Positions 1-64,000 of a DNA stretch of 64,000 bases are shown piece after piece (the stretch's first letter is position 1; every line of letters starts with the position of its first letter). The position numbers and the translations under genes were made by a program. The notes under the pieces are model-generated. The model saw only the letters and a list, made by a program, of their open reading frames with translations. It was not told the origin of the DNA and made no database searches. The stretch is from Edaphovirga cremea (GTDB lineage: Bacteria > Pseudomonadota > Gammaproteobacteria > Enterobacterales > Enterobacteriaceae): the NCBI RefSeq assembly GCF_003332275.1, contig NZ_QOVA01000005.1:62001-126000 (forward strand), in the 5' to 3' direction.

Positions 1-242
1 TGCTCGCTGAGATTGACGGCACCACGGCGGATAAAATAGAGGCTGGCTGAAAATGAGCCACCAACCGACTGGAGTTTATTGGTCGCCAACGCCTGGGCGG
101 GCGGGATCCCCACAGCAAGAAGAGCAGGCACTGCCAGCAATCCACCACCACCCGCAATTGAATCAATAAAACCCGCCAACAAACTCACAACAAACAAGAT
201 CCCGAGTATCTCGGGACCTACGGTAAACCATTCCATGTTCAT
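1..242 (-). CDS. yfcA: YfcA, TSUP/TauE-SafE family membrane transporter (5' part only)
   Basis: Only the first ~80 codons lie in the window; the gene runs off the left edge. The translated N-terminus has a hydrophobic segment followed by the glycine-rich FIDSIAGGGGLLAVPALLA stretch and LATNKLQ, typical of the sulfite-exporter TauE/SafE (DUF81) family. The ATG at 242 abuts the mepA stop (TAAATGAAC), so translation is probably coupled; a second in-frame ATG lies at 236. The order yfcA-mepA-aroC-prmB matches E. coli. The transported substrate of YfcA is not established. Confidence 0.85.
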   Translation of the reverse strand, partial: MNMEWFTVGPEILGILFVVSLLAGFIDSIAGGGGLLAVPALLAVGIPPAQALATNKLQSVGGSFSASLYFIRRGAVNLSE

Positions 243-1067
243 TTATTCTCCGAAATGATTATCCAGCAGCGCCTGACACGATGGATGCAGAGGTGGCGGC
301 ACGGATTTACCCGGCTTGGCACTCGGTTGATGCGGCTGGAACCAACTGGTCAGCTCAGCCCCACAGCCATCGCCTGGCGGTGGGGGGGCCTGATCTTCAC
401 ATTCAAGGCTACCCGGCGGGCAACGCAAACGTACATGCATATGCGCACGATGACCAAACCAGGGGCGAACCTTGTGTAACCAGCCACGATCGACACCGGC
501 GGTGACACACAACTGCTGTTTAATCGCCGGATTAACAAAAATACGCGTCACCTGACTGTCTTCTGCCGCTATCTTAATCAGTTGACCCACCTGCGGCTGC
601 CACAGTCGCGTCACGACCTGCTTGCCGTCGGCGTTAACCAGATCGATAGGTTGCGGTTTGAGCAGTTGTTGCTGGCTCCAGCGTTGCGTAGGAAGTTGCA
701 ACCAGATATCGACATCCAGACCTGACTGATGGCTGGCGTGACCGCTGCTGAAACGACCGCCTGCGGCCATGCCCATGTCACCAATCAGCACGTTGCCCAG
801 ATTCTGCTGATTCGCCTGGCTACTCAGGCGCTTGATGAACGCCAGCAAATCAGGGTGACCAAAATAGCGGCGCTGATCGGTTCGCATTATCTGATAATCT
901 GGCGATTGCAGAGGCAATGGCTGCGCCCCCACGATACATCCATTGGCAAAACCGCCGATGGCCTGCGGTGACCCCGCGACCGGATGGTTAATTTTCTGCC
1001 ATGGCGTCAATGCTGAGGCAGAGAATGAAACAATCAGGGCCAACAGGCCCGTAATGACTTTCTTCAT
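243..1067 (-). CDS. mepA: Penicillin-insensitive murein endopeptidase MepA
   Basis: 274 aa. A periplasmic LAS-type zinc metallopeptidase that cleaves D-Ala-meso-DAP cross-links in peptidoglycan. An N-terminal signal peptide ([19 protein letters not shown], cleavage expected after ASA) precedes the mature part. The zinc motif H-x6-D is visible in [14 protein letters not shown] (around residues 110-120) and the second H-x-H in GHRAHMHVR (about 207-215). Cysteines at both ends fit the disulfides known in the family. It lies 102 bp downstream of aroC and touches yfcA, so it is probably part of the prmB-aroC-mepA-yfcA operon. Confidence 0.95.
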
Positions 1068-1169
1068 TAAACTTATTTACCAACGATTTGTTTGCCAGAG
1101 ACTGGTTTTGCCAACGACTCTCTTTGTTGGCGACTGGTTTTTTCAACAACGGATAAGCCCACGCAGGGC

Positions 1170-2255
1170 TTACCAGCGCGGAACCTCTGAAACGACATCG
1201 CCACACTGCGCACGCTGGCGCAGCAGATGATCCATCAAGACTATGGCCATCATGGCTTCCGCAATCGGTACCGCCCGGATACCCACGCAAGGATCGTGGC
1301 GGCCACGGGTCACCATCTCAACCTGCTCACCTTCACGATTAATCGTGCGGCCTGGAACCATAATGCTGGAAGTCGGTTTCATTGCCACATGCGCGATCAC
1401 CGGCTGACCACTGCTGATCCCGCCGAGAATGCCACCGGCATGATTGCTCTGGAAACCTTGCGGGGTAATTTCGTCACGATTTTCGCTGCCACGCAACGTC
1501 ACAACGCCAAAACCGTCACCGATCTCGACGCCTTTGACCGCATTGATGCTCATCAGCGCATGTGCCAGATCGGCATCGAGACGATCGAAGACCGGTTCAC
1601 CCAATCCCGCCGGGACGTTATCGGCAATGACCGTCACTTTCGCGCCAATGGAATCCCCGGCTTTTTTCAGTTCGCGCATCAGCGCATCCAGTTCCTCCAG
1701 TTTATCGGGGTCTGGACAGAAAAACGGGTTCTGCTCGACGTGATCCCAATCCTTCAGTTCGCAACTGATGTCACCCATCTGCGCCAGATAACCGCGCACT
1801 TTTACACCGAATTTGAGTTGCAGGTATTTCTTGGCAATCGCACCCGCGGCAACGCGCATGGCAGTTTCACGCGCCGAAGAACGGCCTCCACCACGATAAT
1901 CACGCACACCGAATTTCTGCTCGTAGGTGTAATCGGCATGACCGGGACGGAAGACATCTTTAATCGCGCTGTAGTCCTGCGAACGCTGATCGGTATTTTC
2001 AATCAACAGACCGATGCTGGTGCCCGTCGTGACACCTTCAAAGACGCCAGACAGGATTTTTACCTGATCGGCTTCCCGACGCTGCGTGGTATAACGCGAC
2101 GTACCGGGACGACGACGATCCAGATCGACCTGCAAATCGGCTTCAGTGATCGGAATTCCCGGCGGAACACCGTCGATAATACATCCCAGCGCCACTCCGT
2201 GAGACTCACCGAAGGTGGTAACGCGGAAAAACTGCCCAATGCTGTTGCCTGCCAT
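1170..2255 (-). CDS. aroC: Chorismate synthase AroC
   Basis: 361 aa, full length. Converts 5-enolpyruvylshikimate-3-phosphate to chorismate, the last step of the shikimate pathway, using reduced FMN. The N-terminal signature FGESHG and the conserved block with [19 protein letters not shown], then [19 protein letters not shown], are present. The ATG at 2255 is preceded by an AAGGAGC-type Shine-Dalgarno. It lies 30 bp downstream of prmB on the same strand. Cytosolic and essential for aromatic amino acid synthesis in minimal medium. Confidence 0.97.
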
Positions 2256-2285
2256 TACGGCTCCTTACCGTTATACTTTACGTTC

Positions 2286-3230
2286 TCAGTCGATATAGAT
2301 GCTGAAATGCTCATGGCATTGCAACAATTGCTGTTTGGTCAGCATGAAGACCCCGTCACCACCGTTTTCAAACTCCAGCCAGGTGAACGGAATATCCGGA
2401 TATTGTTCCATCAGATGTACCATGCTGTTACCGACTTCACAAATCAACACGCCGCGATCGCTGAGATAGTCCGGCGCACAGGCCAGTATGCGACGCGCCA
2501 GTTTCAGCCCATCGCTGCCTGCCGCCAAACCCAGCTCCGGTTCGAAACGGAACTCCTGCGGCAAATCAGACATATCTTCTTCATCGACATACGGAGGATT
2601 GGTGACGATCAGATCGTATTGCAGCTTTGGCAATTCGCGGAACAGATCGGAACGGATGGGCGTAACCTGATTCTCTACACCATGCTCCTGGATATTGCGC
2701 TCGGCGACGGCCAGTACGTCACTGGAGATATCGACGGCGTCCACTTCCGCATCCGGGAAAGCGTAACCGCAGGCGATGGCGATACAGCCACTGCCGGTGC
2801 ACATATCGAGAATATGCGTGGGATTTTCGGCGATCAGCCCGCTGAAACGGTTGTCGATCAGTTCACCAATCGGCGAACGTGGAACCAGAACCCGTTCATC
2901 AACATAGAACTCCAAACCGCAGAACCAGGCTTTATTGGTCAGGTAGGCAACCGGAATACGCTCATTCACGCGACGGATAACGCGCTCAACAATGCGGTGA
3001 CGCTCGCTGGAAGTCAGACGCGCAGTGCGCATATCTTCAGGGATATCCATCGGCAAAAAGACGCTCGGCAGTACCAGTTGCACCGCTTCGTCCCAGGCAT
3101 TATCGGTTCCGTGACCATAAAAAACATTGGCGGCATTAAAACGGCTGACGGCCCAACGCAGCATATCTTGAATGGTATGCAGTTCGCTCACTGCTTCGTC
3201 GACGAAAATTTTGTCTATTTTACTTTCCAA
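2286..3230 (-). CDS. prmB: Ribosomal protein uL3 glutamine N5-methyltransferase PrmB
   Basis: 314 aa from a TTG at 3230. Methylates the GGQ-like glutamine of ribosomal protein L3. The SAM-binding region ([20 protein letters not shown]) and catalytic NPPY in [15 protein letters not shown] are seen. The start is uncertain: the codon that aligns with Met1 of E. coli PrmB ([10 protein letters not shown]) is ATA at 3218, with GGAAAG 4 nt upstream, and would give a 310-aa protein, the E. coli length. The only other in-frame start-like codon nearby is the TTG used here. It is divergent from smrB across 187 bp. Confidence 0.93.
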
Positions 3231-3417
3231 CTGGCACGCTCTTCACAGGGGAATTTACCGCATAGTTTGCCATGAAGATGACCACAAAGCAGTAGCTAAC
3301 CGCACAGTTGGTAATAAGCGCGATATTGCGGGTTATACACCCTAAAAGGACATTTGTTTAGACAGCAAATACTGAACAGGTAAACTGTGAACATGAATCA
3401 TCTGTGACGAATGAAGA

Positions 3418-3951
3418 ATGAAGAACCGACATCCGCTGAGTAAAGAGGAATTGCAGCTTTTTCGCGAATCGATTGCTGGCACAAAAAAGTTGAAAAATGA
3501 CACCGTCAGGCATCCTGTGATGCATAAGAGGGTGAAAAAAGAGATCGCGCCAAAGCGGCTTTTACAGGAACAGGTGGATGCCAGTTACTATTTTTCAGAC
3601 GAATTCCAGCCCCTGCTGGAGACGGAGGGGCCAACCCGTTATGTCCGTCCTGATATCAATCACTTTGAAGCCAAGAAACTGCGCCGGGGCGATTACACAC
3701 CGGATCTGTTTTTAGATTTGCATGGATTGACGCAACTGGAAGCCAAACAGGAATTGGGGGCGCTGGTCGCGGCCTGCCGTCGGGAACACGTTCACTGCGC
3801 CTGCGTGATGCATGGCCACGGCAAGCATGTCCTCAAGCAGCAAACACCACTATGGCTGGCGCAACACCCCGACGTTCAGGCTTTTCATCAGGCGCCCAAA
3901 GAGTTTGGCGGTAGCGCCGCGCTGCTGGTTTTGATTGATCTGGACGAGTAG
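3418..3951 (+). CDS. smrB: SmrB, Smr-domain endonuclease (ribosome rescue factor)
   Basis: 177 aa. In E. coli SmrB cleaves mRNA between collided ribosomes, feeding tmRNA rescue. The C-terminal Smr domain shows the [15 protein letters not shown] motif and the catalytic HGHGKHVLK motif, and most of the protein aligns with E. coli YfcN, including [15 protein letters not shown] and [18 protein letters not shown]. The N-terminus ([19 protein letters not shown]) aligns with the E. coli start. The 3' end runs into a 17-bp tandem repeat that begins inside the last codons. Confidence 0.94.
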
Positions 3952-3996
3952 TTGATCTGGACGAATAGTTGATCTGGATGAACAGTTGATGTGAAA
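3929..3996. repeat. 17-bp imperfect tandem repeat over the smrB 3' end
   Basis: About four units near 3929-3945, 3946-3962, 3963-3979 and 3980-3996 share a core TTGATCTGGA. The first lies in the smrB coding end (Ile-Asp-Leu-Asp) and the others follow the stop codon; the second and third units each carry a TAG. This looks like replication slippage of the gene's last codons. Confidence 0.7.
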
Positions 3997-4060
3997 GAAA
4001 AGAGGCAAGGCGTTCAGTGGCAGGCGGAGGTACAGAAATCGGTACCTCCTGCAGAGCCTG

Positions 4061-4582
4061 TCAGACGACTTTAGCCATAATCTTGGTAGGGCTGATCTGC
4101 CATTCATACTTACCTTGACCACTTTCAGCATCAAGCTCCACGCTGGCGATGGCTGAGGTGGCAAACATTGGCGCACATTCCCCCGGACAGAGATCGGCAA
4201 CCAGATAGCCAACCAGCGGTAAATGCGAGACCACAAGTGCAGCGGAGGTTCCCTCTTTCGCCAGCGCCTGCAAGTAGGCAGCGACCAGTGCAGTATCCCC
4301 GCCCGGTGTCAGTTCCGGCAAAATATCTTCTTCATCTGGCAACGTCAGCGCGCCGCGCACGGTTTGCAGCGTCTGTTCAGCGCGCAGGTAAGGACTCACC
4401 AATACGCGATCAATATCCTTTACATGATAGATATCCGGTACGCCACCTATACCCACCGACTTGGCATTCAGCCATATCGCCATTTGCAGGGACTCATCAC
4501 GGCCACACTGGGTCAGTGGCCTCAGCGAATCACTTGCTGCTTCGAGAGCCGCATCACCATGACGCATAATCAAAACTTGCAT
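4061..4582 (-). CDS. sixA: Phosphohistidine phosphatase SixA
   Basis: 173 aa from the ATG at 4582, chosen because MQVLIMRHGDAAL aligns with the E. coli start; an upstream in-frame extension is not conserved. A histidine-phosphatase-fold enzyme acting on phosphohistidine of phosphotransfer proteins (ArcB HPt; the nitrogen PTS protein NPr in later work). The catalytic RHG is at residues 8-10 and a second histidine lies in VVSHLPLVGYLVADL. It is slightly longer than E. coli SixA (161 aa) because of an insertion near SVGIGGVPDIYHVKDID. Confidence 0.93.
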   Translation of the reverse strand: MQVLIMRHGDAALEAASDSLRPLTQCGRDESLQMAIWLNAKSVGIGGVPDIYHVKDIDRVLVSPYLRAEQTLQTVRGALTLPDEEDILPELTPGGDTALVAAYLQALAKEGTSAALVVSHLPLVGYLVADLCPGECAPMFATSAIASVELDAESGQGKYEWQISPTKIMAKVV

Positions 4583-4998
4583 ATTGCACCGCTTTTGTTG
4601 ACAAAATAACACCATACAGAAACGCGTCGCGTGCTGTATCACCGATTTCCTGATGGGGAGCATCAGGTCACTCAATAATGATAACGCGCCGTCTCTTCAT
4701 GGCGGCCGGGCATTTTGCCTGAAAGTTCAGGTAAAGGAAACGCTGTTTTTTACATCACACTTGTGATCCAGCGAACTATTCTGTTCACTTATTAACCTAA
4801 TCAAGACGTTATTTAGACTTTAAGCCATAACTTAAGTTTTGTAAAAAAAGCGCATTGTCCTTAATAACGTCAGAGGTACGTTACATCCGCCCTCTCACCC
4901 TGTATAGCCCCCACCAACAAGATGATCACAGGCGGTGATCGTGATCACAGAACATTCCGCCAGCCACTGCGCTTTTTCACAAATCAATCAGCAAGTTG
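4583..4998. other. Intergenic region sixA-fadJ
   Basis: No supported gene. It must hold the sixA promoter and the 3' end of the fadIJ transcript. A short palindromic stretch with repeated GATCAC lies near 4922-4950; no convincing terminator or RNA gene was seen. Confidence 0.5.
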
Positions 4999-7182
4999 TC
5001 ACTCCTTGTCAACAATCGGTGGATAAAAAAGTTCCTGTTGTTCTGCCATCTGCTGCAATCTTTCACAAGGTGCAAAACGTTCACCATATTGCTGCTGCAG
5101 AAGACTCAATTGCGCTACGGCCTGCGTTGCGCCAAGTCTGTCGAGGTAGCGGAATGGCCCGCCGAGGAATGGTGGGAAACCAATGCCAAATACAGCACCG
5201 ATATCGCCGTCCCGTGGGCTGCGAATCACCCCTTCATCAAGGCAACGTACCGCTTCATTCAGCATCATCATCACACAACGTTCTGCCACGGCGCTGCTTT
5301 TCAGTGTCGTATTGGGGATAACGCCCAGCAGCGTATAAACGCTGGTATCAACCTTTTTCTGCTTGTCGTTTTTACCGGTGGCAGCATAAAGATAGAACCC
5401 GCGACCATTCTTGCGCCCTTTACGTCCATCTTTCAGCAATGCGTCAAACGCGTCGGGAGAGGCAAAACGTGGCCCCAGCTCCTTGACCAGAATCGGCATG
5501 ATTTTGGTACCAATATCAATCCCTACTTCATCCAGCAGCGTGATCGGTCCCACCGGGAAACCGAACTCCACCAGCGCTTTGTCGATATGCTCAATCGGTT
5601 CGCCTTCGAGCAGGCAACGCGCGGCCTCATTCATATAAGGTGCCAGGATCCGGTTGACGTAGAAACCGGCCTTGTCCGCGACAACTATCGCTGTTTTGCC
5701 CTGTTTTTGCGCCAAGGCAACGGTTGTAGAAATCGTTTCAGCACTGGTTCCTGCATGAGGAATCACTTCAACCAGCGGCATTTTGTCAACCGGGCTGAAA
5801 TAGTGGAGTCCAATCACCTGTTCCGGTCGCTGGGCTTTTTCCGCAATCTGACCGATAGGCAATGATGAAGTATTGGAAGCAAAAATTGTCTGCGGCGAGG
5901 CGTATTGCTCCACTTCGGCAACCATTTTCTGTTTCAGCGCAAGATCTTCAAACACCGCTTCAATGACCAAATCGACCCGTTCAAACCCGCTGTAGTCGGT
6001 GGTTCCACTGATCAACATCATCTGGCGACCACGCTCTGTTGCGCTCAGACGCTTGCGACGGACTCTTTTGTCCAGCGTATCCCAGCTGTATTTCAGCGCA
6101 TGGCTGATGCCTTGATGATTGATATCTTTAATCCGCACTGGCAATCCGGCGCGCGTGGCGGTTACACAGGCGATCCCGCCGCCCATCAGACCACCACCCA
6201 GTATGCCTACGCGGGCGATATCCCGTGGCTTGGCGGACGCACCACGCTCTTTTTTCAACGCCGTTGAGGCGAAAAACAGACTGCGTAACGCCGCCGACTG
6301 TGGCGTCATCGCCAATTCACCAAAGGCCAGCGCTTCCGCCTCGTAGCCGCTGGCGCTGCCTTCATCCAGCCCTTTGCGCACAACATCAATGATTTTCTCG
6401 GCAGCAGGATAATTGCCGTGCGTTTTTTCCAGCGTCTTTTTACGCACAATGCTGAATAGAAGCGCTTTACCGAGCGGACCATTCAACAATCGCTCCTGCC
6501 AGGGTAAACGCGGTTTGGCGCGCCATCCCTTCTGAACGCGAGCAACTGCGGTGTCGAGCAAAATAGAGAGCGGCACCGCCTCATCCACCAGCCCCATTTT
6601 CAGCGCCTGACGCGCACGGATCTGCTTGCCCGTCAGTATCATGTCCAATGCTTTGCTGGCACCGATCAGACGGGGTAAACGCTGTGTCCCGCCTGATCCC
6701 GGCAGCAGTCCCAATTGGACTTCCGGCAGACCGAGCACCGTTTTATCGCTCAGCGAGCAAACACGGTGATGGCAGGCCAGCGCCAGTTCCAATCCACCGC
6801 CGAGACAGGCCCCGTGGATTGCGGCAACGATAGGGACAGAAAATCCGGACAGGGAAGCCAGGGTGGTTTGCCCCTGCCGCGCCAGCGCCGTAGCCTGCTT
6901 TGCACTGCGGCAATTGGCAATCATGCTGATATCGGCACCGGCAATAAAAGAGTCAGGCTTGCCCGAAATAATAATCAGCCCAAGCAAGCCGGGTAAACGC
7001 TGCGCCTGCTGCAATACCTGACCGATCTGCTCGGCAAACTCGGCCTTGAGGGTATTGACCTTTTCATCAGGCACATCAATGGTAATCACGCCGATATTGT
7101 CAGGGCGCAGGGTCAACTGAAAAACGGAAGGTACAGCGGTTTCCGCGCCCGCTTGCGGTTGCAGTGCGTTATTCATGCTCAT
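4999..7182 (-). CDS. fadJ: FadJ, anaerobic fatty-acid oxidation complex alpha subunit
   Basis: 727 aa. Bifunctional enoyl-CoA hydratase / 3-hydroxyacyl-CoA dehydrogenase. The N-terminal crotonase domain (about 20-200) shows [20 protein letters not shown] and [19 protein letters not shown]; the NAD-binding domain begins at [20 protein letters not shown] (about 320); the C-terminal dehydrogenase domain contains [19 protein letters not shown]. The start at 7182 (MSMNN) has GGAGGT 5 nt upstream and overlaps the fadI stop (ATGA), so translation is coupled. Works with FadI in anaerobic beta-oxidation. Confidence 0.95.
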
Positions 7183-8492
7183 TCTGCCACCTCCAGAATC
7201 ATCGCCGCGCCTAATCCACCTGCTGCGCAAGCGGTGGTTAAGCCGTAACGCCCTCCCCGACGACGCAATTCGTGCAAGGTTTGGGTAATCATCCGGGCGC
7301 CGGTCGCCGCAAAGGGGTGGCCGTAGGCAATTGAACCGCCAAGCACGTTGAATTTCTCGCTGTCTACCTCACCGATTGCCTGGCTGCGACCCAATTTTTG
7401 TTGGGCAAACTCCGCACTGGCAAACATTTTCAGGTTGGCGAGCGTCTGGGCTGCGAAGGCTTCGTGCATATCAATCAAATCGAGATCGTTCAGCGTCAGC
7501 CCTGCACGGTCCAGCGCCAGCGGCGTCGAATACGCCGGGCCAAGCAGCATGTCTTCCCAGACGTCAATCGCCGCAAAGGCAAAACTGCGCAGATAGCCAA
7601 GCGGTTTCAGCCCCAGTTCGGCTGCCCGCGACTCGCTCATCATCAATACTGCGGCTGCGCCGTCGGTCAGCGGGGTGCTGTTGGCCGCGGTCACCGTGCC
7701 GTATTTACGGCCAAACGCCGGGCGCAATTTGGCATAGTGATCCAAACGTGAATCCAGCCGAACGTTGTTATCCTGTGATAACTCAGTGCGATACGGTGGA
7801 ATATGCGTCGTCATCACCTCATGCTGCAAATAACCCTTTTGCCACGCCGCCGCCGCCAGCGTATGTGAACGGTGAGCAAGCTCATCCTGTTGCTGACGGG
7901 TAATCCCATGGCTTTTCGCCATCTGTTCGGCAGTATCCCCCATGCGCAGCCCGGTCGAGTATTCCGCGACGGCAGGTGGCACAGGCATGAGATCGCGCAG
8001 CTTGAGCTTACTGAATAATTTCAGTCGCTGAGACAATGTGCGGGCTTTATTGACGTCAACCAGCGTGCGGGCCAGCGCCTTGCTTACGCCAATTGGCAGT
8101 ACGGAAGAGGAGTCGGCTCCGCCAGCAATGCCCACAGACACCGAGCCAGCGATAATGCTTTCCGCCACATTCGCTACCGCCTGAAAACTGGTGGCGCAGG
8201 CGCGTGAAACGCTGTAGGCGTCGGTATGCACACTCATTCCGGTACCGAGCACAATTTCCCGCGCAATATTGGGCGCTTCTGGCATTTGTACCACTTGGCC
8301 GAAGACCAGCTGATCGATAACTTTTGGATCAATGGCGCTGCGGGCCAGTAATTCACTGACGACCATTTTTCCTAGCTCTACCGCGGGAATACCATGATAA
8401 GCCGTTGCCTGTTTGGCAAAAGGCGTGCGCAATCCATCGACAATCGCTATACGATCGCCCTGTCGCGTCACCAACGGTAATGCCTTACTCAT
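7179..8492 (-). CDS. fadI: FadI, 3-ketoacyl-CoA thiolase (anaerobic beta-oxidation)
   Basis: 437 aa from the ATG at 8492 (AGGAGCGTTT upstream); E. coli FadI is 436 aa. Thiolase-family signatures: nucleophilic Cys in [18 protein letters not shown], general-base His in [17 protein letters not shown] and Cys in [17 protein letters not shown]. Forms the trifunctional anaerobic complex with FadJ, whose gene overlaps its stop. A FadR-type palindrome lies about 50 bp upstream, fitting repression by FadR and derepression by long-chain acyl-CoA. Confidence 0.95.
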
Positions 8493-8540
8493 AAACGCTC
8501 CTGAAGAATCCACGCCTGGATAATAAATAATAGGCAAATT

Positions 8541-8557
8541 AACAGGTCAGACCTGAT
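8541..8557. promoter_or_regulatory. FadR-type operator upstream of fadIJ
   Basis: The palindrome CAGGTCAGACCTG matches the core of the FadR consensus (TGGTCNGACCA type) and sits 49 bp before the fadI start codon. A closely similar core occurs at fadL. Confidence 0.7.
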
Positions 8558-8728
8558 AAGGATATTGTTAACCAAATATTTACATTTAGCCAATCAGCGA
8601 AACAGAAAAGTGAGAGCGGGAGCAAGTTTTAAGACAGGAGGAGTTGTTAACAGATAGTAAACAGCCGCCAGACCAGCAGCAACATAATTTGAAACAGTCT
8701 GGCGGTGAAAAAGAAGGGGGTCAATCGA

Positions 8729-9025
8729 TTAACGCAGGCCCAACTGGAAAATCAGCGTTTCGGCTTCACAGGCAAAAGTGAAGTCGATAGTCAGTTCAAC
8801 GCCACCTTCAACGGTTTCAATACGATGCGCAATTTCGCAAGGATCGGATTCGACAGCGCGTGCTTTCTCAGTCAGCGCGGCTAATGTTGCTTCCGCTTCA
8901 GCCTGGCTGGAAAACATCCTGCTGTAAGAGGCGGTGCAGTCGGTATTATCCATGATGGTACCAACATCTACACAGCAGCAGGCGGCTGTTTCTTCAGCGC
9001 TACATTTGTTAATTGCGTGAGTCAT
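8729..9025 (-). CDS. yfcZ: YfcZ/YiiS family small protein
   Basis: 98 aa. Clear homologue of E. coli YfcZ: the C-terminus DFTFACEAETLIFQLGLR and the Cys-rich N-terminal CCCVDVGTIMDNTDC with ASYSRMF are conserved. The function is unknown. It sits between fadI and fadL as in E. coli. An imperfect inverted repeat (8665-8673 with 8697-8705) follows the gene but lacks a T tract, so it is only a possible transcript end. Confidence 0.9.
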   Translation of the reverse strand: MTHAINKCSAEETAACCCVDVGTIMDNTDCTASYSRMFSSQAEAEATLAALTEKARAVESDPCEIAHRIETVEGGVELTIDFTFACEAETLIFQLGLR

Positions 9026-9158
9026 TTATATCTCTCCTAAATAGTTCCAAAAGCCAGTTGAGCTGCCAATGATGATCTGGCTCAAATTTTGGGATTTCCA
9101 CGCTCATTTTACTCCTGACAGCGACACAGGACTAGCACTTACTCTTTTCAGGTCTTTT

Positions 9159-9178
9159 AAGTGACTCATATCACACTT
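9159..9178. promoter_or_regulatory. Candidate CRP site upstream of fadL/yfcZ
   Basis: The sequence AAGTGACTCATATCACACTT matches TGTGA-N6-TCACA with one change in the left half and full agreement in the right half. CRP control of fad genes is established in E. coli; this site is inferred from sequence only. Confidence 0.5.
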
Positions 9179-9299
9179 AAAAATAAGCAATACCGAGTAA
9201 AAGGTGAAAAGTTCGATCGCATTTAGCTCTTTTTTGTTAAGGAGATCTAATTTCTTGAATCATTTTGGATATATTTAATAAACAATCTTGCAACATTCA

Positions 9300-9317
9300 T
9301 ACAGGTCAGACCTATAC
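9300..9317. promoter_or_regulatory. FadR-like operator upstream of fadL
   Basis: CAGGTCAGACCTA repeats the core found at fadIJ (8541-8557). It lies about 110 bp upstream of the fadL start, so FadR could cover or flank the fadL promoter. A further half-site-like ACTGGTCTG follows near 9325. Confidence 0.6.
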
Positions 9318-9428
9318 TTCGCTCACTGGTCTGCTTTGTCTGAAAGTCAACGGACCCTACAATCCGCGCTCCTTGTTACGCGTTGTAACATTGTTTAAAA
9401 GATAAACACATATAATGAGGTTTTGGTC

Positions 9429-10706
9429 ATGAACCAGAAAAACCTGTTTACCAAGTCAGCTCTGGCAGCTGCAGTGGCAATTGTCTCGTCAAACGTTTAT
9501 GCAGCCGGCTTTCAATTAAACGAATATTCCGTGTCAGGCTTAGGTCGCTCTTTCTCTGGTGAAGGTGCCGTCGCAGACAACGCAACTGTCGGGAGTCGTA
9601 ACCCGGCAGCCATGACCATGTTCGATCGTCCTTCCTTTTCGGGCGGAGTGGCGTATATCGATCCCGACGTTAACATTACCGGGAACTCGCCAATAACCGG
9701 CAACAGCACCAGTGCCAACAATATCGCGCCTTCCGAGTGGATCCCCAATCTGCATTTCATTATGCCACTTAACGATCAGTGGGCACTTGGTACCTCGGTG
9801 ACCACCAACTTCGGTCTGGCAACTGATTTCAATGACAGCTATGCCGCAGGCCCCCTCGGCGGTAAAACAGAACTCACTACCGGTAACTTCAACCTGAGCG
9901 CCGCGTATCGCCTGAACCAACACTTCAGTTTCGGTCTGGGTTTTGACGCCGTCTACGCCAAGGCCAAAATTGAACGTTACGCCGGTGAGTTGGGCCCGAT
10001 TAGCTCTGGCGGCCTGATCTCCTCCAACACCATGATTCACCACCTGGATGGAGACGAATGGGGTTACGGCTGGAACGCCGGTATTCTGTATGAAGTCGAT
10101 GAGAACAACCGTTTCGGCTTCACTTACCGTTCCAAAGTGGATATCGATTTTAAAGGGGATTATAGAAACGATGTTCCTCTCGCGTTAGGCGGTACCGGTG
10201 GCAACACCATTCCAGGTTCACTGACCCTGAATCTGCCTGAAATGTGGGAAGTGTCTGCTTTCCACAAAGTGGCACCGAAGTGGGCTGTTCACTACAGCAT
10301 GGCGTACACCAGTTGGAGCCAGTTCCAGGAGCTGAAAGCCACTGGCAACAATGGTCAGACGCTGTTCGAAAAACATGAAGGCTTTAAAGACGCATACCGC
10401 ATTGCATTGGGTACCACCTATTATTATGACGATAATTGGACCTTCCGTACCGGTATTGCCTTCGATGACAGCCCGGTTCCGCAAAACAACCGTACCATCT
10501 CCATCCCGGATCAGGATCGTTTCTGGCTGAGCGTAGGCACTACCTACGCCTTCAACCGCGATGCCTCTGTCGATGTGGGTATCTCCTATATGCACGGGCA
10601 ATCAGTGCATATCAGCGAGCAGGTACGGCCTGGCTTACCTAACTATGAGTTTGAATCCGAAGGCACGGCTATGCTGTACGGCGTGAACTTCAACTATAAC
10701 TTCTGA
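9429..10706 (+). CDS. fadL: FadL, long-chain fatty acid outer-membrane transporter
   Basis: 425 aa from the ATG at 9429 (ATGAGG upstream); an in-frame TTG two codons earlier is less likely. A signal peptide ends at VYA, giving a mature [20 protein letters not shown] that matches the N-terminal hatch of FadL. The conserved NPAAMTMF segment and the C-terminal beta-strand ending YGVNFNYNF with terminal Phe fit a 14-stranded outer-membrane barrel. Imports long-chain fatty acids for FadIJ and is followed by a strong terminator. Confidence 0.96.
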
Positions 10707-10752
10707 TAAGCCAGGTTAATTCCTGACGTAGCAAGAAGCATGCATTATTGTA

Positions 10753-10790
10753 ATGCCCCCACATAATGAACTTATGTGGGGGCATTTTTA
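10753..10790 (+). terminator. Rho-independent terminator of fadL
   Basis: A 14-bp stem (10753-10766 with 10772-10785, containing TGCCCCCACATAA), loop TGAAC, followed by TTTTTA. Confidence 0.92.
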
Positions 10791-10935
10791 TTGGACTCTT
10801 GGGTAAGGATATCGACCAGTCCACTATTGCCATTATTTCCCGTAGACAAACCCGAACCTGTAGGAATATATTTCATCTGGTGTCATAAGGGGGTTTTCAA
10901 TTTAGAATTGAGATGTCATTAAATGGAATTATTCA

Positions 10936-11442
10936 ATGAATAAAGACCAACTAATCGAGGATTTATCTCTTGTCAGGCATGAGGAAGGCGGATTTTATAA
11001 AGAGTGTTTTAGAAGTGACCACAAAATAAAAACCGAAAGAAAAAGTAATTCAGGAACCCGAGCACTGGCAACCTGTATCTTTTATATGTTGACTGACGAT
11101 TATCCAATTGGTTACTTTCACAAGAATCAATCGCCTATATTACACTTCTTTCATGCCGGGGGACCTTTAATATATCGGTTTATCCACCCGGATGGACGGA
11201 CAGAAAAACATATATTAGGCCCGGATATCGATAAAGGGCACAAGCTTCAGCTTGTCGGGCCTGGGAATTGCTGGAAATCGACTGAACTCATACAGGGAGA
11301 GTCCTTCGGTTTGATCAGTGAGGTGGTTTTTCCTGGCTGGGAACAGGATGACTGGGCAATGGCCACGCAGGAAGAGCTGTACTCAGCACTTCCGCAGCAT
11401 AGGATATGGATAGAAAAGTATGGTTATAAAAATCAAGTCTAA
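10936..11442 (+). CDS. DUF985 (Cupin_5) family protein
   Basis: 168 aa. Recognised as a DUF985/cupin-fold protein from EEGGFYKE near the N-terminus, the SPILHFFHAGGPLIYRFIHP beta-strand pair, GPGNCWKSTEL and ISEVVFPGWEQDDWAMAT. Cupins of this family have a small-molecule binding barrel, but no reaction is established. The gene is monocistronic, more AT-rich than its neighbours, and sits between fadL and an ahcY remnant, suggesting an accessory insertion before mlaA. Confidence 0.75.
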   Translation: MNKDQLIEDLSLVRHEEGGFYKECFRSDHKIKTERKSNSGTRALATCIFYMLTDDYPIGYFHKNQSPILHFFHAGGPLIYRFIHPDGRTEKHILGPDIDKGHKLQLVGPGNCWKSTELIQGESFGLISEVVFPGWEQDDWAMATQEELYSALPQHRIWIEKYGYKNQV

Positions 11443-11536
11443 TAAAAAACATCCAAAATAATGTGGATAGCGTAGTTCGCAAATTCAAAACTTAACGCGC
11501 AAATTCAAAATTAAAACTTCAGAGATTTAAATAGCC

Positions 11537-11748
11537 ATGTATAAAGTAAAAGACACCCACCTTAGCGAAGCTGGCGATTTGAAACTGGGTATGGCGGAGT
11601 TGGAAATTCCTGCGCTAACACGCATCTGTTTGTCACCACGACGGGGAGTATTCACGTTATCGCCCATGAGCATTTTCCAAAGATGCGCAATAATGTCGTG
11701 CTCTGCAATATGGGTAATTTTAATAATGAGATCGATGTCGAGTTGATG
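11537..11748 (+). pseudogene. Remnant of S-adenosylhomocysteine hydrolase (ahcY)
   Basis: The first ~30 codons read YKVKDTHLSEAGDLKLGMAE then LEIPALT, resembling the N-terminus of SAH hydrolase (YKVKDISLA..GRKEIEIAE.EMPGL). Immediately after, in another frame, comes FVTTTGSIHVIAHEHFPKMR then NNVVLCNMGNFNNEIDVELM, matching the NAD-domain FVT.TGN..VI...H...MK..A.VCNIGHFDNEID block that lies some 250 residues later in intact enzymes. The gene has thus lost its middle and most of its C-terminus and is frameshifted. Enterobacteria normally use Pfs/LuxS for SAH recycling. Confidence 0.75.
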
Positions 11749-11790
11749 TATAGAAACCTTTTGGCTTTCTATACATCAACGTCGATGCGA

Positions 11791-12552
11791 TCATTTCGCT
11801 GAATCTATCTCATCCAAATCGCCCTCAATCGCAGCGGCATTCGGATTTGCCTGTGGTGAGAGACGTCCGCCGCTCGCCAGGAAGTCATGACGCTGGAAAT
11901 ACGCTTCGCGAACCATCAGATAAGGGTCGGAAGAGTTGCGCAAAATTCCATCGGAATCCAGCAACTGCGCACGGGTTTCGATTCCTTCTACTACCCATTT
12001 CCCGGCAGACATCCAGAATGTCAGATAACTTAGAGGCGGATACAGTTTATCAACCCACTCGCCGCCATCCTCACGCAAGGTGAAATTGCCGTAACCCGGT
12101 AAAACCACATAGGGGCCGTAACCGACGTTGTAGTACCCCAGGGTACTGCCGAAACGGTGCGGAGCCTGGCGCGCCAATTTCGGATTCGCCATACCTGCAA
12201 CGTCGATTAATCCGCCCATCCCCAACAGGGAGTTAAGGAAGAAGCGGTTGAAGTGAATCATTGCCTGATAGGGTTTACCTTCCAGGAAGTTATTCACCAT
12301 ACTGGCTGGCTCGGCGAGGTTGCCAAAAAAGTTGCTCATCCCATTTCGCGCAGGCATCGGCAGATAGTCACGCCAGACAACCGCCACCGGACGCACCAGA
12401 TAGGGATCCAGCACGTCATAGTTGAACGAGAACATCACTCGGTTAAATCCTTCGAACGGATCTGAACGACCCTGTTCAGGATCATGGGGCGTACTCGCAC
12501 ATCCGACAAGCAATACCGATGCAAACGCCAGCCCAGTCAGGCGGTGGTTCAT
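11791..12552 (-). CDS. mlaA: MlaA (VacJ), outer-membrane lipoprotein of the Mla lipid transport system
   Basis: 253 aa from the ATG at 12552 (GGGAGAAT upstream). A lipoprotein signal peptide with lipobox LLVGC is followed by a mature domain with SDPFEGFNRVMFSFNYDVLD, DPYLVRPVAVVWRDYLP, FLNSLLGMGGLIDVA and VVLPGYGNFTLRE, typical of MlaA. With OmpC/F it removes mislocalised phospholipid from the outer leaflet of the outer membrane and passes it to MlaC. It lies downstream of and opposite to fadL, as in E. coli, with two extra accessory elements between. Confidence 0.95.
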   Translation of the reverse strand: MNHRLTGLAFASVLLVGCASTPHDPEQGRSDPFEGFNRVMFSFNYDVLDPYLVRPVAVVWRDYLPMPARNGMSNFFGNLAEPASMVNNFLEGKPYQAMIHFNRFFLNSLLGMGGLIDVAGMANPKLARQAPHRFGSTLGYYNVGYGPYVVLPGYGNFTLREDGGEWVDKLYPPLSYLTFWMSAGKWVVEGIETRAQLLDSDGILRNSSDPYLMVREAYFQRHDFLASGGRLSPQANPNAAAIEGDLDEIDSAK

Positions 12553-12700
12553 ATTATTCTCCCTGTTTATACTCACAGTTCCGTCATGATGGCTCATTTT
12601 CAGTCAGTCGATATGATACACAGGCAAGAGCGAAGTGCGCATTATAATGCTCACCTCGCGGACTCCCTTAAATCAAACTACCCTGCATGGCATGACGCCT

Positions 12701-13990
12701 TTATGGAACCTGTTGATTAATTTCTACGCGAATATGTCCGTTGCCTGGAAAGTCCTGCACCGCACTGTCACCGTACCAATCACCCGATTGTGGATTGGCC
12801 AAACCATCCCGTGAAATGCGCGCTCTGACTTTGACCTGATGCATTGAAGAAAGCAACCTCTCAGGCATCATAGCATCCGTGTCATCTATAGATAATGACA
12901 GAGGAAAACGGCTAATGGGTAAATTTTTTACCGCCACCGGCACAGGATGAGTTCCATCCGAGACGGAAATAACCAGTGTTCCCTGTGGCGGGAGGTGCTT
13001 GCTGGCTTCGGCAGATAACGTGGCCTCAACGCCCAGTTTTACCTGATCCTGCCCGGACCTGGCCTTCGCTTGTTCAATACTGCGCTGCAAAACTTCGGCG
13101 CGCTTATCGCCTTCTGGCAGCATTTTCAGCATCACTTCCCAGGCACCGATCGCCTGCTGATACTGCCCCTGCTCAAAAGCATTAAATGCTAACAGGCTCA
13201 GTACGCGCATATCGCTATGATCCTGCCCAAGCAGGGTTCGCAGCATCTCGCCGCCCTGACGGTTATCCTGCGGATCGGCTGAACGGGTCAATACTTCTGC
13301 ATAACCCAGTTTGGCCTCTTTATTATCCGGTGCCAACGCATAGGCGCGGGCAAACGCCTGATTAGCGGTCGCGGCATTATTCAACGCCATTCCCACGCGC
13401 CCCAGCATCATCCAGTCATTCACATTGGCGGGATCATCCAGCAAAGATGTCCGCAGGCCCAAACCAAACCGCGCGACATCTTCCATCGTCAGCGGCTGCG
13501 CGTCACCATTGGCAATGCGGGATCGCAATTGCGGCATTTCGGCGACGGTTTTCTGCCAGTTGCTGACCTGCGTCAGACCGCCCGTTTGCAGATAGAACCC
13601 CAGCGAAACCACCACCAGCACTGCGACGCCAGGCAGTAGCGACCAGCGATTGATGCAGGTACTTCCGGGTTGCTCCCGAGCGGGCTCTTCGCTATTTACA
13701 TTTTCAATAAAGGGCTCTTCGCTATTTATATTCTCACTAAAGGGCTCTTCATTATAAGGAATATCACTCAGCAGGTTTTCCTGTAGCTCTTTAATCAGTT
13801 CAGGACGATCGGCAATCACCCCCTGCTGTTCATCCTGCTCCAGCTCATCCAGTCGATCGCGGTAGAACGCTTTATTCAGGGCATCACGGGTAGTCAATTG
13901 ATCTGTCGATTCACGACGCATCGCTGGCACCACCAGCAGCGCGCCGCCGATAACCAGCAGCACAAGAATAATCAGCCAAAAAGTTATCAT
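12701..13990 (-). CDS. ccmI: CcmI, cytochrome c heme lyase subunit (TPR protein)
   Basis: 429 aa from the ATG at 13990, which overlaps the ccmH stop (ATGA). An N-terminal membrane span (ITFWLIILVLLVIGGALLVV) is followed by a cytoplasmic region, a second span (SLLPGVAVLVVVSLGFYLQ, about 150) and a periplasmic C-terminal part with TPR-like helices (DWMMLGRVGMALNNAATANQ, AFARAYALAPDN) that bind apocytochrome c. Odd feature: the cytoplasmic loop has an acidic decapeptide repeat, NSEEPFxENx, encoded by 30-bp tandem repeats at 13683-13742. Confidence 0.93.
   Translation of the reverse strand: MITFWLIILVLLVIGGALLVVPAMRRESTDQLTTRDALNKAFYRDRLDELEQDEQQGVIADRPELIKELQENLLSDIPYNEEPFSENINSEEPFIENVNSEEPAREQPGSTCINRWSLLPGVAVLVVVSLGFYLQTGGLTQVSNWQKTVAEMPQLRSRIANGDAQPLTMEDVARFGLGLRTSLLDDPANVNDWMMLGRVGMALNNAATANQAFARAYALAPDNKEAKLGYAEVLTRSADPQDNRQGGEMLRTLLGQDHSDMRVLSLLAFNAFEQGQYQQAIGAWEVMLKMLPEGDKRAEVLQRSIEQAKARSGQDQVKLGVEATLSAEASKHLPPQGTLVISVSDGTHPVPVAVKNLPISRFPLSLSIDDTDAMMPERLLSSMHQVKVRARISRDGLANPQSGDWYGDSAVQDFPGNGHIRVEINQQVP
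13683..13762. repeat. 30-bp tandem repeat inside ccmI
   Basis: Two near-identical 30-bp units (13683-13712 and 13713-13742; core GGGCTCTTCGCTATTTA) and a partial third unit. Being in frame they encode acidic decapeptides (SEEPF.EN.N) in the cytoplasmic loop of CcmI. Confidence 0.85.
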
Positions 13991-14448
13991 GAATTTTTCC
14001 TGTCGGTATCTTTCAACAGTTGTGCCAGCCGATCCTGTTCCTGTGGTGAAAGCGTCTGCGTCACGGTGGCTCGGCGACGTGCGCGCATGATCACCACGAT
14101 TGCGCCCAGCAGAGCAAACAGAGCCGGACCAACCCACAGAATCAGGGTCGCGGCAGTGACCGGAGGCTCATACGTCACAAAGTTACCGTAGCGCGCAACC
14201 ATATAGTCGATAATCTGCTGTCGGCTTTGGCCCTGCTGTTGCAGTTGATAGACCTTGGTGCGCATATCCGCCGCGATGATTGAGTTCGAGTCAGCGATGC
14301 TGTTGTTCTGGCATTTGGGGCAGCGGAGTTGTTCAGTCAACTCGCGGTATTGCTGCTCCTGTTCCACCGAACTGAATTGATAAGTATCAATCGCGGCCAA
14401 TAAATTCCAGCTCAGTAACATGCCAGCCAGTACGATCATCAGCCTCAT
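13987..14448 (-). CDS. ccmH: CcmH, cytochrome c maturation thioredoxin-like protein
   Basis: 153 aa. A signal sequence (MRLMIVLAGMLLSWNLLAA) precedes the CcmH domain with redox motif LRCPKCQNNSIADSNS; a C-terminal membrane anchor (TLILWVGPALFALLGAIVVI) follows. Reduces the apocytochrome CXXCH cysteines with CcmG. In E. coli CcmH is a fusion of CcmH and CcmI domains; here they are separate overlapping genes. Overlaps ccmG by 4 nt. Confidence 0.95.
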   Translation of the reverse strand: MRLMIVLAGMLLSWNLLAAIDTYQFSSVEQEQQYRELTEQLRCPKCQNNSIADSNSIIAADMRTKVYQLQQQGQSRQQIIDYMVARYGNFVTYEPPVTAATLILWVGPALFALLGAIVVIMRARRRATVTQTLSPQEQDRLAQLLKDTDRKNS

Positions 14449-14999
14449 GCGCCACCGCCCTGATATTTTTGATAGAGCGGCAGAATGTCCTTATTCCAGA
14501 CATCGTCGTTGAGATCGCCCGCGTGGCGATAACGAATAATGCCATTACCATCAATGAGGAACGTCTCTGGCGCACCGTAAACGCCAAGATCCAGCCCCAG
14601 CATCCCGTCGCCATCATAGAGACTCAGGGCGTAAGGATTCCCCAACGTATTCAACCAGCTCACGGCTTTTGCGCGATCGTCTTTGTAATTCAGCCCCACC
14701 ACGCGAACCCCCTTCGCCGCCAGCGTATTCAGGTAGGCGTGCTCGGCACGGCATGTCGGGCACCAGGTCGCCCAGACATTCAGCAGGATCGGTTTACCAT
14801 CACGCAAAATTCCCTGATCGTAGGTTTTACCGGGTTCCGCCAGCGATTCGAGTTTGAACTCAGGTACCGGCTTGCCCACCAGCGCCGACTCCAACAACGT
14901 GGGATCATCACCATTGGCATTGCGGTGCAATTGCACCATGAAGGCCGCCACCAGCAGCAGGAACAGCACCAGTGGAACATAGAGAAGTTTCGGGTTCAT
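14445..14999 (-). CDS. ccmG: CcmG/DsbE, periplasmic thiol:disulfide oxidoreductase
   Basis: 184 aa. A single N-terminal membrane anchor (about 5-22) then a thioredoxin fold with the WCPTC active site in LLNVWATWCPTCRAEHAYLN and the family-typical GVYGAPETFLIDGNGIIRYRH. It passes reductant from DsbD/CcdA to CcmH and apocytochrome c. Start and stop overlap ccmF and ccmH by 4 nt each. Confidence 0.96.
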   Translation of the reverse strand: MNPKLLYVPLVLFLLLVAAFMVQLHRNANGDDPTLLESALVGKPVPEFKLESLAEPGKTYDQGILRDGKPILLNVWATWCPTCRAEHAYLNTLAAKGVRVVGLNYKDDRAKAVSWLNTLGNPYALSLYDGDGMLGLDLGVYGAPETFLIDGNGIIRYRHAGDLNDDVWNKDILPLYQKYQGGGA

Positions 15000-16963
15000 G
15001 CTTCGTCCACCTTGCCCTGACGTTTGAGTTTTTTGTTCATCCGATAGCGAGGATCAAGAATACAGAAGATCCCGCCAATCGCCATCAACGCACCGCCGTA
15101 CCAGATCCAGCGGACAAAGGGTTTGTAATAGAGGCGAACCGCCCATGATCCATCATCCAGCTCTTCACCCAGCGCGGCATAAAGATCGCGGGTCATCCCG
15201 CCGTCAATCGCGGCCTCGGTCATCATGCTGCGCGCTATGCTGTAATAGCGTTTCTCGGCGTGCAGCGTGGCTTCCGGTTTGCCGTTGCGGGTGACGTCGA
15301 TAATCCCCACGCCCCCGGTGTAGTTCGGTCCGGTAATGTCGTGGACATCGCGGAAAACAAAGTGGTAGTTATGGATGTCGATGCTGTCACCGGATTTCAT
15401 GCGCACATCGCGTTCCACACTGTAATTCTGGCTGAACGCAATCCCGATGACCGTTACCGCCACACCCAGATGCCCCAGCACCATGCCCCAATGGCTGCGG
15501 GAGAGATGAGTCAAACCACGCCAAAAGCTGTGGCAGTGGGTAGCGCGTTCATGGAGTTCCATCAGCGTCAGGATAATGACCCAAATCGACATGATCAGAC
15601 CAACGACAGTCATGCCAGCAATGGTGTCCTGCATAATCCATGGCAGCAAAACCGACAGCGCCAGCGTGACGACCATTGCCAACACCAAACGCTTCCACAA
15701 GCCTTTCGCCTCATCGCGACGCCAGCGGATCAGCGGACCGATGCCCATCAACAACGCCATCGGTGCCATCAGCCAGGTAAACATCGTATTGAAGAACGGT
15801 TCGCCAACAGAGATACTGCCAAGACCTAATTGCTTATGAATCAATGGCAACAGCGTCCCCAACAGCACCACCAGCATGGCGGCAATCAGCAGAACGTTAT
15901 TACCCAGCAAAAAGGTTTCCCGCGAGAACACTTCATGGCGGCTCTGGCTGCGAACCTGAGAACCTTTCACCGCGTAGAGCAGCAGCGATCCACCAATAAC
16001 AATCACCAGATAGGCCAGAATAAACATACCGCGCGCCGGATCGGACGCAAAAGAGTGCACCGACACCAATACCCCGGAACGTACCAGGAAAGTCCCGAGC
16101 AGGCAGAGTGAAAATGCCGTTATCGCCAGCAGGACCGTCCAGGCTTTGAACGTACCGCGTTTTTCAGTCACGGCCAGCGAGTGAATCAGCGCGGTTCCTG
16201 CCAACCATGGCATGAAGGAAGCATTCTCTACCGGATCCCAGAACCACCAGCCGCCCCAGCCCAACTCGTAATAAGCCCAGGCCGATCCCAGCACGATACC
16301 AATGGTCAGAAATACCCACGCAGCCTGAGTCCACGGGCGTGACCAGCGCGCCCAGGCGGTATCAAGCCTGCCGGCCATCAGCGAAGCGATGGCAAACGCA
16401 AAGGCCACCGAGAAACCGACGTAACCCATATAGAGCAACGGTGGATGGAAAATCAGGCCGATATCCTGCAACAGGGGATTAAGATCATTACCATCGATCG
16501 GGAAATCCGGCAGGGTACGAGTAAACGGATTGGACGTCATGATGATAAACAGCAGGAATCCGGCGGTGATCATTCCCATTACCGACAACACCCTGGCCAC
16601 GGCGTCTTGCGGCATCCGCCGACTCAGCAGCGCCACAGCCAACGTCCAGCCACTGAGCAATAACACCCATAGCAGCAACGATCCTTCATGCGCGCCCCAG
16701 GTTGCCGCGATGCGATAATAGACCGGCAGATGGCTGTTTGAGTTGGTCGCGACGTAGGACACGGTAAAATCGTTGGCAATGAATGCGTAGACCAGACACA
16801 GGAAAGAGAGCGCGATTGCGGCAAACATACCGTATGACAAGGGTCGCGCCGTCGCCATCATGCGGTAATCCTGGCGGGCAGCTCCCCATTGCGGATAAAA
16901 ACTGAGCAACAGCGATAAACCCAGCGCCAGACACAGCAGAAAACTTCCGATCTCTGGAATCAT
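14996..16963 (-). CDS. ccmF: CcmF, cytochrome c heme lyase membrane subunit
   Basis: 655 aa, polytopic. The heme-handling tryptophan-rich motif [19 protein letters not shown] is present, along with multiple transmembrane helices and periplasmic histidines ([20 protein letters not shown]). Accepts heme from holo-CcmE and, with CcmH/CcmI, ligates it to apocytochrome. Overlaps ccmE and ccmG by 4 nt on either side. Confidence 0.96.
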
Positions 16964-17454
16964 GACTTGCTGGCCTCGCCGTCGTTATCTTTATAGGCCG
17001 AGGCTGGCCCCTGATGATTCACTTTCATGGCATCTTCTACTTCGGGTGGGACATATTTTTCGTCGTGTTTTGCCAGCACTTCCCGCGCATTGACCACGTT
17101 GCCTTCGCCCAATACGCCTTGGGCCACCACCCCCTGCCCTTCACGGAACAGATCCGGCAAAATACCTTCATAGGTGACAGAAATGGCACCGCGCGCATCA
17201 TAAACTTTGAAATTGACCAGCAATGTTTTGTCGTCACGCTTCACCGAACCCGGCATGACCATGCCACCAATACGCAACCGCTGCCCCACTTCGGGCTTCT
17301 CATGATTCTCACCCTTGCCCAGCAAAATCTCGCTGGGGGTATAGAACAGGTCGATGTTGGAACGCAACGCATACAACACCAGGGTGCAGGTCAGGACAAC
17401 GCCGATAAGCACCACAATCGCCAGATAAAGGCGACTTTTACGACGTGGATTCAC
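16960..17454 (-). CDS. ccmE: CcmE, periplasmic heme chaperone
   Basis: 164 aa. A single N-terminal anchor ([22 protein letters not shown]) and an OB-fold domain. The heme-binding histidine and following tyrosine occur in [18 protein letters not shown] (His about residue 130), as in E. coli. Receives heme from CcmC and hands it to CcmF. Confidence 0.96.
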
Positions 17455-17726
17455 AATGATTTCTCCTGCGACTTTTCGGGTAGCGCAGTTAACGTTACGT
17501 CTGGTGTGCTGCCGACGGCGTCAGGCCGATCCTTTTTTGACTGGCGGATACGTGCTTCACGGGCCCGATCACGACGGATATCATTCAGTAATTGCCGACG
17601 GCTCCGCAGCGTGTGCCACAAAAGTCCCAGCAAGGGAACCAGCGTGCAGGCCACCGCTAGCCAGACGTAAAAAGCGTAGCCGCCCATGGCGAAGAAGGCT
17701 TGCCAATCTGGAAATGCACTGTTCAT
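17451..17726 (-). CDS. ccmD: CcmD, heme exporter accessory protein
   Basis: 91 aa, one transmembrane helix ([21 protein letters not shown]) followed by a basic cytoplasmic tail rich in Arg ([20 protein letters not shown]). Releases holo-CcmE from the CcmABCD complex. Longer C-terminally than E. coli CcmD (69 aa). It shares its first base with the end of ccmC. Confidence 0.92.
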
Positions 17727-18469
17727 CAGCTACGCCCTTTGTTGATGAGGGCGGCTACCCACGGGCGCTGGCGCTCCTGACGCAGGATCAGATTACGCAA
17801 GCGCATCAGCGTTAGGGTCATAAAGAAAAAGAGGTAACCGAAAATCGCCCAGCGCAGCGGGTAACGCATGCTGGGATCGATACTTTGTTGCATGTTGGTC
17901 GAACCCTGATGCAGGGTGTTCCACCACTGAACCGAGTAGTGAATGATAGGAATATTCACGACGCCCACGAGAACCAGAATCCCCGCAGCCCGTCCTGCCA
18001 GACGACGATCCTCAAACGCGTTATACAGCGCGATGACGCCAAGGTAGAGAAACAGCAGTACCAGCTCGGACGTTAGCCGCGCATCCCACACCCACCACGC
18101 ACCCCACATGGGTTTGCCCCACGCCGAGCCCGTCGCCAGCGCGATAAAGGTAAATACCGCACCCACGGGTGCCATCGCCGTCACCACCAGATCCGACATT
18201 TTCATCTGCCAGACCAGTCCAATAAATGCGGCTATCGCCATAGAGGCGTAAATACCCATCGACCACATGGCGGCAGGTACATGAATGTACATAATCCGAT
18301 AGCTGTTGCCTTGCTGGTAATCCGCCGGGGCGAAACCGAAGCCCCATACCCAGCCAATCATCAGGCAGACCGCACCAGAAACTCCTAACCACGGAACAAA
18401 GCGACCGCAAAGTTGATAGAGCCGTTCAGGCTTGGCGAGTTGATGTAACCATTTCCACATTGTTGTCAT
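17726..18469 (-). CDS. ccmC: CcmC, heme-handling membrane protein
   Basis: 247 aa, six predicted transmembrane helices. The tryptophan-rich motif WGAWWVWDARLTSELVLLFL and flanking histidines (YIHVPAAMW, NIPIIHYSVQWWNTLHQ) identify CcmC, which attaches heme to CcmE. Separated from ccmB by 47 bp, the only sizeable gap in the operon. Confidence 0.96.
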   Translation of the reverse strand: MTTMWKWLHQLAKPERLYQLCGRFVPWLGVSGAVCLMIGWVWGFGFAPADYQQGNSYRIMYIHVPAAMWSMGIYASMAIAAFIGLVWQMKMSDLVVTAMAPVGAVFTFIALATGSAWGKPMWGAWWVWDARLTSELVLLFLYLGVIALYNAFEDRRLAGRAAGILVLVGVVNIPIIHYSVQWWNTLHQGSTNMQQSIDPSMRYPLRWAIFGYLFFFMTLTLMRLRNLILRQERQRPWVAALINKGRS

Positions 18470-18516
18470 TGCTCATTTTAGAAATTTGCTGAATCGTCAA
18501 CCATCAGCCGCTCAGA

Positions 18517-19179
18517 TTAATGAATACTCACTCTCAACGCCGCCGCTGTCGCGAAAGGTGCGAGCGTTGCGCTACCAGCAAGCATCGCACCAAGGATAGC
18601 CAGATATCCGTCAATCGGCATACCCATTGATGCGGCATCTATAGCGCCACTGGAAAAAATCAGCACGGGAATATAAAGCGGCAGCACCAGCAGACTCAGC
18701 AAAACACCCCCTTTACGTAATCCGACGGTCAATGCGACACCAATTGCGCCGATAAAGCTCAGCGTTGGCGTACCGAGCAACAGCGTCAGCGCTACCGCTT
18801 TCCATGTCGCAAAATCCAGTGACAGCAACAGCGCCAGCAATGGCGAGAGCAGCAATAACGGCAGACCCGTCACTACCCAGTGAGCACACACTTTTCCCAA
18901 CACCGTTAGCGTCAGCGGCGAGGGCAGAAGCAGTAACTGCTCCAGCGAGCCGTCAAGGAAGTCATCCCGAAACAGGCGCTCCAGCGACAAGAGAGAAGCC
19001 AATAATGCCGCGACCCACACAATGCCGGGCGCGATGCGGGCCAACAGTTGCGGTTCAGGGCCGATCCCCAAGGGAAACAAGGTAATAACGATCAGAAAAA
19101 ACCACAGGGGATTAATAATCTCCGCGCCTTTCCTGAATGCTATCTGTAATTCTCGCCGCAACACTTTGGCAAACATCAA
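18517..19179 (-). CDS. ccmB: CcmB, ABC transporter membrane subunit
   Basis: 220 aa, six hydrophobic segments. [40 protein letters not shown] and the [18 protein letters not shown] block are typical CcmB. With CcmA it powers release of holo-CcmE. Overlaps ccmA by 4 nt. Confidence 0.95.
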
Positions 19180-19802
19180 CGATTCTCCACGCCGGAAAGG
19201 TGAATTTTCCGCACAGGCCGACTTGTACCGGGCAGATCCTGGTGAGTCGTCAACAGCACCATTCCGCCTTGCTCCGCATGCTGCTCAAACAGCGACATCA
19301 GTTCACCGACGCCCTGTTTATCGATAGCGGTCAAGGGTTCATCAAGAATCCATAAAGGCGCTGAACTCAGCCATAAACGTGCCAGAGCGACGCGTCGCTG
19401 CTGACCGGCAGACAGTTGGGCAACGGGAACATCCTCATAACCCACCAGCCCTACCCGCTCAAGCGCAGACCAGAGCGCCTGCGGATCAGAGTTAGCACTC
19501 ACTGATTGATAGAAAGCTAAATTCTCGAATGGAGTCAGTACAGATTTGATCCCAGGCTGATGGCCTAGAAACAGGAGATATTGATGATACCGATCGCGGT
19601 TGCGACGCGTGTTGCGCCCCTGCCAATGCACCTCACCTTTATCCGGCTGTGCCAAACCCGCAAGAATTCGCAACAAACTGGTTTTGCCGGCACCATTCTG
19701 ACCCGCCACCTGAACAATTTCACCGGGCGAGAGAATAAAGCTCAGATTGTTGAAGAGCGAACGCTCATCGCGGACACAACTCAGGTTAATGGCTTCGAGC
19801 AT
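19176..19802 (-). CDS. ccmA: CcmA, ABC transporter ATP-binding subunit
   Basis: 208 aa from the ATG at 19802 ([17 protein letters not shown]). Walker [11 protein letters not shown], signature [15 protein letters not shown], Walker [13 protein letters not shown] and the H-loop TTHQ are all present. First gene of the contiguous ccmABCDEFGHI operon (19802 down to 12701). An upstream in-frame extension to 19856 lacks a Shine-Dalgarno and family similarity. Confidence 0.95.
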
Positions 19803-20061
19803 GCAACACTCATTTTTATTCTTGATGGAGTTGGATAATACCATAATCAGCAACACGCTCGTAGCCTGCGCCGCCGACTTTCCCTTGCAGTATCCCGCAC
19901 AAGATCAACAGAATGCATAAAAATTATGCAGGGTTAGAATTTTGTTACTTTTTTCATTATTTCCAGTCACCGTTTCCCTGAGTTCAATGTCGTTCCCAGA
20001 AAACCTTCTATGCTAAATCATAAACAATCTATGCCTATGATTTACCCCAAGGAGATGTTGC

Positions 20062-20997
20062 ATGAGCGAGAGACAGGAGAAACCGGCCACCAGCCATCAG
20101 CAAAAAGAGAAGAAAGCTGGCGTTGCAGTGGACAGTGAGGAAAGCGATCAGGGAACCGAGATCGAGGTTGATGAAGATAATCTCCCCTCGCGTGCGGCGG
20201 CGGTACACGAAACCATCCGCATGGACGGTGAAAAGGAGTTGGAACGCGGTGGGGCTGCCCTGCTGTGGTCGGCTATCGCCGCGGGATTATCCATCGGGGC
20301 ATCGCTGATGGCCAAAGGGATATTTCATGCCCGACTGCCTGACACACCCATGAGTTTTTTCATTGAAAACATCGGTTATACCTTTGGATTTATTATCGTC
20401 ATTATGGCGCGTCAGCAGTTGTTTACCGAGAATACTGTCACTGCCGTTCTGCCAATTATGCATAAACCGACGGGAAAAAATTTCGGCCTGTTGTTCCGTT
20501 TATGGGGCATTGTGCTGCTGGGGAATATTATTGGCACTGCCTGCGCTGCGCTGGCCTTCATCTACATGCCGATTTTTGACCAAGAGACCCGCGACGCATT
20601 TATCTCGATTGGGCAGGACATCATGGAAAATACCCCGCCCGAAATGTTTGCCAACGGCATTATTTCTGGTTGGATCATTGCCACCATGGTGTGGATGTTC
20701 CCAGCAGCGGGAGCAGCCAAGATCTGGGTAATCGTTATCATGACTTACCTGGTGGCTATCGGCGATCTGACACACATCGTGGTGGGTTCAGTGGAGATTC
20801 TGTATCTGGTGTTCGCGGGTACCATTCCCTGGTATGAATTTATCTATCCCTTCGCCCTGCCTACGCTTGTCGGTAACATCATTGGCGGCACATTTATCTT
20901 CGCGCTGATCAGCCATGCGCAGATCCGTAATGATATGAGCCAAAAAGCGAAATTCGAGAGCAGAAAAGCGCTCAAGAAAAAGGCTTCTGAGCAGTAA
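20062..20997 (+). CDS. yfdC: YfdC, formate/nitrite transporter (FNT) family inner-membrane protein
   Basis: 311 aa, matching E. coli YfdC in size. An acidic, hydrophilic N-terminal extension of about 70 residues precedes an FNT-type membrane domain with six helices (ALLWSAIAAGLSIGASLMAK; FGFIIVIMARQQLFTENTVT; GIVLLGNIIGTACAALAFIY). A strong AAGGAGAT Shine-Dalgarno fixes the ATG at 20062. The substrate is not established for YfdC. It sits immediately upstream of tRNA-Arg, as in E. coli. Confidence 0.93.
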   Translation: MSERQEKPATSHQQKEKKAGVAVDSEESDQGTEIEVDEDNLPSRAAAVHETIRMDGEKELERGGAALLWSAIAAGLSIGASLMAKGIFHARLPDTPMSFFIENIGYTFGFIIVIMARQQLFTENTVTAVLPIMHKPTGKNFGLLFRLWGIVLLGNIIGTACAALAFIYMPIFDQETRDAFISIGQDIMENTPPEMFANGIISGWIIATMVWMFPAAGAAKIWVIVIMTYLVAIGDLTHIVVGSVEILYLVFAGTIPWYEFIYPFALPTLVGNIIGGTFIFALISHAQIRNDMSQKAKFESRKALKKKASEQ

Positions 20998-21021
20998 ATG
21001 ACCAAACAGTTAGCTAAGCGC

Positions 21022-21084
21022 TTATTCTCAGAGTAAAAACAGGTATAATGCCCCCGCTCAGCGACCACCATCACGTCGCTGAGC
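21022..21084 (+). promoter_or_regulatory. Promoter and hairpin leader of tRNA-Arg(CCU)
   Basis: A perfect TATAAT (21044-21049) is followed by a GC-rich discriminator (GCCCCC), as in stringently controlled tRNA promoters; the -35 is weak (TTATTC near 21022-21027). Before the tRNA lies a perfect 10-bp inverted repeat, GCTCAGCGAC (21056-21065) with GTCGCTGAGC (21075-21084), loop of 9 nt, ending 3 nt before the mature 5' end. Confidence 0.7.
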
Positions 21085-21087
21085 GTT

Positions 21088-21162
21088 GTCCTCATAGTTA
21101 AACGGATATAACAAGCCCCTCCTAAGGGCTAGTTGCAGGTTCGATTCCTGCTGGGGACACCA
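21088..21162 (+). tRNA. argW: tRNA-Arg(CCU)
   Basis: 75 nt with encoded CCA. Acceptor GTCCTCA pairs with TGGGGAC, the anticodon loop CTCCTAA gives anticodon CCT (21121-21123), and the T-arm GGTTCGATTCC is canonical. Equivalent to E. coli argW, which also follows yfdC and is a known prophage integration site. Confidence 0.96.
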
Positions 21163-21263
21163 TCAATGATGCGAACTGACGTTACCCTTGCGAACCAGAG
21201 CCATACACATCGCGGTCAAACTTACCCATTCTCTTCTCCACGTAAAGCGTAACGATAGCTGAC

Positions 21264-21572
21264 TTATTCGCTATCCCAGCTCGCGCGATGTCTCTTGCAC
21301 TCATCAATTGCAGTGGAGATGCATTTTCCTGGGCGGAAATCAGTATATATTTGGGTTTGGAACCCCTGCAGTGACGCACCGAGGTGATCGAGGGTGACGT
21401 CTGCAATCTTGGACCAGACAGCCAACTCGCTATTACCCTGATTTATTGTTACCTGAACATACACGGCAGCAACAGTCACTTCCTCTTCACCGTTCGACAG
21501 CAGTTCATACCTGAGGAAATTACCAGAGCCGTTATCCAAATAAATGGTTTTTACAACTTCAAAATAAGCCAT
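21264..21572 (-). CDS. Hypothetical protein next to tRNA-Arg
   Basis: 102 aa from the ATG at 21572, chosen for GGGAG 6 nt upstream and the clean start MAYFEVVKTIYLDNGSGNFL. I do not recognise the family. It is predicted soluble, with alternating hydrophobic residues suggesting beta-strands (EEEVTVAAVYVQVTINQGNS). Its position beside an argW-type tRNA, a common integration hotspot, suggests a leftover of a mobile element. A second ORF in another frame (21182-21406) overlaps its 3' end and could be the tail of a frameshifted longer protein, but I cannot show this. Confidence 0.5.
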   Translation of the reverse strand: MAYFEVVKTIYLDNGSGNFLRYELLSNGEEEVTVAAVYVQVTINQGNSELAVWSKIADVTLDHLGASLQGFQTQIYTDFRPGKCISTAIDECKRHRASWDSE

Positions 21573-21917
21573 GCCAAACTCCCTTTGCTCGCCCCACTGA
21601 AGGGCGGGTGACTGTTTATTAACTGGCCTTATCATTACTGATTCAATGGTTATTTCAAGTGATTTTTCATTGAAAACCCTAAGTAGCTCAAGGGGACTCT
21701 CTTCAATACTGTCGCCGTTTTATTACAGCACGACATTTTCGTACCAAACGGAACATTTTTAAGCACAATATATGCAAATTTATCCGAATTTTCAAAAAAA
21801 CAAGAAGAAATGACCAAAGAAACGTCAAAATGCAGTAGAGGGAATTTGTGTTGGTGTGGCGAGGCGGTTATCCTTAGAACTCAAATTAGCCTCATGACTT
21901 TATAAGTATCACCTGCC
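21573..21917. other. Intergenic region upstream of the TetR gene
   Basis: 345 bp, AT-rich, no supported gene. It should hold the promoters of the orphan gene (leftward) and of the TetR regulator (rightward). Confidence 0.5.
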
Positions 21918-22553
21918 ATGCCAACAGTCGCCAAACGAAAAAATGATCCCGAAGGTCTGAAGAAAAGAATTCTTTCCGGTGCGCTGGCTATTTTTGCCGA
22001 GTTTGGCCTTCAGGGCGCGCGGCTGGAGCAGATTGCTAAAGAGGCTGAAACGACCAAGCGGATGGTGGTTTATCATTTCAGCAACAAAGAACAGTTGTAT
22101 ATCACCACGCTTGAAATGGTGTACCAGCAGATCCGCAAGCATGAGCTGGGCCTGGATCTCTCGGCATTGACGCCTTCCGAGGCGATGATCACGCTGGTTG
22201 AAGAGAGTTTTGACTATCACCTTTCCCACACCGATTTTATGCGTTTGGTATGCAGTGAAAACCTGATGCACGGGCGCTATATCCAGCAGTCTGACGAAAT
22301 TAAAAACACCAATCGCATGGCATTGCGGGTATTGGAAGATATTCTGGCAAGAGGCAAAACCAGCGGCGATTTCTACCCCGATCTGAGTGCTGTGGACGTT
22401 CATCGGTTAATCAGCAGTATCTGCGTGCATCAGGTTTCCAGCCGATATACGTTTGATGCCCTGTTCAACTCGGAGCAATCAGAAGAAACCAGTATTGCCC
22501 GAAACCGACAAATGGCCGTGACCGCCACCCTTCGCTATATTACGCAACCCTAG
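21918..22553 (+). CDS. TetR/AcrR family transcriptional regulator
   Basis: 211 aa. The N-terminal HTH is clear: RILSGALAIFAEFGLQGARL, EQIAKEAETTKRMVVYHFSN, then KEQLY, the most conserved TetR signature. The C-terminal ligand domain (about 75-205) contains HTDFMRLVCSENLMHGRYI, resembling regulators of nitrogenous or aromatic compound catabolism, but the ligand cannot be read from sequence. It stands alone between the orphan gene and the distal end of the CRISPR array, so its target is not obvious from context. Confidence 0.85.
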   Translation: MPTVAKRKNDPEGLKKRILSGALAIFAEFGLQGARLEQIAKEAETTKRMVVYHFSNKEQLYITTLEMVYQQIRKHELGLDLSALTPSEAMITLVEESFDYHLSHTDFMRLVCSENLMHGRYIQQSDEIKNTNRMALRVLEDILARGKTSGDFYPDLSAVDVHRLISSICVHQVSSRYTFDALFNSEQSEETSIARNRQMAVTATLRYITQP

Positions 22554-22606
22554 TCCGGTGAATTACCTCCTCAGGACTGACTTGTACTTGAATAAAACAA
22601 AACATT

Positions 22607-25600
22607 CGGTTTATCCCCGCTGGCGCGGGGAACACATTTTCACAAAGTCGGGACTCGTGACGATGTACGGTTTATCCCCGCTGGCGCGGGGAACACCCCC
22701 ACATGTAACGGCAATGCAAGAATATTGTCGGTTTATCCCCGCTGGCGCGGGGAACACTTATCGAGTGACGACGTGAAGCGTTTGCGGTTCGGTTTATCCC
22801 CGCTGGCGCGGGGAACACTGTCCCTGTCATCATCAAAGCGGGGGTTGATGCGGTTTATCCCCGCTGCCGCGGGGAACACCATACATATCGCCGTCAAACT
22901 CAACCAATTCACGGTTTATCCCCGCTGCCGCGGGGAACACAAGTTTGTGCATCATCCCAGCCGCAACGCTGGCGGTTTATCCCCGCTGCCGCGGGGAACA
23001 CACAGGATGTTTACTGTTGGAGATGAATTGTGGCGGTTTATCCCCGCTGCCGCGGGGAACACGCGGTAAAATGGCGGTTAACATTTTGACGTCATCGGTT
23101 TATCCCCGCTGCCGCGGGGAACACTATTTGATATTTTACCGGATAGTAAAGGTAGGCGGTTTATCCCCGCTGGCGCGGGGAACACGTAGATGACCTCGTA
23201 AAGAAATATTGGCATCCCGGTTTATCCCCGCTGGCGCGGGGAACCCCCCCCAACGAAGCAATCACAATTTTTGTCTCGGTTTATCCCCGCTGGCGCGGGG
23301 AACACAGGCGGATAATGCACGCGTGTTTGACTTTACACGGTTTATCCCCGCTGGCGCGGGGAACACCGGCGCAATGCGTAAAATCAGCGCTTAAAACTCG
23401 GTTTATCCCCGCTGGCGCGGGGAACACTGCTTAACGCGACGCGCGTTTTCTGCTGCCGCCGGTTTATCCCCGCTGGCGCGGGGAACACTCCATAAGTAAA
23501 TATATGGATTTATTTTATCTCGGTTTATCCCCGCTGGCGCGGGGAACACTGACAACTGAGTGAGGTCATGTCGAAAGACAGCGGTTTATCCCCGCTGGCG
23601 CGGGGAACACCAACAGAGAAGGGAAAAGAGGTTGTTGCTCGCCGGTTTATCCCCGCTGGCGCGGGGAACACGGCAGACGTGTCAACTCCGCTCAAGCAGT
23701 GGACGGTTTATCCCCGCTGGCGCGGGGAACACCCATGAAAATGTATGGACAGACGGCATCAAAACGGTTTATCCCCGCTGGCGCGGGGAACACCTTTGCA
23801 GTGGGCGTTAACTCAGATTAATAGGCGGTTTATCCCCGCTGGCGCGGGGAACACTAACGCGGAGGTAACTTTACGGGCGTGCTCAGCGGTTTATCCCCGC
23901 TGACGCGGGGAACACTTTAAGAATGAATTTAGGGACATCACCAAACGCGGTTTATCCCCGCTGGCGCGGGGAACACAAAACCGCATTCGCCAGAAATTAA
24001 AATCTTTACGGTTTATCCCCGCTGGCGCGGGGAACACTTAAATTATTGAACGATGGCGGGTATGATGCACGGTTTATCCCCGCTGGCGCGGGGAACACAA
24101 ACTGCGATAATTGTTGTTTCGCTCATTTCCCGGTTTATCCCCGCTGGCGCGGGGAACACTTCACTTGGTGATGGCTACTATGCCGCCGTAGCGGTTTATC
24201 CCCGCTGGCGCGGGGAACACGATTTTCTTAGTGCTGCGGTGATTACGAATTCCGGTTTATCCCCGCTGGCGCGGGGAACACTGTCTCATTTGAACCGGAC
24301 GCAGGGAATCCAGCGGTTTATCCCCGCTGGCGCGGGGAACACTCCAAGTATGGCGAGAGTGATTAAGCCAATTGCGGTTTATCCCCGCTGGCGCGGGGAA
24401 CACTGGCGTCAGCCCTGATAAACAAAGGCGACGCTCGGTTTATCCCCGCTGGCGCGGGGAACACTGCGCCGAACCGTGCCTGGTGACTGGATTATTCGGT
24501 TTATCCCCGCTGGCGCGGGGAACACATGAAAAGCATTGCAGAGATCCGCAGGGAAAACGGTTTATCCCCGCTGGCGCGGGGAACACAAAAATAATCAAAA
24601 TCATCATTTACATTATTTCGGTTTATCCCCGCTGGCGCGGGGAACACCGTCAGCACGACAGGCAGGAAATAAATGGCGTCGGTTTATCCCCGCTGGCGCG
24701 GGGAACACTTTGATATTAGACTGTGAATCGTTTCTGCGTGCGGTTTATCCCCGCTGGCGCGGGGAACACGGTGGGATGAATGCCCATCCCCCGAGCTAAA
24801 ACGGTTTATCCCCGCTGGCGCGGGGAACACTCCAGTATCCTCTACCAACGCAATCTATAGCTCGGTTTATCCCCGCTGGCGCGGGGAACACCATTTATTG
24901 CCGCAGCAAGTCCCATTGTTGTGCGGTTTATCCCCGCTGGCGCGGGGAACACGCCATATGATGGCGAGACAAGGATTGCGCAGACGGTTTATCCCCGCTG
25001 GCGCGGGGAACACGGACCGTTCGGCGTTTGGCTTGTCAAATAATGCGGTTTATCCCCGCTGGCGCGGGGAACACTTCCCCAAAGACTTTTTTTACCCTCT
25101 CCGGCCCGGTTTATCCCCGCTGGCGCGGGGAACACCCCTGCAGGAGTTAGCATCCCTGGAGATTCCACGGTTTATCCCCGCTGGCGCGGGGAACACTTAC
25201 TACGGCGACCAGATTCTTTGCGACTGACCGGTTTATCCCCGCTGGCGCGGGGAACACAATGACGATAAAAAGCCGGATACTAGACCCGGCGGTTTATCCC
25301 CGCTGGCGCGGGGAACACTGCTCGACAATATGAGTGGCGTATTTAGTAATCGGTTTATCCCCGCTGGCGCGGGGAACACTGCGCAGTCATCAATTCAACG
25401 AGGTAGACGAACGGTTTATCCCCGCTGGCGCGGGGAACACACCTGCCGCTTGAGAGCCTTGTCACCAGTAGGCGGTTTATCCCCGCTGGCGCGGGGAACA
25501 CTACGGTAGAACTGCCACTGCCTGAATCGTCACCGGTTTATCCCCGCTGGCGCGGGGAACACACGTAGAGCATCGCTATCAAAGCCGTCACGGCCGGTTT

Positions 25601-26783
25601 ATCCCCGCTGGCGCGGGGAACACGATGTAGCTTTCTTTCAGGCGGGTGATGTCGCCGGTTTATCCCCGCTGGCGCGGGGAACACTGCGTCTTTACCAAGT
25701 TTTGATACTGCCTCGGCGGTTTATCCCCGCTGGCGCGGGGAACACATAAGCCTGAGCATGACGAGCAATATTATAAACGGTTTATCCCCGCTGGCGCGGG
25801 GAACACGCTATTTTTAACGCATTCATCATTATAATTAGCGGTTTATCCCCGCTGGCGCGGGGAACACAATATTTGTCGCCACTAAATTGTAGGATTTACC
25901 GGTTTATCCCCGCTGGCGCGGGGAACACATATACAGGAGCGCCATATATTCTAGTAATGCCGGTTTATCCCCGCTGGCGCGGGGAACACATATTTCTGCA
26001 TTCGCCAATCAGCAAAACATGCGGTTTATCCCCGCTGGCGCGGGGAACACTTATTTAGCCCCCTTAGCGCCGGGAAGATAATCGGTTTATCCCCGCTGGC
26101 GCGGGGAACACATCGCGGTGATTTTTTCTGTTCATTCCCCAATCGGTTTATCCCCGCTGGCGCGGGGAACACGCGTTTTATTTCACTTTCAACAATGCCG
26201 TTATCGGTTTATCCCCGCTGGCGCGGGGAACACCCTTAGCGCCGGGAAGATAATCTTTCATATCATCGGTTTATCCCCGCTGGCGCGGGGAACACCTACA
26301 CTATTAAGCATTGTGCTAGCCAATGATCGGTTTATCCCCGCTGGCGCGGGGAACACTCGGAGGCATAGGGATTATCCTGCGCAACCTCCGGTTTATCCCC
26401 GCTGGCGCGGGGAACACTTGAGTCCCAGGCTGGCAGCGTAGCGTATGCCCGGTTTATCCCCGCTGGCGCGGGGAACACTCATTCATGGATGAAGGCGATT
26501 TCGGTGGTGGCGGTTTATCCCCGCTGGCGCGGGGAACACGGTTAGCAAGTAAAAGCGGGGTTTCGTATTCGCGGTTTATCCCCGCTGGCGCGGGGAACAC
26601 TTGCCTTACATCATAATTGCCCACCATCGACGCGGTTTATCCCCGCTGGCGCGGGGAACACACCTCTATTTGTCGGCGCCTTATTGTACCAGACGGTTTA
26701 TCCCCGCTGGCGCGGGGAACACTCCCTGGTAAATTAAAATAATACGGAGGTAGACGGTTTATCCCCGCTGGCGCGGGGAACAC
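22607..26783 (-). CRISPR. Type I-E CRISPR array, 69 repeats / 68 spacers
   Basis: The 29-bp repeat reads on the plus strand CGGTTTATCCCCGCTGGCG then CGGGGAACAC; the crRNA sense is the minus strand, beginning GTGTTCCCC and ending ATAAACCG. I traced all 69 repeat starts from 22607 to 26755. Sixty-five spacers are 32 bp, two are 33 bp (23063-23095, 26234-26266) and one is 30 bp (23247-23276). The leader and cas2 lie at the right, so newest spacers are at the right. Repeats 5-9 (starting 22851, 22912, 22973, 23034, 23096) share GCTGCCGCGG instead of GCTGGCGCGG; repeat 22 (23887) has GCTGACGCGG; repeat 11 (23218) ends AACCC. Spacers at 26051-26082 and 26234-26266 share 21 nt. Confidence 0.99.
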
Positions 26784-26867
26784 TCTAAAAGTATACCATT
26801 GATTTAAATAAAATTTATCCTATACAAAAATTCCACCAAATTTCCAGCGATGTTAAAGAACCTTAAC
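26784..26867 (-). promoter_or_regulatory. CRISPR leader
   Basis: 84-bp AT-rich stretch between the cas2 stop and the first repeat. Read on the minus strand it holds GGTTCTTTAACAT and ends TTTTAGA just before GTGTTCCCC, both resembling E. coli type I-E leaders. An extended -10 like TGGTATACT lies near the repeat. It should carry the pre-crRNA promoter and signals for polarised spacer integration. Confidence 0.8.
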
Positions 26868-28081
<1,214 letters not shown>

Positions 28082-28088
28082 CTCTGAT

Positions 28089-28688
28089 TTACCTGTTAGC
28101 CAGCGAGAGCAAACCACAGCCAAATGCCTTGGCGGGACCGATGCCATTTTCCAGCAAAGCCAGTAATGCGTCGTGATTCTCAACAATCAACGCACCGCTA
28201 AATACCACTGACTGAATTTTGCCAGCATGGCCAGACTTGCGAAAATGCAGCACGTTGTCCGGCGTAATCTCAAGCGAACTTAACGCCGCGCTATTTGCCA
28301 GCTTCCTTTCAAGCCATTGACGTTGCTCCAACTCATCAATCAGCGGCACCCGGCAGGATTTAACCTCCCCCTGGCGATTCTTGCGGCCATCTTCATCGCG
28401 AATGCTTTTTATCGGGTTAGCACGCAGGCAAAACCGCAAAGCGATCCCCGACCGCAAGATCGGCTGAAATGTCTTACTGGCTAATACATTGGCAGACTCA
28501 CAGGATTTTGGTTGAGAGTGAGACTGCAACAAGACAGTCATACCTTGCCCGACTACCGCTTTCTCAGTGCGAAATAGGTAATCCCGGCTTTCTGTTGAAC
28601 GCTGCGGGAAAAGTTGCCAAAGAACCTGATGCCACTGGTAACTATTTGCAGCGAACTTCCACGGGAGATAGATTCGGCTAAGATACAT
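28089..28688 (-). CDS. casE: Cas6e (CasE), crRNA-processing endoribonuclease
   Basis: 199 aa from the ATG at 28688 (GGAGGACAAG upstream). Starts MYLSRIYLPW; the catalytic-type histidine lies in YQWHQVLWQLFP, and the C-terminal glycine-rich loop GIGPAKAFGCGLLSLA is characteristic. Cleaves pre-crRNA at the 3' base of each repeat hairpin, leaving the AUAAACCG handle, and stays bound as part of Cascade. Overlaps cas5 by 11 nt. Confidence 0.96.
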   Translation of the reverse strand: MYLSRIYLPWKFAANSYQWHQVLWQLFPQRSTESRDYLFRTEKAVVGQGMTVLLQSHSQPKSCESANVLASKTFQPILRSGIALRFCLRANPIKSIRDEDGRKNRQGEVKSCRVPLIDELEQRQWLERKLANSAALSSLEITPDNVLHFRKSGHAGKIQSVVFSGALIVENHDALLALLENGIGPAKAFGCGLLSLANR

Positions 28689-29340
28689 CTTGTCCTCCCA
28701 GAGATTTTTCATACCAGCGATGTGCAGAAAACTGGCGCGGAAGATGTGGAATGGGTTCGTCACGAAGGTTATGTATCCGATCATAACCCGGCAACTCATC
28801 CTCGCTGTAAACCTTTCCTTTAATATCATCAACTAAACCATAGGCTTGCAGCGGATCACCGGCGCTGATCCGATCCAGGAATAATGGCGAAGTGATTGGG
28901 CAACTGCGCCGCCCGAGATAAGGTGTATAGCGCGGAAATTTCACCGCCTGTTGCAGGGTGTTCAGCGTCTGCGAATCATCATCCGGACTCCAGACAGCGA
29001 CGGTAAAACATGCATCACACAGATACTCTCGTCGGGTGATGATGGTTTCATGGGATTTCAGGCTCTGGTAGTCTACTCTCGCATCCTTAATAGTATGAAA
29101 ATCAGTGATTTTTTCTGCTTTCAGGCTCTCATTATCGTCACAACGCACCGCGAACCTGACGCTTTCCGCAAGCAGCAATAACGCGGCGCGATCGCTGCGA
29201 CCAATGCCTTGGCAGGCGGCCAATAATCCTAGTAAACCACTGCGGGTCGGAAACAGAGCGCAGGGGCGTGCGCCTTCAAAAGTCGGTGTTCCCCAAGCCT
29301 GCATCGGTCCCTGAAGGCGTAACATCAGATAATCGCGCAT
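28678..29340 (-). CDS. casD: Cas5e (CasD), Cascade subunit
   Basis: 220 aa from the ATG at 29340 (GGAAGGGAATAATC upstream). LMLRLQGPMQAWGTPTFEGA, PTRSGLLGLLAACQGIGR and ITRREYLCDACFTVAV are typical of Cas5e. It caps the crRNA 5' handle and contacts Cse1 in Cascade. Confidence 0.96.
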   Translation of the reverse strand: MRDYLMLRLQGPMQAWGTPTFEGARPCALFPTRSGLLGLLAACQGIGRSDRAALLLLAESVRFAVRCDDNESLKAEKITDFHTIKDARVDYQSLKSHETIITRREYLCDACFTVAVWSPDDDSQTLNTLQQAVKFPRYTPYLGRRSCPITSPLFLDRISAGDPLQAYGLVDDIKGKVYSEDELPGYDRIHNLRDEPIPHLPRQFSAHRWYEKSLGGQDVS

Positions 29341-29342
29341 GA

Positions 29343-30434
29343 TTATTCCCTTCCATCTGCCCTGATCCATGATTCCAACGCTGGCATTGTCGGCAAGGAG
29401 AACAACTCTGGTGGGAAGGTGAGTTCAGTCGCGGTAAAACCGGCGCAGCGTTCATCCAATCCATAACCTTGATGGATACGTTGCCAGTAATTTTGCAACG
29501 ATTTTACCGACGGAATGAGGAATCCCTGATCGTCGGCTTTTACCGGTCGCTCGAAAGCATTGGCCAATGAAATTGGAAGATCGGAGAAACTGATCATCAC
29601 CACATCTGCGGGGTTAAAGGCCGCAAAACTGTTCTGTTTCGCGCTGGGAACCTCCGTCGCTAACATATGCGCCAGATGCGCGGCAATATCCAGAGCAGTC
29701 GCGCGATCCACACCCCCTAAATTCTGTTGCAGTTGCGCAATATTAAGGCTGGCGTAGCGATAAAAAACCCCGGATGAAAACTCTTGGGTATCCAGGTGTC
29801 CAGAACCCAATTCCTGAAGATCGTCCACGGCGGTAAACCAGTCGATGTCGGAGTCCACGCTGTGGGTGGTAATAGCGTGTGCGACGGCCATCGCGCCATC
29901 TACTTTGCCTACTTCACTCATTAATCCAGATGTCGCCATGCGCCCACTGAGCGCCACATCGACACCATTATTCAGGGTCTGGTTCATGGCGATGATATGT
30001 TCTTTAAATGCTTTACCCAGTTTTTTAATGTCTGTTTCTTCTGTTTCTGATATTTTCTGACAAAACCAGGAAAACTCACTTAATACCCAAGGGGCTACAG
30101 CATCCCCTAGCCATTTATCATCGCCTTTAGGCAATTCCTTACCGGAAATAAGCTGTATCGCCTTTTCGATTAATTCGGCTGAAAATGTTTCACTCAATTC
30201 AGCAATAAAATGTTCTTTTAATTGACCCAATTGCCGGGTACGAATACTGCTTTCACCTAAATGCTGCTGATAATAGGCACTTTTACGTAGTGAACGTTTC
30301 AGACTTTGACTGGAAATACGCACCCTGCGCTTACCGCCGAATACGGTATCTTTCTGCATATTCATGTCGTCACGGTTCAGACAAGAAGGGCTGTGGGAAA
30401 TTAATACGTGAAAGTTAATAAAGTTTTTTTCCAT
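29343..30434 (-). CDS. casC: Cas7e (CasC), Cascade backbone subunit
   Basis: 363 aa. [40 protein letters not shown] and RSLR are the conserved start of Cas7e; [20 protein letters not shown] and [17 protein letters not shown] follow. Six copies form the helical backbone on the crRNA, kinking every sixth nucleotide. Lies 4 bp after cse2. Confidence 0.97.
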
Positions 30435-30438
30435 TTTC

Positions 30439-30918
30439 TTAATCCTTCTTCTCTTTATGAAGTCCTAAAACGAAATCTTCCAGTAAACGACGTTTGCTTT
30501 GCGTATTCCAGTACGTCAGTTGCCTGACCAAACGTGACCAGCGCAATGTTGGCCCAACCTGTTTGATCACCCGACGCAACTGCACCATGTCATTAGGCCA
30601 GTCAGAGCGGATAATCTGGTATAGGCGCATTTCAGATATCCGCCGCTCTTTATTACTCGCCAGGGCTTTGCCCAATGAAATATCAGTCTCTGTGTTGGTG
30701 ATGGCATCCGTACTTACTACAAACACTAACCGTAATAGACTTTGCCGTTCGAATTGGTTCAAATCCTCATGCCAACCCGCTGGCTGAACCAATCGGTAGA
30801 ATGCCGGTATTGATAACAAATCGTCAGGTTCTGCGGTGCGGCGTAACTCTGCCTTCGGCCCCGGCGGTAAGGCATTCCAGGCTTTGAGTAAACCGGATGC
30901 ATCAATGGATTGCTTCAT
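30439..30918 (-). CDS. casB: Cse2 (CasB), Cascade small subunit
   Basis: 159 aa, all-helical, Arg/Lys-rich, with [20 protein letters not shown] and [20 protein letters not shown] as in other Cse2 proteins. Binds along the crRNA-DNA hybrid and the displaced strand. Its start lies within the last 17 nt of cse1. Confidence 0.94.
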
Positions 30919-32437
30919 CTACAATTCCTTTTTGCGGTTGAAGATGGTTAAGATCTTGTCCTAATTTTCTACGCGTTAATGCGGCGATCACGGTGATTGC
31001 CGGATGATGCAGGTAGGGATCTGTCGCCCGGTTAAATAATTCTCGGCATAGCAAGTCTAACTGCTTGCGCAATAAGTCTTCCAAGTGGTCTTCGTCTTGT
31101 ACCAAATATCCAGATAACGCATCAAGAATGGCGGATTCAGAATGGCTATAAAAGAGTGGCTCCATCACTTCATGTAATGGCACGCCCGTCCCCTTCATCT
31201 TGATATCTTTGCTTTTTAAACCGATATAAAACTGGTAAAGCGCGCTACGCAAGGCTTTTTTATATTCGCGTCCAATTTTAACAATATAATCTACCCATAG
31301 AGGATTGCGCAGTATTTCCGGGCTAAGATTAAATACGTCGTGTCGACGTTCAATAATTGATGCCTGATTATTTCGATACCCCCCCAGCATCAGCATCCAC
31401 TTTGAATTATCGGTAAACAGTTTAATGGCCTGGTTGACGACAATCGCTGGCGATTGTCCCTCTATTTTTTGTGCTACCTGTTGCTTAACAATAACCCGTG
31501 AAAGTTGCGTCCATGAGGGTGCGGCGGTGGTAAACGCCAAAAATTTCTGCTCGACAACTCCCTTTTTGATGGCAAACAAACGCGGTGAATGTGGATGCAG
31601 CCACATTCCTTCAACGGTGAAATTAAACTTCTCTTTATAAAAACCACTAAAACGCTGTGCGTGAGGCTGACCACATAGCGTACAGAGACCTTCACCCAGT
31701 GGCGGCAATAATTCAATATGCGCGGGTTGCCAGAATAGACCTCGCAGCAAACCGATTTTTTCGGCGGGAATACTCTCCCCACTCTTTATCGGCTCGATCC
31801 ATACCGGAGGCTGATTTAAACTATTTTTCCAGTCTACAGCGTATTCCGCATTTAAGGTCTCTTCGGTAAGAATATTGAACCAGAGGGTTGTCCGAATATG
31901 CTCGGCGTATAACAACGTGGTTACCGGTGCGCCCCCGCGCAAACCACTTTTGAATCCACCACCAAAACCCGGCGCGTTGTTCGCCTGATTGAATAAGACA
32001 ATCGCCGTACATCCCGGGCACAGTGCTTCAGCCTGTCCCGGTTCATTCACAAACGCACAGTTGGTTGAACCGCTAAGACCGGTCAATAACTTATCCATAT
32101 CGGTAATTTCAGACGCCTTAACCCCTTTCGTCTGCATAAAGGGGTGGTCGGGATGTTGCAGGTCGAACATCCCGGCAAATGGCGCGGACAAGCGCTGATA
32201 TTCTTCTTCACTCAGCGGTTCACGACCTCGCTGCCGCCAAACGCTGAAATTTTCCGGAATACACATCACCTGCACCAGACACAGGATAAGTTGCATCGCT
32301 GCCATTTCCATGTCATCACGCGGCAAGCAGAACAGATAGCGCTTGTCTTCGCACAAAAGCTGTCGCAGCGAGATGCGCTGCGACACTTTTCGCCCCAATT
32401 CCGTCACCGGAATCCAGGCCGAGTGGAGTAAGTCCAT
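30902..32437 (-). CDS. casA: Cse1 (CasA, Cas8e), PAM-recognition subunit of Cascade
   Basis: 511 aa. Conserved blocks include MDLLHSAWIPVTELGRKVSQ, PGFGGGFKSGLRGGAPVTTL and zinc-type CPGC and CTLC pairs. Recognises the PAM and recruits Cas3. The start at 32437 has AGGAG 7 nt upstream, and this Shine-Dalgarno overlaps the stop of a 36-codon upstream ORF (GTTAGGAGC), so cse1 is the second cistron of the operon and probably translationally coupled to that ORF. Confidence 0.97.
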   Translation of the reverse strand: MDLLHSAWIPVTELGRKVSQRISLRQLLCEDKRYLFCLPRDDMEMAAMQLILCLVQVMCIPENFSVWRQRGREPLSEEEYQRLSAPFAGMFDLQHPDHPFMQTKGVKASEITDMDKLLTGLSGSTNCAFVNEPGQAEALCPGCTAIVLFNQANNAPGFGGGFKSGLRGGAPVTTLLYAEHIRTTLWFNILTEETLNAEYAVDWKNSLNQPPVWIEPIKSGESIPAEKIGLLRGLFWQPAHIELLPPLGEGLCTLCGQPHAQRFSGFYKEKFNFTVEGMWLHPHSPRLFAIKKGVVEQKFLAFTTAAPSWTQLSRVIVKQQVAQKIEGQSPAIVVNQAIKLFTDNSKWMLMLGGYRNNQASIIERRHDVFNLSPEILRNPLWVDYIVKIGREYKKALRSALYQFYIGLKSKDIKMKGTGVPLHEVMEPLFYSHSESAILDALSGYLVQDEDHLEDLLRKQLDLLCRELFNRATDPYLHHPAITVIAALTRRKLGQDLNHLQPQKGIVDEAIH

Positions 32438-32446
32438 ATTTTGCTC

Positions 32447-32557
32447 CTAACGTGTTGATAGTATGTAAAATACTAGCAATAGTGCCAAGATCACGGCAAT
32501 CATCGCTAACCCTATCGGGGTCTGTTTTAGCAGCGCCTTGAGAATGTAATTATTCAT
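32447..32557 (-). CDS. 36-aa single-span membrane peptide, first cistron of the cas operon (possible CreT-like toxin)
   Basis: Too short for ordinary gene finding. ATG at 32557 with a strong Shine-Dalgarno AGGGAGGT 3 nt upstream; TAG at 32447-32449. The peptide starts MNNYILKALLKQTPIG and continues as one hydrophobic span, LAMIAVILALLLVFYIL, ending STR, like small membrane toxins of type I toxin-antitoxin systems. Rare codons are frequent: four CTA and two ATA. It lies 9 nt before cse1 and just downstream of a site matching the neighbouring crRNA-like RNA. Alternatives: a leader peptide tuning cse1 translation, or a small accessory membrane protein. Expression and toxicity are inference. Confidence 0.65.
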   Translation of the reverse strand: MNNYILKALLKQTPIGLAMIAVILALLLVFYILSTR

Positions 32558-32583
32558 CGTACCTCCCTGGTTGATTTTCAGGC

Positions 32584-32612
32584 AGTTTATTCCCTCTCGA
32601 TAAATACTGCAA
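32584..32612 (-). promoter_or_regulatory. Candidate promoter of the cas operon
   Basis: On the minus strand TTGCAG (32612-32607), 17 bp, TAAACT (32589-32584), giving a start near 32577 and a ~20-nt leader before the small ORF. The match is modest, as expected for a promoter that is weak or needs an activator. The AAG PAM (32611-32613) overlaps its -35. Confidence 0.4.
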
Positions 32613-32645
32613 GAGCGTAATTAATTTAACACCAGCCATCTTTTG
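32611..32645 (+). promoter_or_regulatory. Protospacer-like target of the crRNA-like RNA, with AAG PAM
   Basis: PAM AAG at 32611-32613, then AGCGTAATTAA (32614-32624), identical to the first 11 nt of the spacer-like segment at 32731. The first mismatch is position 12, a flipped-out position in type I-E R-loops, and 13-15 and 18-20 match again; 20 of 32 positions agree. Seed plus PAM with poor distal pairing should allow Cascade binding without efficient cleavage. The site covers the region just upstream of and at the -35 of the cas operon. Confidence 0.8.
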
Positions 32646-32668
32646 ATGTTAGGATAGCTCGTCATTCA

Positions 32669-32697
32669 TTAACAGACTCCCATCTAAAGGCTATAAT
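32669..32697 (+). promoter_or_regulatory. Strong sigma70 promoter of the crRNA-like RNA
   Basis: TTAACA (32669-32674), 17-bp spacer, TATAAT (32692-32697). Transcription would begin near 32704, inside the first degenerate repeat, so the RNA starts just before the repeat hairpin. Confidence 0.82.
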
Positions 32698-32701
32698 ATT
32701 C

Positions 32702-32730
32702 ACCTTCCCCGCGCCTGCGGGGATAAACCG
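32702..32730 (+). repeat. Degenerate CRISPR repeat 1 of the mini-unit
   Basis: 25 of 29 positions match the array repeat in crRNA sense. Changes are at the first three bases and one loop base (GCCT for GCCA); the hairpin CCCCGC/GCGGGG and the handle ATAAACCG (32723-32730) are intact. Confidence 0.95.
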
Positions 32731-32760
32731 AGCGTAATTAAATTATTACCGTCGGAAGTT

Positions 32761-32780
32761 CAGTTCCCCAACGTTTGGGG
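32761..32780 (+). repeat. Degenerate CRISPR repeat 2 of the mini-unit
   Basis: Strongly eroded: TTCCCC is kept, then the stem is CCCCAA/TTGGGG (32766-32771 with 32775-32780) with loop CGT, against CCCCGC/GCGGGG with loop GCCA in the array. Both inner base pairs changed together, so the hairpin for Cas6e is preserved while the primary sequence and 3' tail are lost. Confidence 0.85.
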
Positions 32781-32782
32781 TT

Positions 32783-32810
32783 GGGTGCAGAAGCTACTGC
32801 TTCTGCACCC
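32783..32810 (+). terminator. 12-bp perfect hairpin ending the crRNA-like RNA and spanning the cas3 stop
   Basis: GGGTGCAGAAGC (32783-32794), loop TACT, GCTTCTGCACCC (32799-32810), followed on the plus strand by GTTTC. The stem is strong but the T tract is short. The cas3 stop codon lies in it (32794-32796), so cas3 coding sequence and hairpin share bases. Confidence 0.6.
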
Positions 32811-35421
32811 GTTTCAAACCGGTTTGTGCGTTATATGTAACGGTTGAACCAGTGAATTGCCCATCACACAAAACCCCGGCCAGCCAGATACAGCCGTCAT
32901 CGTCATAGGGGGCGTTCAGATATTTTTTCCATGAATCGGGCGCGTTCACGGTGTTAGTGATGCGGATTTCCATTTTCAGATAGTCCGGGCTCTCATCGTA
33001 ATTCACCCCGTTCAGCAATTGGCGCTGACCGTTCGCCAGTGGCACAAACGGCACTATCGACAGACTCATCTCGCCGTCGCGGGTCACCGCACGCAGATTT
33101 TCATCTTCATCCGGTATCGCCTCCTCCTCTGCTTTTCTGAGAATAAAGTGCGCCAGACTCGTTTTCACATACTGCTCTTCATTAAATTTCTCATAGGCTT
33201 GCAGGATCCAATCTGGTTCATCGCCAGTAGGATCCTGTTGGTAAATCGGTTCAATCCAGTCACGGTAGGCGGCAGGAAAACGAATCGGCTCACCGTCCAA
33301 GGCTGCCAAACGCTGCCAGGTGCGCCACATCACCAGACTGTTGCTGTAGATCAGCCCGTGAACACCAAAGTCGCTGCGGTCTGGAACCAACACAGTGAAA
33401 TGCGGTGTAGAAAATGCCGCCGGACGATATTGACGCTGATGGCGATGCAAACGCCCTAAACGCTGGAACAGCAGATCAACAGGGCATAGCTGAGTGATAA
33501 TCCAATCAAAATCCACATCAATACTTTGTTCAATTACCTGACTGGAGACCAGAATACGGCCTTTACTCCGATCGCCCTCCGACCCAAAAGTGCCAATGGC
33601 GGCCTGCTCTTTTACCTGCCGATCGTTAAAGGTGAAACGCGCATGAAACAGTTGAATTTCAATCTCATTTTGTTCATTTAACCGTTCCTTTAACCTCTCA
33701 TATAGCCCCTGAGCGACATCCACCAGATTACATATCACTGCCACCTGTGCGCCCTGCTGTGCTGCGGCTAGTAAACGTTCGATTAACTCGTCATTGGGCA
33801 GCATATCGGCCATCGGCAGAACTTCTGCGTGAAGGGTAATGTCTGGCGGCATATCGTGTTCAGGCAAGGTGAATGCCAAGTTGTCATGGCTGTCAGTCCA
33901 ACTCACTAGAGGATAATCGCGACAGGGGAGGAGCGTACTCTGCCAGGCATGTGCCAACGCTTGACGTTGGTATTCTGGCAACGTCGCAGATAATAAAATC
34001 GCCGACCCACCTGCCGCTTTTTGCGCGGACAATACCGCACTGAGTAGTCCGTACATGTAGGTGCTGTAGGCGTGGACTTCATCAATGATTAATACGCTGC
34101 GACCAATGCCGAACTGCCGAACAAAACGGTGCTTAACTGGTAACACCGAGACCAAAACCTGATCGACGGTACAGATCCCGATCTGCCCCAACAGTGCGCG
34201 TTTACGCGAATGGAACCATTCGGCGCATTGTACCGTGGCCTCTTCATCACCCTGTAACTGCCGTTGAGGTCGTTGTTTTATCTCGGTAAACAATTTATTA
34301 AAGCTGGCGTTACCATGTGCCAATACAAGATTGGGTGCAGAAAATAGCTGACTCGCCAATTTTTCAACCCGGGCAAACATCGCATTGGCAGACGCCTGGG
34401 TCGGTAACGCAAAAATAATACTGTCCGCTTCACCCTGAGATAAAAGACGCCATGCCAGCGCCAACGCCATTTCGGTTTTTCCTGATCCGGTAGGCGCTTC
34501 CACCACCGTGAGACCGGATTTTACGGGTAACCTATCGACCAACGTCTGCAATTGGCGCGGGATCTTTCCGTCCGGTAATAACACGCCCACGCCCTGGTAT
34601 TGATACGGTCTCTCCAGCAGAGGAGAACAAGCCTGTTGCGCTTCGCCGTGTACCCGCTGCTGAAAATAGTCATTCAGCGTCAGGCTATTGTCATCGCAAA
34701 ACGGGAATGATTCCTGAGAACCCAACCAGTCGCAAATACAACAGAATCCGGCCAACATCAGGCTGACCGGAGGGGGAACGTCATCCGCTGTTAACCCGAC
34801 GGGAGAAAGAAATAACGCGGCCAAATCATCGACAAGTGCCTGACGCGCAATGGCATCTTGCTGCGCAGCCTGCCCTTTCAGGAGGAAATCACTCATGTGG
34901 GCTGTCATATTATTATAAGCTACCACATGCCCGTGATGCCCTCCCACCGCCGCCATCCAGTCCAACTCCAGCTTTGGGCCATCATCGCTTTTTGGTTCAG
35001 CGAATTGGTCAAAAGGAGCGTTATCGACCGGAGTGCGATCGTAGCCATACCAAAAGACACCGGCTACACCATGATAATATTGCTTACTTTGCGTTCGAGA
35101 AGGGAGCTTTGCAGCAAAAAAGATAGGATTTAAACGCCGCCAGACCTCTGCCGCTTTTAGCTGAAAACGCAGATCAATTTTACCCAAATCATGCAGCGCG
35201 ATAAAAAACAGCACCCAGGCACGATACTGTTCAGCTGGGATATCAACATCATGCATAAAACTTTGCCGCAGATGCGCTGATGAATCCCACCACACAGCCG
35301 CCACGGCGGCAACATCCAGAGCGTGAAAAGGCAATAAATGGCAGAGGATAGTCGGATGATCTTCCGCCTCACGCGCTTTGCCCCAATATCGGTAATAGGG
35401 AGGGCATTTCTCTCGGGTCAT
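32794..35421 (-). CDS. cas3: Cas3, HD nuclease-helicase (type I-E)
   Basis: 875 aa from the ATG at 35421 (AAGGAATG upstream). N-terminal HD nuclease with FIALHDLGKIDLRFQ; superfamily 2 helicase with Walker A EAPTGSGKTEMALALAW, motif II LIIDEVHAYSTYM, motif III LLSATLPEYQ and motif VI LFQRLGRLHRHQ. Recruited by Cse1 at a fully paired R-loop to nick and degrade target DNA. Unlike a simple operon, it is separated from cse1 by a 357-bp interval that holds a guide RNA gene and a tiny ORF. All key motifs are intact. Confidence 0.97.
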   Translation of the reverse strand: MTREKCPPYYRYWGKAREAEDHPTILCHLLPFHALDVAAVAAVWWDSSAHLRQSFMHDVDIPAEQYRAWVLFFIALHDLGKIDLRFQLKAAEVWRRLNPIFFAAKLPSRTQSKQYYHGVAGVFWYGYDRTPVDNAPFDQFAEPKSDDGPKLELDWMAAVGGHHGHVVAYNNMTAHMSDFLLKGQAAQQDAIARQALVDDLAALFLSPVGLTADDVPPPVSLMLAGFCCICDWLGSQESFPFCDDNSLTLNDYFQQRVHGEAQQACSPLLERPYQYQGVGVLLPDGKIPRQLQTLVDRLPVKSGLTVVEAPTGSGKTEMALALAWRLLSQGEADSIIFALPTQASANAMFARVEKLASQLFSAPNLVLAHGNASFNKLFTEIKQRPQRQLQGDEEATVQCAEWFHSRKRALLGQIGICTVDQVLVSVLPVKHRFVRQFGIGRSVLIIDEVHAYSTYMYGLLSAVLSAQKAAGGSAILLSATLPEYQRQALAHAWQSTLLPCRDYPLVSWTDSHDNLAFTLPEHDMPPDITLHAEVLPMADMLPNDELIERLLAAAQQGAQVAVICNLVDVAQGLYERLKERLNEQNEIEIQLFHARFTFNDRQVKEQAAIGTFGSEGDRSKGRILVSSQVIEQSIDVDFDWIITQLCPVDLLFQRLGRLHRHQRQYRPAAFSTPHFTVLVPDRSDFGVHGLIYSNSLVMWRTWQRLAALDGEPIRFPAAYRDWIEPIYQQDPTGDEPDWILQAYEKFNEEQYVKTSLAHFILRKAEEEAIPDEDENLRAVTRDGEMSLSIVPFVPLANGQRQLLNGVNYDESPDYLKMEIRITNTVNAPDSWKKYLNAPYDDDGCIWLAGVLCDGQFTGSTVTYNAQTGLKRVQKQ

Positions 35422-35924
35422 GTCACATTCCTTGTATGACCTTACATTAAGAGAGCTTATTAAATGATCACTCGCTGACATTCACCGTGATTGATATCTC
35501 CATTTAACATGTTATTTATCAAAACGCTTGCCGCTATGCGTGTACTTCCCCCTCGCATAGGGTTATATAAAAATAGCAGCTTCATTCAATCAATCTGAAG
35601 GCATGAAATGTTTTCATGCTTCTGGTTCATTTTTTTCTAAAAAATAGGGGATTTTGTTACAGGATTTTGAAAAATACGAAGCATCAATTTTCTTTGGGTC
35701 GCCGAATCCCAGCGCGGAACCGGGCTGGGGCGGCAGAGCAAGAGGCATTGGCGCGAAACTGCCAATCACCCCACCTTCCCTGACATAAAAATGAATGCAC
35801 CTTGCCGCGGTTATTTATTCAAACTGTGAACGCGGTTGGGAAATAGTGAATAAAGTAACCATAACAAGCTATCACACCCCCGACGTGGTAAAATACAGTC
35901 CTATACACCAATGCGGTGAACATT
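35422..35924. other. AT-rich region upstream of cas3
   Basis: 503 bp with no complete gene. It should hold the cas3 promoter. A short GNAT-like translated fragment lies at 35671-35829 (separate entry). Confidence 0.5.
35671..35829 (+). pseudogene. Fragment resembling a GNAT acetyltransferase motif A
   Basis: One frame reads INFLWVAESQRGTGLGRQ, which fits the GNAT acetyl-CoA binding motif (LWV.E..RG.GLG..L). The flanks do not continue as a GNAT domain, and there is no start codon or Shine-Dalgarno. Most likely the scar of a lost gene, possibly chance similarity. Confidence 0.35.
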
Positions 35925-36083
35925 ATGTCTATCTTTGATGCTATTAGGCGTTTCAGCCCCAGTTCAACGAAAATTGCCTGCCCAAAATGCGCCTTTAAAT
36001 CTGAGCAACAGGCTTCCAAAATACAAAAAAGGCAGACGTTAATCTGCCCAAGTTGTGGGTACTACTTTATTTATAAACAATAA
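35925..36083 (+). CDS. Small zinc-ribbon protein (YnfU-like)
   Basis: 52 aa. ATG at 35925 with GGTGAAC upstream, TAA at 36083. Two CxxC knuckles (IACPKC and LICPSCGYYF) separated by a charged segment (KSEQQASKIQKRQT) predict a single zinc ribbon. The spacing and the IKKRQTLICP-type stretch recall small zinc-ribbon proteins such as E. coli YnfU; the assignment is from memory of the family pattern. The function is unknown. It stands alone, convergent with the LuxR-like gene. Confidence 0.65.
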   Translation: MSIFDAIRRFSPSSTKIACPKCAFKSEQQASKIQKRQTLICPSCGYYFIYKQ

Positions 36084-36108
36084 ATAATTCTGGCTGGTAC
36101 ACCTATTC

Positions 36109-36807
36109 TTAGTTCAAGATCTCTTCTGTCGTTTTACTGACAAGACCCATTTGAACGTCCGAATATTGATTTGCATCGCGAATCTTGCCGGCACCAGAGA
36201 CATTTTCTGGGAGATCGACAGCACGAAGCAGAAGAAACATTTGATTCAAATTATCAAATCCCATCTTGGCTAGGCCATTATTTTTGTGACTACTGATTGT
36301 TTTCTGACTACAGCAAAATTTTTCTGCCAACCACGACACTGAAGCACCATCAAGCAAGTGAGTAAGCACAGCTCTCTCGCAGGAAGTCAGTTTTTTATTT
36401 TTATTACGATAAAAATAAATCCTTTTATTCTCATCATCATTAAGTTGCGTAAATATATCTGTGAGTCTCTGCAATGGCAAACCACGAGAAACCCATTCGA
36501 ACTGACAATCCGTCAGCAATGACAACATAAAAGCGGTACGTTGCGAAGAGAGTAAAACCAATCTCCGCGACTTCGGCAATATGGCATCGAAATGCTGGAA
36601 GAAGTCGGATAACTCCCTAAACGAAAAATTATAATCATCAATGCCTACCACCGCCATATCAAATGAAGGATATCTTAGCTGGTGTATTGAGGGGAAATGA
36701 CTGTATTCGGACATAATTTTAGCGTCGAAGTCTCCTTGGGTTAATAACGTTCTGAGACAGATACGACTATACTGACATGCTTCGATCAAAATAATTTTTT
36801 TAATCAT
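36109..36807 (-). CDS. LuxR/FixJ-type regulator with degenerate receiver-like domain
   Basis: 232 aa. The N-terminal half (1-125) looks like a receiver fold (MIKKIILIEACQYSRICLRT; FDMAVVGIDDYNFSF; RRLVLLSSQ), but the acidic pocket after strand beta-1 is not conserved, so phosphorylation is doubtful. The C-terminal HTH (about 140-195) is LuxR-type: LTSCERAVLTHLLDGASVSW, LAEKFCCSQKTISSHKNNGL, AKMGF. It resembles RcsA/RcsB-like auxiliary regulators. AT-rich and isolated, so the target is unknown. Confidence 0.75.
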   Translation of the reverse strand: MIKKIILIEACQYSRICLRTLLTQGDFDAKIMSEYSHFPSIHQLRYPSFDMAVVGIDDYNFSFRELSDFFQHFDAILPKSRRLVLLSSQRTAFMLSLLTDCQFEWVSRGLPLQRLTDIFTQLNDDENKRIYFYRNKNKKLTSCERAVLTHLLDGASVSWLAEKFCCSQKTISSHKNNGLAKMGFDNLNQMFLLLRAVDLPENVSGAGKIRDANQYSDVQMGLVSKTTEEILN

Positions 36808-37474
36808 ACAATATCCCTTGCCTATAACTGCCCTTTTAGTTTAACTCAAACAAGATCATGGAATTAAAAGTGTTGCCAATCGACATAAATTACCTTCATT
36901 TAAAAATCACCCACGCGGATACAAAAATACTCATTGCTTTGATTACTATTTTTTCCCTGCACGAATCCGGTAATCGTGCTTTTTTATAACGTTTACCGTC
37001 GGTGGTAAATTTCAAAAACAACCGGTTCATCCAAGCTGAAAGAGGTGCACAGTAGCGCACCCCTTTATGTAAATAAGTATCCCAGAAAATTCCTATCCAC
37101 GGTACATTAATCCGATTAACAGCGAAAATTCGGGATTAACGCCTGAAGTTAATGTTTTATAAAAGTATTTTAAGTGAAAAAAACCAGTTTCTTAATCCCA
37201 TAATTTTTACGCGCCAAAGATTAACCGAACGCAGGCAAGCCCTGCATTCAGGGAAGGTTAATCAATTGTTATGCACTCATAATGAAGATGTTTTAAATCG
37301 CAAAAAAAGTGTCATTGGAAATGGTTGCTACCCAGTCAATTTGACGAAAAATCTTTTTTTTAATCCACAGAAAGAAAAAGATTTCTTGATCTCAACAAGA
37401 TTTTGGCCACAGAGAGAACTGTTATCGTGTTCTTGGCAGAATAAGAAATTGTTAAGAAAATCGGAGCATCTTTG
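36808..37474. other. AT-rich intergenic region with an orphan terminator
   Basis: About 670 bp with no supported gene. A 108-codon ORF on the plus strand (37152-37478) lacks family similarity and a good Shine-Dalgarno. A terminator-like hairpin lies at 36959-36985. Confidence 0.5.
36959..36985 (+). terminator. Orphan rho-independent terminator
   Basis: GCACGA (36959-36964), 9-nt loop, TCGTGC (36974-36979), then six Ts. It points rightward with no plus-strand gene in the 870 bp before it except the 52-aa zinc-ribbon gene, whose transcript would have to cross the oppositely oriented LuxR-like gene; it may end a small RNA. Confidence 0.6.
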
Positions 37475-38026
37475 CTAGTTTATTTTTGCGAAAGTACAAA
37501 TGAAAAGCGGTGAATAGAGCGTGGAGAAAAGTAACGCATTATTCTTCAACCTGGTAATGATAAACGTGTCAGTTGAACCTTCGTGGTAGAGGGAGTTGTT
37601 CAACACTTTCCTATCCAGTTCAGCACCCACATCGTCCAGTCCAGAACGTTCAACGTTGGTCGCTTGCAACGAAAAGTTACCACTTTTTTTATCACGTATA
37701 ACATAGTTAAAGTAAATATCCCGATAGATAGTACGCTGTATCAGGATGTTATTATCGGCATCAACTTCTCTGACCTGACCGCTAATATTGGTTACTCCCT
37801 GCCCATTTTCACCAAAGCTGTAGAAAAGGGTGACATACAATTGATAGCGAAAATCACCCTGGCGTCGCTCAAGTGAAATATTCGCCATGCAACGATCGCT
37901 GTACCCTGGGTCTAACGTACCGTCCCATGGCTGCTGCCTAATAACAATCACTGCCGTGAGCGAAACCAACAGGCAAAAGAGCATGAATAAAAAAATCCCA
38001 ATTTTTTTCGCTTTATTCATAATCAT
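37475..38026 (-). CDS. FidL-like membrane-anchored protein
   Basis: 183 aa. A basic start (MIMNKAKK), one transmembrane helix (IGIFLFMLFCLLVSLTAVIV) and a periplasmic domain rich in beta-strand patterns (FRYQLYVTLFYSFGENGQGV). By size, topology and its 4-nt overlap with the preceding ToxR-like regulator gene it resembles FidL, the partner of MarT in Salmonella SPI-3. FidL-type proteins are thought to modulate their membrane regulator; this is inference here. Confidence 0.6.
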   Translation of the reverse strand: MIMNKAKKIGIFLFMLFCLLVSLTAVIVIRQQPWDGTLDPGYSDRCMANISLERRQGDFRYQLYVTLFYSFGENGQGVTNISGQVREVDADNNILIQRTIYRDIYFNYVIRDKKSGNFSLQATNVERSGLDDVGAELDRKVLNNSLYHEGSTDTFIITRLKNNALLFSTLYSPLFICTFAKIN

Positions 38027-38874
38027 TTTCTTACGCTCAGATAATAATTTTTGCAGTCCTTAAGATCTTTGTCCTTATTGATATTGCATATTCCCATAAA
38101 GGTTCGATCTACGCCGGCGAGATTTACTTCACTTAAGGTTTTTTTATAAAAAATGACATAATTATTTTTCCCACATTCAATATTGTGAGTACTTTTGAAA
38201 TTTATGAAGGCCTTTTTAATATTTTTTGCGATATCTTCGTCATATGACTCGGTAACGTGAACATGGCATCCACCAATGTCAGCAAAGAAAACCGGCTCAG
38301 TATTCTTATTCAAATAAACCCACATTACACAGAATGCCAAAGCGAATGACACCACCGCCAGTAACCAAAAAAAGTGATATCTAGTAGAAAAACTCTTGGT
38401 ACTGGAGCCGACGTGTTGTAGTTGTTCCACAGCCGCTTTATCCGCCGACAAGGTATATTCCACTGTACTGACTGAGTTATCGGCAGATTTCTCTGACGCG
38501 GCTATTTCTACACTATCGGGAAATGTCTCTTCACTCTCTTCAATGACCGCGATAGAAATCGACTCAGCCAGCGCAAAGCCAACCTTGGGAACGGTCAAAA
38601 TGGCTGCGCGGTCGATACCTAAATGTTGAATATTTCTTCTTAATTTGCTTACACATTGATTTAAATTGTTGTTATTGGAAATCAGACCGTGATCGTCCCA
38701 CACTTCTTGGAACAGTTGTGCTCGGGTGACGGGGTTGCCATGATTAATAATCAGTAACATTAGCAACCTGCGCGTCGTGTTCTGCAGTGGTATGATTTCT
38801 TCTGGGTAGCCTTTTAAACTTAACATGCTGTTTTTAGTGTCAAAAACAATAATTTCATCAATGAGATATTTCAT
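38023..38874 (-). CDS. MarT/CadC/ToxR-like transmembrane transcriptional regulator
   Basis: 283 aa from the ATG at 38874 (a GTG three codons earlier is possible). The N-terminal winged helix (1-105) shows LQNTTRRLLMLLIINHGNPV, TRAQLFQEVWDDHGL and NQCVSKLRRNIQHLGID, then the wing LTVPKVGFALAE. A linker follows, then one membrane helix (HFFWLLAVVSFALAFCVMWV, about 165-185) and a ~95-residue periplasmic domain with four cysteines. Such regulators bind DNA while membrane-anchored. Operonic with the FidL-like gene (ATGA overlap). Confidence 0.85.
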   Translation of the reverse strand: MKYLIDEIIVFDTKNSMLSLKGYPEEIIPLQNTTRRLLMLLIINHGNPVTRAQLFQEVWDDHGLISNNNNLNQCVSKLRRNIQHLGIDRAAILTVPKVGFALAESISIAVIEESEETFPDSVEIAASEKSADNSVSTVEYTLSADKAAVEQLQHVGSSTKSFSTRYHFFWLLAVVSFALAFCVMWVYLNKNTEPVFFADIGGCHVHVTESYDEDIAKNIKKAFINFKSTHNIECGKNNYVIFYKKTLSEVNLAGVDRTFMGICNINKDKDLKDCKNYYLSVRK

Positions 38875-38883
38875 TTTTCTCAC

Positions 38884-39254
38884 ATTCTTGTTTTTAGAAT
38901 CATGAATATACGCTTTATAAGTGTAGTCTGGGCGGCAGTCCCAAGCATCGTTAAATGATGTAAGTTGTATAAGACAATTCGACTAAATATACCTTAAACG
39001 ATCTGATTAATTAGAAAAATATCGTCAGATAATTCTTAAAGAATTTCAGTTATGTCCTAATTTGCAATAAGACGGCAAAAAGTGAATATTCCACCATTTT
39101 TTTCATATTTATCAAAATTATGGCGATGTCTCTTTTTTGATGGTATTTCAAATCAAAGTGAGTTTTTTAGATAAAAGCTGCATAACGTATGAACTCACTT
39201 TTATCCACTCTTTGCCGATGATCAAAGCATAGCTTGCTTGCGATAGGGGTCATC
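38884..39254. other. AT-rich intergenic region upstream of the MarT-like gene
   Basis: 371 bp, very AT-rich, no supported gene; presumably the promoter region of the MarT/FidL-like operon. Confidence 0.5.
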
Positions 39255-39344
39255 ATGTTATCTAGCCGACGCGTTACCTGGATTCTGGTTTTGTGTTTCT
39301 GCATGGTGTTTTGGTCAATACTATTTACGCTCGTATTAGGGTAA
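39255..39344 (+). CDS. 29-aa single-span membrane protein
   Basis: ATG at 39255 with AGGGGT 5-7 nt upstream and TAA at 39344. The peptide MLSSRRVTWILVLCFCMVFW then SILFTLVLG has a short basic N-terminus and one hydrophobic span. The spacing of W and FW (W-x10-W) resembles the membrane segment of YmiA-type small proteins. Alternative: a fortuitous hydrophobic ORF. No function can be assigned. Confidence 0.5.
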   Translation: MLSSRRVTWILVLCFCMVFWSILFTLVLG

Positions 39345-39653
39345 TTTATTGGTGGTCAAATTTTGTACAAACCGTGGATGAAATCACACTATTGATCACT
39401 CACCCCGGATGCGAGTAGAGTAGCGCCAGATCCTGTCGTGACTGGCATCTATACCTTAAATAATTCACATGAAGTATGACGGGTATACAAAAACAATCGG
39501 GCTGGCACGATATTACCGGATGCGGCAGTTATTCTCGGGGTGCTCCTCGCGATGAGGTCATTTTGGCAAACTGCTTTTGTCATCCAACATCTATTCCCGG
39601 AACAACAATTCGGATCGTTGCTGGCGGGAAAGCTCCATTGAGGAGTGGCTTGA
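39345..39653. other. Intergenic region upstream of ypdK
   Basis: 309 bp; two overlapping ORFs on opposite strands (39476-39802 plus, 39449-39784 minus) have no family features and are rejected. It presumably holds the ypdK promoter. Confidence 0.45.
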
Positions 39654-39728
39654 GTGAAGTATTTGGTTATGGGTGTTTCCTTCATGATGCTGGTTTGGGT
39701 CGGTACCTTTTTCATGATGGTAGAATAA
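39654..39728 (+). CDS. ypdK: YpdK, 24-aa membrane protein with GTG start
   Basis: GTG at 39654, with GAGGAG about 9 nt upstream, and TAA at 39728. The product MKYLVMGVSFMMLVWVGTFF then MMVE aligns along its whole length with E. coli YpdK (23 aa, MKYFFMGISFMVIVWAGTFA start), encoded near alaC there too. It is one hydrophobic span with almost no soluble part. YpdK's function is unknown. The GTG start explains why an ATG-only scan misses it. Confidence 0.82.
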   Translation: MKYLVMGVSFMMLVWVGTFFMMVE

Positions 39729-39756
39729 CAACACGCATTGTGGGTAAGAATGTTCA

Positions 39757-39783
39757 AGGGGCGCAATCTGGCGCCCCTTTTCA
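39757..39783. terminator. Hairpin terminator between ypdK and cybB
   Basis: AAGGGGCGC, 6-nt loop, GCGCCCCTT then TT on the plus strand; on the minus strand the stem is followed by a shorter T run. Probably serves rightward ypdK and possibly leftward cybB. Confidence 0.65.
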
Positions 39784-39787
39784 ATGG

Positions 39788-40312
39788 CTATTTTCCAGGT
39801 AACATTCTTCGTAACGTATCGTCGCGACGAATGTAATGATGGTAAAGCGCCGCAAGCGTATGGAAGCCGATAAGGAAGTACCCCGTATTCGCCAAAGTCT
39901 CATGGGTTTGCTTGAGCAATTTACGCCACGACGGATCAGGGGTTACCCACTGTGGTACCGTAAAGCCATACAGTACCCAGTCTTTCCCGCCAAATTGCAG
40001 TGTCAGAAAACCCAATATCGGTAACGAGAGAAACAGCAGGTACAGCATCCAATGCAGCCCTTTGCTGGCTATCGACTGCCACTCGGCCAACGGCGGTTCG
40101 ATCGGGGGAGTGCCATAGTAGTGCCGTAGTCCTAGCCGAATAAACATCAGAAGCCACACGGTAATGCCGAAGTTGAAGTGAAAAAGGTTGATAAATGACT
40201 CATCATCTTCCGAAAACATCCCCCGCGACAGCATCGCAGAATAGGTCAGAATGATCATGACCAGCGTTGCCCAATGCAGTGAAATCTGAATCAACGAATA
40301 GCGATTTCTCAT
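39788..40312 (-). CDS. cybB: Cytochrome b561 (CybB)
   Basis: 174 aa, four transmembrane helices with histidines placed to bind two b hemes (ISLHWATLVMIILTYSAMLS; LFHFNFGITVWLLMFIRLGL; GYFLIGFHTLAALYHHYIRR). Matches the prokaryotic b561 superoxide:ubiquinone oxidoreductase family. Monocistronic and convergent with ypdK. Confidence 0.93.
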   Translation of the reverse strand: MRNRYSLIQISLHWATLVMIILTYSAMLSRGMFSEDDESFINLFHFNFGITVWLLMFIRLGLRHYYGTPPIEPPLAEWQSIASKGLHWMLYLLFLSLPILGFLTLQFGGKDWVLYGFTVPQWVTPDPSWRKLLKQTHETLANTGYFLIGFHTLAALYHHYIRRDDTLRRMLPGK

Positions 40313-40450
40313 GGTTTTCGTTCCGTAAGTTGCCCTGAAATCAGTATGTTCAAAAGAAACGTAATAAAATTTTCTTATAGCGTTAACTATAGCGGATAGG
40401 AAACAAAAGAAGGGAATTCAGCACCGGGAGGTACCCGGTGCCGTTTGTAA

Positions 40451-41701
40451 TTAGAGCGCGTCGTCACTCGTGCGGCTTTCTGTCGCGGTCTTGACGGGCT
40501 TGATTAAGCCATCGGCACGGAACATCGCCTTGATGCCACGTACTGCCTGACGGATACGATCCTGATTTTCTATCAACGCAAACCGTACATGGGTGTCGCC
40601 ATAGTCACCAAAACCAATACCTGGAGAGACACAAACCTTCGCTTCTGCCAGCAAATGCTTGGCAAATTCCAGCGAACCGAGATGGGCATAGGGTTCAGGA
40701 ATTTTCGCCCAAACATACATCGCGGCTTTTGGATTGGCAACCATCCAGCCGGCCTCATGCAGACCACGGACCAGTACGTTGCGACGCTGGTGATACTGTT
40801 CAGCAATATCTTTCACGCATTGCTGATCGCCTTCCAGTGCGGCGATTGCCGCCACCTGCAAAGGCGTAAATGTCCCATAGTCGTGGTAACTCTTGATGCG
40901 TGACAGCGCGCTGACCAGCTCAGAATTACCCACCATGAAGCCAATTCGCCAGCCTGCCATATTATAACTTTTCGACAGGGTGAAGAATTCAACCGCAATG
41001 TCTTTCGCCCCCGGCACCTGCATGATTGAGGGGGCTTTCCAGCCATCATAGACAATATCGGCATAGGCCAAATCGTGGATCACCAGCACATCATACTGTT
41101 TGGCCAACGCGACAACCCGTTCAAAGAAATCCAACTCGACGCATTGTGCAGTTGGGTTTGAAGGGAAGCCAAGGATCATCATTTTTGGTCGTGGAATGGT
41201 TTCACGGATCGCCCTTTCAAGCTCACCGAAGAAGTCCACCCCTTCCGTTAACGGCACCGAACGCACCTGGGCACCGGCAATGACCGCACCATAGATGTGA
41301 ATCGGATAACTTGGATTGGGCACCAACACCGTATCACCGTGATCCAGCGTCGCCAGCATCAAATGCGCCAGCCCCTCTTTGGAGCCGATGGTGACGATGG
41401 CTTCACTTTCTGGATCAATATCGACTTGATAGCGATCGGCATACCAACGTGAAATCGCCCGGCGCAATCGCGGAATACCACGGGAGGTTGAGTAGCCATG
41501 GGTGTCTTCCCGCTGCGCAACCGTGCAGAGCTTTTCGACGATATGTGGCGGCGTAGGCCCATCTGGGTTGCCCATACTGAAATCAATAATGTCCTCCCCC
41601 CGACGGCGGGCGGCCATTTTCAGTTCAGATGTGATGTTGAAAACATAAGGGGGAAGACGATCGATACGCGAAAAACGGCGTTTAGGACTGTTATCAGTCA
41701 T
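40451..41701 (-). CDS. alaC: AlaC, glutamate-pyruvate aminotransferase
   Basis: 416 aa, fold-type I PLP aminotransferase. The PLP lysine is in [20 protein letters not shown], and [20 protein letters not shown] and [20 protein letters not shown] are typical. Forms alanine from pyruvate and glutamate, the main route with AlaA in E. coli. Divergent from ypdAB as in E. coli, though a GNAT gene and a pseudogene intervene here. Confidence 0.96.
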
Positions 41702-41816
41702 AGATTCCTCGGGAGAACGTTAGCGCCCGGACCATCCGAGCGACGCTGGCCGCGACGCGGCCGAATAATGAACATATCGCAGCCGCTGAAAACTGTCGAG
41801 CACTAGAGTAAAAATA

Positions 41817-42344
41817 TTATTCTCCCGCCAAACGGCCAAAAACCCAATCATTTCGCCAGATGCCTCCCAACTGATAACTTTCCCGCAGCGTTCCCTCAAG
41901 CTGAAATCCGCATTTTTCCAATGTTCGCCTGGAGGCCACGTTACCTTCGGTTACCGCGGCATTCAGGCGATGGAAGCCGCACTCCCCCAGGGCAAAATCA
42001 CATACGGCATGGAGCGATTCCCCACCGTACCCACGCCGCTGAAACTCTGGCAACAGGAGAAAACCGACCTCTGCCTGTTGAAAAGGCGACCAACCCGCCA
42101 GCAGTCCGGTCAAACCGACAGCCGCGCCAGTACTTTTCTCGCGAATTACCAGACACAACCAGTGGCTGGCGTGTTTGTTCCATGTCGGCAAACGGCTGGT
42201 GAATAACTGGTAGATCTCCTCTTCGCTGGCCTTGTCTGTCATAAATTCAGTGACGAGGGGATCCTGATACAGCCGCAGAAACAGCGGCCAATCTTCCGCT
42301 GTAAGTTGCTGCATGGTTAAACGTTCCGTGATCAACGTGGTCAT
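41817..42344 (-). CDS. GNAT family N-acetyltransferase (RimJ/RimL-like)
   Basis: 175 aa from the ATG at 42344 (AAGGACAAAA upstream). ITERLTMQQLTAEDWPLFLR, the acetyl-CoA loop VGFLLLPEFQRRGYGGESLH and NVASRRTLEKCGFQLEGTLR place it in the Acetyltransf_3/RimJ-RimL group. The acceptor is unknown. Convergent with the DUF1479 remnant, which suggests a small accessory insertion between alaC and ypdA. Confidence 0.85.
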   Translation of the reverse strand: MTTLITERLTMQQLTAEDWPLFLRLYQDPLVTEFMTDKASEEEIYQLFTSRLPTWNKHASHWLCLVIREKSTGAAVGLTGLLAGWSPFQQAEVGFLLLPEFQRRGYGGESLHAVCDFALGECGFHRLNAAVTEGNVASRRTLEKCGFQLEGTLRESYQLGGIWRNDWVFGRLAGE

Positions 42345-42426
42345 TTTTGTCCTTTTTTGAGAGACGAATGCGAAAAATAAAAGAGGAAATTTCATTCGAA
42401 AGCCATCCCTTTCCCTTCCTCTATAA

Positions 42427-42740
<314 letters not shown>

Positions 42741-42812
42741 CGACGACCGGTAAACAGCAGTTGGGACTTGCCGGATAGAATCCTTTTGCGCACCCTGTCC
42801 ACCCGCGTCTCA

Positions 42813-42844
42813 ACGCCGTCAGTAGCACTGGCGGCGTCTTTTAT
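42813..42844 (+). terminator. Terminator-like hairpin before ypdA
   Basis: ACGCCGTCAG pairs with CTGGCGGCGT (one G-T wobble), loop TAGCA, followed by CTTTTA. Lies just after the DUF1479 remnant and may be its surviving terminator. Confidence 0.65.
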
Positions 42845-42883
42845 TTATAGTGACCAGCTTGCAAGCCGCACAGAGAGCCTGTC

Positions 42884-44566
42884 GTGCACCAAATTTTTGA
42901 AATGTTGCTGGCGGTATTTGATCGCGCAGCCCTGATGTTGATCTGCCTGTTCTTCCTGACCCGCACCCAACTTTTCCGTCAATTGCTACAGAAAGAGAGC
43001 CATACGCCGCTGGAATTAGCTGCCGTCACCGCCATTTTTTCCTCGTTTGCGATTTTTGGTACCTATTCCGGGATAAACGTTGAAGGATCGCTGGTCAACG
43101 TGCGGGTTATTGCCGTGATGAGCGGGGGCATTCTGTTTGGCCCCTGGGTCGGGATCATCACCGGGGTGATCGCGGGCGGTCACCGCTACCTGATCGATAT
43201 CCACGGCATCACTTCCGTCCCCTGCCTGATAACCAGCATTATTGCCGGTTGCATGGCGGGTTATATTCATCTGAAGGTAAAAAAGGAACATCGCTGGAGC
43301 GTTGGGATCGCGGCAGGCATGCTCTGTGAAACGCTGACGATGCTGCTGGTGATCCTGTGGGCGAAACCTACGTCGCTCGGTATAGATATCGTGTCGAAAA
43401 TCGCCATTCCGTTGATTCTCGGCGCGGTCTGTATTGGTTTGATTGTACTGCTGGTACAGAGCGTTGAGGATGAGAAAGAGGTGATTGCGGCGCGTCAGGC
43501 CAAGCTGGCTCTGGATATCGCCAATAAAACCATGCCCTATTTCCGCAACATTACCAGCGAATCCCTGACCACCATCTGTGCCATTATCCGTGAGGATATC
43601 AACGCGGATGCCGTTGCCATTACCGACACCAAAAACATTCTGGCGTATGTCGGAGTGGGTGCAGAGCAGTATAATATTGGTCATGAAATCATCAGTGAGA
43701 TGACCAGGGAGACCCTGAGACGCGGAAAGATCACCATCAGGAATAATGATGAAATGCACCGTACCCCGCAGATTCACTCACTGATCATTATTCCGCTGAG
43801 AGAGAAAGGTGAAGTCACTGGATCGCTGAAAATCTACTATTGCCATGCAGACAAAATCACCTACTCGTTGAAAGTTATGGCTGTTGGATTATCACAGATT
43901 ATCTCCACGCAGATGGAAGTGTCGCGGACAGAGCAGTTGCGTGAGATGGCCAACAAAGCCGAGATGCGCGCCCTGCAAAGCAAGATCAATCCGCATTTCC
44001 TGTTCAATGCGCTGAACGCCATCTCCTCCTCTATCCGCATCAATCCAGACACCGCGCGGCAGTTGATCATTAATTTGTCCCGCTACCTGCGTTACAACCT
44101 TGAACTGAACGATGAACAGATCGATCTGCGTAAAGAGTTGCATCAGGTGCAAGATTACATCGCCATTGAACAGGCGAGATTCGGCAGCAAACTCACGGTA
44201 ATTTATGATATTGACGAAGATATCGCAGTGTCGATTCCCAGTCTGCTGATTCAGCCGTTGGTGGAGAATGCCATCGTGCACGGCATTCAGCCCTGTCGCG
44301 GAAAAGGCGTGGTGGTGATCGCCGTTAAGCACAGCGGCGATCGCATCCGTATTTCAGTGAAAGACACCGGTAATGGTATCAATCAGGAGATCATCGATCG
44401 TCTGGCAAACAATGAAATGCCGGGCAATAAAATTGGTTTACTGAATGTGCACCGCCGCGTATCTCTGCTGTATGGTGAAGGATTGCATATCCGGCGGCTG
44501 GAGCCCGGCACCGAGATTTCATTTACTATCGCTATCAACAAAGATGGCGGCAACGTGCATGCTTGA
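42884..44566 (+). CDS. ypdA: YpdA (PyrS), LytS-family pyruvate-sensing histidine kinase
   Basis: 560 aa from GTG at 42884, giving [20 protein letters not shown], collinear with E. coli YpdA. N-terminal 5TM-LYT membrane domain (1-190), GAF-like domain (about 215-350), then the LytS kinase core with phospho-His in [20 protein letters not shown] and an HATPase domain ([17 protein letters not shown]). In E. coli it senses extracellular pyruvate with YpdB. The identity as YpdA rather than the paralogue BtsS rests on alaC linkage and sequence. Confidence 0.95.
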
Positions 44567-44640
44567 GTGGCGGCATCCCGCCTCTGGCTTCTGGCCGTAT
44601 TATGACGTTAGTTTTTTGCCGATCGATTTGGGGAGTATCC

Positions 44641-45384
44641 ATGAAAGCGATCATTGTTGAGGACGAATTTTTGGCTCAGGAGGAGCTGAGTTATCTTATC
44701 AAGACGCACAGCGGCATCAATATTGAGGGCACGTTCGAGGATGGATTGGATGTCCTGAAGTATTTGCAAACCCATCAAGTGGATGCCATTTTTCTCGATA
44801 TCAGCATTCCTTCGCTGGATGGCGTTTTGCTGGCGCAGAACATCAGCAAGTTTGCGCATAAGCCCTACATAATTTTCATTACCGCCTATAAAGAGCATGC
44901 CGCTGAAGCCTTTGAAATAGAGGCGTTTGATTACATCCTCAAGCCTTACCACGAGTCACGCATCGTAACGATGCTGCAAAAACTCGAAGCGCATTTCGCC
45001 CGCGACCGCCAGCAGGCCACCCTGCCGCAGCAATCCACCAGCGGCCATCGCAGTGCGCACAGTATCAATTTGATCAAGGATGAGCGGATTATTGTTACCG
45101 ACATCAATGATATCTATTATGCCGCAGCGCAAGAAAAAGTGACGCTGGTGTATACCCGGCGCGAAGAGTTCATCATGCCAATGAATATCACCGAGTTCTT
45201 CAGCCGACTGCCTGAGGAACACTTCTTTCGCTGCCACCGCTCCTACTGTGTGAATCTCTCTAAAATCCGCGAAATTGTGCCGTGGTTTAACAACACCTAT
45301 ATTCTGCGATTGAGTGATTTGGCGTTTGAAGTGCCCGTCAGCTGCAGCAAGGTGAAAGAGTTCCGGCAGCTTATGCGCTTCTAG
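44641..45384 (+). CDS. ypdB: YpdB (PyrR), LytTR-family response regulator
   Basis: 247 aa from the ATG at 44641 (GGGAG upstream). Receiver domain 1-120 with phospho-Asp in AIFLDISIPSLDGVLL and Lys in FDYILKPYHESR; LytTR DNA-binding domain about 145-245 with FFRCHRSYCVNLSKIREIV. Activated by YpdA. Its own operator-type direct repeat begins 2 bp after the stop codon, upstream of yhjX. Confidence 0.95.
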   Translation: MKAIIVEDEFLAQEELSYLIKTHSGINIEGTFEDGLDVLKYLQTHQVDAIFLDISIPSLDGVLLAQNISKFAHKPYIIFITAYKEHAAEAFEIEAFDYILKPYHESRIVTMLQKLEAHFARDRQQATLPQQSTSGHRSAHSINLIKDERIIVTDINDIYYAAAQEKVTLVYTRREEFIMPMNITEFFSRLPEEHFFRCHRSYCVNLSKIREIVPWFNNTYILRLSDLAFEVPVSCSKVKEFRQLMRF

Positions 45385-45385
45385 A

Positions 45386-45416
45386 TGTATTTCATTCCAC
45401 CCTGATGGCATCTCAT
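45386..45416 (+). promoter_or_regulatory. YpdB operator upstream of yhjX
   Basis: Direct repeat TGTATTTCAT (45386-45395), exactly 11 bp, GGCATCTCAT (45407-45416). This matches the established YpdB target GGCATTTCAT-N11-GGCATTTCAT with three changes in all. A -10-like TATACT lies at 45450-45455. Confidence 0.85.
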
Positions 45417-45563
45417 TCCCGATTCGATCCCATGCTGTTTTCCCGCCCGTATACTGGCTGCAGTGGGCGGGCTGATAGCCTCTCGTGCCGTATCAACACG
45501 CGAAACATCAGCTCGTAATTTTTGGCTCATCGAGCCTTGTTGCGTGGTGTAAGGAGACCGGGT

Positions 45564-46802
45564 ATGAGCAGTAAACCGGTAAATCGTTGGTTAATCGTAG
45601 TTGGCACGATCATTGTTCAGATGGGTCTCGGGACTATTTATACCTGGAGCCTGTTCAATCAACCGCTGGTCGATAAATTTGACTGGTCACTTGGGGCTGT
45701 CGCCACCACGTTTTCTATCACCAGTTTTTCACTGGCGGTTGCGACCCTGTTCGCCGGACGCTTGCAGGAGCGCCTGGGTATCCGCAAACTGACGCTGATT
45801 TCGGGCGTGGTACTGGGATGCGGCCTGATTGCCAGTTCCTATGCCCAATCCCTCGGCATGTTCTACCTGTTAGCGGGCGTCGTGGTTGGTTTTGCTGACG
45901 GTACCGCCTACATCACTACGCTCTCCAACCTGATCAAATGGTTCCCGGAACGCAAGGGGCTGATTTCCGGTATTTCCGTTGGGGCGTTCGGGACAGGCAG
46001 CCTGCTGTTCAAATACGTCAATGCCGATTTGATTACTGAAATGGGCGTCTCGCAGGCGTTCTTTTACTGGGGCCTGATCGTCATGGCGCTGGTCGCTGCC
46101 GGTTCGCTGTTACTGAAAGAGAAAAAAATTACCGCGCCACTTGTCAATACACGGATCAACGCAGGTCAGTCACGTGATTTCAGCGTCCCGGAAATGTTGG
46201 CAACCAAAGAATCCTATCTGCTGTTTTTTATCTTCTTTACTGCCTGTATGAGCGGCCTGTATCTGATTGGTATTGTGAAGGATATCGGCGTGCAACTGGC
46301 GGGTATGGATGCGGCAACGGCAGCGAACACCGTTTCCGCTATTGCCATCTTCAACACCGCAGGACGCATTATCCTTGGCGGCCTGTCTGACAAAGTGGGC
46401 CGGATGCGTGTTATCACGTTCACCCTGCTGGTCACCCTACTCGCGATCTCAACACTGAGCTTTATCCCGCTGACCCACGCGCTGTTCTTTATTTGCGTCG
46501 GCGCGATCGCTTTCTGTTTCGGCGGCAATATCACCGTGTTCCCCGCCATTGTCGGCGATTTCTTCGGCTTGCGTAACCACAGCAAAAACTACGGTGTGGT
46601 GTATCAAGGTTTTGGCTTGGGGGCTTTGGCAGGATCGTTCATCGCGGCGCGCTTCGGCGGATTCCACACCACATTCCTGGTGATTGGGGTTCTGTCGGTG
46701 ATCTCCCTGTTGATCTCACTGCTGATCAAACCGCCTAAAGCAGAAACGGTGGTGCAGGAAGAGAGTCATCATCAGGGTGCGACCGTCAGCAGCCATGCCT
46801 GA
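45564..46802 (+). CDS. yhjX: YhjX, MFS transporter (OFA family) controlled by YpdAB
   Basis: 412 aa from the ATG at 45564 (AAGGAGACC upstream). Twelve hydrophobic segments; the start NRWLIVVGTIIVQMGLGTIY then TWSLFNQPLVDKF and the ISGISVGAFGTGSLLF region are typical of the oxalate/formate antiporter-like family and match YhjX. In E. coli yhjX is remote from ypdAB and is its main target; here it is directly downstream with the operator between. Probably a pyruvate or related carboxylate transporter. Confidence 0.93.
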   Translation: MSSKPVNRWLIVVGTIIVQMGLGTIYTWSLFNQPLVDKFDWSLGAVATTFSITSFSLAVATLFAGRLQERLGIRKLTLISGVVLGCGLIASSYAQSLGMFYLLAGVVVGFADGTAYITTLSNLIKWFPERKGLISGISVGAFGTGSLLFKYVNADLITEMGVSQAFFYWGLIVMALVAAGSLLLKEKKITAPLVNTRINAGQSRDFSVPEMLATKESYLLFFIFFTACMSGLYLIGIVKDIGVQLAGMDAATAANTVSAIAIFNTAGRIILGGLSDKVGRMRVITFTLLVTLLAISTLSFIPLTHALFFICVGAIAFCFGGNITVFPAIVGDFFGLRNHSKNYGVVYQGFGLGALAGSFIAARFGGFHTTFLVIGVLSVISLLISLLIKPPKAETVVQEESHHQGATVSSHA

Positions 46803-46821
46803 TCGGTAAACAGACGGGACA

Positions 46822-46857
46822 AAAAAAAGCAGGGTATCTCTTCCACCCTGCTTTTTT
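46822..46857. terminator. Bidirectional terminator between yhjX and glk
   Basis: A-rich run, GCAGGGT, loop, ACCCTGC, T-rich run: a symmetric hairpin with T tracts on both strands, serving the convergent yhjX and glk. Confidence 0.92.
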
Positions 46858-46875
46858 ATTGGCGACACTCCGCGC

Positions 46876-47841
46876 TTAGAGAGTCATGCCCAGCGACTGG
46901 CGCAGATGCGCCCCAGCCCCCAAGAGACCCGGTTGATCGTGCGTGATGAGAAAAACCGGAATATCTTGCAGATAATCTTTAAAACGACCTTTATCCTCAA
47001 AGGCACCCCGGAAACCCGAGGCACGGAAGAAGTCGAGGAAACGGGGAACAATTCCACCTGCAATATAGACACCGCCAAATGTGCCCATTGTTAACGCCAG
47101 ATTTCCACCAAAGCGCCCCATAATCACGCAAAACAGCGACAGCGCGCGACGCGAATCAATACAGGTATCAGCCAGGGCGCGCTCGGTAACATCTTTTGGC
47201 GCCAGATTTTCTGGCAGGCGATGGTCAGATTTGACGATAGCGCGATAAAGATTGACCAATCCCGGCCCCGAGAGAATACGCTCGGCTGAGACGTGGCCCA
47301 ATTCGTCGCGCAGCACCTCAAGGATACTGTCTTCTTCCTCACTGTTAGGTGCGAAATCGACGTGCCCCCCTTCACCGGGCAAGCTCAGCCAGCGTTTATC
47401 CACATGGATCAAATGCGCCACGCCCAGCCCCGTTCCCGCACCGTAAACCGCCACCGGTTTGCCTTCCTGCGCAGCCTGGCCACCAAATTGCAATACGTCA
47501 TCGGCGCCCAGCATCGGGATAGCCATTGAAACAGCGGTAAAGTCGTTGATGACCTCAAGGTGCTTCAAGCCCAGATTTTTTTTCATTTCTTCAATAGAAA
47601 ATGCCCAGGTATGGTTGGTCATTGCCACCCAGTCTCCCGTTATCGGGCAGGCGATGGCGATACAGGCATCCTCAATCTGTTGTTTTTCTTCCGCCAGATA
47701 GTGACTGATTACGGCTTCCAGACTGTCAAATTCCAGACCGGAGAATGTCCTGGCATGCGAGATTTTACCGCTGTCCAGAGAACAAAGCGCCAGGCGGGCG
47801 TTGGTACCACCTACATCTCCCACCAGGGAATACTTATTCAT
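46876..47841 (-). CDS. glk: Glucokinase Glk
   Basis: 321 aa from the ATG at 47841 (GGAGAAAC upstream). ATP-binding [15 protein letters not shown] at the N-terminus, [15 protein letters not shown] and [17 protein letters not shown] are typical of the proteobacterial glucokinase family. Phosphorylates free cytosolic glucose. Divergent from yfeO, as in E. coli. Confidence 0.96.
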
Positions 47842-48222
47842 TGTTTGTTTCTCCAATAGTATGAAATTCATTGTCTGCCGACACTGTAAAATCCCCTCTG
47901 TAAAACAACAATCCCGCTTGCTGACACACCGGTATTTTAGTGATACAGATCACACTAAAGACGCCATTATCGTCTTTCACCGCTGACTCAATATCTGGCT
48001 CCGGCTACGACTCGCTGATTTTTGGTTATGCTGATAAGCAAATGGCGTAATTCCTGCGGTATCTGAATCACCATAAGTGCTTACAGAAAATAGTCATTAG
48101 AAAGCCCGTATTGCTATAACCAGCCACGCGAGCCCGGTAATAATGACAAGAATCGCACGGTAGTATAGAAAAAACTTTTCCGTTGATGGCGGGAATTTTC
48201 CAGATAATAAAGGACTCACTGC
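47842..48222. other. glk-yfeO divergent region
   Basis: 381 bp, no supported gene. Contains a CRP-like palindrome (47936-47959) nearer to glk. Confidence 0.5.
47936..47959. promoter_or_regulatory. Candidate CRP site upstream of glk
   Basis: AGTGATACAGATCACA fits TGTGA-N6-TCACA with a weaker left half, and is extended by an outer inverted repeat TTTAGTG/CACTAAA. It lies about 95 bp upstream of glk. Confidence 0.5.
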
Positions 48223-49461
48223 ATGTTGCATCCTCGCGCCCATAACATGTTAGCTTTTGCCCTGCCCGCATTGGTGATCGGCACGTGCTCCAGCCTGGTG
48301 TTGATTGTGGTCATGCGCTTTGCCGGTATCTTGCAGAATTTACTGTGGAACAGATTGCCTGCGCTATGGAATATCGATACCAGTTCCAGCAGTTGGACGC
48401 TGATGACGCTGACATTGACCGGTGTCGCTGTCGGATTGCTGATTCGCCATATGCCCGGCCATGCCGGTCCCGATCCGGCGACCGAGTCCTTGATTGGTAT
48501 GCCCATCCCGCTTTCTGCCCTGCCCGGTCTATTGCTGGCGTTGGTGATTGGTTTGGCGGGCGGGGTCAGCCTTGGTCCAGAGAATCCCATTACCGTCATT
48601 AATATTGCCCTCGCCACCGCTGTTGGCGCACGCCTGTTGCCGCAGGTGCCGAGCATGGATTGGATTATCCTGGCCGCGGCGGGCACTATAGGCGCATTGT
48701 TCGGTACGCCCGTTGCCGCAGCATTGATCTTTTCGCAAACTCTCAGTGGCAATCCAGATATACCACTGTGGGATCGTCTTTTTGCCCCGCTGATGGCCGC
48801 GGGTGCGGGTGCCATGACCACCGATCTGTTCTTCCAGCCGGACTTCTCCCTGAATATCGCTCCCTATCTGCGGCCAAGGCTGATCGATATCTTCAGCGGC
48901 TCAATGGTGGCGGTAATCTCCATTGCCCTGGGGATGGTTGCACTCTGGTGTTTCCCTCGCGCGCACCGGCTATTCCACAGCATCCGCAGTCCGGTCCTGA
49001 TGCTTGGGCTGGGTGGTTTTATCCTTGGTTTACTGGCGTTGGTGGGCGGGGAAGTCACCCTGTTTAAAGGGCTGGATGAGATGAAAGAGTTGGCGGTGGG
49101 CAATTCATTTTCCCTCAGCCAGTTGCTGACCATTACCCTGACCAAACTGGCGGCGTTGGTCATTGCGGCGGCCTGCGGTTTTCGCGGTGGGCGGATCTTC
49201 CCGGCTGTATTTGTTGGCGTTTCGTTGGGATTGATGCTGCATCAGCACGTCGACGCTGTTCCGGCGGCGATTACGGTCTCGTGCGCAATATTGGGGTTAG
49301 TGCTGGTGGTAACGCGTGACGGCTGGCTGAGTCTGTTTATGGCCGCCGCCGTCGTACCCGATCTGAAGTTGCTGCCTGTTCTGTGTATTGTCATGCTGCC
49401 AGCCTGGTTGATTCTGGCCGGTAAGCCGCTGATGCTGGTGCACAAACTGCCGCGACAATAA
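48223..49461 (+). CDS. yfeO: YfeO, CLC-family ion transport protein
   Basis: 412 aa, about ten hydrophobic segments. The CLC-like signature is seen in [20 protein letters not shown] (compare GxGIPE and GREGP loops) and [20 protein letters not shown]. Matches E. coli YfeO in length and position beside glk. The transported ion is not established. Start ATG at 48223. Confidence 0.92.
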
Positions 49462-49536
49462 TGCAAAATCGGCTGGCAGGGTTCGCCCAACAGCCGATTT
49501 CGCATGAATACCACTACATATGACACCACTGCCCGT

Positions 49537-50229
49537 TTACTCTAGCGACCAGATCGCCGCGGCATTGGCGTGAATTTCAGTCGTATCAAAGACCGGTACC
49601 GACGCATCTTCAGCACCCACCAGCAGCGCGATTTCGGTACATCCCAGAATCACGCCTTCGATCCCCTGCTGTTCCAGATTGCGGATCACCTGCCGGTAGG
49701 CGTCGCGGGACTCATCACGGATCACCCCGAGGCACAGCTCTTCATAAATGATGCGGTGAACCGTTTCACGATCTTCTTCGGTCGGAATCACCACATCGAT
49801 ACCAAACTTGTCTTGCAGACGCCCGCGATAGAAATCCTGCTCCATGGTGAAACGGGTGCCCAGCAAAGCCACACGGCGGATCCCTTGTGCCTGAATGCGT
49901 TTTGCTGTCGCATCAGCAATATGCAGCAAAGGCAGGCCACTGGCTTGTTCAATCTGATCGGCAACTTTGTGCATCGTATTGGTACAGAGCACAATAGCGT
50001 CGGCACCCGCCCGGCTTAATGCAGCCGCAGCCTCAGCGAGAATCTCCCCGGCTCTCTGCCAGTTTCCCTGCTGCTGGAACTGCTCAATCTGAAAGAAATC
50101 GACGCTATAAAGCACCAACTGTGCCGAATGCAATCCGCCAAGTTGCTCCTTTACCTGCTGGTTAATCTGGCGGTAATAGGGGATCGTTGATTCCCAACTC
50201 ATTCCGCCAATCAATCCTAACGTTTTCAT
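49537..50229 (-). CDS. Aspartate/glutamate racemase family protein (YgeA-like)
   Basis: 230 aa. The two catalytic cysteines are visible in IVLCTNTMHKVADQIE and VILGCTEIALLVG, with the N-terminal KTLGLIGGMSWESTIPYYRQ. Closest by pattern to YgeA-type broad-specificity amino acid racemases (homoserine and others). PLP-independent. Convergent with yfeO; possible role in D-amino acid supply. Confidence 0.88.
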   Translation of the reverse strand: MKTLGLIGGMSWESTIPYYRQINQQVKEQLGGLHSAQLVLYSVDFFQIEQFQQQGNWQRAGEILAEAAAALSRAGADAIVLCTNTMHKVADQIEQASGLPLLHIADATAKRIQAQGIRRVALLGTRFTMEQDFYRGRLQDKFGIDVVIPTEEDRETVHRIIYEELCLGVIRDESRDAYRQVIRNLEQQGIEGVILGCTEIALLVGAEDASVPVFDTTEIHANAAAIWSLE

Positions 50230-50362
50230 CTGCCGCCTCTGGTTATCTACGTTGGTATGACCTTAGCGCAGATTACGCTGCCAAACGAGCCACGGTTGCC
50301 ATTATTTGTCGTACCCGGTATTTTTCTGTCGCGGCTTTTCAGCACGATTACTTACTGTATGG

Positions 50363-50821
50363 TTACTTACTGTGTTGGTGACGAAATTTACCACCGTTTG
50401 CCGCAACCCAACGGGCGCGCAGCGTGTCGTACATCCAGTTGTAGAACATGGTGTACGGCAGGAAGAACAGGAAGAAACCTATTTCGACCATGAAGGCATG
50501 CAGCAGCGTAATTCCCAACAGCACCGCCGCGATAGGTAAACCGATCAGAATAAAACCCCCCTCAAAACCCAGCGCGTGGATGGCTCGTATCGGCAAGGTC
50601 CGGGTAATCTTCTCTGCGGGCCAAAAACGATCAAACACGCTGTTATAGATGATGTTCCACAACATGGCGACCGTTGAAAGAATCACCGAAAGTGCTCCCA
50701 TTTGCAGGAGTGGCCGGTCAAGCAACCATGCACCAATCGGGGCACAAATCACCAGCGCCAGAACCTCAAATCCCACGGCATGAGCCATACGTTCACCCAG
50801 TGTTTTTTGTACAATCGCCAT
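50363..50821 (-). CDS. PACE-family efflux transporter (AceI-like)
   Basis: 152 aa, four transmembrane helices forming two bacterial transmembrane pair domains: ERMAHAVGFEVLALVICAPI, STVAMLWNIIYNSVFDRFWP, RAIHALGFEGGFILIGLPIA, FLPYTMFYNWMYD. Typical proteobacterial antimicrobial compound efflux protein; family members export chlorhexidine or short diamines. Divergent from a LysR gene, the usual PACE arrangement. Confidence 0.92.
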   Translation of the reverse strand: MAIVQKTLGERMAHAVGFEVLALVICAPIGAWLLDRPLLQMGALSVILSTVAMLWNIIYNSVFDRFWPAEKITRTLPIRAIHALGFEGGFILIGLPIAAVLLGITLLHAFMVEIGFFLFFLPYTMFYNWMYDTLRARWVAANGGKFRHQHSK

Positions 50822-50892
50822 AATCTACTCACTTTTTCAACAAACAGGATGGCATTATCATCGTTTTTTAAGATAGATTAAAATTAGATACC

Positions 50893-50907
50893 ATCGATTA
50901 AATCGAT
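50893..50907. promoter_or_regulatory. Palindrome in the PACE-LysR divergent region
   Basis: ATCGATTAAATCGAT is a perfect inverted repeat in the 153-bp divergent region, 72 bp from the PACE start. A plausible operator for the adjacent LysR protein, although it is shorter than a typical T-N11-A box. Confidence 0.45.
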
Positions 50908-50974
50908 ACATTGCCACGCTGGACGTTGCCGTGTTGAAACGTTGAAAAACAACATCGAAAAACAAAGGGGTGTT

Positions 50975-51850
50975 ATGCGTTACTCTCCAGAAGCGTTGAT
51001 TGCATTTGTCGAGGCGGCGTCAGCAGGGTCATTTTCTGCCGCGGCCAGAAAACTGCGCAAAAGTCAGTCAACAATCAGCAGCGCCATCGCCAACCTTGAA
51101 GCCGATCTGGGACTGAGCCTGTTCGATCGGCAGAGTCGCCATCCGGTGTTAACGGCGCATGGCAAGCGGGTATTGAGTCACGTACAGGAGATTCTGGCGG
51201 CGAGCGAGCGGCTGGATGCGCTGGCCATACGCCTGGCCGGGCAGATCGAAACCCGGCTGACGTTTGTGCTTTCTGATACCTATCAGCCGACGCATCATGA
51301 GACGATGCTCAATCGCTTTGAGCAACGTTATCCCGATATTGAGTTCGAGTGCCTGATTGCCGAAGATGAAGACGTTATCGATCTGCTGCAAACCGGACGG
51401 GCACATATCGGTATGCTGGAGGTGCAGCCGGGTTATCCGCCCGATATCTCTTTTGCGCGGTTGCCGGAGCAAACTGAAATGGCGCTGTTTGTCTCAGGCG
51501 CTCATCCGTTGGCAACCGAAGCAGAAGTTACGCCGGAAAAATTGTCGACGATACGGCAACTCTCCCTGAACACCTATACTCGCCGGGACAACCCAAAACC
51601 CCAGGGTTTAACCTGGTCAGCCCCCAGTTACCTGATGTTATTGGAAATGGCAGAACAAGGCTTTGGCTGGGCGATGTTACCGCGCTGGATGGTGAAACAG
51701 TTTGGTCATAATAAATTGATCGAACTGTCGTCACGCGGTTGGCCCAAGATCATTTCAGTCGATGCCGTTTGGTCGAAAAACACCCCGCCTGGCCCGGCAG
51801 GTCGCTGGTTACTCGATCAGTTAATCAACGGAGCAGACAGAACAATGTGA
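50975..51850 (+). CDS. LysR-family regulator adjacent to the PACE transporter
   Basis: 291 aa from the ATG at 50975 (AAAGGGGTGTT upstream). N-terminal HTH: ALIAFVEAASAGSFSAAARK, LRKSQSTISSAIANLEADLG, LSLFDR; C-terminal substrate domain about 90-290. By its divergent position likely an AceR-type activator of the PACE gene; the inducer is unknown. Confidence 0.88.
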   Translation: MRYSPEALIAFVEAASAGSFSAAARKLRKSQSTISSAIANLEADLGLSLFDRQSRHPVLTAHGKRVLSHVQEILAASERLDALAIRLAGQIETRLTFVLSDTYQPTHHETMLNRFEQRYPDIEFECLIAEDEDVIDLLQTGRAHIGMLEVQPGYPPDISFARLPEQTEMALFVSGAHPLATEAEVTPEKLSTIRQLSLNTYTRRDNPKPQGLTWSAPSYLMLLEMAEQGFGWAMLPRWMVKQFGHNKLIELSSRGWPKIISVDAVWSKNTPPGPAGRWLLDQLINGADRTM

Positions 51851-51939
51851 ACTTTGCAGGTGTGATCCAGTTACCGGCGAATTCTTGTGGAAACGTGTAC
51901 ACTAAATTGCAGATTAACTCTCACTGATAAGGGTTCGAT

Positions 51940-52929
51940 ATGGTCTATCAAGCCAGCTCTGTACGTTATGAGAGCATGGAATACCGCCGTTGTGGCCGCA
52001 GCGGATTGAAACTTCCTGCGGTGTCACTTGGGCTTTGGCACAATTTTGGTGACAGCACGCTGGTGGAAAACAGCCGTGAACTGATTCATCGCGCATTTGA
52101 TCTCGGGATCACCCATTTCGATCTGGCGAACAATTATGGTCCACCTCCGGGATCGGCGGAACTGCACTTTGGCCGTATCCTGCGTGAAGATCTGTTGCCA
52201 TACCGCGATGAGCTGATTATTTCATCCAAAGCGGGATATACCATGTGGGAGGGCCCTTACGGCGATTGGGGGTCGAAAAAGTATCTGGTTTCCAGCATGA
52301 ACCAGAGCCTGAAACGCCTGGGTCTGGATTACGTGGATATCTTTTATCATCACCGTCCCGATCCTGATACCCCGCTGGAAGAAACAATGGGCGCACTGGA
52401 CTTGCTGGTCCGTCAGGGCAAGGCGCTGTATGTCGGCCTGTCCAACTATCCGGCCGATCGTGCCGCCGAAGCCTTTTCCATCCTGCAATCCCTCGGGACG
52501 CCTTGCCTGATCCACCAGCCAAAATATTCAATGCTGGAGCGCTGGGTCGAGGATGAATTGCTCGATACGTTGCAGCAGCACGGCGTTGGTTCCATCGCCT
52601 TTTCACCGCTGGCAGGCGGGCAACTGACTGACCGTTATCTGACTGGCATCCCCCAGGATTCTCGTGCAGCCAGCAACAGTCGCTTCCTGACTCCGGAGCA
52701 TCTGACCGAAGAAAAACTGCAACGGGTACGCAAGCTTAACGATCTGGCACAAACGCGCGGTCAAAAGCTGTCGCAGATGGCGCTGGCCTGGGTGTTACGT
52801 GGCGACAAAGTGACATCGGTTCTGATTGGTGCAAGCAAAACATCACAAATTGAAGATGCTGTCGGCATGCTGGCAAATCGTCATTTCACCGATGATGAGA
52901 TTGCCCAGATTGATAGCATTTTAATGTAA
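51940..52929 (+). CDS. YghZ/Gpr-like aldo-keto reductase (L-glyceraldehyde 3-phosphate reductase type)
   Basis: 329 aa. Aldo-keto reductase family 14: catalytic Asp/Tyr in ITHFDLANNYGPPPGSAE, Lys in ELIISSKAGYTMW, His in VDIFYHHRPDPDTPLEETM, and the NADPH-site TSVLIGASKTSQIEDAV. The start MVYQASSVRYESMEYRRCG aligns with E. coli YghZ (346 aa). Reduces small aldehydes such as methylglyoxal or L-glyceraldehyde 3-phosphate. Confidence 0.9.
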   Translation: MVYQASSVRYESMEYRRCGRSGLKLPAVSLGLWHNFGDSTLVENSRELIHRAFDLGITHFDLANNYGPPPGSAELHFGRILREDLLPYRDELIISSKAGYTMWEGPYGDWGSKKYLVSSMNQSLKRLGLDYVDIFYHHRPDPDTPLEETMGALDLLVRQGKALYVGLSNYPADRAAEAFSILQSLGTPCLIHQPKYSMLERWVEDELLDTLQQHGVGSIAFSPLAGGQLTDRYLTGIPQDSRAASNSRFLTPEHLTEEKLQRVRKLNDLAQTRGQKLSQMALAWVLRGDKVTSVLIGASKTSQIEDAVGMLANRHFTDDEIAQIDSILM

Positions 52930-52935
52930 CCGCTT

Positions 52936-52966
52936 ACCCACCGACCTTTCACTCGGTGGGTATTTT
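52936..52966 (+). terminator. Terminator of the aldo-keto reductase gene
   Basis: ACCCACCGA (52936-52944) pairs with TCGGTGGGT (52953-52961), followed by ATTTT. Confidence 0.85.
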
Positions 52967-53158
52967 CTACTTTTTTCTGCTCCCTTTCCGCAGTAATTTA
53001 TAATCCTATTGAATTTGTATCTCTCCATATATTACTGACATTGTTAGCTTATCGTTAAGGAGAGTAAAACAAGTAAAACACGCTGTTGTCTGATAGTGAT
53101 TGACTTGAATTCCCCGTATACCTTTGTGTATCAGCCTAGCGGCAAGGAAGGGGATTCT

Positions 53159-53554
53159 ATGTTCAAGCCAATTTTACTCAGTGCCATACTGTTCGCATTA
53201 CTCCCGGCGTCAGTGCCGGTTCAGGCCAGCAGCATCAGTATTGGCATGCCGGGGTTATCAATCAGCATCGGCGATCGCGATCGGTATGGTAACTATTGGG
53301 ACGGCTATGACTGGCGCAACGAGCGCTGGTGGCACGACCATCAGGGACGTTATCGCGGCGAGAGGAATCGTCATGGCTATTACTGGGACGGACACTACTG
53401 GCGCAATAGTGGCTGGTGGAACCAATACCATCGCCCCCCCAAACGCGCCTACTATTCCCGGCCCGATCGTCACGATAATCAGCGCCAAGACAAATACCGT
53501 CACGATGAACGCCGCAATCACCACGATGACCGTCGCGGCAGGGATCGCCACTGA
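53159..53554 (+). CDS. ypeC: YpeC-like exported protein (DUF2502), His/Arg-rich
   Basis: 131 aa from the ATG at 53159 (GGAAGGGGATTCT upstream). Signal peptide MFKPILLSAILFALLPASVP with cleavage near VQA-SS, then a region very rich in His, Trp, Tyr, Asp and Arg (IGDRDRYGNYWDGYDWRNER; repeated YYWDGHYWRN). The YGNYWDG motif and position beside mntH identify YpeC/DUF2502. The histidine-rich tail suggests metal binding in the periplasm, an inference supported only by composition and neighbourhood. Confidence 0.82.
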   Translation: MFKPILLSAILFALLPASVPVQASSISIGMPGLSISIGDRDRYGNYWDGYDWRNERWWHDHQGRYRGERNRHGYYWDGHYWRNSGWWNQYHRPPKRAYYSRPDRHDNQRQDKYRHDERRNHHDDRRGRDRH

Positions 53555-53730
53555 TTTTGGAATAGGTGTAGATGGACAAATTCTTAGGAAGGTTTCTTCC
53601 TAAGTCTCCCGCGCAGTAGCCTGTACAAGCTGGTAAAGCGCATCGTAGCTGAAGGTTCGTTCGCCGTTGGTCGCCTGGTTGCGGAAATGACGGCGATTTC
53701 ACAGAGTGAGTAAGATATGCGCAGTGTGGT

Positions 53731-54960
53731 TTACAACAGCGTGCTGATCAGCAGATAGAAGTTAAGGCTAATGACGATGAGGACGATTAACCGCCCCAGA
53801 TTCTGAATCAGCGGGGTATTGGTCATCTCACCCATCAATTGACGATTACCGGTAAACGCCAACAGCGGCAGCAGCGCCAGTGCAATACCGAAACTCAGCA
53901 ACACCTGGCTCAATACCAGTATCCGCGTGGCATCCATTCCCGCCAGAATCACAATAAAAGAGGGCATCATCGTGACGACACGACGCACCCAAATGGGAAT
54001 ATAGAAGCGGACAAATCCCTGCATGACCACCTGCCCCGCCAGCGTTCCCACCACGGTTGAAGATAAACCCGCAGCAACCAGACTCAGACCAAAGATCGTC
54101 GCAGCCGCCTGCCCCAAAAGCGGTTGCAGCGTCAGATATGCCTGTTCCAGCTCAGTGATACCACTGTGACCGCTGAAATGAAAAGCCGCCGCTGCCGTAG
54201 CCATCATCGCCAGATTCACAAAACCAGCGATAGTCATCGCGATGGCAACATCCAGTTTGGTGGAGGAATAAAGTTCAGCCTTGGAGTTCTTGCCTGAGCG
54301 CTGCGTGAGCGACGAATGCAGGTAGATTACATGTGGCATAATCGTTGCCCCCAATACCCCGGCAGCAAGAAATACCGCATCGTGGCTCGGTAAATCAGGG
54401 ATTAACATGCCCTTGCCCAACTCGATTATTTGCGGTCGCGAAAAAAATAGCTCAACGATATAAGCCGCTGCCACGAACAAAAGTAATCCGGCGATCACCA
54501 CTTCAAGTGACTTTTGCCCACGCTTCTGAATAGCGAGAATGATAAAGGTCGCAATCCCGGTCAACACCGCACCTTCGAGCAGCGTTACCCCGAGCAGGAG
54601 TTTAAAACCAATTGCCGCACCAATGAACTCAGCCAGATCGGTGGCCATCGCAATGATTTCTGCCTGGACCCAATAGGCCCAGACGGCAGGACGAGGAAAA
54701 CGATCGCGAATATGCTCGGCAAGATTTTTGCCAGTGGCGATACCCAGCTTGGCGGAAAGAAGTTGAATGAGCATTGCCATGAAGTTTGCCCAGACGACAA
54801 CCCACAGCAGTTTATAACCGTATGAGGCTCCGGCCTGGATGTTGGTAGCGAAGTTGCCGGGATCGATATAGCCGATAGCCGCGATAAAGGCCGGTCCCAT
54901 CAGAGAAAGTTTAAGTCTTATGGACGAGCGGCTGGTTGAAACAGCGCGACTGTTCAGCAT
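53731..54960 (-). CDS. mntH: MntH, proton-coupled Mn(II)/Fe(II) transporter (NRAMP)
   Basis: 409 aa, eleven hydrophobic segments. NRAMP metal-binding motifs DPGN ([20 protein letters not shown]) and MPH ([15 protein letters not shown]) are intact. Imports Mn(II). A Fur-box-like sequence lies about 50 bp upstream. Confidence 0.96.
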
Positions 54961-55006
54961 AGCTATAACCCTTAGTATTCTTATGCGTACCTTAATTCAT
55001 CCTATA

Positions 55007-55027
55007 CAAATGATAATGATTGTCAAT
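55007..55027. promoter_or_regulatory. Fur-box-like site upstream of mntH
   Basis: AAATGATAATGATTGTCAAT agrees with most of the GATAATGAT-A-ATCATTATC consensus. Fur control of mntH is known in enterobacteria. I saw no clear MntR palindrome. Confidence 0.65.
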
Positions 55028-55240
55028 CTCACTTAAAAAGAGATCACTTATCTCTGTAATAGGCTGCAACGCAGGTTAATGGGGGTAGCCGTTTCAAGTC
55101 ACGTAACAGTAGAAAACTTCCACTAAATTTAACATTTTGATACATTTGCCAAGGCTAGATTTAGCGCGGATTACCGCACATAATAAAATTAGCACATAAA
55201 TGCTACGAGTCTATAAAATTATTAACATTGTGAAATCTGG

Positions 55241-55256
55241 TTAGATCGCGTTCACA
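55241..55256. promoter_or_regulatory. Possible CRP site upstream of nupC
   Basis: TTAGATCGCGTTCACA has a perfect TCACA right half and a 3/5 left half. E. coli nupC is CRP/CytR regulated, which is why it is noted; weak on its own. Confidence 0.3.
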
Positions 55257-55370
55257 TAGATTGATTTTGCCTTAACAGATTTCTATATTTGCAAAGAATC
55301 TCTCGTTTTTAATGTCGCCGTTACATAAAATGACCACCGAAATATAGCCTGCCTCAAATTTGGAGCAAAC

Positions 55371-56558
55371 ATGTCCCGAATACTGCACTTTGTATTAGCT
55401 TTGGCCGTTGTGGCGATACTGGCATTGCTGGTCAGTCGCGATCGTAAAAGCATTCGCTTACGCTTTGTAGCCCAGCTATTGGTTATAGAAGTGTTGTTAG
55501 CCTACTTCTTCCTGAATTCTGAAATAGGATTGGGGTTTGTTCAGGGATTCGCAAACTTTTTTGATAAGCTGCTTGGTTTTGCTGCGCAAGGCACCGATTT
55601 CGTCTTCGGTAATATGGGCGACAAAGGTCTGGCATTCTTCTTCCTCAAAGTTTTGTGCCCGATCGTGTTTATCTCTGCACTGATCGGTATTCTGCAACAC
55701 ATCCGCGTGTTGCCGATTGTGATTCGTTTCATCGGGACTATTCTGTCAAAAGTCAACGGTATGGGTAAATTGGAATCGTTCAACGCTGTCAGTTCGCTGG
55801 TGTTGGGCCAATCTGAAAACTTCATTGCCTATAAAGATATTCTGGGTCAGATGTCCGAAAAACGCATGTACACCATGGCGGCAACGGCAATGTCGACTGT
55901 TTCCATGTCGATCGTCGGTGCTTACATGACCATGCTGGAACCGAAGTATGTTGTTGCCGCGCTGGTTCTGAATATGTTCAGTACGTTCATCGTACTGTCG
56001 TTGATTAACCCGTATAAAGTTGACGGTGAAAAAGACCTGCAACTGAGCAATCTGCACGAAAACCAGAGCTTCTTTGAAATGCTGGGTGAATACATTCTGG
56101 CAGGTTTCAAAGTTGCAATTATCGTTGCAGCCATGCTGATCGGCTTTATTGCATTGATTTCTGCATTCAACGCCCTCTTCACCATGCTGTTCGGCCATAG
56201 CTTCCAGGAATTGCTGGGTTACGTCTTCTATCCATTTGCATGGGTAATGGGTGTACCGGCGCATGAAGCCCTGCAAGTCGGCAGTATCATGGCGACCAAA
56301 ATGGTCTCTAACGAATTTGTTGCCATGATGGATCTGCAAAAGATTGCGGGGACATTGTCTCCGCGCGGTGAAGGCATCCTGTCTGTCTTCCTGGTCTCTT
56401 TTGCAAACTTCTCCTCTATCGGGATCATCGCAGGTGCCATCAAAGGATTGAATGAGCACCAGGGTAACGTGGTTTCCCGTTTTGGTTTGAAACTGCTGTA
56501 TGGCTCAACGTTGGTCAGCGTCCTGTCTGCATCTATCGCAGGTCTGGTTCTGGCATAA
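55371..56558 (+). CDS. nupC: NupC, concentrative nucleoside:H+ symporter
   Basis: 395 aa. [20 protein letters not shown] and [20 protein letters not shown] at the N-terminus, then [20 protein letters not shown] and [20 protein letters not shown], the conserved CNT transport-domain motifs. Imports nucleosides except guanosine and deoxyguanosine. Followed by its own terminator. Confidence 0.96.
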
Positions 56559-56576
56559 CGGTTCGGTTATTTCCAA

Positions 56577-56602
56577 ATAAAGGCGCTCCGGCGCCTTTTT
56601 CT
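56577..56602 (+). terminator. Terminator of nupC
   Basis: AAAGGCGC, tetraloop TCCG, GCGCCTTT then TTC: compact hairpin with a T tract. Confidence 0.9.
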
Positions 56603-56707
56603 TTGCGCGTAATAGAGCGTTTCCGTAATGCATTGAGTCTGGAAACCAACCATGAACGGGTCAGTCGAGAGAATGGGGAAGGTAGAAACATTGAGGAACG
56701 CACAAAG

Positions 56708-56731
56708 CAAAAAACCGGCTATAAGCCGGTT
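56708..56731 (-). terminator. Terminator of the tRNA-Ala operon
   Basis: On the minus strand AACCGGCT, 3-nt loop, AGCCGGTT followed by further Ts, directly after the second tRNA-Ala gene. Confidence 0.9.
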
Positions 56732-56741
56732 CTTCTATGTT

Positions 56742-56817
<76 letters not shown>

Positions 56818-56870
56818 ACAATTGTGGTCACGCCAATGCGCTTAATCACCAACCTGCCTGAGAGTAAGGT

Positions 56871-56946
<76 letters not shown>

Positions 56947-57248
56947 GTTCACAGTCAGTAAATCGTGTGGACGGGGCGCATAATATGAAACCCCGCAAAC
57001 AGTGTCAACGGCTAAATCCAATAATCCGGTCAAGCGTTGAAAAAGCCGTCAAATCCGTAGCCTGCCAGCAAATTCCGCCTCTCTTATCCTGATCAGAATC
57101 CTCGCCGGTACAGCCTTTTGAGTAATTTCTTTGTGACCTGCCTTGCTTGGTTACTCTTTTCCTGGTCATTCCCATTAACGTTATCGTGTAAGATGTTGCA
57201 TTAACGCCTACCACTCATTACGGCATGATAAACAGCAGGGAGGATGCA
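56947..57248. other. tRNA-Ala / yfeC divergent region
   Basis: About 300 bp without a gene; carries the tRNA promoter near its left end. The remainder holds the yfeC promoter. Confidence 0.5.
56980..57008 (-). promoter_or_regulatory. Promoter of the tRNA-Ala operon
   Basis: Minus strand TTGACA (57008-57003), 17 bp, TATTAT (56985-56980), followed by a GC-rich discriminator GCGCCCCG, typical of stringently controlled stable RNA promoters. Confidence 0.9.
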
Positions 57249-57629
57249 ATGGCTGAAAAGTGGATCACGCCTAAAGAAATTGCGCAGCTGACTGGTTATA
57301 CAGAACAAAGTATCAATCAGCGGGCAGCAAAAGAGAAATGGCGTAAACAGCCACGTCCTGGTATTCAGGGTGGAAAAGCGCATGAATTTGCCTTTGAATC
57401 CGTCGAAACTTTTCTGACTGAAGCAAAGCGAATTAAAGAGGATCCGGAGGAGTACAGCGTACCGATCGCCAATCCCAAAGAGATTTGGACAGCGACATTC
57501 CAGCGGCTCACGAAAAAAGAGAGAGTCCAGATTACCCACTTCATCCTGCGTGAAGGAATCAGCGGTCTGTTAGCGCGATTGGGTCTGATGGAAAACCCTG
57601 CCGGAAACAATAAGGCCAGCAAGGATTAA
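57249..57629 (+). CDS. yfeC: YfeC/YfeD-family DNA-binding protein
   Basis: 126 aa from the ATG at 57249 (GGGAGGATGCA upstream). The N-terminal Mu-repressor-like winged HTH reads WITPKEIAQLTGYTEQSINQ then RAAKEKWRKQPRPGIQGGKA, including the KW...PG..GG(K/R) wing typical of Mu-type and YfeC/YfeD proteins. The C-terminal half is helical and charged. In E. coli yfeC and yfeD lie here, between the tRNA-Ala and gltX; only one is present. Target unknown. Confidence 0.85.
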   Translation: MAEKWITPKEIAQLTGYTEQSINQRAAKEKWRKQPRPGIQGGKAHEFAFESVETFLTEAKRIKEDPEEYSVPIANPKEIWTATFQRLTKKERVQITHFILREGISGLLARLGLMENPAGNNKASKD

Positions 57630-57664
57630 CCCGCTGGCCCATTTCAACCTACTGAAACCGTGAT

Positions 57665-59080
57665 TTATTGCTGGGCTTCTCGCTCAGCAATAAAGGACAA
57701 CGCCTTATCAATGCGCGACAACGTGCGTGATTGCCCAATGGCGTGCACCGTGACATCCATGCCTGGTGATTGGCCTGCGCCAGTAACGGCTACGCGCAGT
57801 GGCATACCCACCTTACCCATGCCGACACCCAGCTCATCTGCGGTGCCCTGAATGGCGTCGTGAACGTTCTCGGCAGTCCAGTCCGTAATGGCTGCCAGTT
57901 TGGCACGCACAGCTTCCAGCGGCTGGCGCGCAACCGGACGCAGGTGTTTTTTAGCGGCGTCTGCATCAAACTCAGCGAAGTCTTCATAGAAGTAGCGGCA
58001 GGATTGCGCCATCTCTTTCAGCGTTTTGCAGCGCTCGCCCAACAGCTTGACGATCTCGAAAAGTTGCGGTCCATTGCGCGTCTCGATCCCCAGTTGCTCC
58101 ACATGCCACAACAGATACGTTGCAACATATTCAGCAGGCATATTATTGATATAGTGGTGATTAAGCCACTGCAGCTTTTCAGTATTGAAGGCACTGGCTG
58201 ATTTATTGATAGCATCCAGGGAGAAGAACTCTTTCATCTCATCAATAGAGAAAATCTCCTGATCGCCATGTGACCACCCCAGACGCACCAGATAGTTCAA
58301 CAGGGCCTCTGGCAGATAACCATCGTCACGATACTGCATGACACCCACGGCACCGTGACGCTTGGACAATTTCTTGCCGTCATCACCGAGAATCATTGAT
58401 ACATGGGCATATTCAGGTACGGGTGCGCCGAGGGCTTTCAGGATGTTGATCTGACGCGGAGTATTATTGATATGGTCTTCGCCACGGATAACATGGGAAA
58501 TTTCCATATCCCAGTCATCGATCACCACACAGAAATTATACGTCGGCGCGCCGTCGGTACGGCGGATAATCAAATCATCAAGTTCAAGATTACTGAATTC
58601 GATTGGGCCACGGATCAGATCGTTAAAGATGACCGAGCCGCCCTGCGGATTACGGAAACGAACCACATGCGGTTCGTCATGGCTGTGGTGCTCGTGGCTG
58701 TCACGGCAATGGCCGTCATAGCGAGGCTTCTCACCATCGGCCATTTGCTGCTCACGCAGCGCTTCAAGACGCTCTTTGGAGCAATAGCATTTGTATGCCG
58801 TGTCATTCACCAGCATTTGATCGATAACGGCGTTATAGCGATCGAAACGCTTGGTTTGGTAATACGGGCCTTCATCCCAATCCAGATTCAGCCAGTTCAT
58901 CCCATCCATAATCGCGTCAATGGCTTCCTGAGTTGAACGTTCGAGATCGGTATCCTCGATGCGCAACACGAACTCACCGCCCATATGGCGGGCAAATAAC
59001 CAGGAATAGAGCGCGGTACGGGCCCCACCGACGTGGAGGTAACCGGTCGGACTGGGTGCAAAACGGGTTTTGATTTTCAT
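57665..59080 (-). CDS. gltX: Glutamyl-tRNA synthetase GltX
   Basis: 471 aa from the ATG at 59080 ([20 protein letters not shown]). Class I HIGH motif variant HVGG, KMSKS variant KLSKRHG in [15 protein letters not shown], zinc-binding CYC...C...H region ([20 protein letters not shown]). Charges tRNA-Glu. Same context as E. coli, between yfeC and the tRNA-Val cluster. Confidence 0.97.
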
Positions 59081-59307
59081 TGGGATCACAGCCTTATTGT
59101 GCAACGGCCGTCAGTGCATACTGACGATTGCTCGGAAATAACAAAAAGTGGGCAACATTCTACCACTCCATGTCGAATCCTCAACGTTGATAGAATACTG
59201 AACTGCTGCTTTCAGCATCTGAACACTTTAAGAAACAGCAGATAGGGCGATAAATATCGCAGCTTGTTTAATTTTGCGGCGAACGCGCCTTTTCATTTGA
59301 AAAACCG

Positions 59308-59335
59308 TTGACTCACTTTCAACTATCCCTATAAT
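59308..59335 (+). promoter_or_regulatory. Promoter of the tRNA-Val/Lys operon
   Basis: TTGACT (59308-59313), 16 bp, TATAAT (59330-59335), then GCGAC; 18 bp before the first tRNA-Val. Confidence 0.9.
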
Positions 59336-59353
59336 GCGACTCCAACACGGCGG

Positions 59354-59429
59354 GGGCGATTAGCTCAGTTGGTAGAGCATCTCCTTTACACGGAGGGGGT
59401 CATCAGTTCGAATCTGGTATCGCCCACCA
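59354..59429 (+). tRNA. valU: tRNA-Val(UAC) 1
   Basis: 76 nt with encoded CCA; acceptor GGGCGAT/ATCGCCC, anticodon loop TTTACAC gives TAC, T-arm AGTTCGAATCT. First of three identical copies. Confidence 0.97.
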
Positions 59430-59476
59430 CTCTTTAGAGTGCCATCGTTGTGTTATGTAAGACGTCATTGAGACAT

Positions 59477-59552
59477 GGGCGATTAGCTCAGTTGGTAGAG
59501 CATCTCCTTTACACGGAGGGGGTCATCAGTTCGAATCTGGTATCGCCCACCA
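59477..59552 (+). tRNA. valX: tRNA-Val(UAC) 2
   Basis: Identical to the first copy; 47 bp spacer before it. Confidence 0.97.
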
Positions 59553-59593
59553 TCTCTCAAGAAACACTCTTACGCCGCTTGAAGTACAGAAGT

Positions 59594-59669
59594 GGGCGAT
59601 TAGCTCAGTTGGTAGAGCATCTCCTTTACACGGAGGGGGTCATCAGTTCGAATCTGGTATCGCCCACCA
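59594..59669 (+). tRNA. valY: tRNA-Val(UAC) 3
   Basis: Identical to the first copy; 41 bp spacer before it, and only 7 bp to the tRNA-Lys. Confidence 0.97.
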
Positions 59670-59676
59670 CTTCTCC

Positions 59677-59752
59677 GGGTCGTTAGCTCAGTTGGTAGAG
59701 CAGTTGACTTTTAATCAATTGGTCGCAGGTTCGAATCCCGCACGACCCACCA
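59677..59752 (+). tRNA. lysV: tRNA-Lys(UUU)
   Basis: 76 nt with encoded CCA; acceptor GGGTCGT/ACGACCC, anticodon loop CTTTTAA gives TTT, T-arm GGTTCGAATCC. Last tRNA of the operon. Its final 18 nt (ATCCCGCACGACCCACCA) are repeated at the end of each of three units downstream. Confidence 0.97.
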
Positions 59753-59922
59753 TTTTCCAAATCCTCTCGCACTCGTGTAAATCCATAATAATTTAAATAG
59801 TTCTCGAGTCGTGTGGGTGAGACCCTGCGTTCAGGTTCGAGCCGAGCGGAGCGAGACTACAACGCGAACGCGTTGCCCGCAGGGCGAGGCCGGAGGCCGA
59901 GTACATCCCGCACGACCCACCA
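59753..59922 (+). repeat. tRNA-Lys-tailed repeat unit 1 (170 bp)
   Basis: Begins TTTTCCAAATCCTCTCGCAC directly after tRNA-Lys, contains a T-loop-like CAGGTTCGAGCCGAGCG and several short GC-rich hairpins, and ends with the last 18 nt of tRNA-Lys including CCA. Resembles in layout the rtT repeats after E. coli tyrT. Confidence 0.9.
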
Positions 59923-60092
59923 TTTTCCAAATCCTCTCGCACTCGTGTAAATCCATAATAATTTAAATAGTTCTCGAGTCGTGTGTGTGAGACCCTGCGT
60001 TCAGGTTCGAGCCGAGCGAAGCGAGACTACAACGCGAACGCGTTGCCCGCAGGGCGAAGCCGAAGGCCGAGTACATCCCGCACGACCCACCA
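59923..60092 (+). repeat. tRNA-Lys-tailed repeat unit 2 (170 bp)
   Basis: Near-identical to unit 1 with a few substitutions (GTGTGTGTGAG for GTGTGGGTGAG; GAGCGAAGCGAG for GAGCGGAGCGAG). Ends with the same 18-nt tRNA-Lys tail. Confidence 0.9.
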
Positions 60093-60339
60093 TTTCAAAA
60101 GATCCCACGGTTCTTCATTCCAAGCGCAGAAGTTAAATAACACTCGAGTCGTGTGGGTGAGACAAAATCGTCGGGAACGATTTTGAACAACGCGCATGCG
60201 TTGGCCCCCGAAGGGGTGAGTCTCAGGATGAGACGAATAACCTGCGTTCAGGTTCGAGCCGAGCGAAGCGAGACTACAACGCGAACGCGTTGCCCGCAGG
60301 GCGAGGCCGGAGGCCGAGTACATCCCGCACGACCCACCA
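60093..60339 (+). repeat. tRNA-Lys-tailed repeat unit 3 (247 bp, divergent)
   Basis: The 5' part differs (different spacer DNA and an inserted hairpin AAAATCGTCGGGAACGATTTT), but the core CTCGAGTCGTGTGGGTGAGA, the 3' block from CTGCGTTCAGGTTCGAGCC onward and the 18-nt tRNA tail are conserved. The start of the unit (TTTCAAAAG) recurs just after its end. Confidence 0.88.
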
Positions 60340-60530
60340 TTTCAAAAGCTATAACAATTCCTATTTCTGAAGATATTCTCCATCCACTCCGCCATTATTA
60401 ATATATGCGGAGTAGCGAATTGTTCATATTCAGTCTGCTTTAGACGGAAATACCCGCTACTCCCGCTACAGTGATTGGGACTCATCCTATAGTGAATACA
60501 TTGAATGTGGACTACTCAACGCTGGAATAG

Positions 60531-61331
60531 TTAATTCCCGTCCATACTTCCTGCAGGCAATAAATCCTGTAAATAAAGAGTCTTGCAATCCAATGAGAAT
60601 TGGTCACCCATTACCGAAACATGATAACAAACAAATTTGTTCTGCCCCTCAAACGCTTCTCTTTCATATTTACCTTCAAACCGCACGGGTAATATCGTCT
60701 CAGACTTAGGCGAAAAATACGCACCAGAAACTGATATGCTTTCACGACCGAAATATACACCGAGTGAAAAACTGATTAAAGCTGAGAGAATAAATAGAGT
60801 AAGAAGAAACAACCGGCTAATCAGCTGCTTTTTCTTCGTAGCAGAAGACGCCAATGAACCTTTTGTTTTTGCGCCATATTTTTCAGGTAAAAGTAATTTG
60901 TGAACGAGTGGCTTCCCCTGATCTGCACGCAAAGACAACCTGCTTCGCCCCAACTTATCAACGTGCGGCAAAGGCTCCGTATCCGTACTTATCCCCTTGG
61001 TTCCCTCAGACCAGTGCTGTGTGCTTTCGAGCTGAAAAAATTCGGGATGCTCAATCTGGTAACCAACACGCGGTACGGTCTGAATTAGCGTGAGTTGCGT
61101 ATCACCAATTTTTTTGCGAATGGACTTTATCGTCTGATTGATCGTCGCATCCGCGCTGTAACTGCCACTCCAGACTTGCGCGATTAATTCTTGGCGACTT
61201 ACACATATCGGTGCATGCGCTAACAGCAACGTTAATATCTGATATTCCTTACTTCTTAAATCATTTATCTCCCCTTTTAACGTTTCCACCTGATGCGTGA
61301 ATGTATTAATTTTGATTATTCCGTTACTCAT
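60531..61331 (-). CDS. ToxR/CadC-like transmembrane transcriptional regulator
   Basis: 266 aa. N-terminal winged helix (1-95): INDLRSKEYQILTLLLAHAP, CVSRQELIAQVWSGSYSADA, TINQTIKSIRKKIGDTQLTL, with wing IQTVPRVGYQIE. One membrane span at about 168-190 (LFLLTLFILSALISFSLGVY) and a short periplasmic domain (~75 aa) with two cysteines (KFVCYHV, LDCKTLY) that could form a disulfide. Related in layout to the MarT-like protein at 38 kb but without a FidL-like partner. AT-rich; target unknown. Confidence 0.85.
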   Translation of the reverse strand: MSNGIIKINTFTHQVETLKGEINDLRSKEYQILTLLLAHAPICVSRQELIAQVWSGSYSADATINQTIKSIRKKIGDTQLTLIQTVPRVGYQIEHPEFFQLESTQHWSEGTKGISTDTEPLPHVDKLGRSRLSLRADQGKPLVHKLLLPEKYGAKTKGSLASSATKKKQLISRLFLLTLFILSALISFSLGVYFGRESISVSGAYFSPKSETILPVRFEGKYEREAFEGQNKFVCYHVSVMGDQFSLDCKTLYLQDLLPAGSMDGN

Positions 61332-61733
61332 CTCTAACCCCTTACCGGGAGACCAAGAGAGATTCTCCCGGCGTACAAAATTTTCAGAAATACATCAATA
61401 TATTTCATACCCTAGTCCATTCATCTGACATTGATAATTGGCTTATTCCGATAAATACACGAGTGAAGGATATGGGGTTGATTCAGAAAAGAACAAACAT
61501 TCAAAATGTTTTAAAAAGGTAAAATATGATAACAACCTATGACCGGGAATAGTCATGCGAGAGAGGCAAACGGTTATTCACTTTAAAGGGTTAAAAAATC
61601 ACAGGTTATTATTTACATTAAGAATTTTCGTAGACAGGTGCTGGTCACGCAATTATGGAGGGTTGTGGCCGTTACCCTGTTATGCAGTGTATTTTATCAG
61701 CCATAAATTTTTATGCAGACAAGCAAGACGGCG
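61332..61733. other. Intergenic region between the ToxR-like gene and eutC
   Basis: 402 bp, AT-rich in its left part. A 70-codon ORF (61555-61767) overlaps the eutC 3' end and has no supporting features. Nothing else recognised. Confidence 0.5.
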
Positions 61734-62519
61734 CTATTGCTCCAGCAGAGGCGTAATCCTGCCATAGAGCGCCGGATTGTCGCTCTCATCTTTCAGTTGC
61801 ACCCCCGAGAGTTGGCGATGGAATGCCTGCTCCAACAGCCACGCCAGTTTAAAGGCCGCTTGCGGATAGTCCAATCCTTCCGGCCGGATATTGGAGATGC
61901 AGTTCCTTTCTGATTCCAATCGCTGACGATGTGGCCCCCAGGTCATATACACCCCAAGACTATCGGGTGATGAAAGCCCGGGCCGTTCTCCAATCAGTAT
62001 CGCCACAGCCTTCGCCTGCATGCATTCGCCGATATCATCCGCCAAAGCCACTCGCGATTGATGCGCCAATACTATCGGGGCCAACGACACATCGAGCAGT
62101 TGCAAGTAGGGCTGCAAAGCCAGAATCAGTGGAACCGCTTGACGGTGCACCGCTTTTGATGACAGTCCATCGCCAATAACCAACAGCAGATCGGCAGGTT
62201 TCTGTCGGCGGCCCAGCAACATTTCGCGGCTTGGGGTATCCAGTTTACGACCAAGATCCGGACGGCGCAGATAGATTGAACGGTCGGGTGCGGCGCTGTG
62301 CACCGTCAGCGTTTCCAGCCCTTGCTGCCCGAGTTGCTCCGCCAGCGTTTCGCTATCAAAGGATTGGTGAACGGCGTCCCGCGCCTGGGCGTGTGCCAGA
62401 CCAAACTTCAGCAACTCTTCGGTCGGTAAACTGGAGCCTGAGCGCCCCAACGCGATACGCGCTGCGGTAAACTGGCGCAACGTTTCCCAGGGATTACGGT
62501 GAGTGACCGGCTTTGTCAT
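61734..62519 (-). CDS. eutC: EutC, ethanolamine ammonia-lyase small subunit
   Basis: 261 aa from the ATG at 62519, overlapping the eutB stop by 4 nt. RIALGRSGSSLPTEELLKFG, LAHAQARDAVHQSF and the B12-contacting C-terminal region with GERPGLSSPDSLGVYMTWGP are typical. With EutB it converts ethanolamine to acetaldehyde and ammonia using adenosylcobalamin. No microcompartment genes are visible here; the upstream partner lies outside the window. Confidence 0.95.
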   Translation of the reverse strand: MTKPVTHRNPWETLRQFTAARIALGRSGSSLPTEELLKFGLAHAQARDAVHQSFDSETLAEQLGQQGLETLTVHSAAPDRSIYLRRPDLGRKLDTPSREMLLGRRQKPADLLLVIGDGLSSKAVHRQAVPLILALQPYLQLLDVSLAPIVLAHQSRVALADDIGECMQAKAVAILIGERPGLSSPDSLGVYMTWGPHRQRLESERNCISNIRPEGLDYPQAAFKLAWLLEQAFHRQLSGVQLKDESDNPALYGRITPLLEQ

Positions 62520-63907
62520 GAACGCACTCCTGATTCGGGGAGATGTTGCAGCAAAGGATGAGTAGCGCCGGTTTCGCAAATCATGCCCTGCGAATCGATA
62601 ATGCGCATTTTTTCGAGCCACACCGCAAACTCAGGCGCATGTTTCAGTCCCAACAGCTCACGGATATACAGCGCATCGTGGAATGAGGTGCTCTGATAAT
62701 TCAGCATGATGTCATCCGCACCGGGCACGCCGATCAAAAAGGTCAATCCCGCGGTGGCCAGCAGCGTCAACAGCGTATCCATATCGTCCTGATCGGCTTC
62801 GGCATGATTGGTATAACAAACGTCACAGCCCAGCGGAACACCCAGCAACTTACCGCAGAAATGATCTTCCAATCCGGCGCGAATAATCTGTTTTCCATCA
62901 TAAAGATATTCAGGCCCGATAAACCCCACCACGGTGTTGACCAACAGCGGGGAGAAACGGCGTGCAATGGCATAAGCCCGCGCTTCGCAGGTTTGCTGAT
63001 CGACACCAAAGTGCGCGTTGGCAGAGAGGCAACTTCCCTGCCCGGTTTCAAAATACATCACGTTGTCACCCAGCGTGCCACGTTTGAGACTTAACGCCGC
63101 ATCCTGCGCTTCTGCCAGCATCGCCAGATTGATACCAAATCCGCTGTTGGCCGCCTCACTGCCCGCAATGGACTGGAAAACCAGATCGACCGGCGCACCG
63201 CGCTCAATCAGCTTGATGGTATTTGTCACGTGCGTCAGTACGCACGATTGGGTGGGGATCTCAAAACGTTGAATCACGTCATCGAGCATGTAGTTGAGAT
63301 TCTCCAGCAGCCCCAGGCTGTCGCTGGCCGGATTGATCCCAATCACCGCATCACCTGCGCCATACAGCAGGCCATCCAGCATACTGGCGGCGATACCTTG
63401 CAGGCTGTCGGTGGGATGATTGGGCTGCAACCTCACGCTGAGATGGCCGGGCAACCCGATCGTATTCCTGAAACGGGTAATGACCCGGCACTTCCTGGCG
63501 ACCAGAATCAGATCCTGATTGCGCATGATTTTGCTGACCGCCGCCGCCATCTCCGGGGTTACCCCCGGCGCGATGTGCGCCAAAGTTTCGCTCCTGACTT
63601 TTTCACTCAATAGCCAGTTGCGAAAATCCCCTACCGTCAGGTGCGCTATAGGGGCAAATGCCTGCCGATCGTGGCTGTCGATGATCAGGCGCGTCACTTC
63701 ATCCTGTTCATAGGGAATCAGCGGTTGCTCCAGAAATGTCTTCAGCGACAGATCGGCCAGTACCATTCGCGCCGCCATCCGCTCTTCGGCACTTTCTGCG
63801 CCGATCCCGGCCAGATAGTCACCGGATCGCGCGGGTGAGGCTTTCGCCATCAGATCGCGCAGATCGCGGAAAGAGTAGCGTTGGTGACCGAGATTTGTTT
63901 GGTACAT
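62516..63907 (-). CDS. eutB: EutB, ethanolamine ammonia-lyase large subunit
   Basis: 463 aa from the ATG at 63907. TIM-barrel radical enzyme: FRDLRDLMAKASPARSGDYL, ASMLDGLLYGAGDAVIGINP, VLTHVTNTIKLIERGAPVDL and VPLGCDVCYTNHAEADQDDM are hallmark blocks. Ethanolamine from phospholipid is a nitrogen source in many plant-associated enterobacteria. First gene of the visible eutBC pair. Confidence 0.97.
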   Translation of the reverse strand: MYQTNLGHQRYSFRDLRDLMAKASPARSGDYLAGIGAESAEERMAARMVLADLSLKTFLEQPLIPYEQDEVTRLIIDSHDRQAFAPIAHLTVGDFRNWLLSEKVRSETLAHIAPGVTPEMAAAVSKIMRNQDLILVARKCRVITRFRNTIGLPGHLSVRLQPNHPTDSLQGIAASMLDGLLYGAGDAVIGINPASDSLGLLENLNYMLDDVIQRFEIPTQSCVLTHVTNTIKLIERGAPVDLVFQSIAGSEAANSGFGINLAMLAEAQDAALSLKRGTLGDNVMYFETGQGSCLSANAHFGVDQQTCEARAYAIARRFSPLLVNTVVGFIGPEYLYDGKQIIRAGLEDHFCGKLLGVPLGCDVCYTNHAEADQDDMDTLLTLLATAGLTFLIGVPGADDIMLNYQSTSFHDALYIRELLGLKHAPEFAVWLEKMRIIDSQGMICETGATHPLLQHLPESGVRS

Positions 63908-64000
63908 AACATTCCTTCAGGCTATTCCCCACTTTTGGCCGTAGCCGGTCGCATTACGTGAAGCTGGGGAGCGTGATCCGCCGTATGACTCGAGTGATGC

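Follow-up and report, generated by a model that had tools for sequence, protein, structure and literature searches.

A putative type I-E CreR between cas3 and cse1 of Edaphovirga cremea whose seed match to its own cas promoter region covaries across relatives

Introduction

Why should a single repeat-spacer unit lie between cas3 and cse1, apart from the CRISPR array, and why do the first nucleotides of its spacer recur in front of the operon that encodes Cascade? We addressed this question in a stretch of 64,000 nucleotides from Edaphovirga cremea (contig NZ_QOVA01000005.1), referred to here as the window. A first-pass annotation, made from the letters alone, had proposed a CreR/CreA-type guide through which Cascade represses its own operon.

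The guide unit and its target site

The type I-E operon of the window is complete, with cas3, cse1, cse2, cas7, cas5, cas6e, cas1 and cas2 all matching NCBIfam models. It was noted that a gap of 356 bp separates cas3 from cse1, with the cas operon on the minus strand and the guide unit on the plus strand, where a promoter, a first repeat (R1), a spacer, a second repeat (R2) and a strong hairpin follow one another in that order. The features are listed below.

32669..32697, plus strand: predicted guide RNA promoter, TTAACA-17-TATAAT, 11 of 12 consensus positions
32705..32730, plus strand: degenerate repeat 1 (R1), TTCCCCGCGCCTGCGGGGATAAACCG, hairpin plus handle ATAAACCG, single copy
32731..32760, plus strand: spacer (guide), 30 nt, AGCGTAATTAAATTATTACCGTCGGAAGTT, whose seed recurs at 32614 after AAG
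32761..~32785, plus strand: degenerate repeat 2 (R2), 6-bp stem CCCCAA/TTGGGG kept, handle lost
32783..32810, plus strand: strong 12-bp hairpin, likely 3' end of the RNA, overlapping the cas3 stop
32794..35481, minus strand: cas3 (PRK09694 equivalog, 1080 bits)
30902..32437, minus strand: cse1/cas8e/casA (PRK09693 equivalog, 611 bits)
26868..30918, minus strand: cse2, cas7, cas5, cas6e, cas1 and cas2, all full-length
22607..26440: native CRISPR array downstream of the operon, about 66 repeats, CGGTTTATCCCCGCTGGCGCGGGGAACAC on the plus strand

The promoter, the degenerate R1 with its intact handle, the 30-nt spacer and the degenerate R2 were all found where the first-pass annotation had placed them. 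The promoter is the best of four promoter-like sites in the interval (0.9 expected in shuffles), and the guide RNA is expected to start at about 32704, directly at R1. The 26-nt core of R1 folds as a 7-bp hairpin and agrees with the array repeat except at one loop base, with the handle kept; the repeat orientation of the unit is the reverse complement of CGGTTTATCCCCGCTGGCGCGGGGAACAC. As in CreR, the repeat-spacer unit stands alone within the cas locus and its repeat is compatible with the local Cas6 and Cascade. The second repeat, of the form TTCCC...GGG, is shared with E. coli, Citrobacter, Pantoea and Izhakiella. The 12-bp hairpin lacks a T tract and is therefore not a canonical intrinsic terminator, and the predicted guide RNA folds far better than its shuffles (z -6.8). 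An Rfam search returned only chance matches of the microRNA type, far below threshold.

The site that the spacer matches lies on the cse1 side of the same gap, together with the following features.

32611..32613, plus strand: target PAM, AAG, overlapping the -35 of the cse1-side promoter
32614..32643, plus strand: target of the guide, with seed positions 1-11 exact, 12 mismatched, 13-15 and 18-20 matched
32584..32612, minus strand: predicted promoter of the small ORF-cse1 operon, TTGCAG-17-TAAACT, by consensus only
32447..32557, minus strand: 36-codon ORF encoding the single-TM peptide MNNYILKALLKQTPIGLAMIAVILALLLVFYILSTR, the first gene after the target promoter

Within the window the seed AGCGTAATTAA recurs only at 32614, with AAG directly before it, and AAG plus this seed, AAGAGCGTNATTAA, occurs a single time in the whole 5.19-Mb genome. 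The earlier claim that the first 11 spacer nucleotides recur at 32614-32624 after AAG was thereby borne out, as was its description of position 12 as the first mismatch, with matching resumed at 13-15 and 18-20. The distal part of the target is largely unmatched, and more than half of spacer positions 12-30 mismatch it; the spacer is partly complementary to a PAM-flanked site at a predicted cas promoter, and both properties are those of a CreR. The 36-codon ORF said to begin the cse1 operon is also real. The annotation had further placed the target next to the -35 of this operon, and the closeness stands, but "next to" is too weak, as the -35 overlaps the PAM itself.

The predicted RNA is convergent into the 3' end of cas3, so that it could act mainly by antisense interference with cas3 mRNA and not as a Cascade guide, a role of the kind suggested for the E. 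coli anti-Pcas transcript (PMC10011333). We regard this as highly improbable, since an antisense RNA would need neither a Cas6e-type hairpin, nor a conserved handle, nor a seed match beside AAG where the cse1 promoter lies.

Covariation of spacer and target in related loci

The interval, searched as nucleotides in E. coli genomes, had no matches there, an initial scan of contigs for cse1 was likewise empty, and a DNA search of relatives recovered array repeats only. Because these DNA searches were uninformative, loci were gathered through protein searches. The first set drew on 392 Enterobacteriaceae species and comprised the cas3-cse1 interval of every genome among them that bears Cse1, and 25 units were detected in it by hairpin and handle; further loci were taken from E. 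coli K-12 and from 73 loci with K-12-type Cse1 in named genomes (L102-L174).

In the first set, 16 of the 25 units have a PAM-flanked target within their own interval that matches at 9-10 of the 10 positions 1-5 and 7-11, and the other 9 are without a recognisable target. Seed matches of at least 9 were found in none of 600 cross-locus pairings and in 10 of 12,500 shuffled intervals. The second set behaved alike, with a seed match of at least 9 in 6 of about 2,450 cross pairings, a set that includes congener pairs with near-identical seeds. The match between seed and target is far beyond chance.

It was found that the spacers differ among 33 type I-E loci (Enterobacteriaceae, other Gammaproteobacteria and one Geobacteraceae MAG), yet each matches the site upstream of its own cse1. 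Spacer and target agree at positions 1 to 12 in 32, 33, 33, 32, 33, 9, 32, 33, 32, 33, 30 and 10 of the 33 loci, respectively, and matching declines to about chance after position 15. The PAM is AAG in 32 of these loci and ATG in the remaining one. Positions 6 and 12, at 9/33 and 10/33, are the sole near-random positions within this stretch, so that the argument first made from position 12 of the window generalises. In Cascade R-loops, positions 6 and 12 are displaced (flipped out); as they are unpaired there, selection acts precisely on the pairs that Cascade can form.

Close relatives provided examples of compensatory change. Between Xenorhabdus kozodoii and X. thuongxuanensis (L104/L173), position 11 has changed in the spacer and correspondingly in the target, and three Porticoccaceae loci (L157/L160/L161) co-vary in spacer and target at positions 3, 10 and 11. 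The R1 stem also covaries, with 24 double-changed cells among 23 R1 sequences against 7 in shuffles. Loss of seed-target covariation in relatives had been named beforehand as an outcome that would speak against the guide reading; the covariation holds across the 33 loci, congeners included, which are those that the proposed search of cas3-cse1 intervals recovered with both the repeat unit and a match upstream of their own cse1.

We also scanned 144 loci for AAG followed by a seed that recurs at 10/10 positions within the next 45-260 nt, with the repeat ignored. This handle-blind scan matched 28 loci (26 distinct), where 0.0017 per locus is expected, and every match stands directly behind a repeat hairpin and handle. 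The degenerate repeats and the partial spacer match would also suit a functionless array remnant, or a lone repeat whose match is accidental. Such an origin was rejected on three grounds, namely the covariation in 33 loci with near-random positions only at 6 and 12 of the seed, the recovery of the repeat handle by a scan blind to it, and the covariation of the R1 stem, and it retains next to no probability.

Distribution and loss of the unit

Among the 73 loci with K-12-type Cse1, 46 have no guide, and in them cas3 shares a few bases with cse1, the usual overlap being 4 bp. CreR is present in 20 of the 22 K-12-type Cse1 loci in which the gap, as measured automatically, reaches 170 bp, the exceptions being Erwinia sp. 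OLFS4 (L107) and Endozoicomonas (L164). Guide, target and promoter thus act like one cassette by which cas8e is set apart from cas3.

Several individual loci depart from this arrangement. In L032 (G410), only a cse1-proximal terminal hairpin like that of E. coli, GGGATGACTTTGCTCATCCC, is left and R1 and the spacer are absent, so CreR was possibly lost there. A second Cse1 clade, about 30% identical, often has an R2 that is a near-complete repeat (L041, L048, L052, L071, L084, L045). Repeat units without a recognisable target upstream of cse1 were observed in L045, L043, L059, L069, L078 and L079.

A small membrane peptide behind the target promoter

The 36-codon ORF of the window has a Shine-Dalgarno sequence, encodes a hydrophobic helix and is unannotated. 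At CreR loci, a peptide of 33-50 residues with an amphipathic start and one TM helix is encoded by the ORF that comes first behind the target promoter; it was found in the window and in Citrobacter, Pantoea, Marinomonas, Xenorhabdus, Methylococcaceae, Chromatiaceae, Porticoccaceae and the Geobacteraceae MAG (loci L033, L036, L102, L104, L109, L129, L130, L141, L142, L145, L147, L148, L154, L157, L160, L161 and L173 besides the window). With few exceptions the peptide ORF begins at a distance of 56-73 nt from the target, and it stops a short way before cse1. In L147, which is cut by a contig end, the peptide is present and the upstream region is unreadable.

Searches of the peptide against Pfam and NCBIfam gave no family match, and a shared small ORF sought in the second Cse1 clade yielded matches mainly to cas3 C-termini. 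The Xenorhabdus peptides differ at 4, 5 and 15 first, second and third codon positions (dN 0.12, dS 1.08), a pattern of purifying selection on the coding sequence. Because differences between relatives fall mostly at third codon positions, the ORF is very likely a real gene.

The peptide occupies the same place in 16 of the 21 CreR loci with K-12-type Cse1 (15 of 21 by the automatic test, which missed L141 through a mis-set interval) and, by the same test, in 0 of the 52 CreR-free loci, where L147 calls for the reservation just given. Most CreR-free loci lack the gap, so the association of peptide and CreR is not independent of it, with p=0.09 among loci that have a cas3-cse1 gap.

The peptide could be a guarded toxin or a Cascade accessory. 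Type I TA toxins are likewise small, with an amphipathic N-terminus and one TM helix. This resemblance, together with the 16/21 against 0/52 distribution, the near-constant distance of 56-73 nt and the purifying selection, would fit a Cascade-guarded toxin module like CreTA or CrePA, in which the guide mainly represses a small hydrophobic toxin of 36 residues. We consider this unlikely, given the confounding of the CreR association by the gap (p=0.09) and the fact that guide and target persist in E. coli K-12 and Izhakiella, where the peptide is absent. The guide is thus kept without the peptide, where a CreTA/CrePA-like module would carry its toxin gene wherever the guide is kept. The same doubt attaches to its corollary, that a cell whose Cascade is lost or inhibited would die or stall, with cas8e lying downstream in the same transcript.

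If the peptide were a guarded toxin, the unit would be a CreR/CreTA hybrid. A tentative proposal, to which we give a rather low probability, is that the peptide acts as a toxin or a membrane effector and is kept in check by Cascade through the CreR guide, such that one guide both autoregulates the operon and arms a fail-safe. Mild shortage of Cascade would then raise cas expression, and severe loss or an anti-CRISPR attack would release a membrane-damaging peptide. These small membrane peptides, linked as they are to cas operons under CreR control, point to a family not recognised before.

The E. coli K-12 locus and anti-Pcas

In E. coli K-12, R1, spacer, R2 and hairpin lie at NC_000913.3 2884484-2884588 (L061:8485-8589), and the partial target, AAG TTATTcGTtTTATTAT, lies in the casA upstream region at 2884353 (L061:8354). 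A TATAAT near 2884388 would give a start near 2884400 and an RNA of about 190 nt that ends at the hairpin. The anti-Pcas transcript is 150-200 nt long and H-NS-repressed, and its role is termed unknown in reviews (PMC7074321, PMC10011333). Anti-Pcas and the guide unit of the window are alike in position and direction; they differ in that K-12 lacks the membrane peptide that follows the target promoter in the window. From position and sequence, we infer that anti-Pcas is a CreR, which would offer an explanation for an RNA whose role was still termed unknown in 2023. No statement to this effect was found in the literature searched, with Liu 2023 and Shmakov 2023 lying outside it.

A K-12-like region was present in 1,122 of 5,426 complete E. 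coli genomes. Across six E. coli alleles, R1, spacer positions 1-11, the PAM and target positions 1-16 are invariant, and spacer position 12 varies. E. coli KMi006 and LR-06 carry an IS1 element within the matched cas3-casA region, which may disrupt the guide or the target. In the strains used for E. coli Cascade ChIP-seq, the cas3-Pcse1 region was replaced by a constitutive promoter (PMC5904413), so that guide and target would both be removed. The autoregulatory loop would thus be invisible to some studies of E. coli Cascade, among them those made with these strains.

Proposed mechanism

The anatomy of the unit, the seed and PAM match, the covariation of both the match and the R1 stem, and the intact Cascade genes make it very probable that the unit is a type I-E CreR by which Cascade autorepresses its own operon. 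The first-pass reading to this effect is supported by the comparison of 33 loci, with repression itself, like transcription, processing, binding and derepression, extrapolated from published CreR and CreA precedents.

By these precedents, a two-repeat mini-CRISPR RNA would be transcribed and then cut by Cas6e at the R1 hairpin, and the processed guide, which should begin AUAAACCGAGCG in the window and AUAAACCGUUAUUGG in the Cascade-bound species of K-12, would load into Cascade. Cascade would then bind the partial target beside AAG, over the -35 of the operon that runs from the membrane peptide through cse1, cse2, cas7, cas5, cas6e and cas1 to cas2, where the ten paired seed positions (1-5, 7-11) would hold it without the full R-loop needed for Cas3. 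As a partial R-loop would not suffice for Cas3, the site would be repressed and not cut, and free Cascade, bound at the promoter of its own operon, would limit its own synthesis. Titration of Cascade by ordinary crRNAs or its inhibition by anti-CRISPRs should relieve the repression.

The strength of the effect may be modest. In E. coli, off-target binding of Cascade through seed and PAM left nearby expression unchanged, and the repression of a promoter is said to drop steeply once 6 distal positions mismatch (PMC5904413), which suggests that repression from 10-11 pairs may be limited. The 9 of 25 Enterobacteriaceae units that have no recognisable target also speak against the reading. On the whole, the comparison is clear evidence of a guide RNA, carried by type I-E systems in Enterobacteriaceae and other Proteobacteria, that is directed at the system's own cas promoter.

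Comparison with known systems

CreR, the cas-regulating RNA of Liu et al. 2023 (doi 10.1016/j.chom.2023.08.005), is summarised in PMC13131331, PMC12737573 and PMC12948488, and its autorepression is reported for types I-B, I-E and V-A in the account of PMC13131331. As described in these summaries, CreR is, like the unit of the window, a mini-CRISPR that lies within the cas locus and is complementary to the cas promoter to a limited extent, and type I-E is one of the subtypes reported. Within what they describe there is no difference in principle, and the window has in addition a conserved membrane-peptide ORF before cas8e. In CreA of CreTA, degenerate repeats likewise flank a pseudo-spacer (PMC8501985, PMC9458426, PMC10097628), which pairs with its target through positions 1-5 and 7-11 (PMC8501985). 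The same positions of the window spacer pair beside a PAM at a promoter, as in CreA. However, CreA represses a toxic RNA gene, and the target of the window unit is a cas operon headed by a peptide ORF. Shmakov et al. 2023 reportedly described stand-alone mini-arrays of two repeats whose spacers are partly complementary to cas8 promoters. These mini-arrays resemble the window unit by description, a likeness drawn without locus-by-locus comparison. The type I-E CreR is therefore of a kind already known, to which this analysis adds how widely the covariation extends, a connection with anti-Pcas and a membrane peptide that is conserved.
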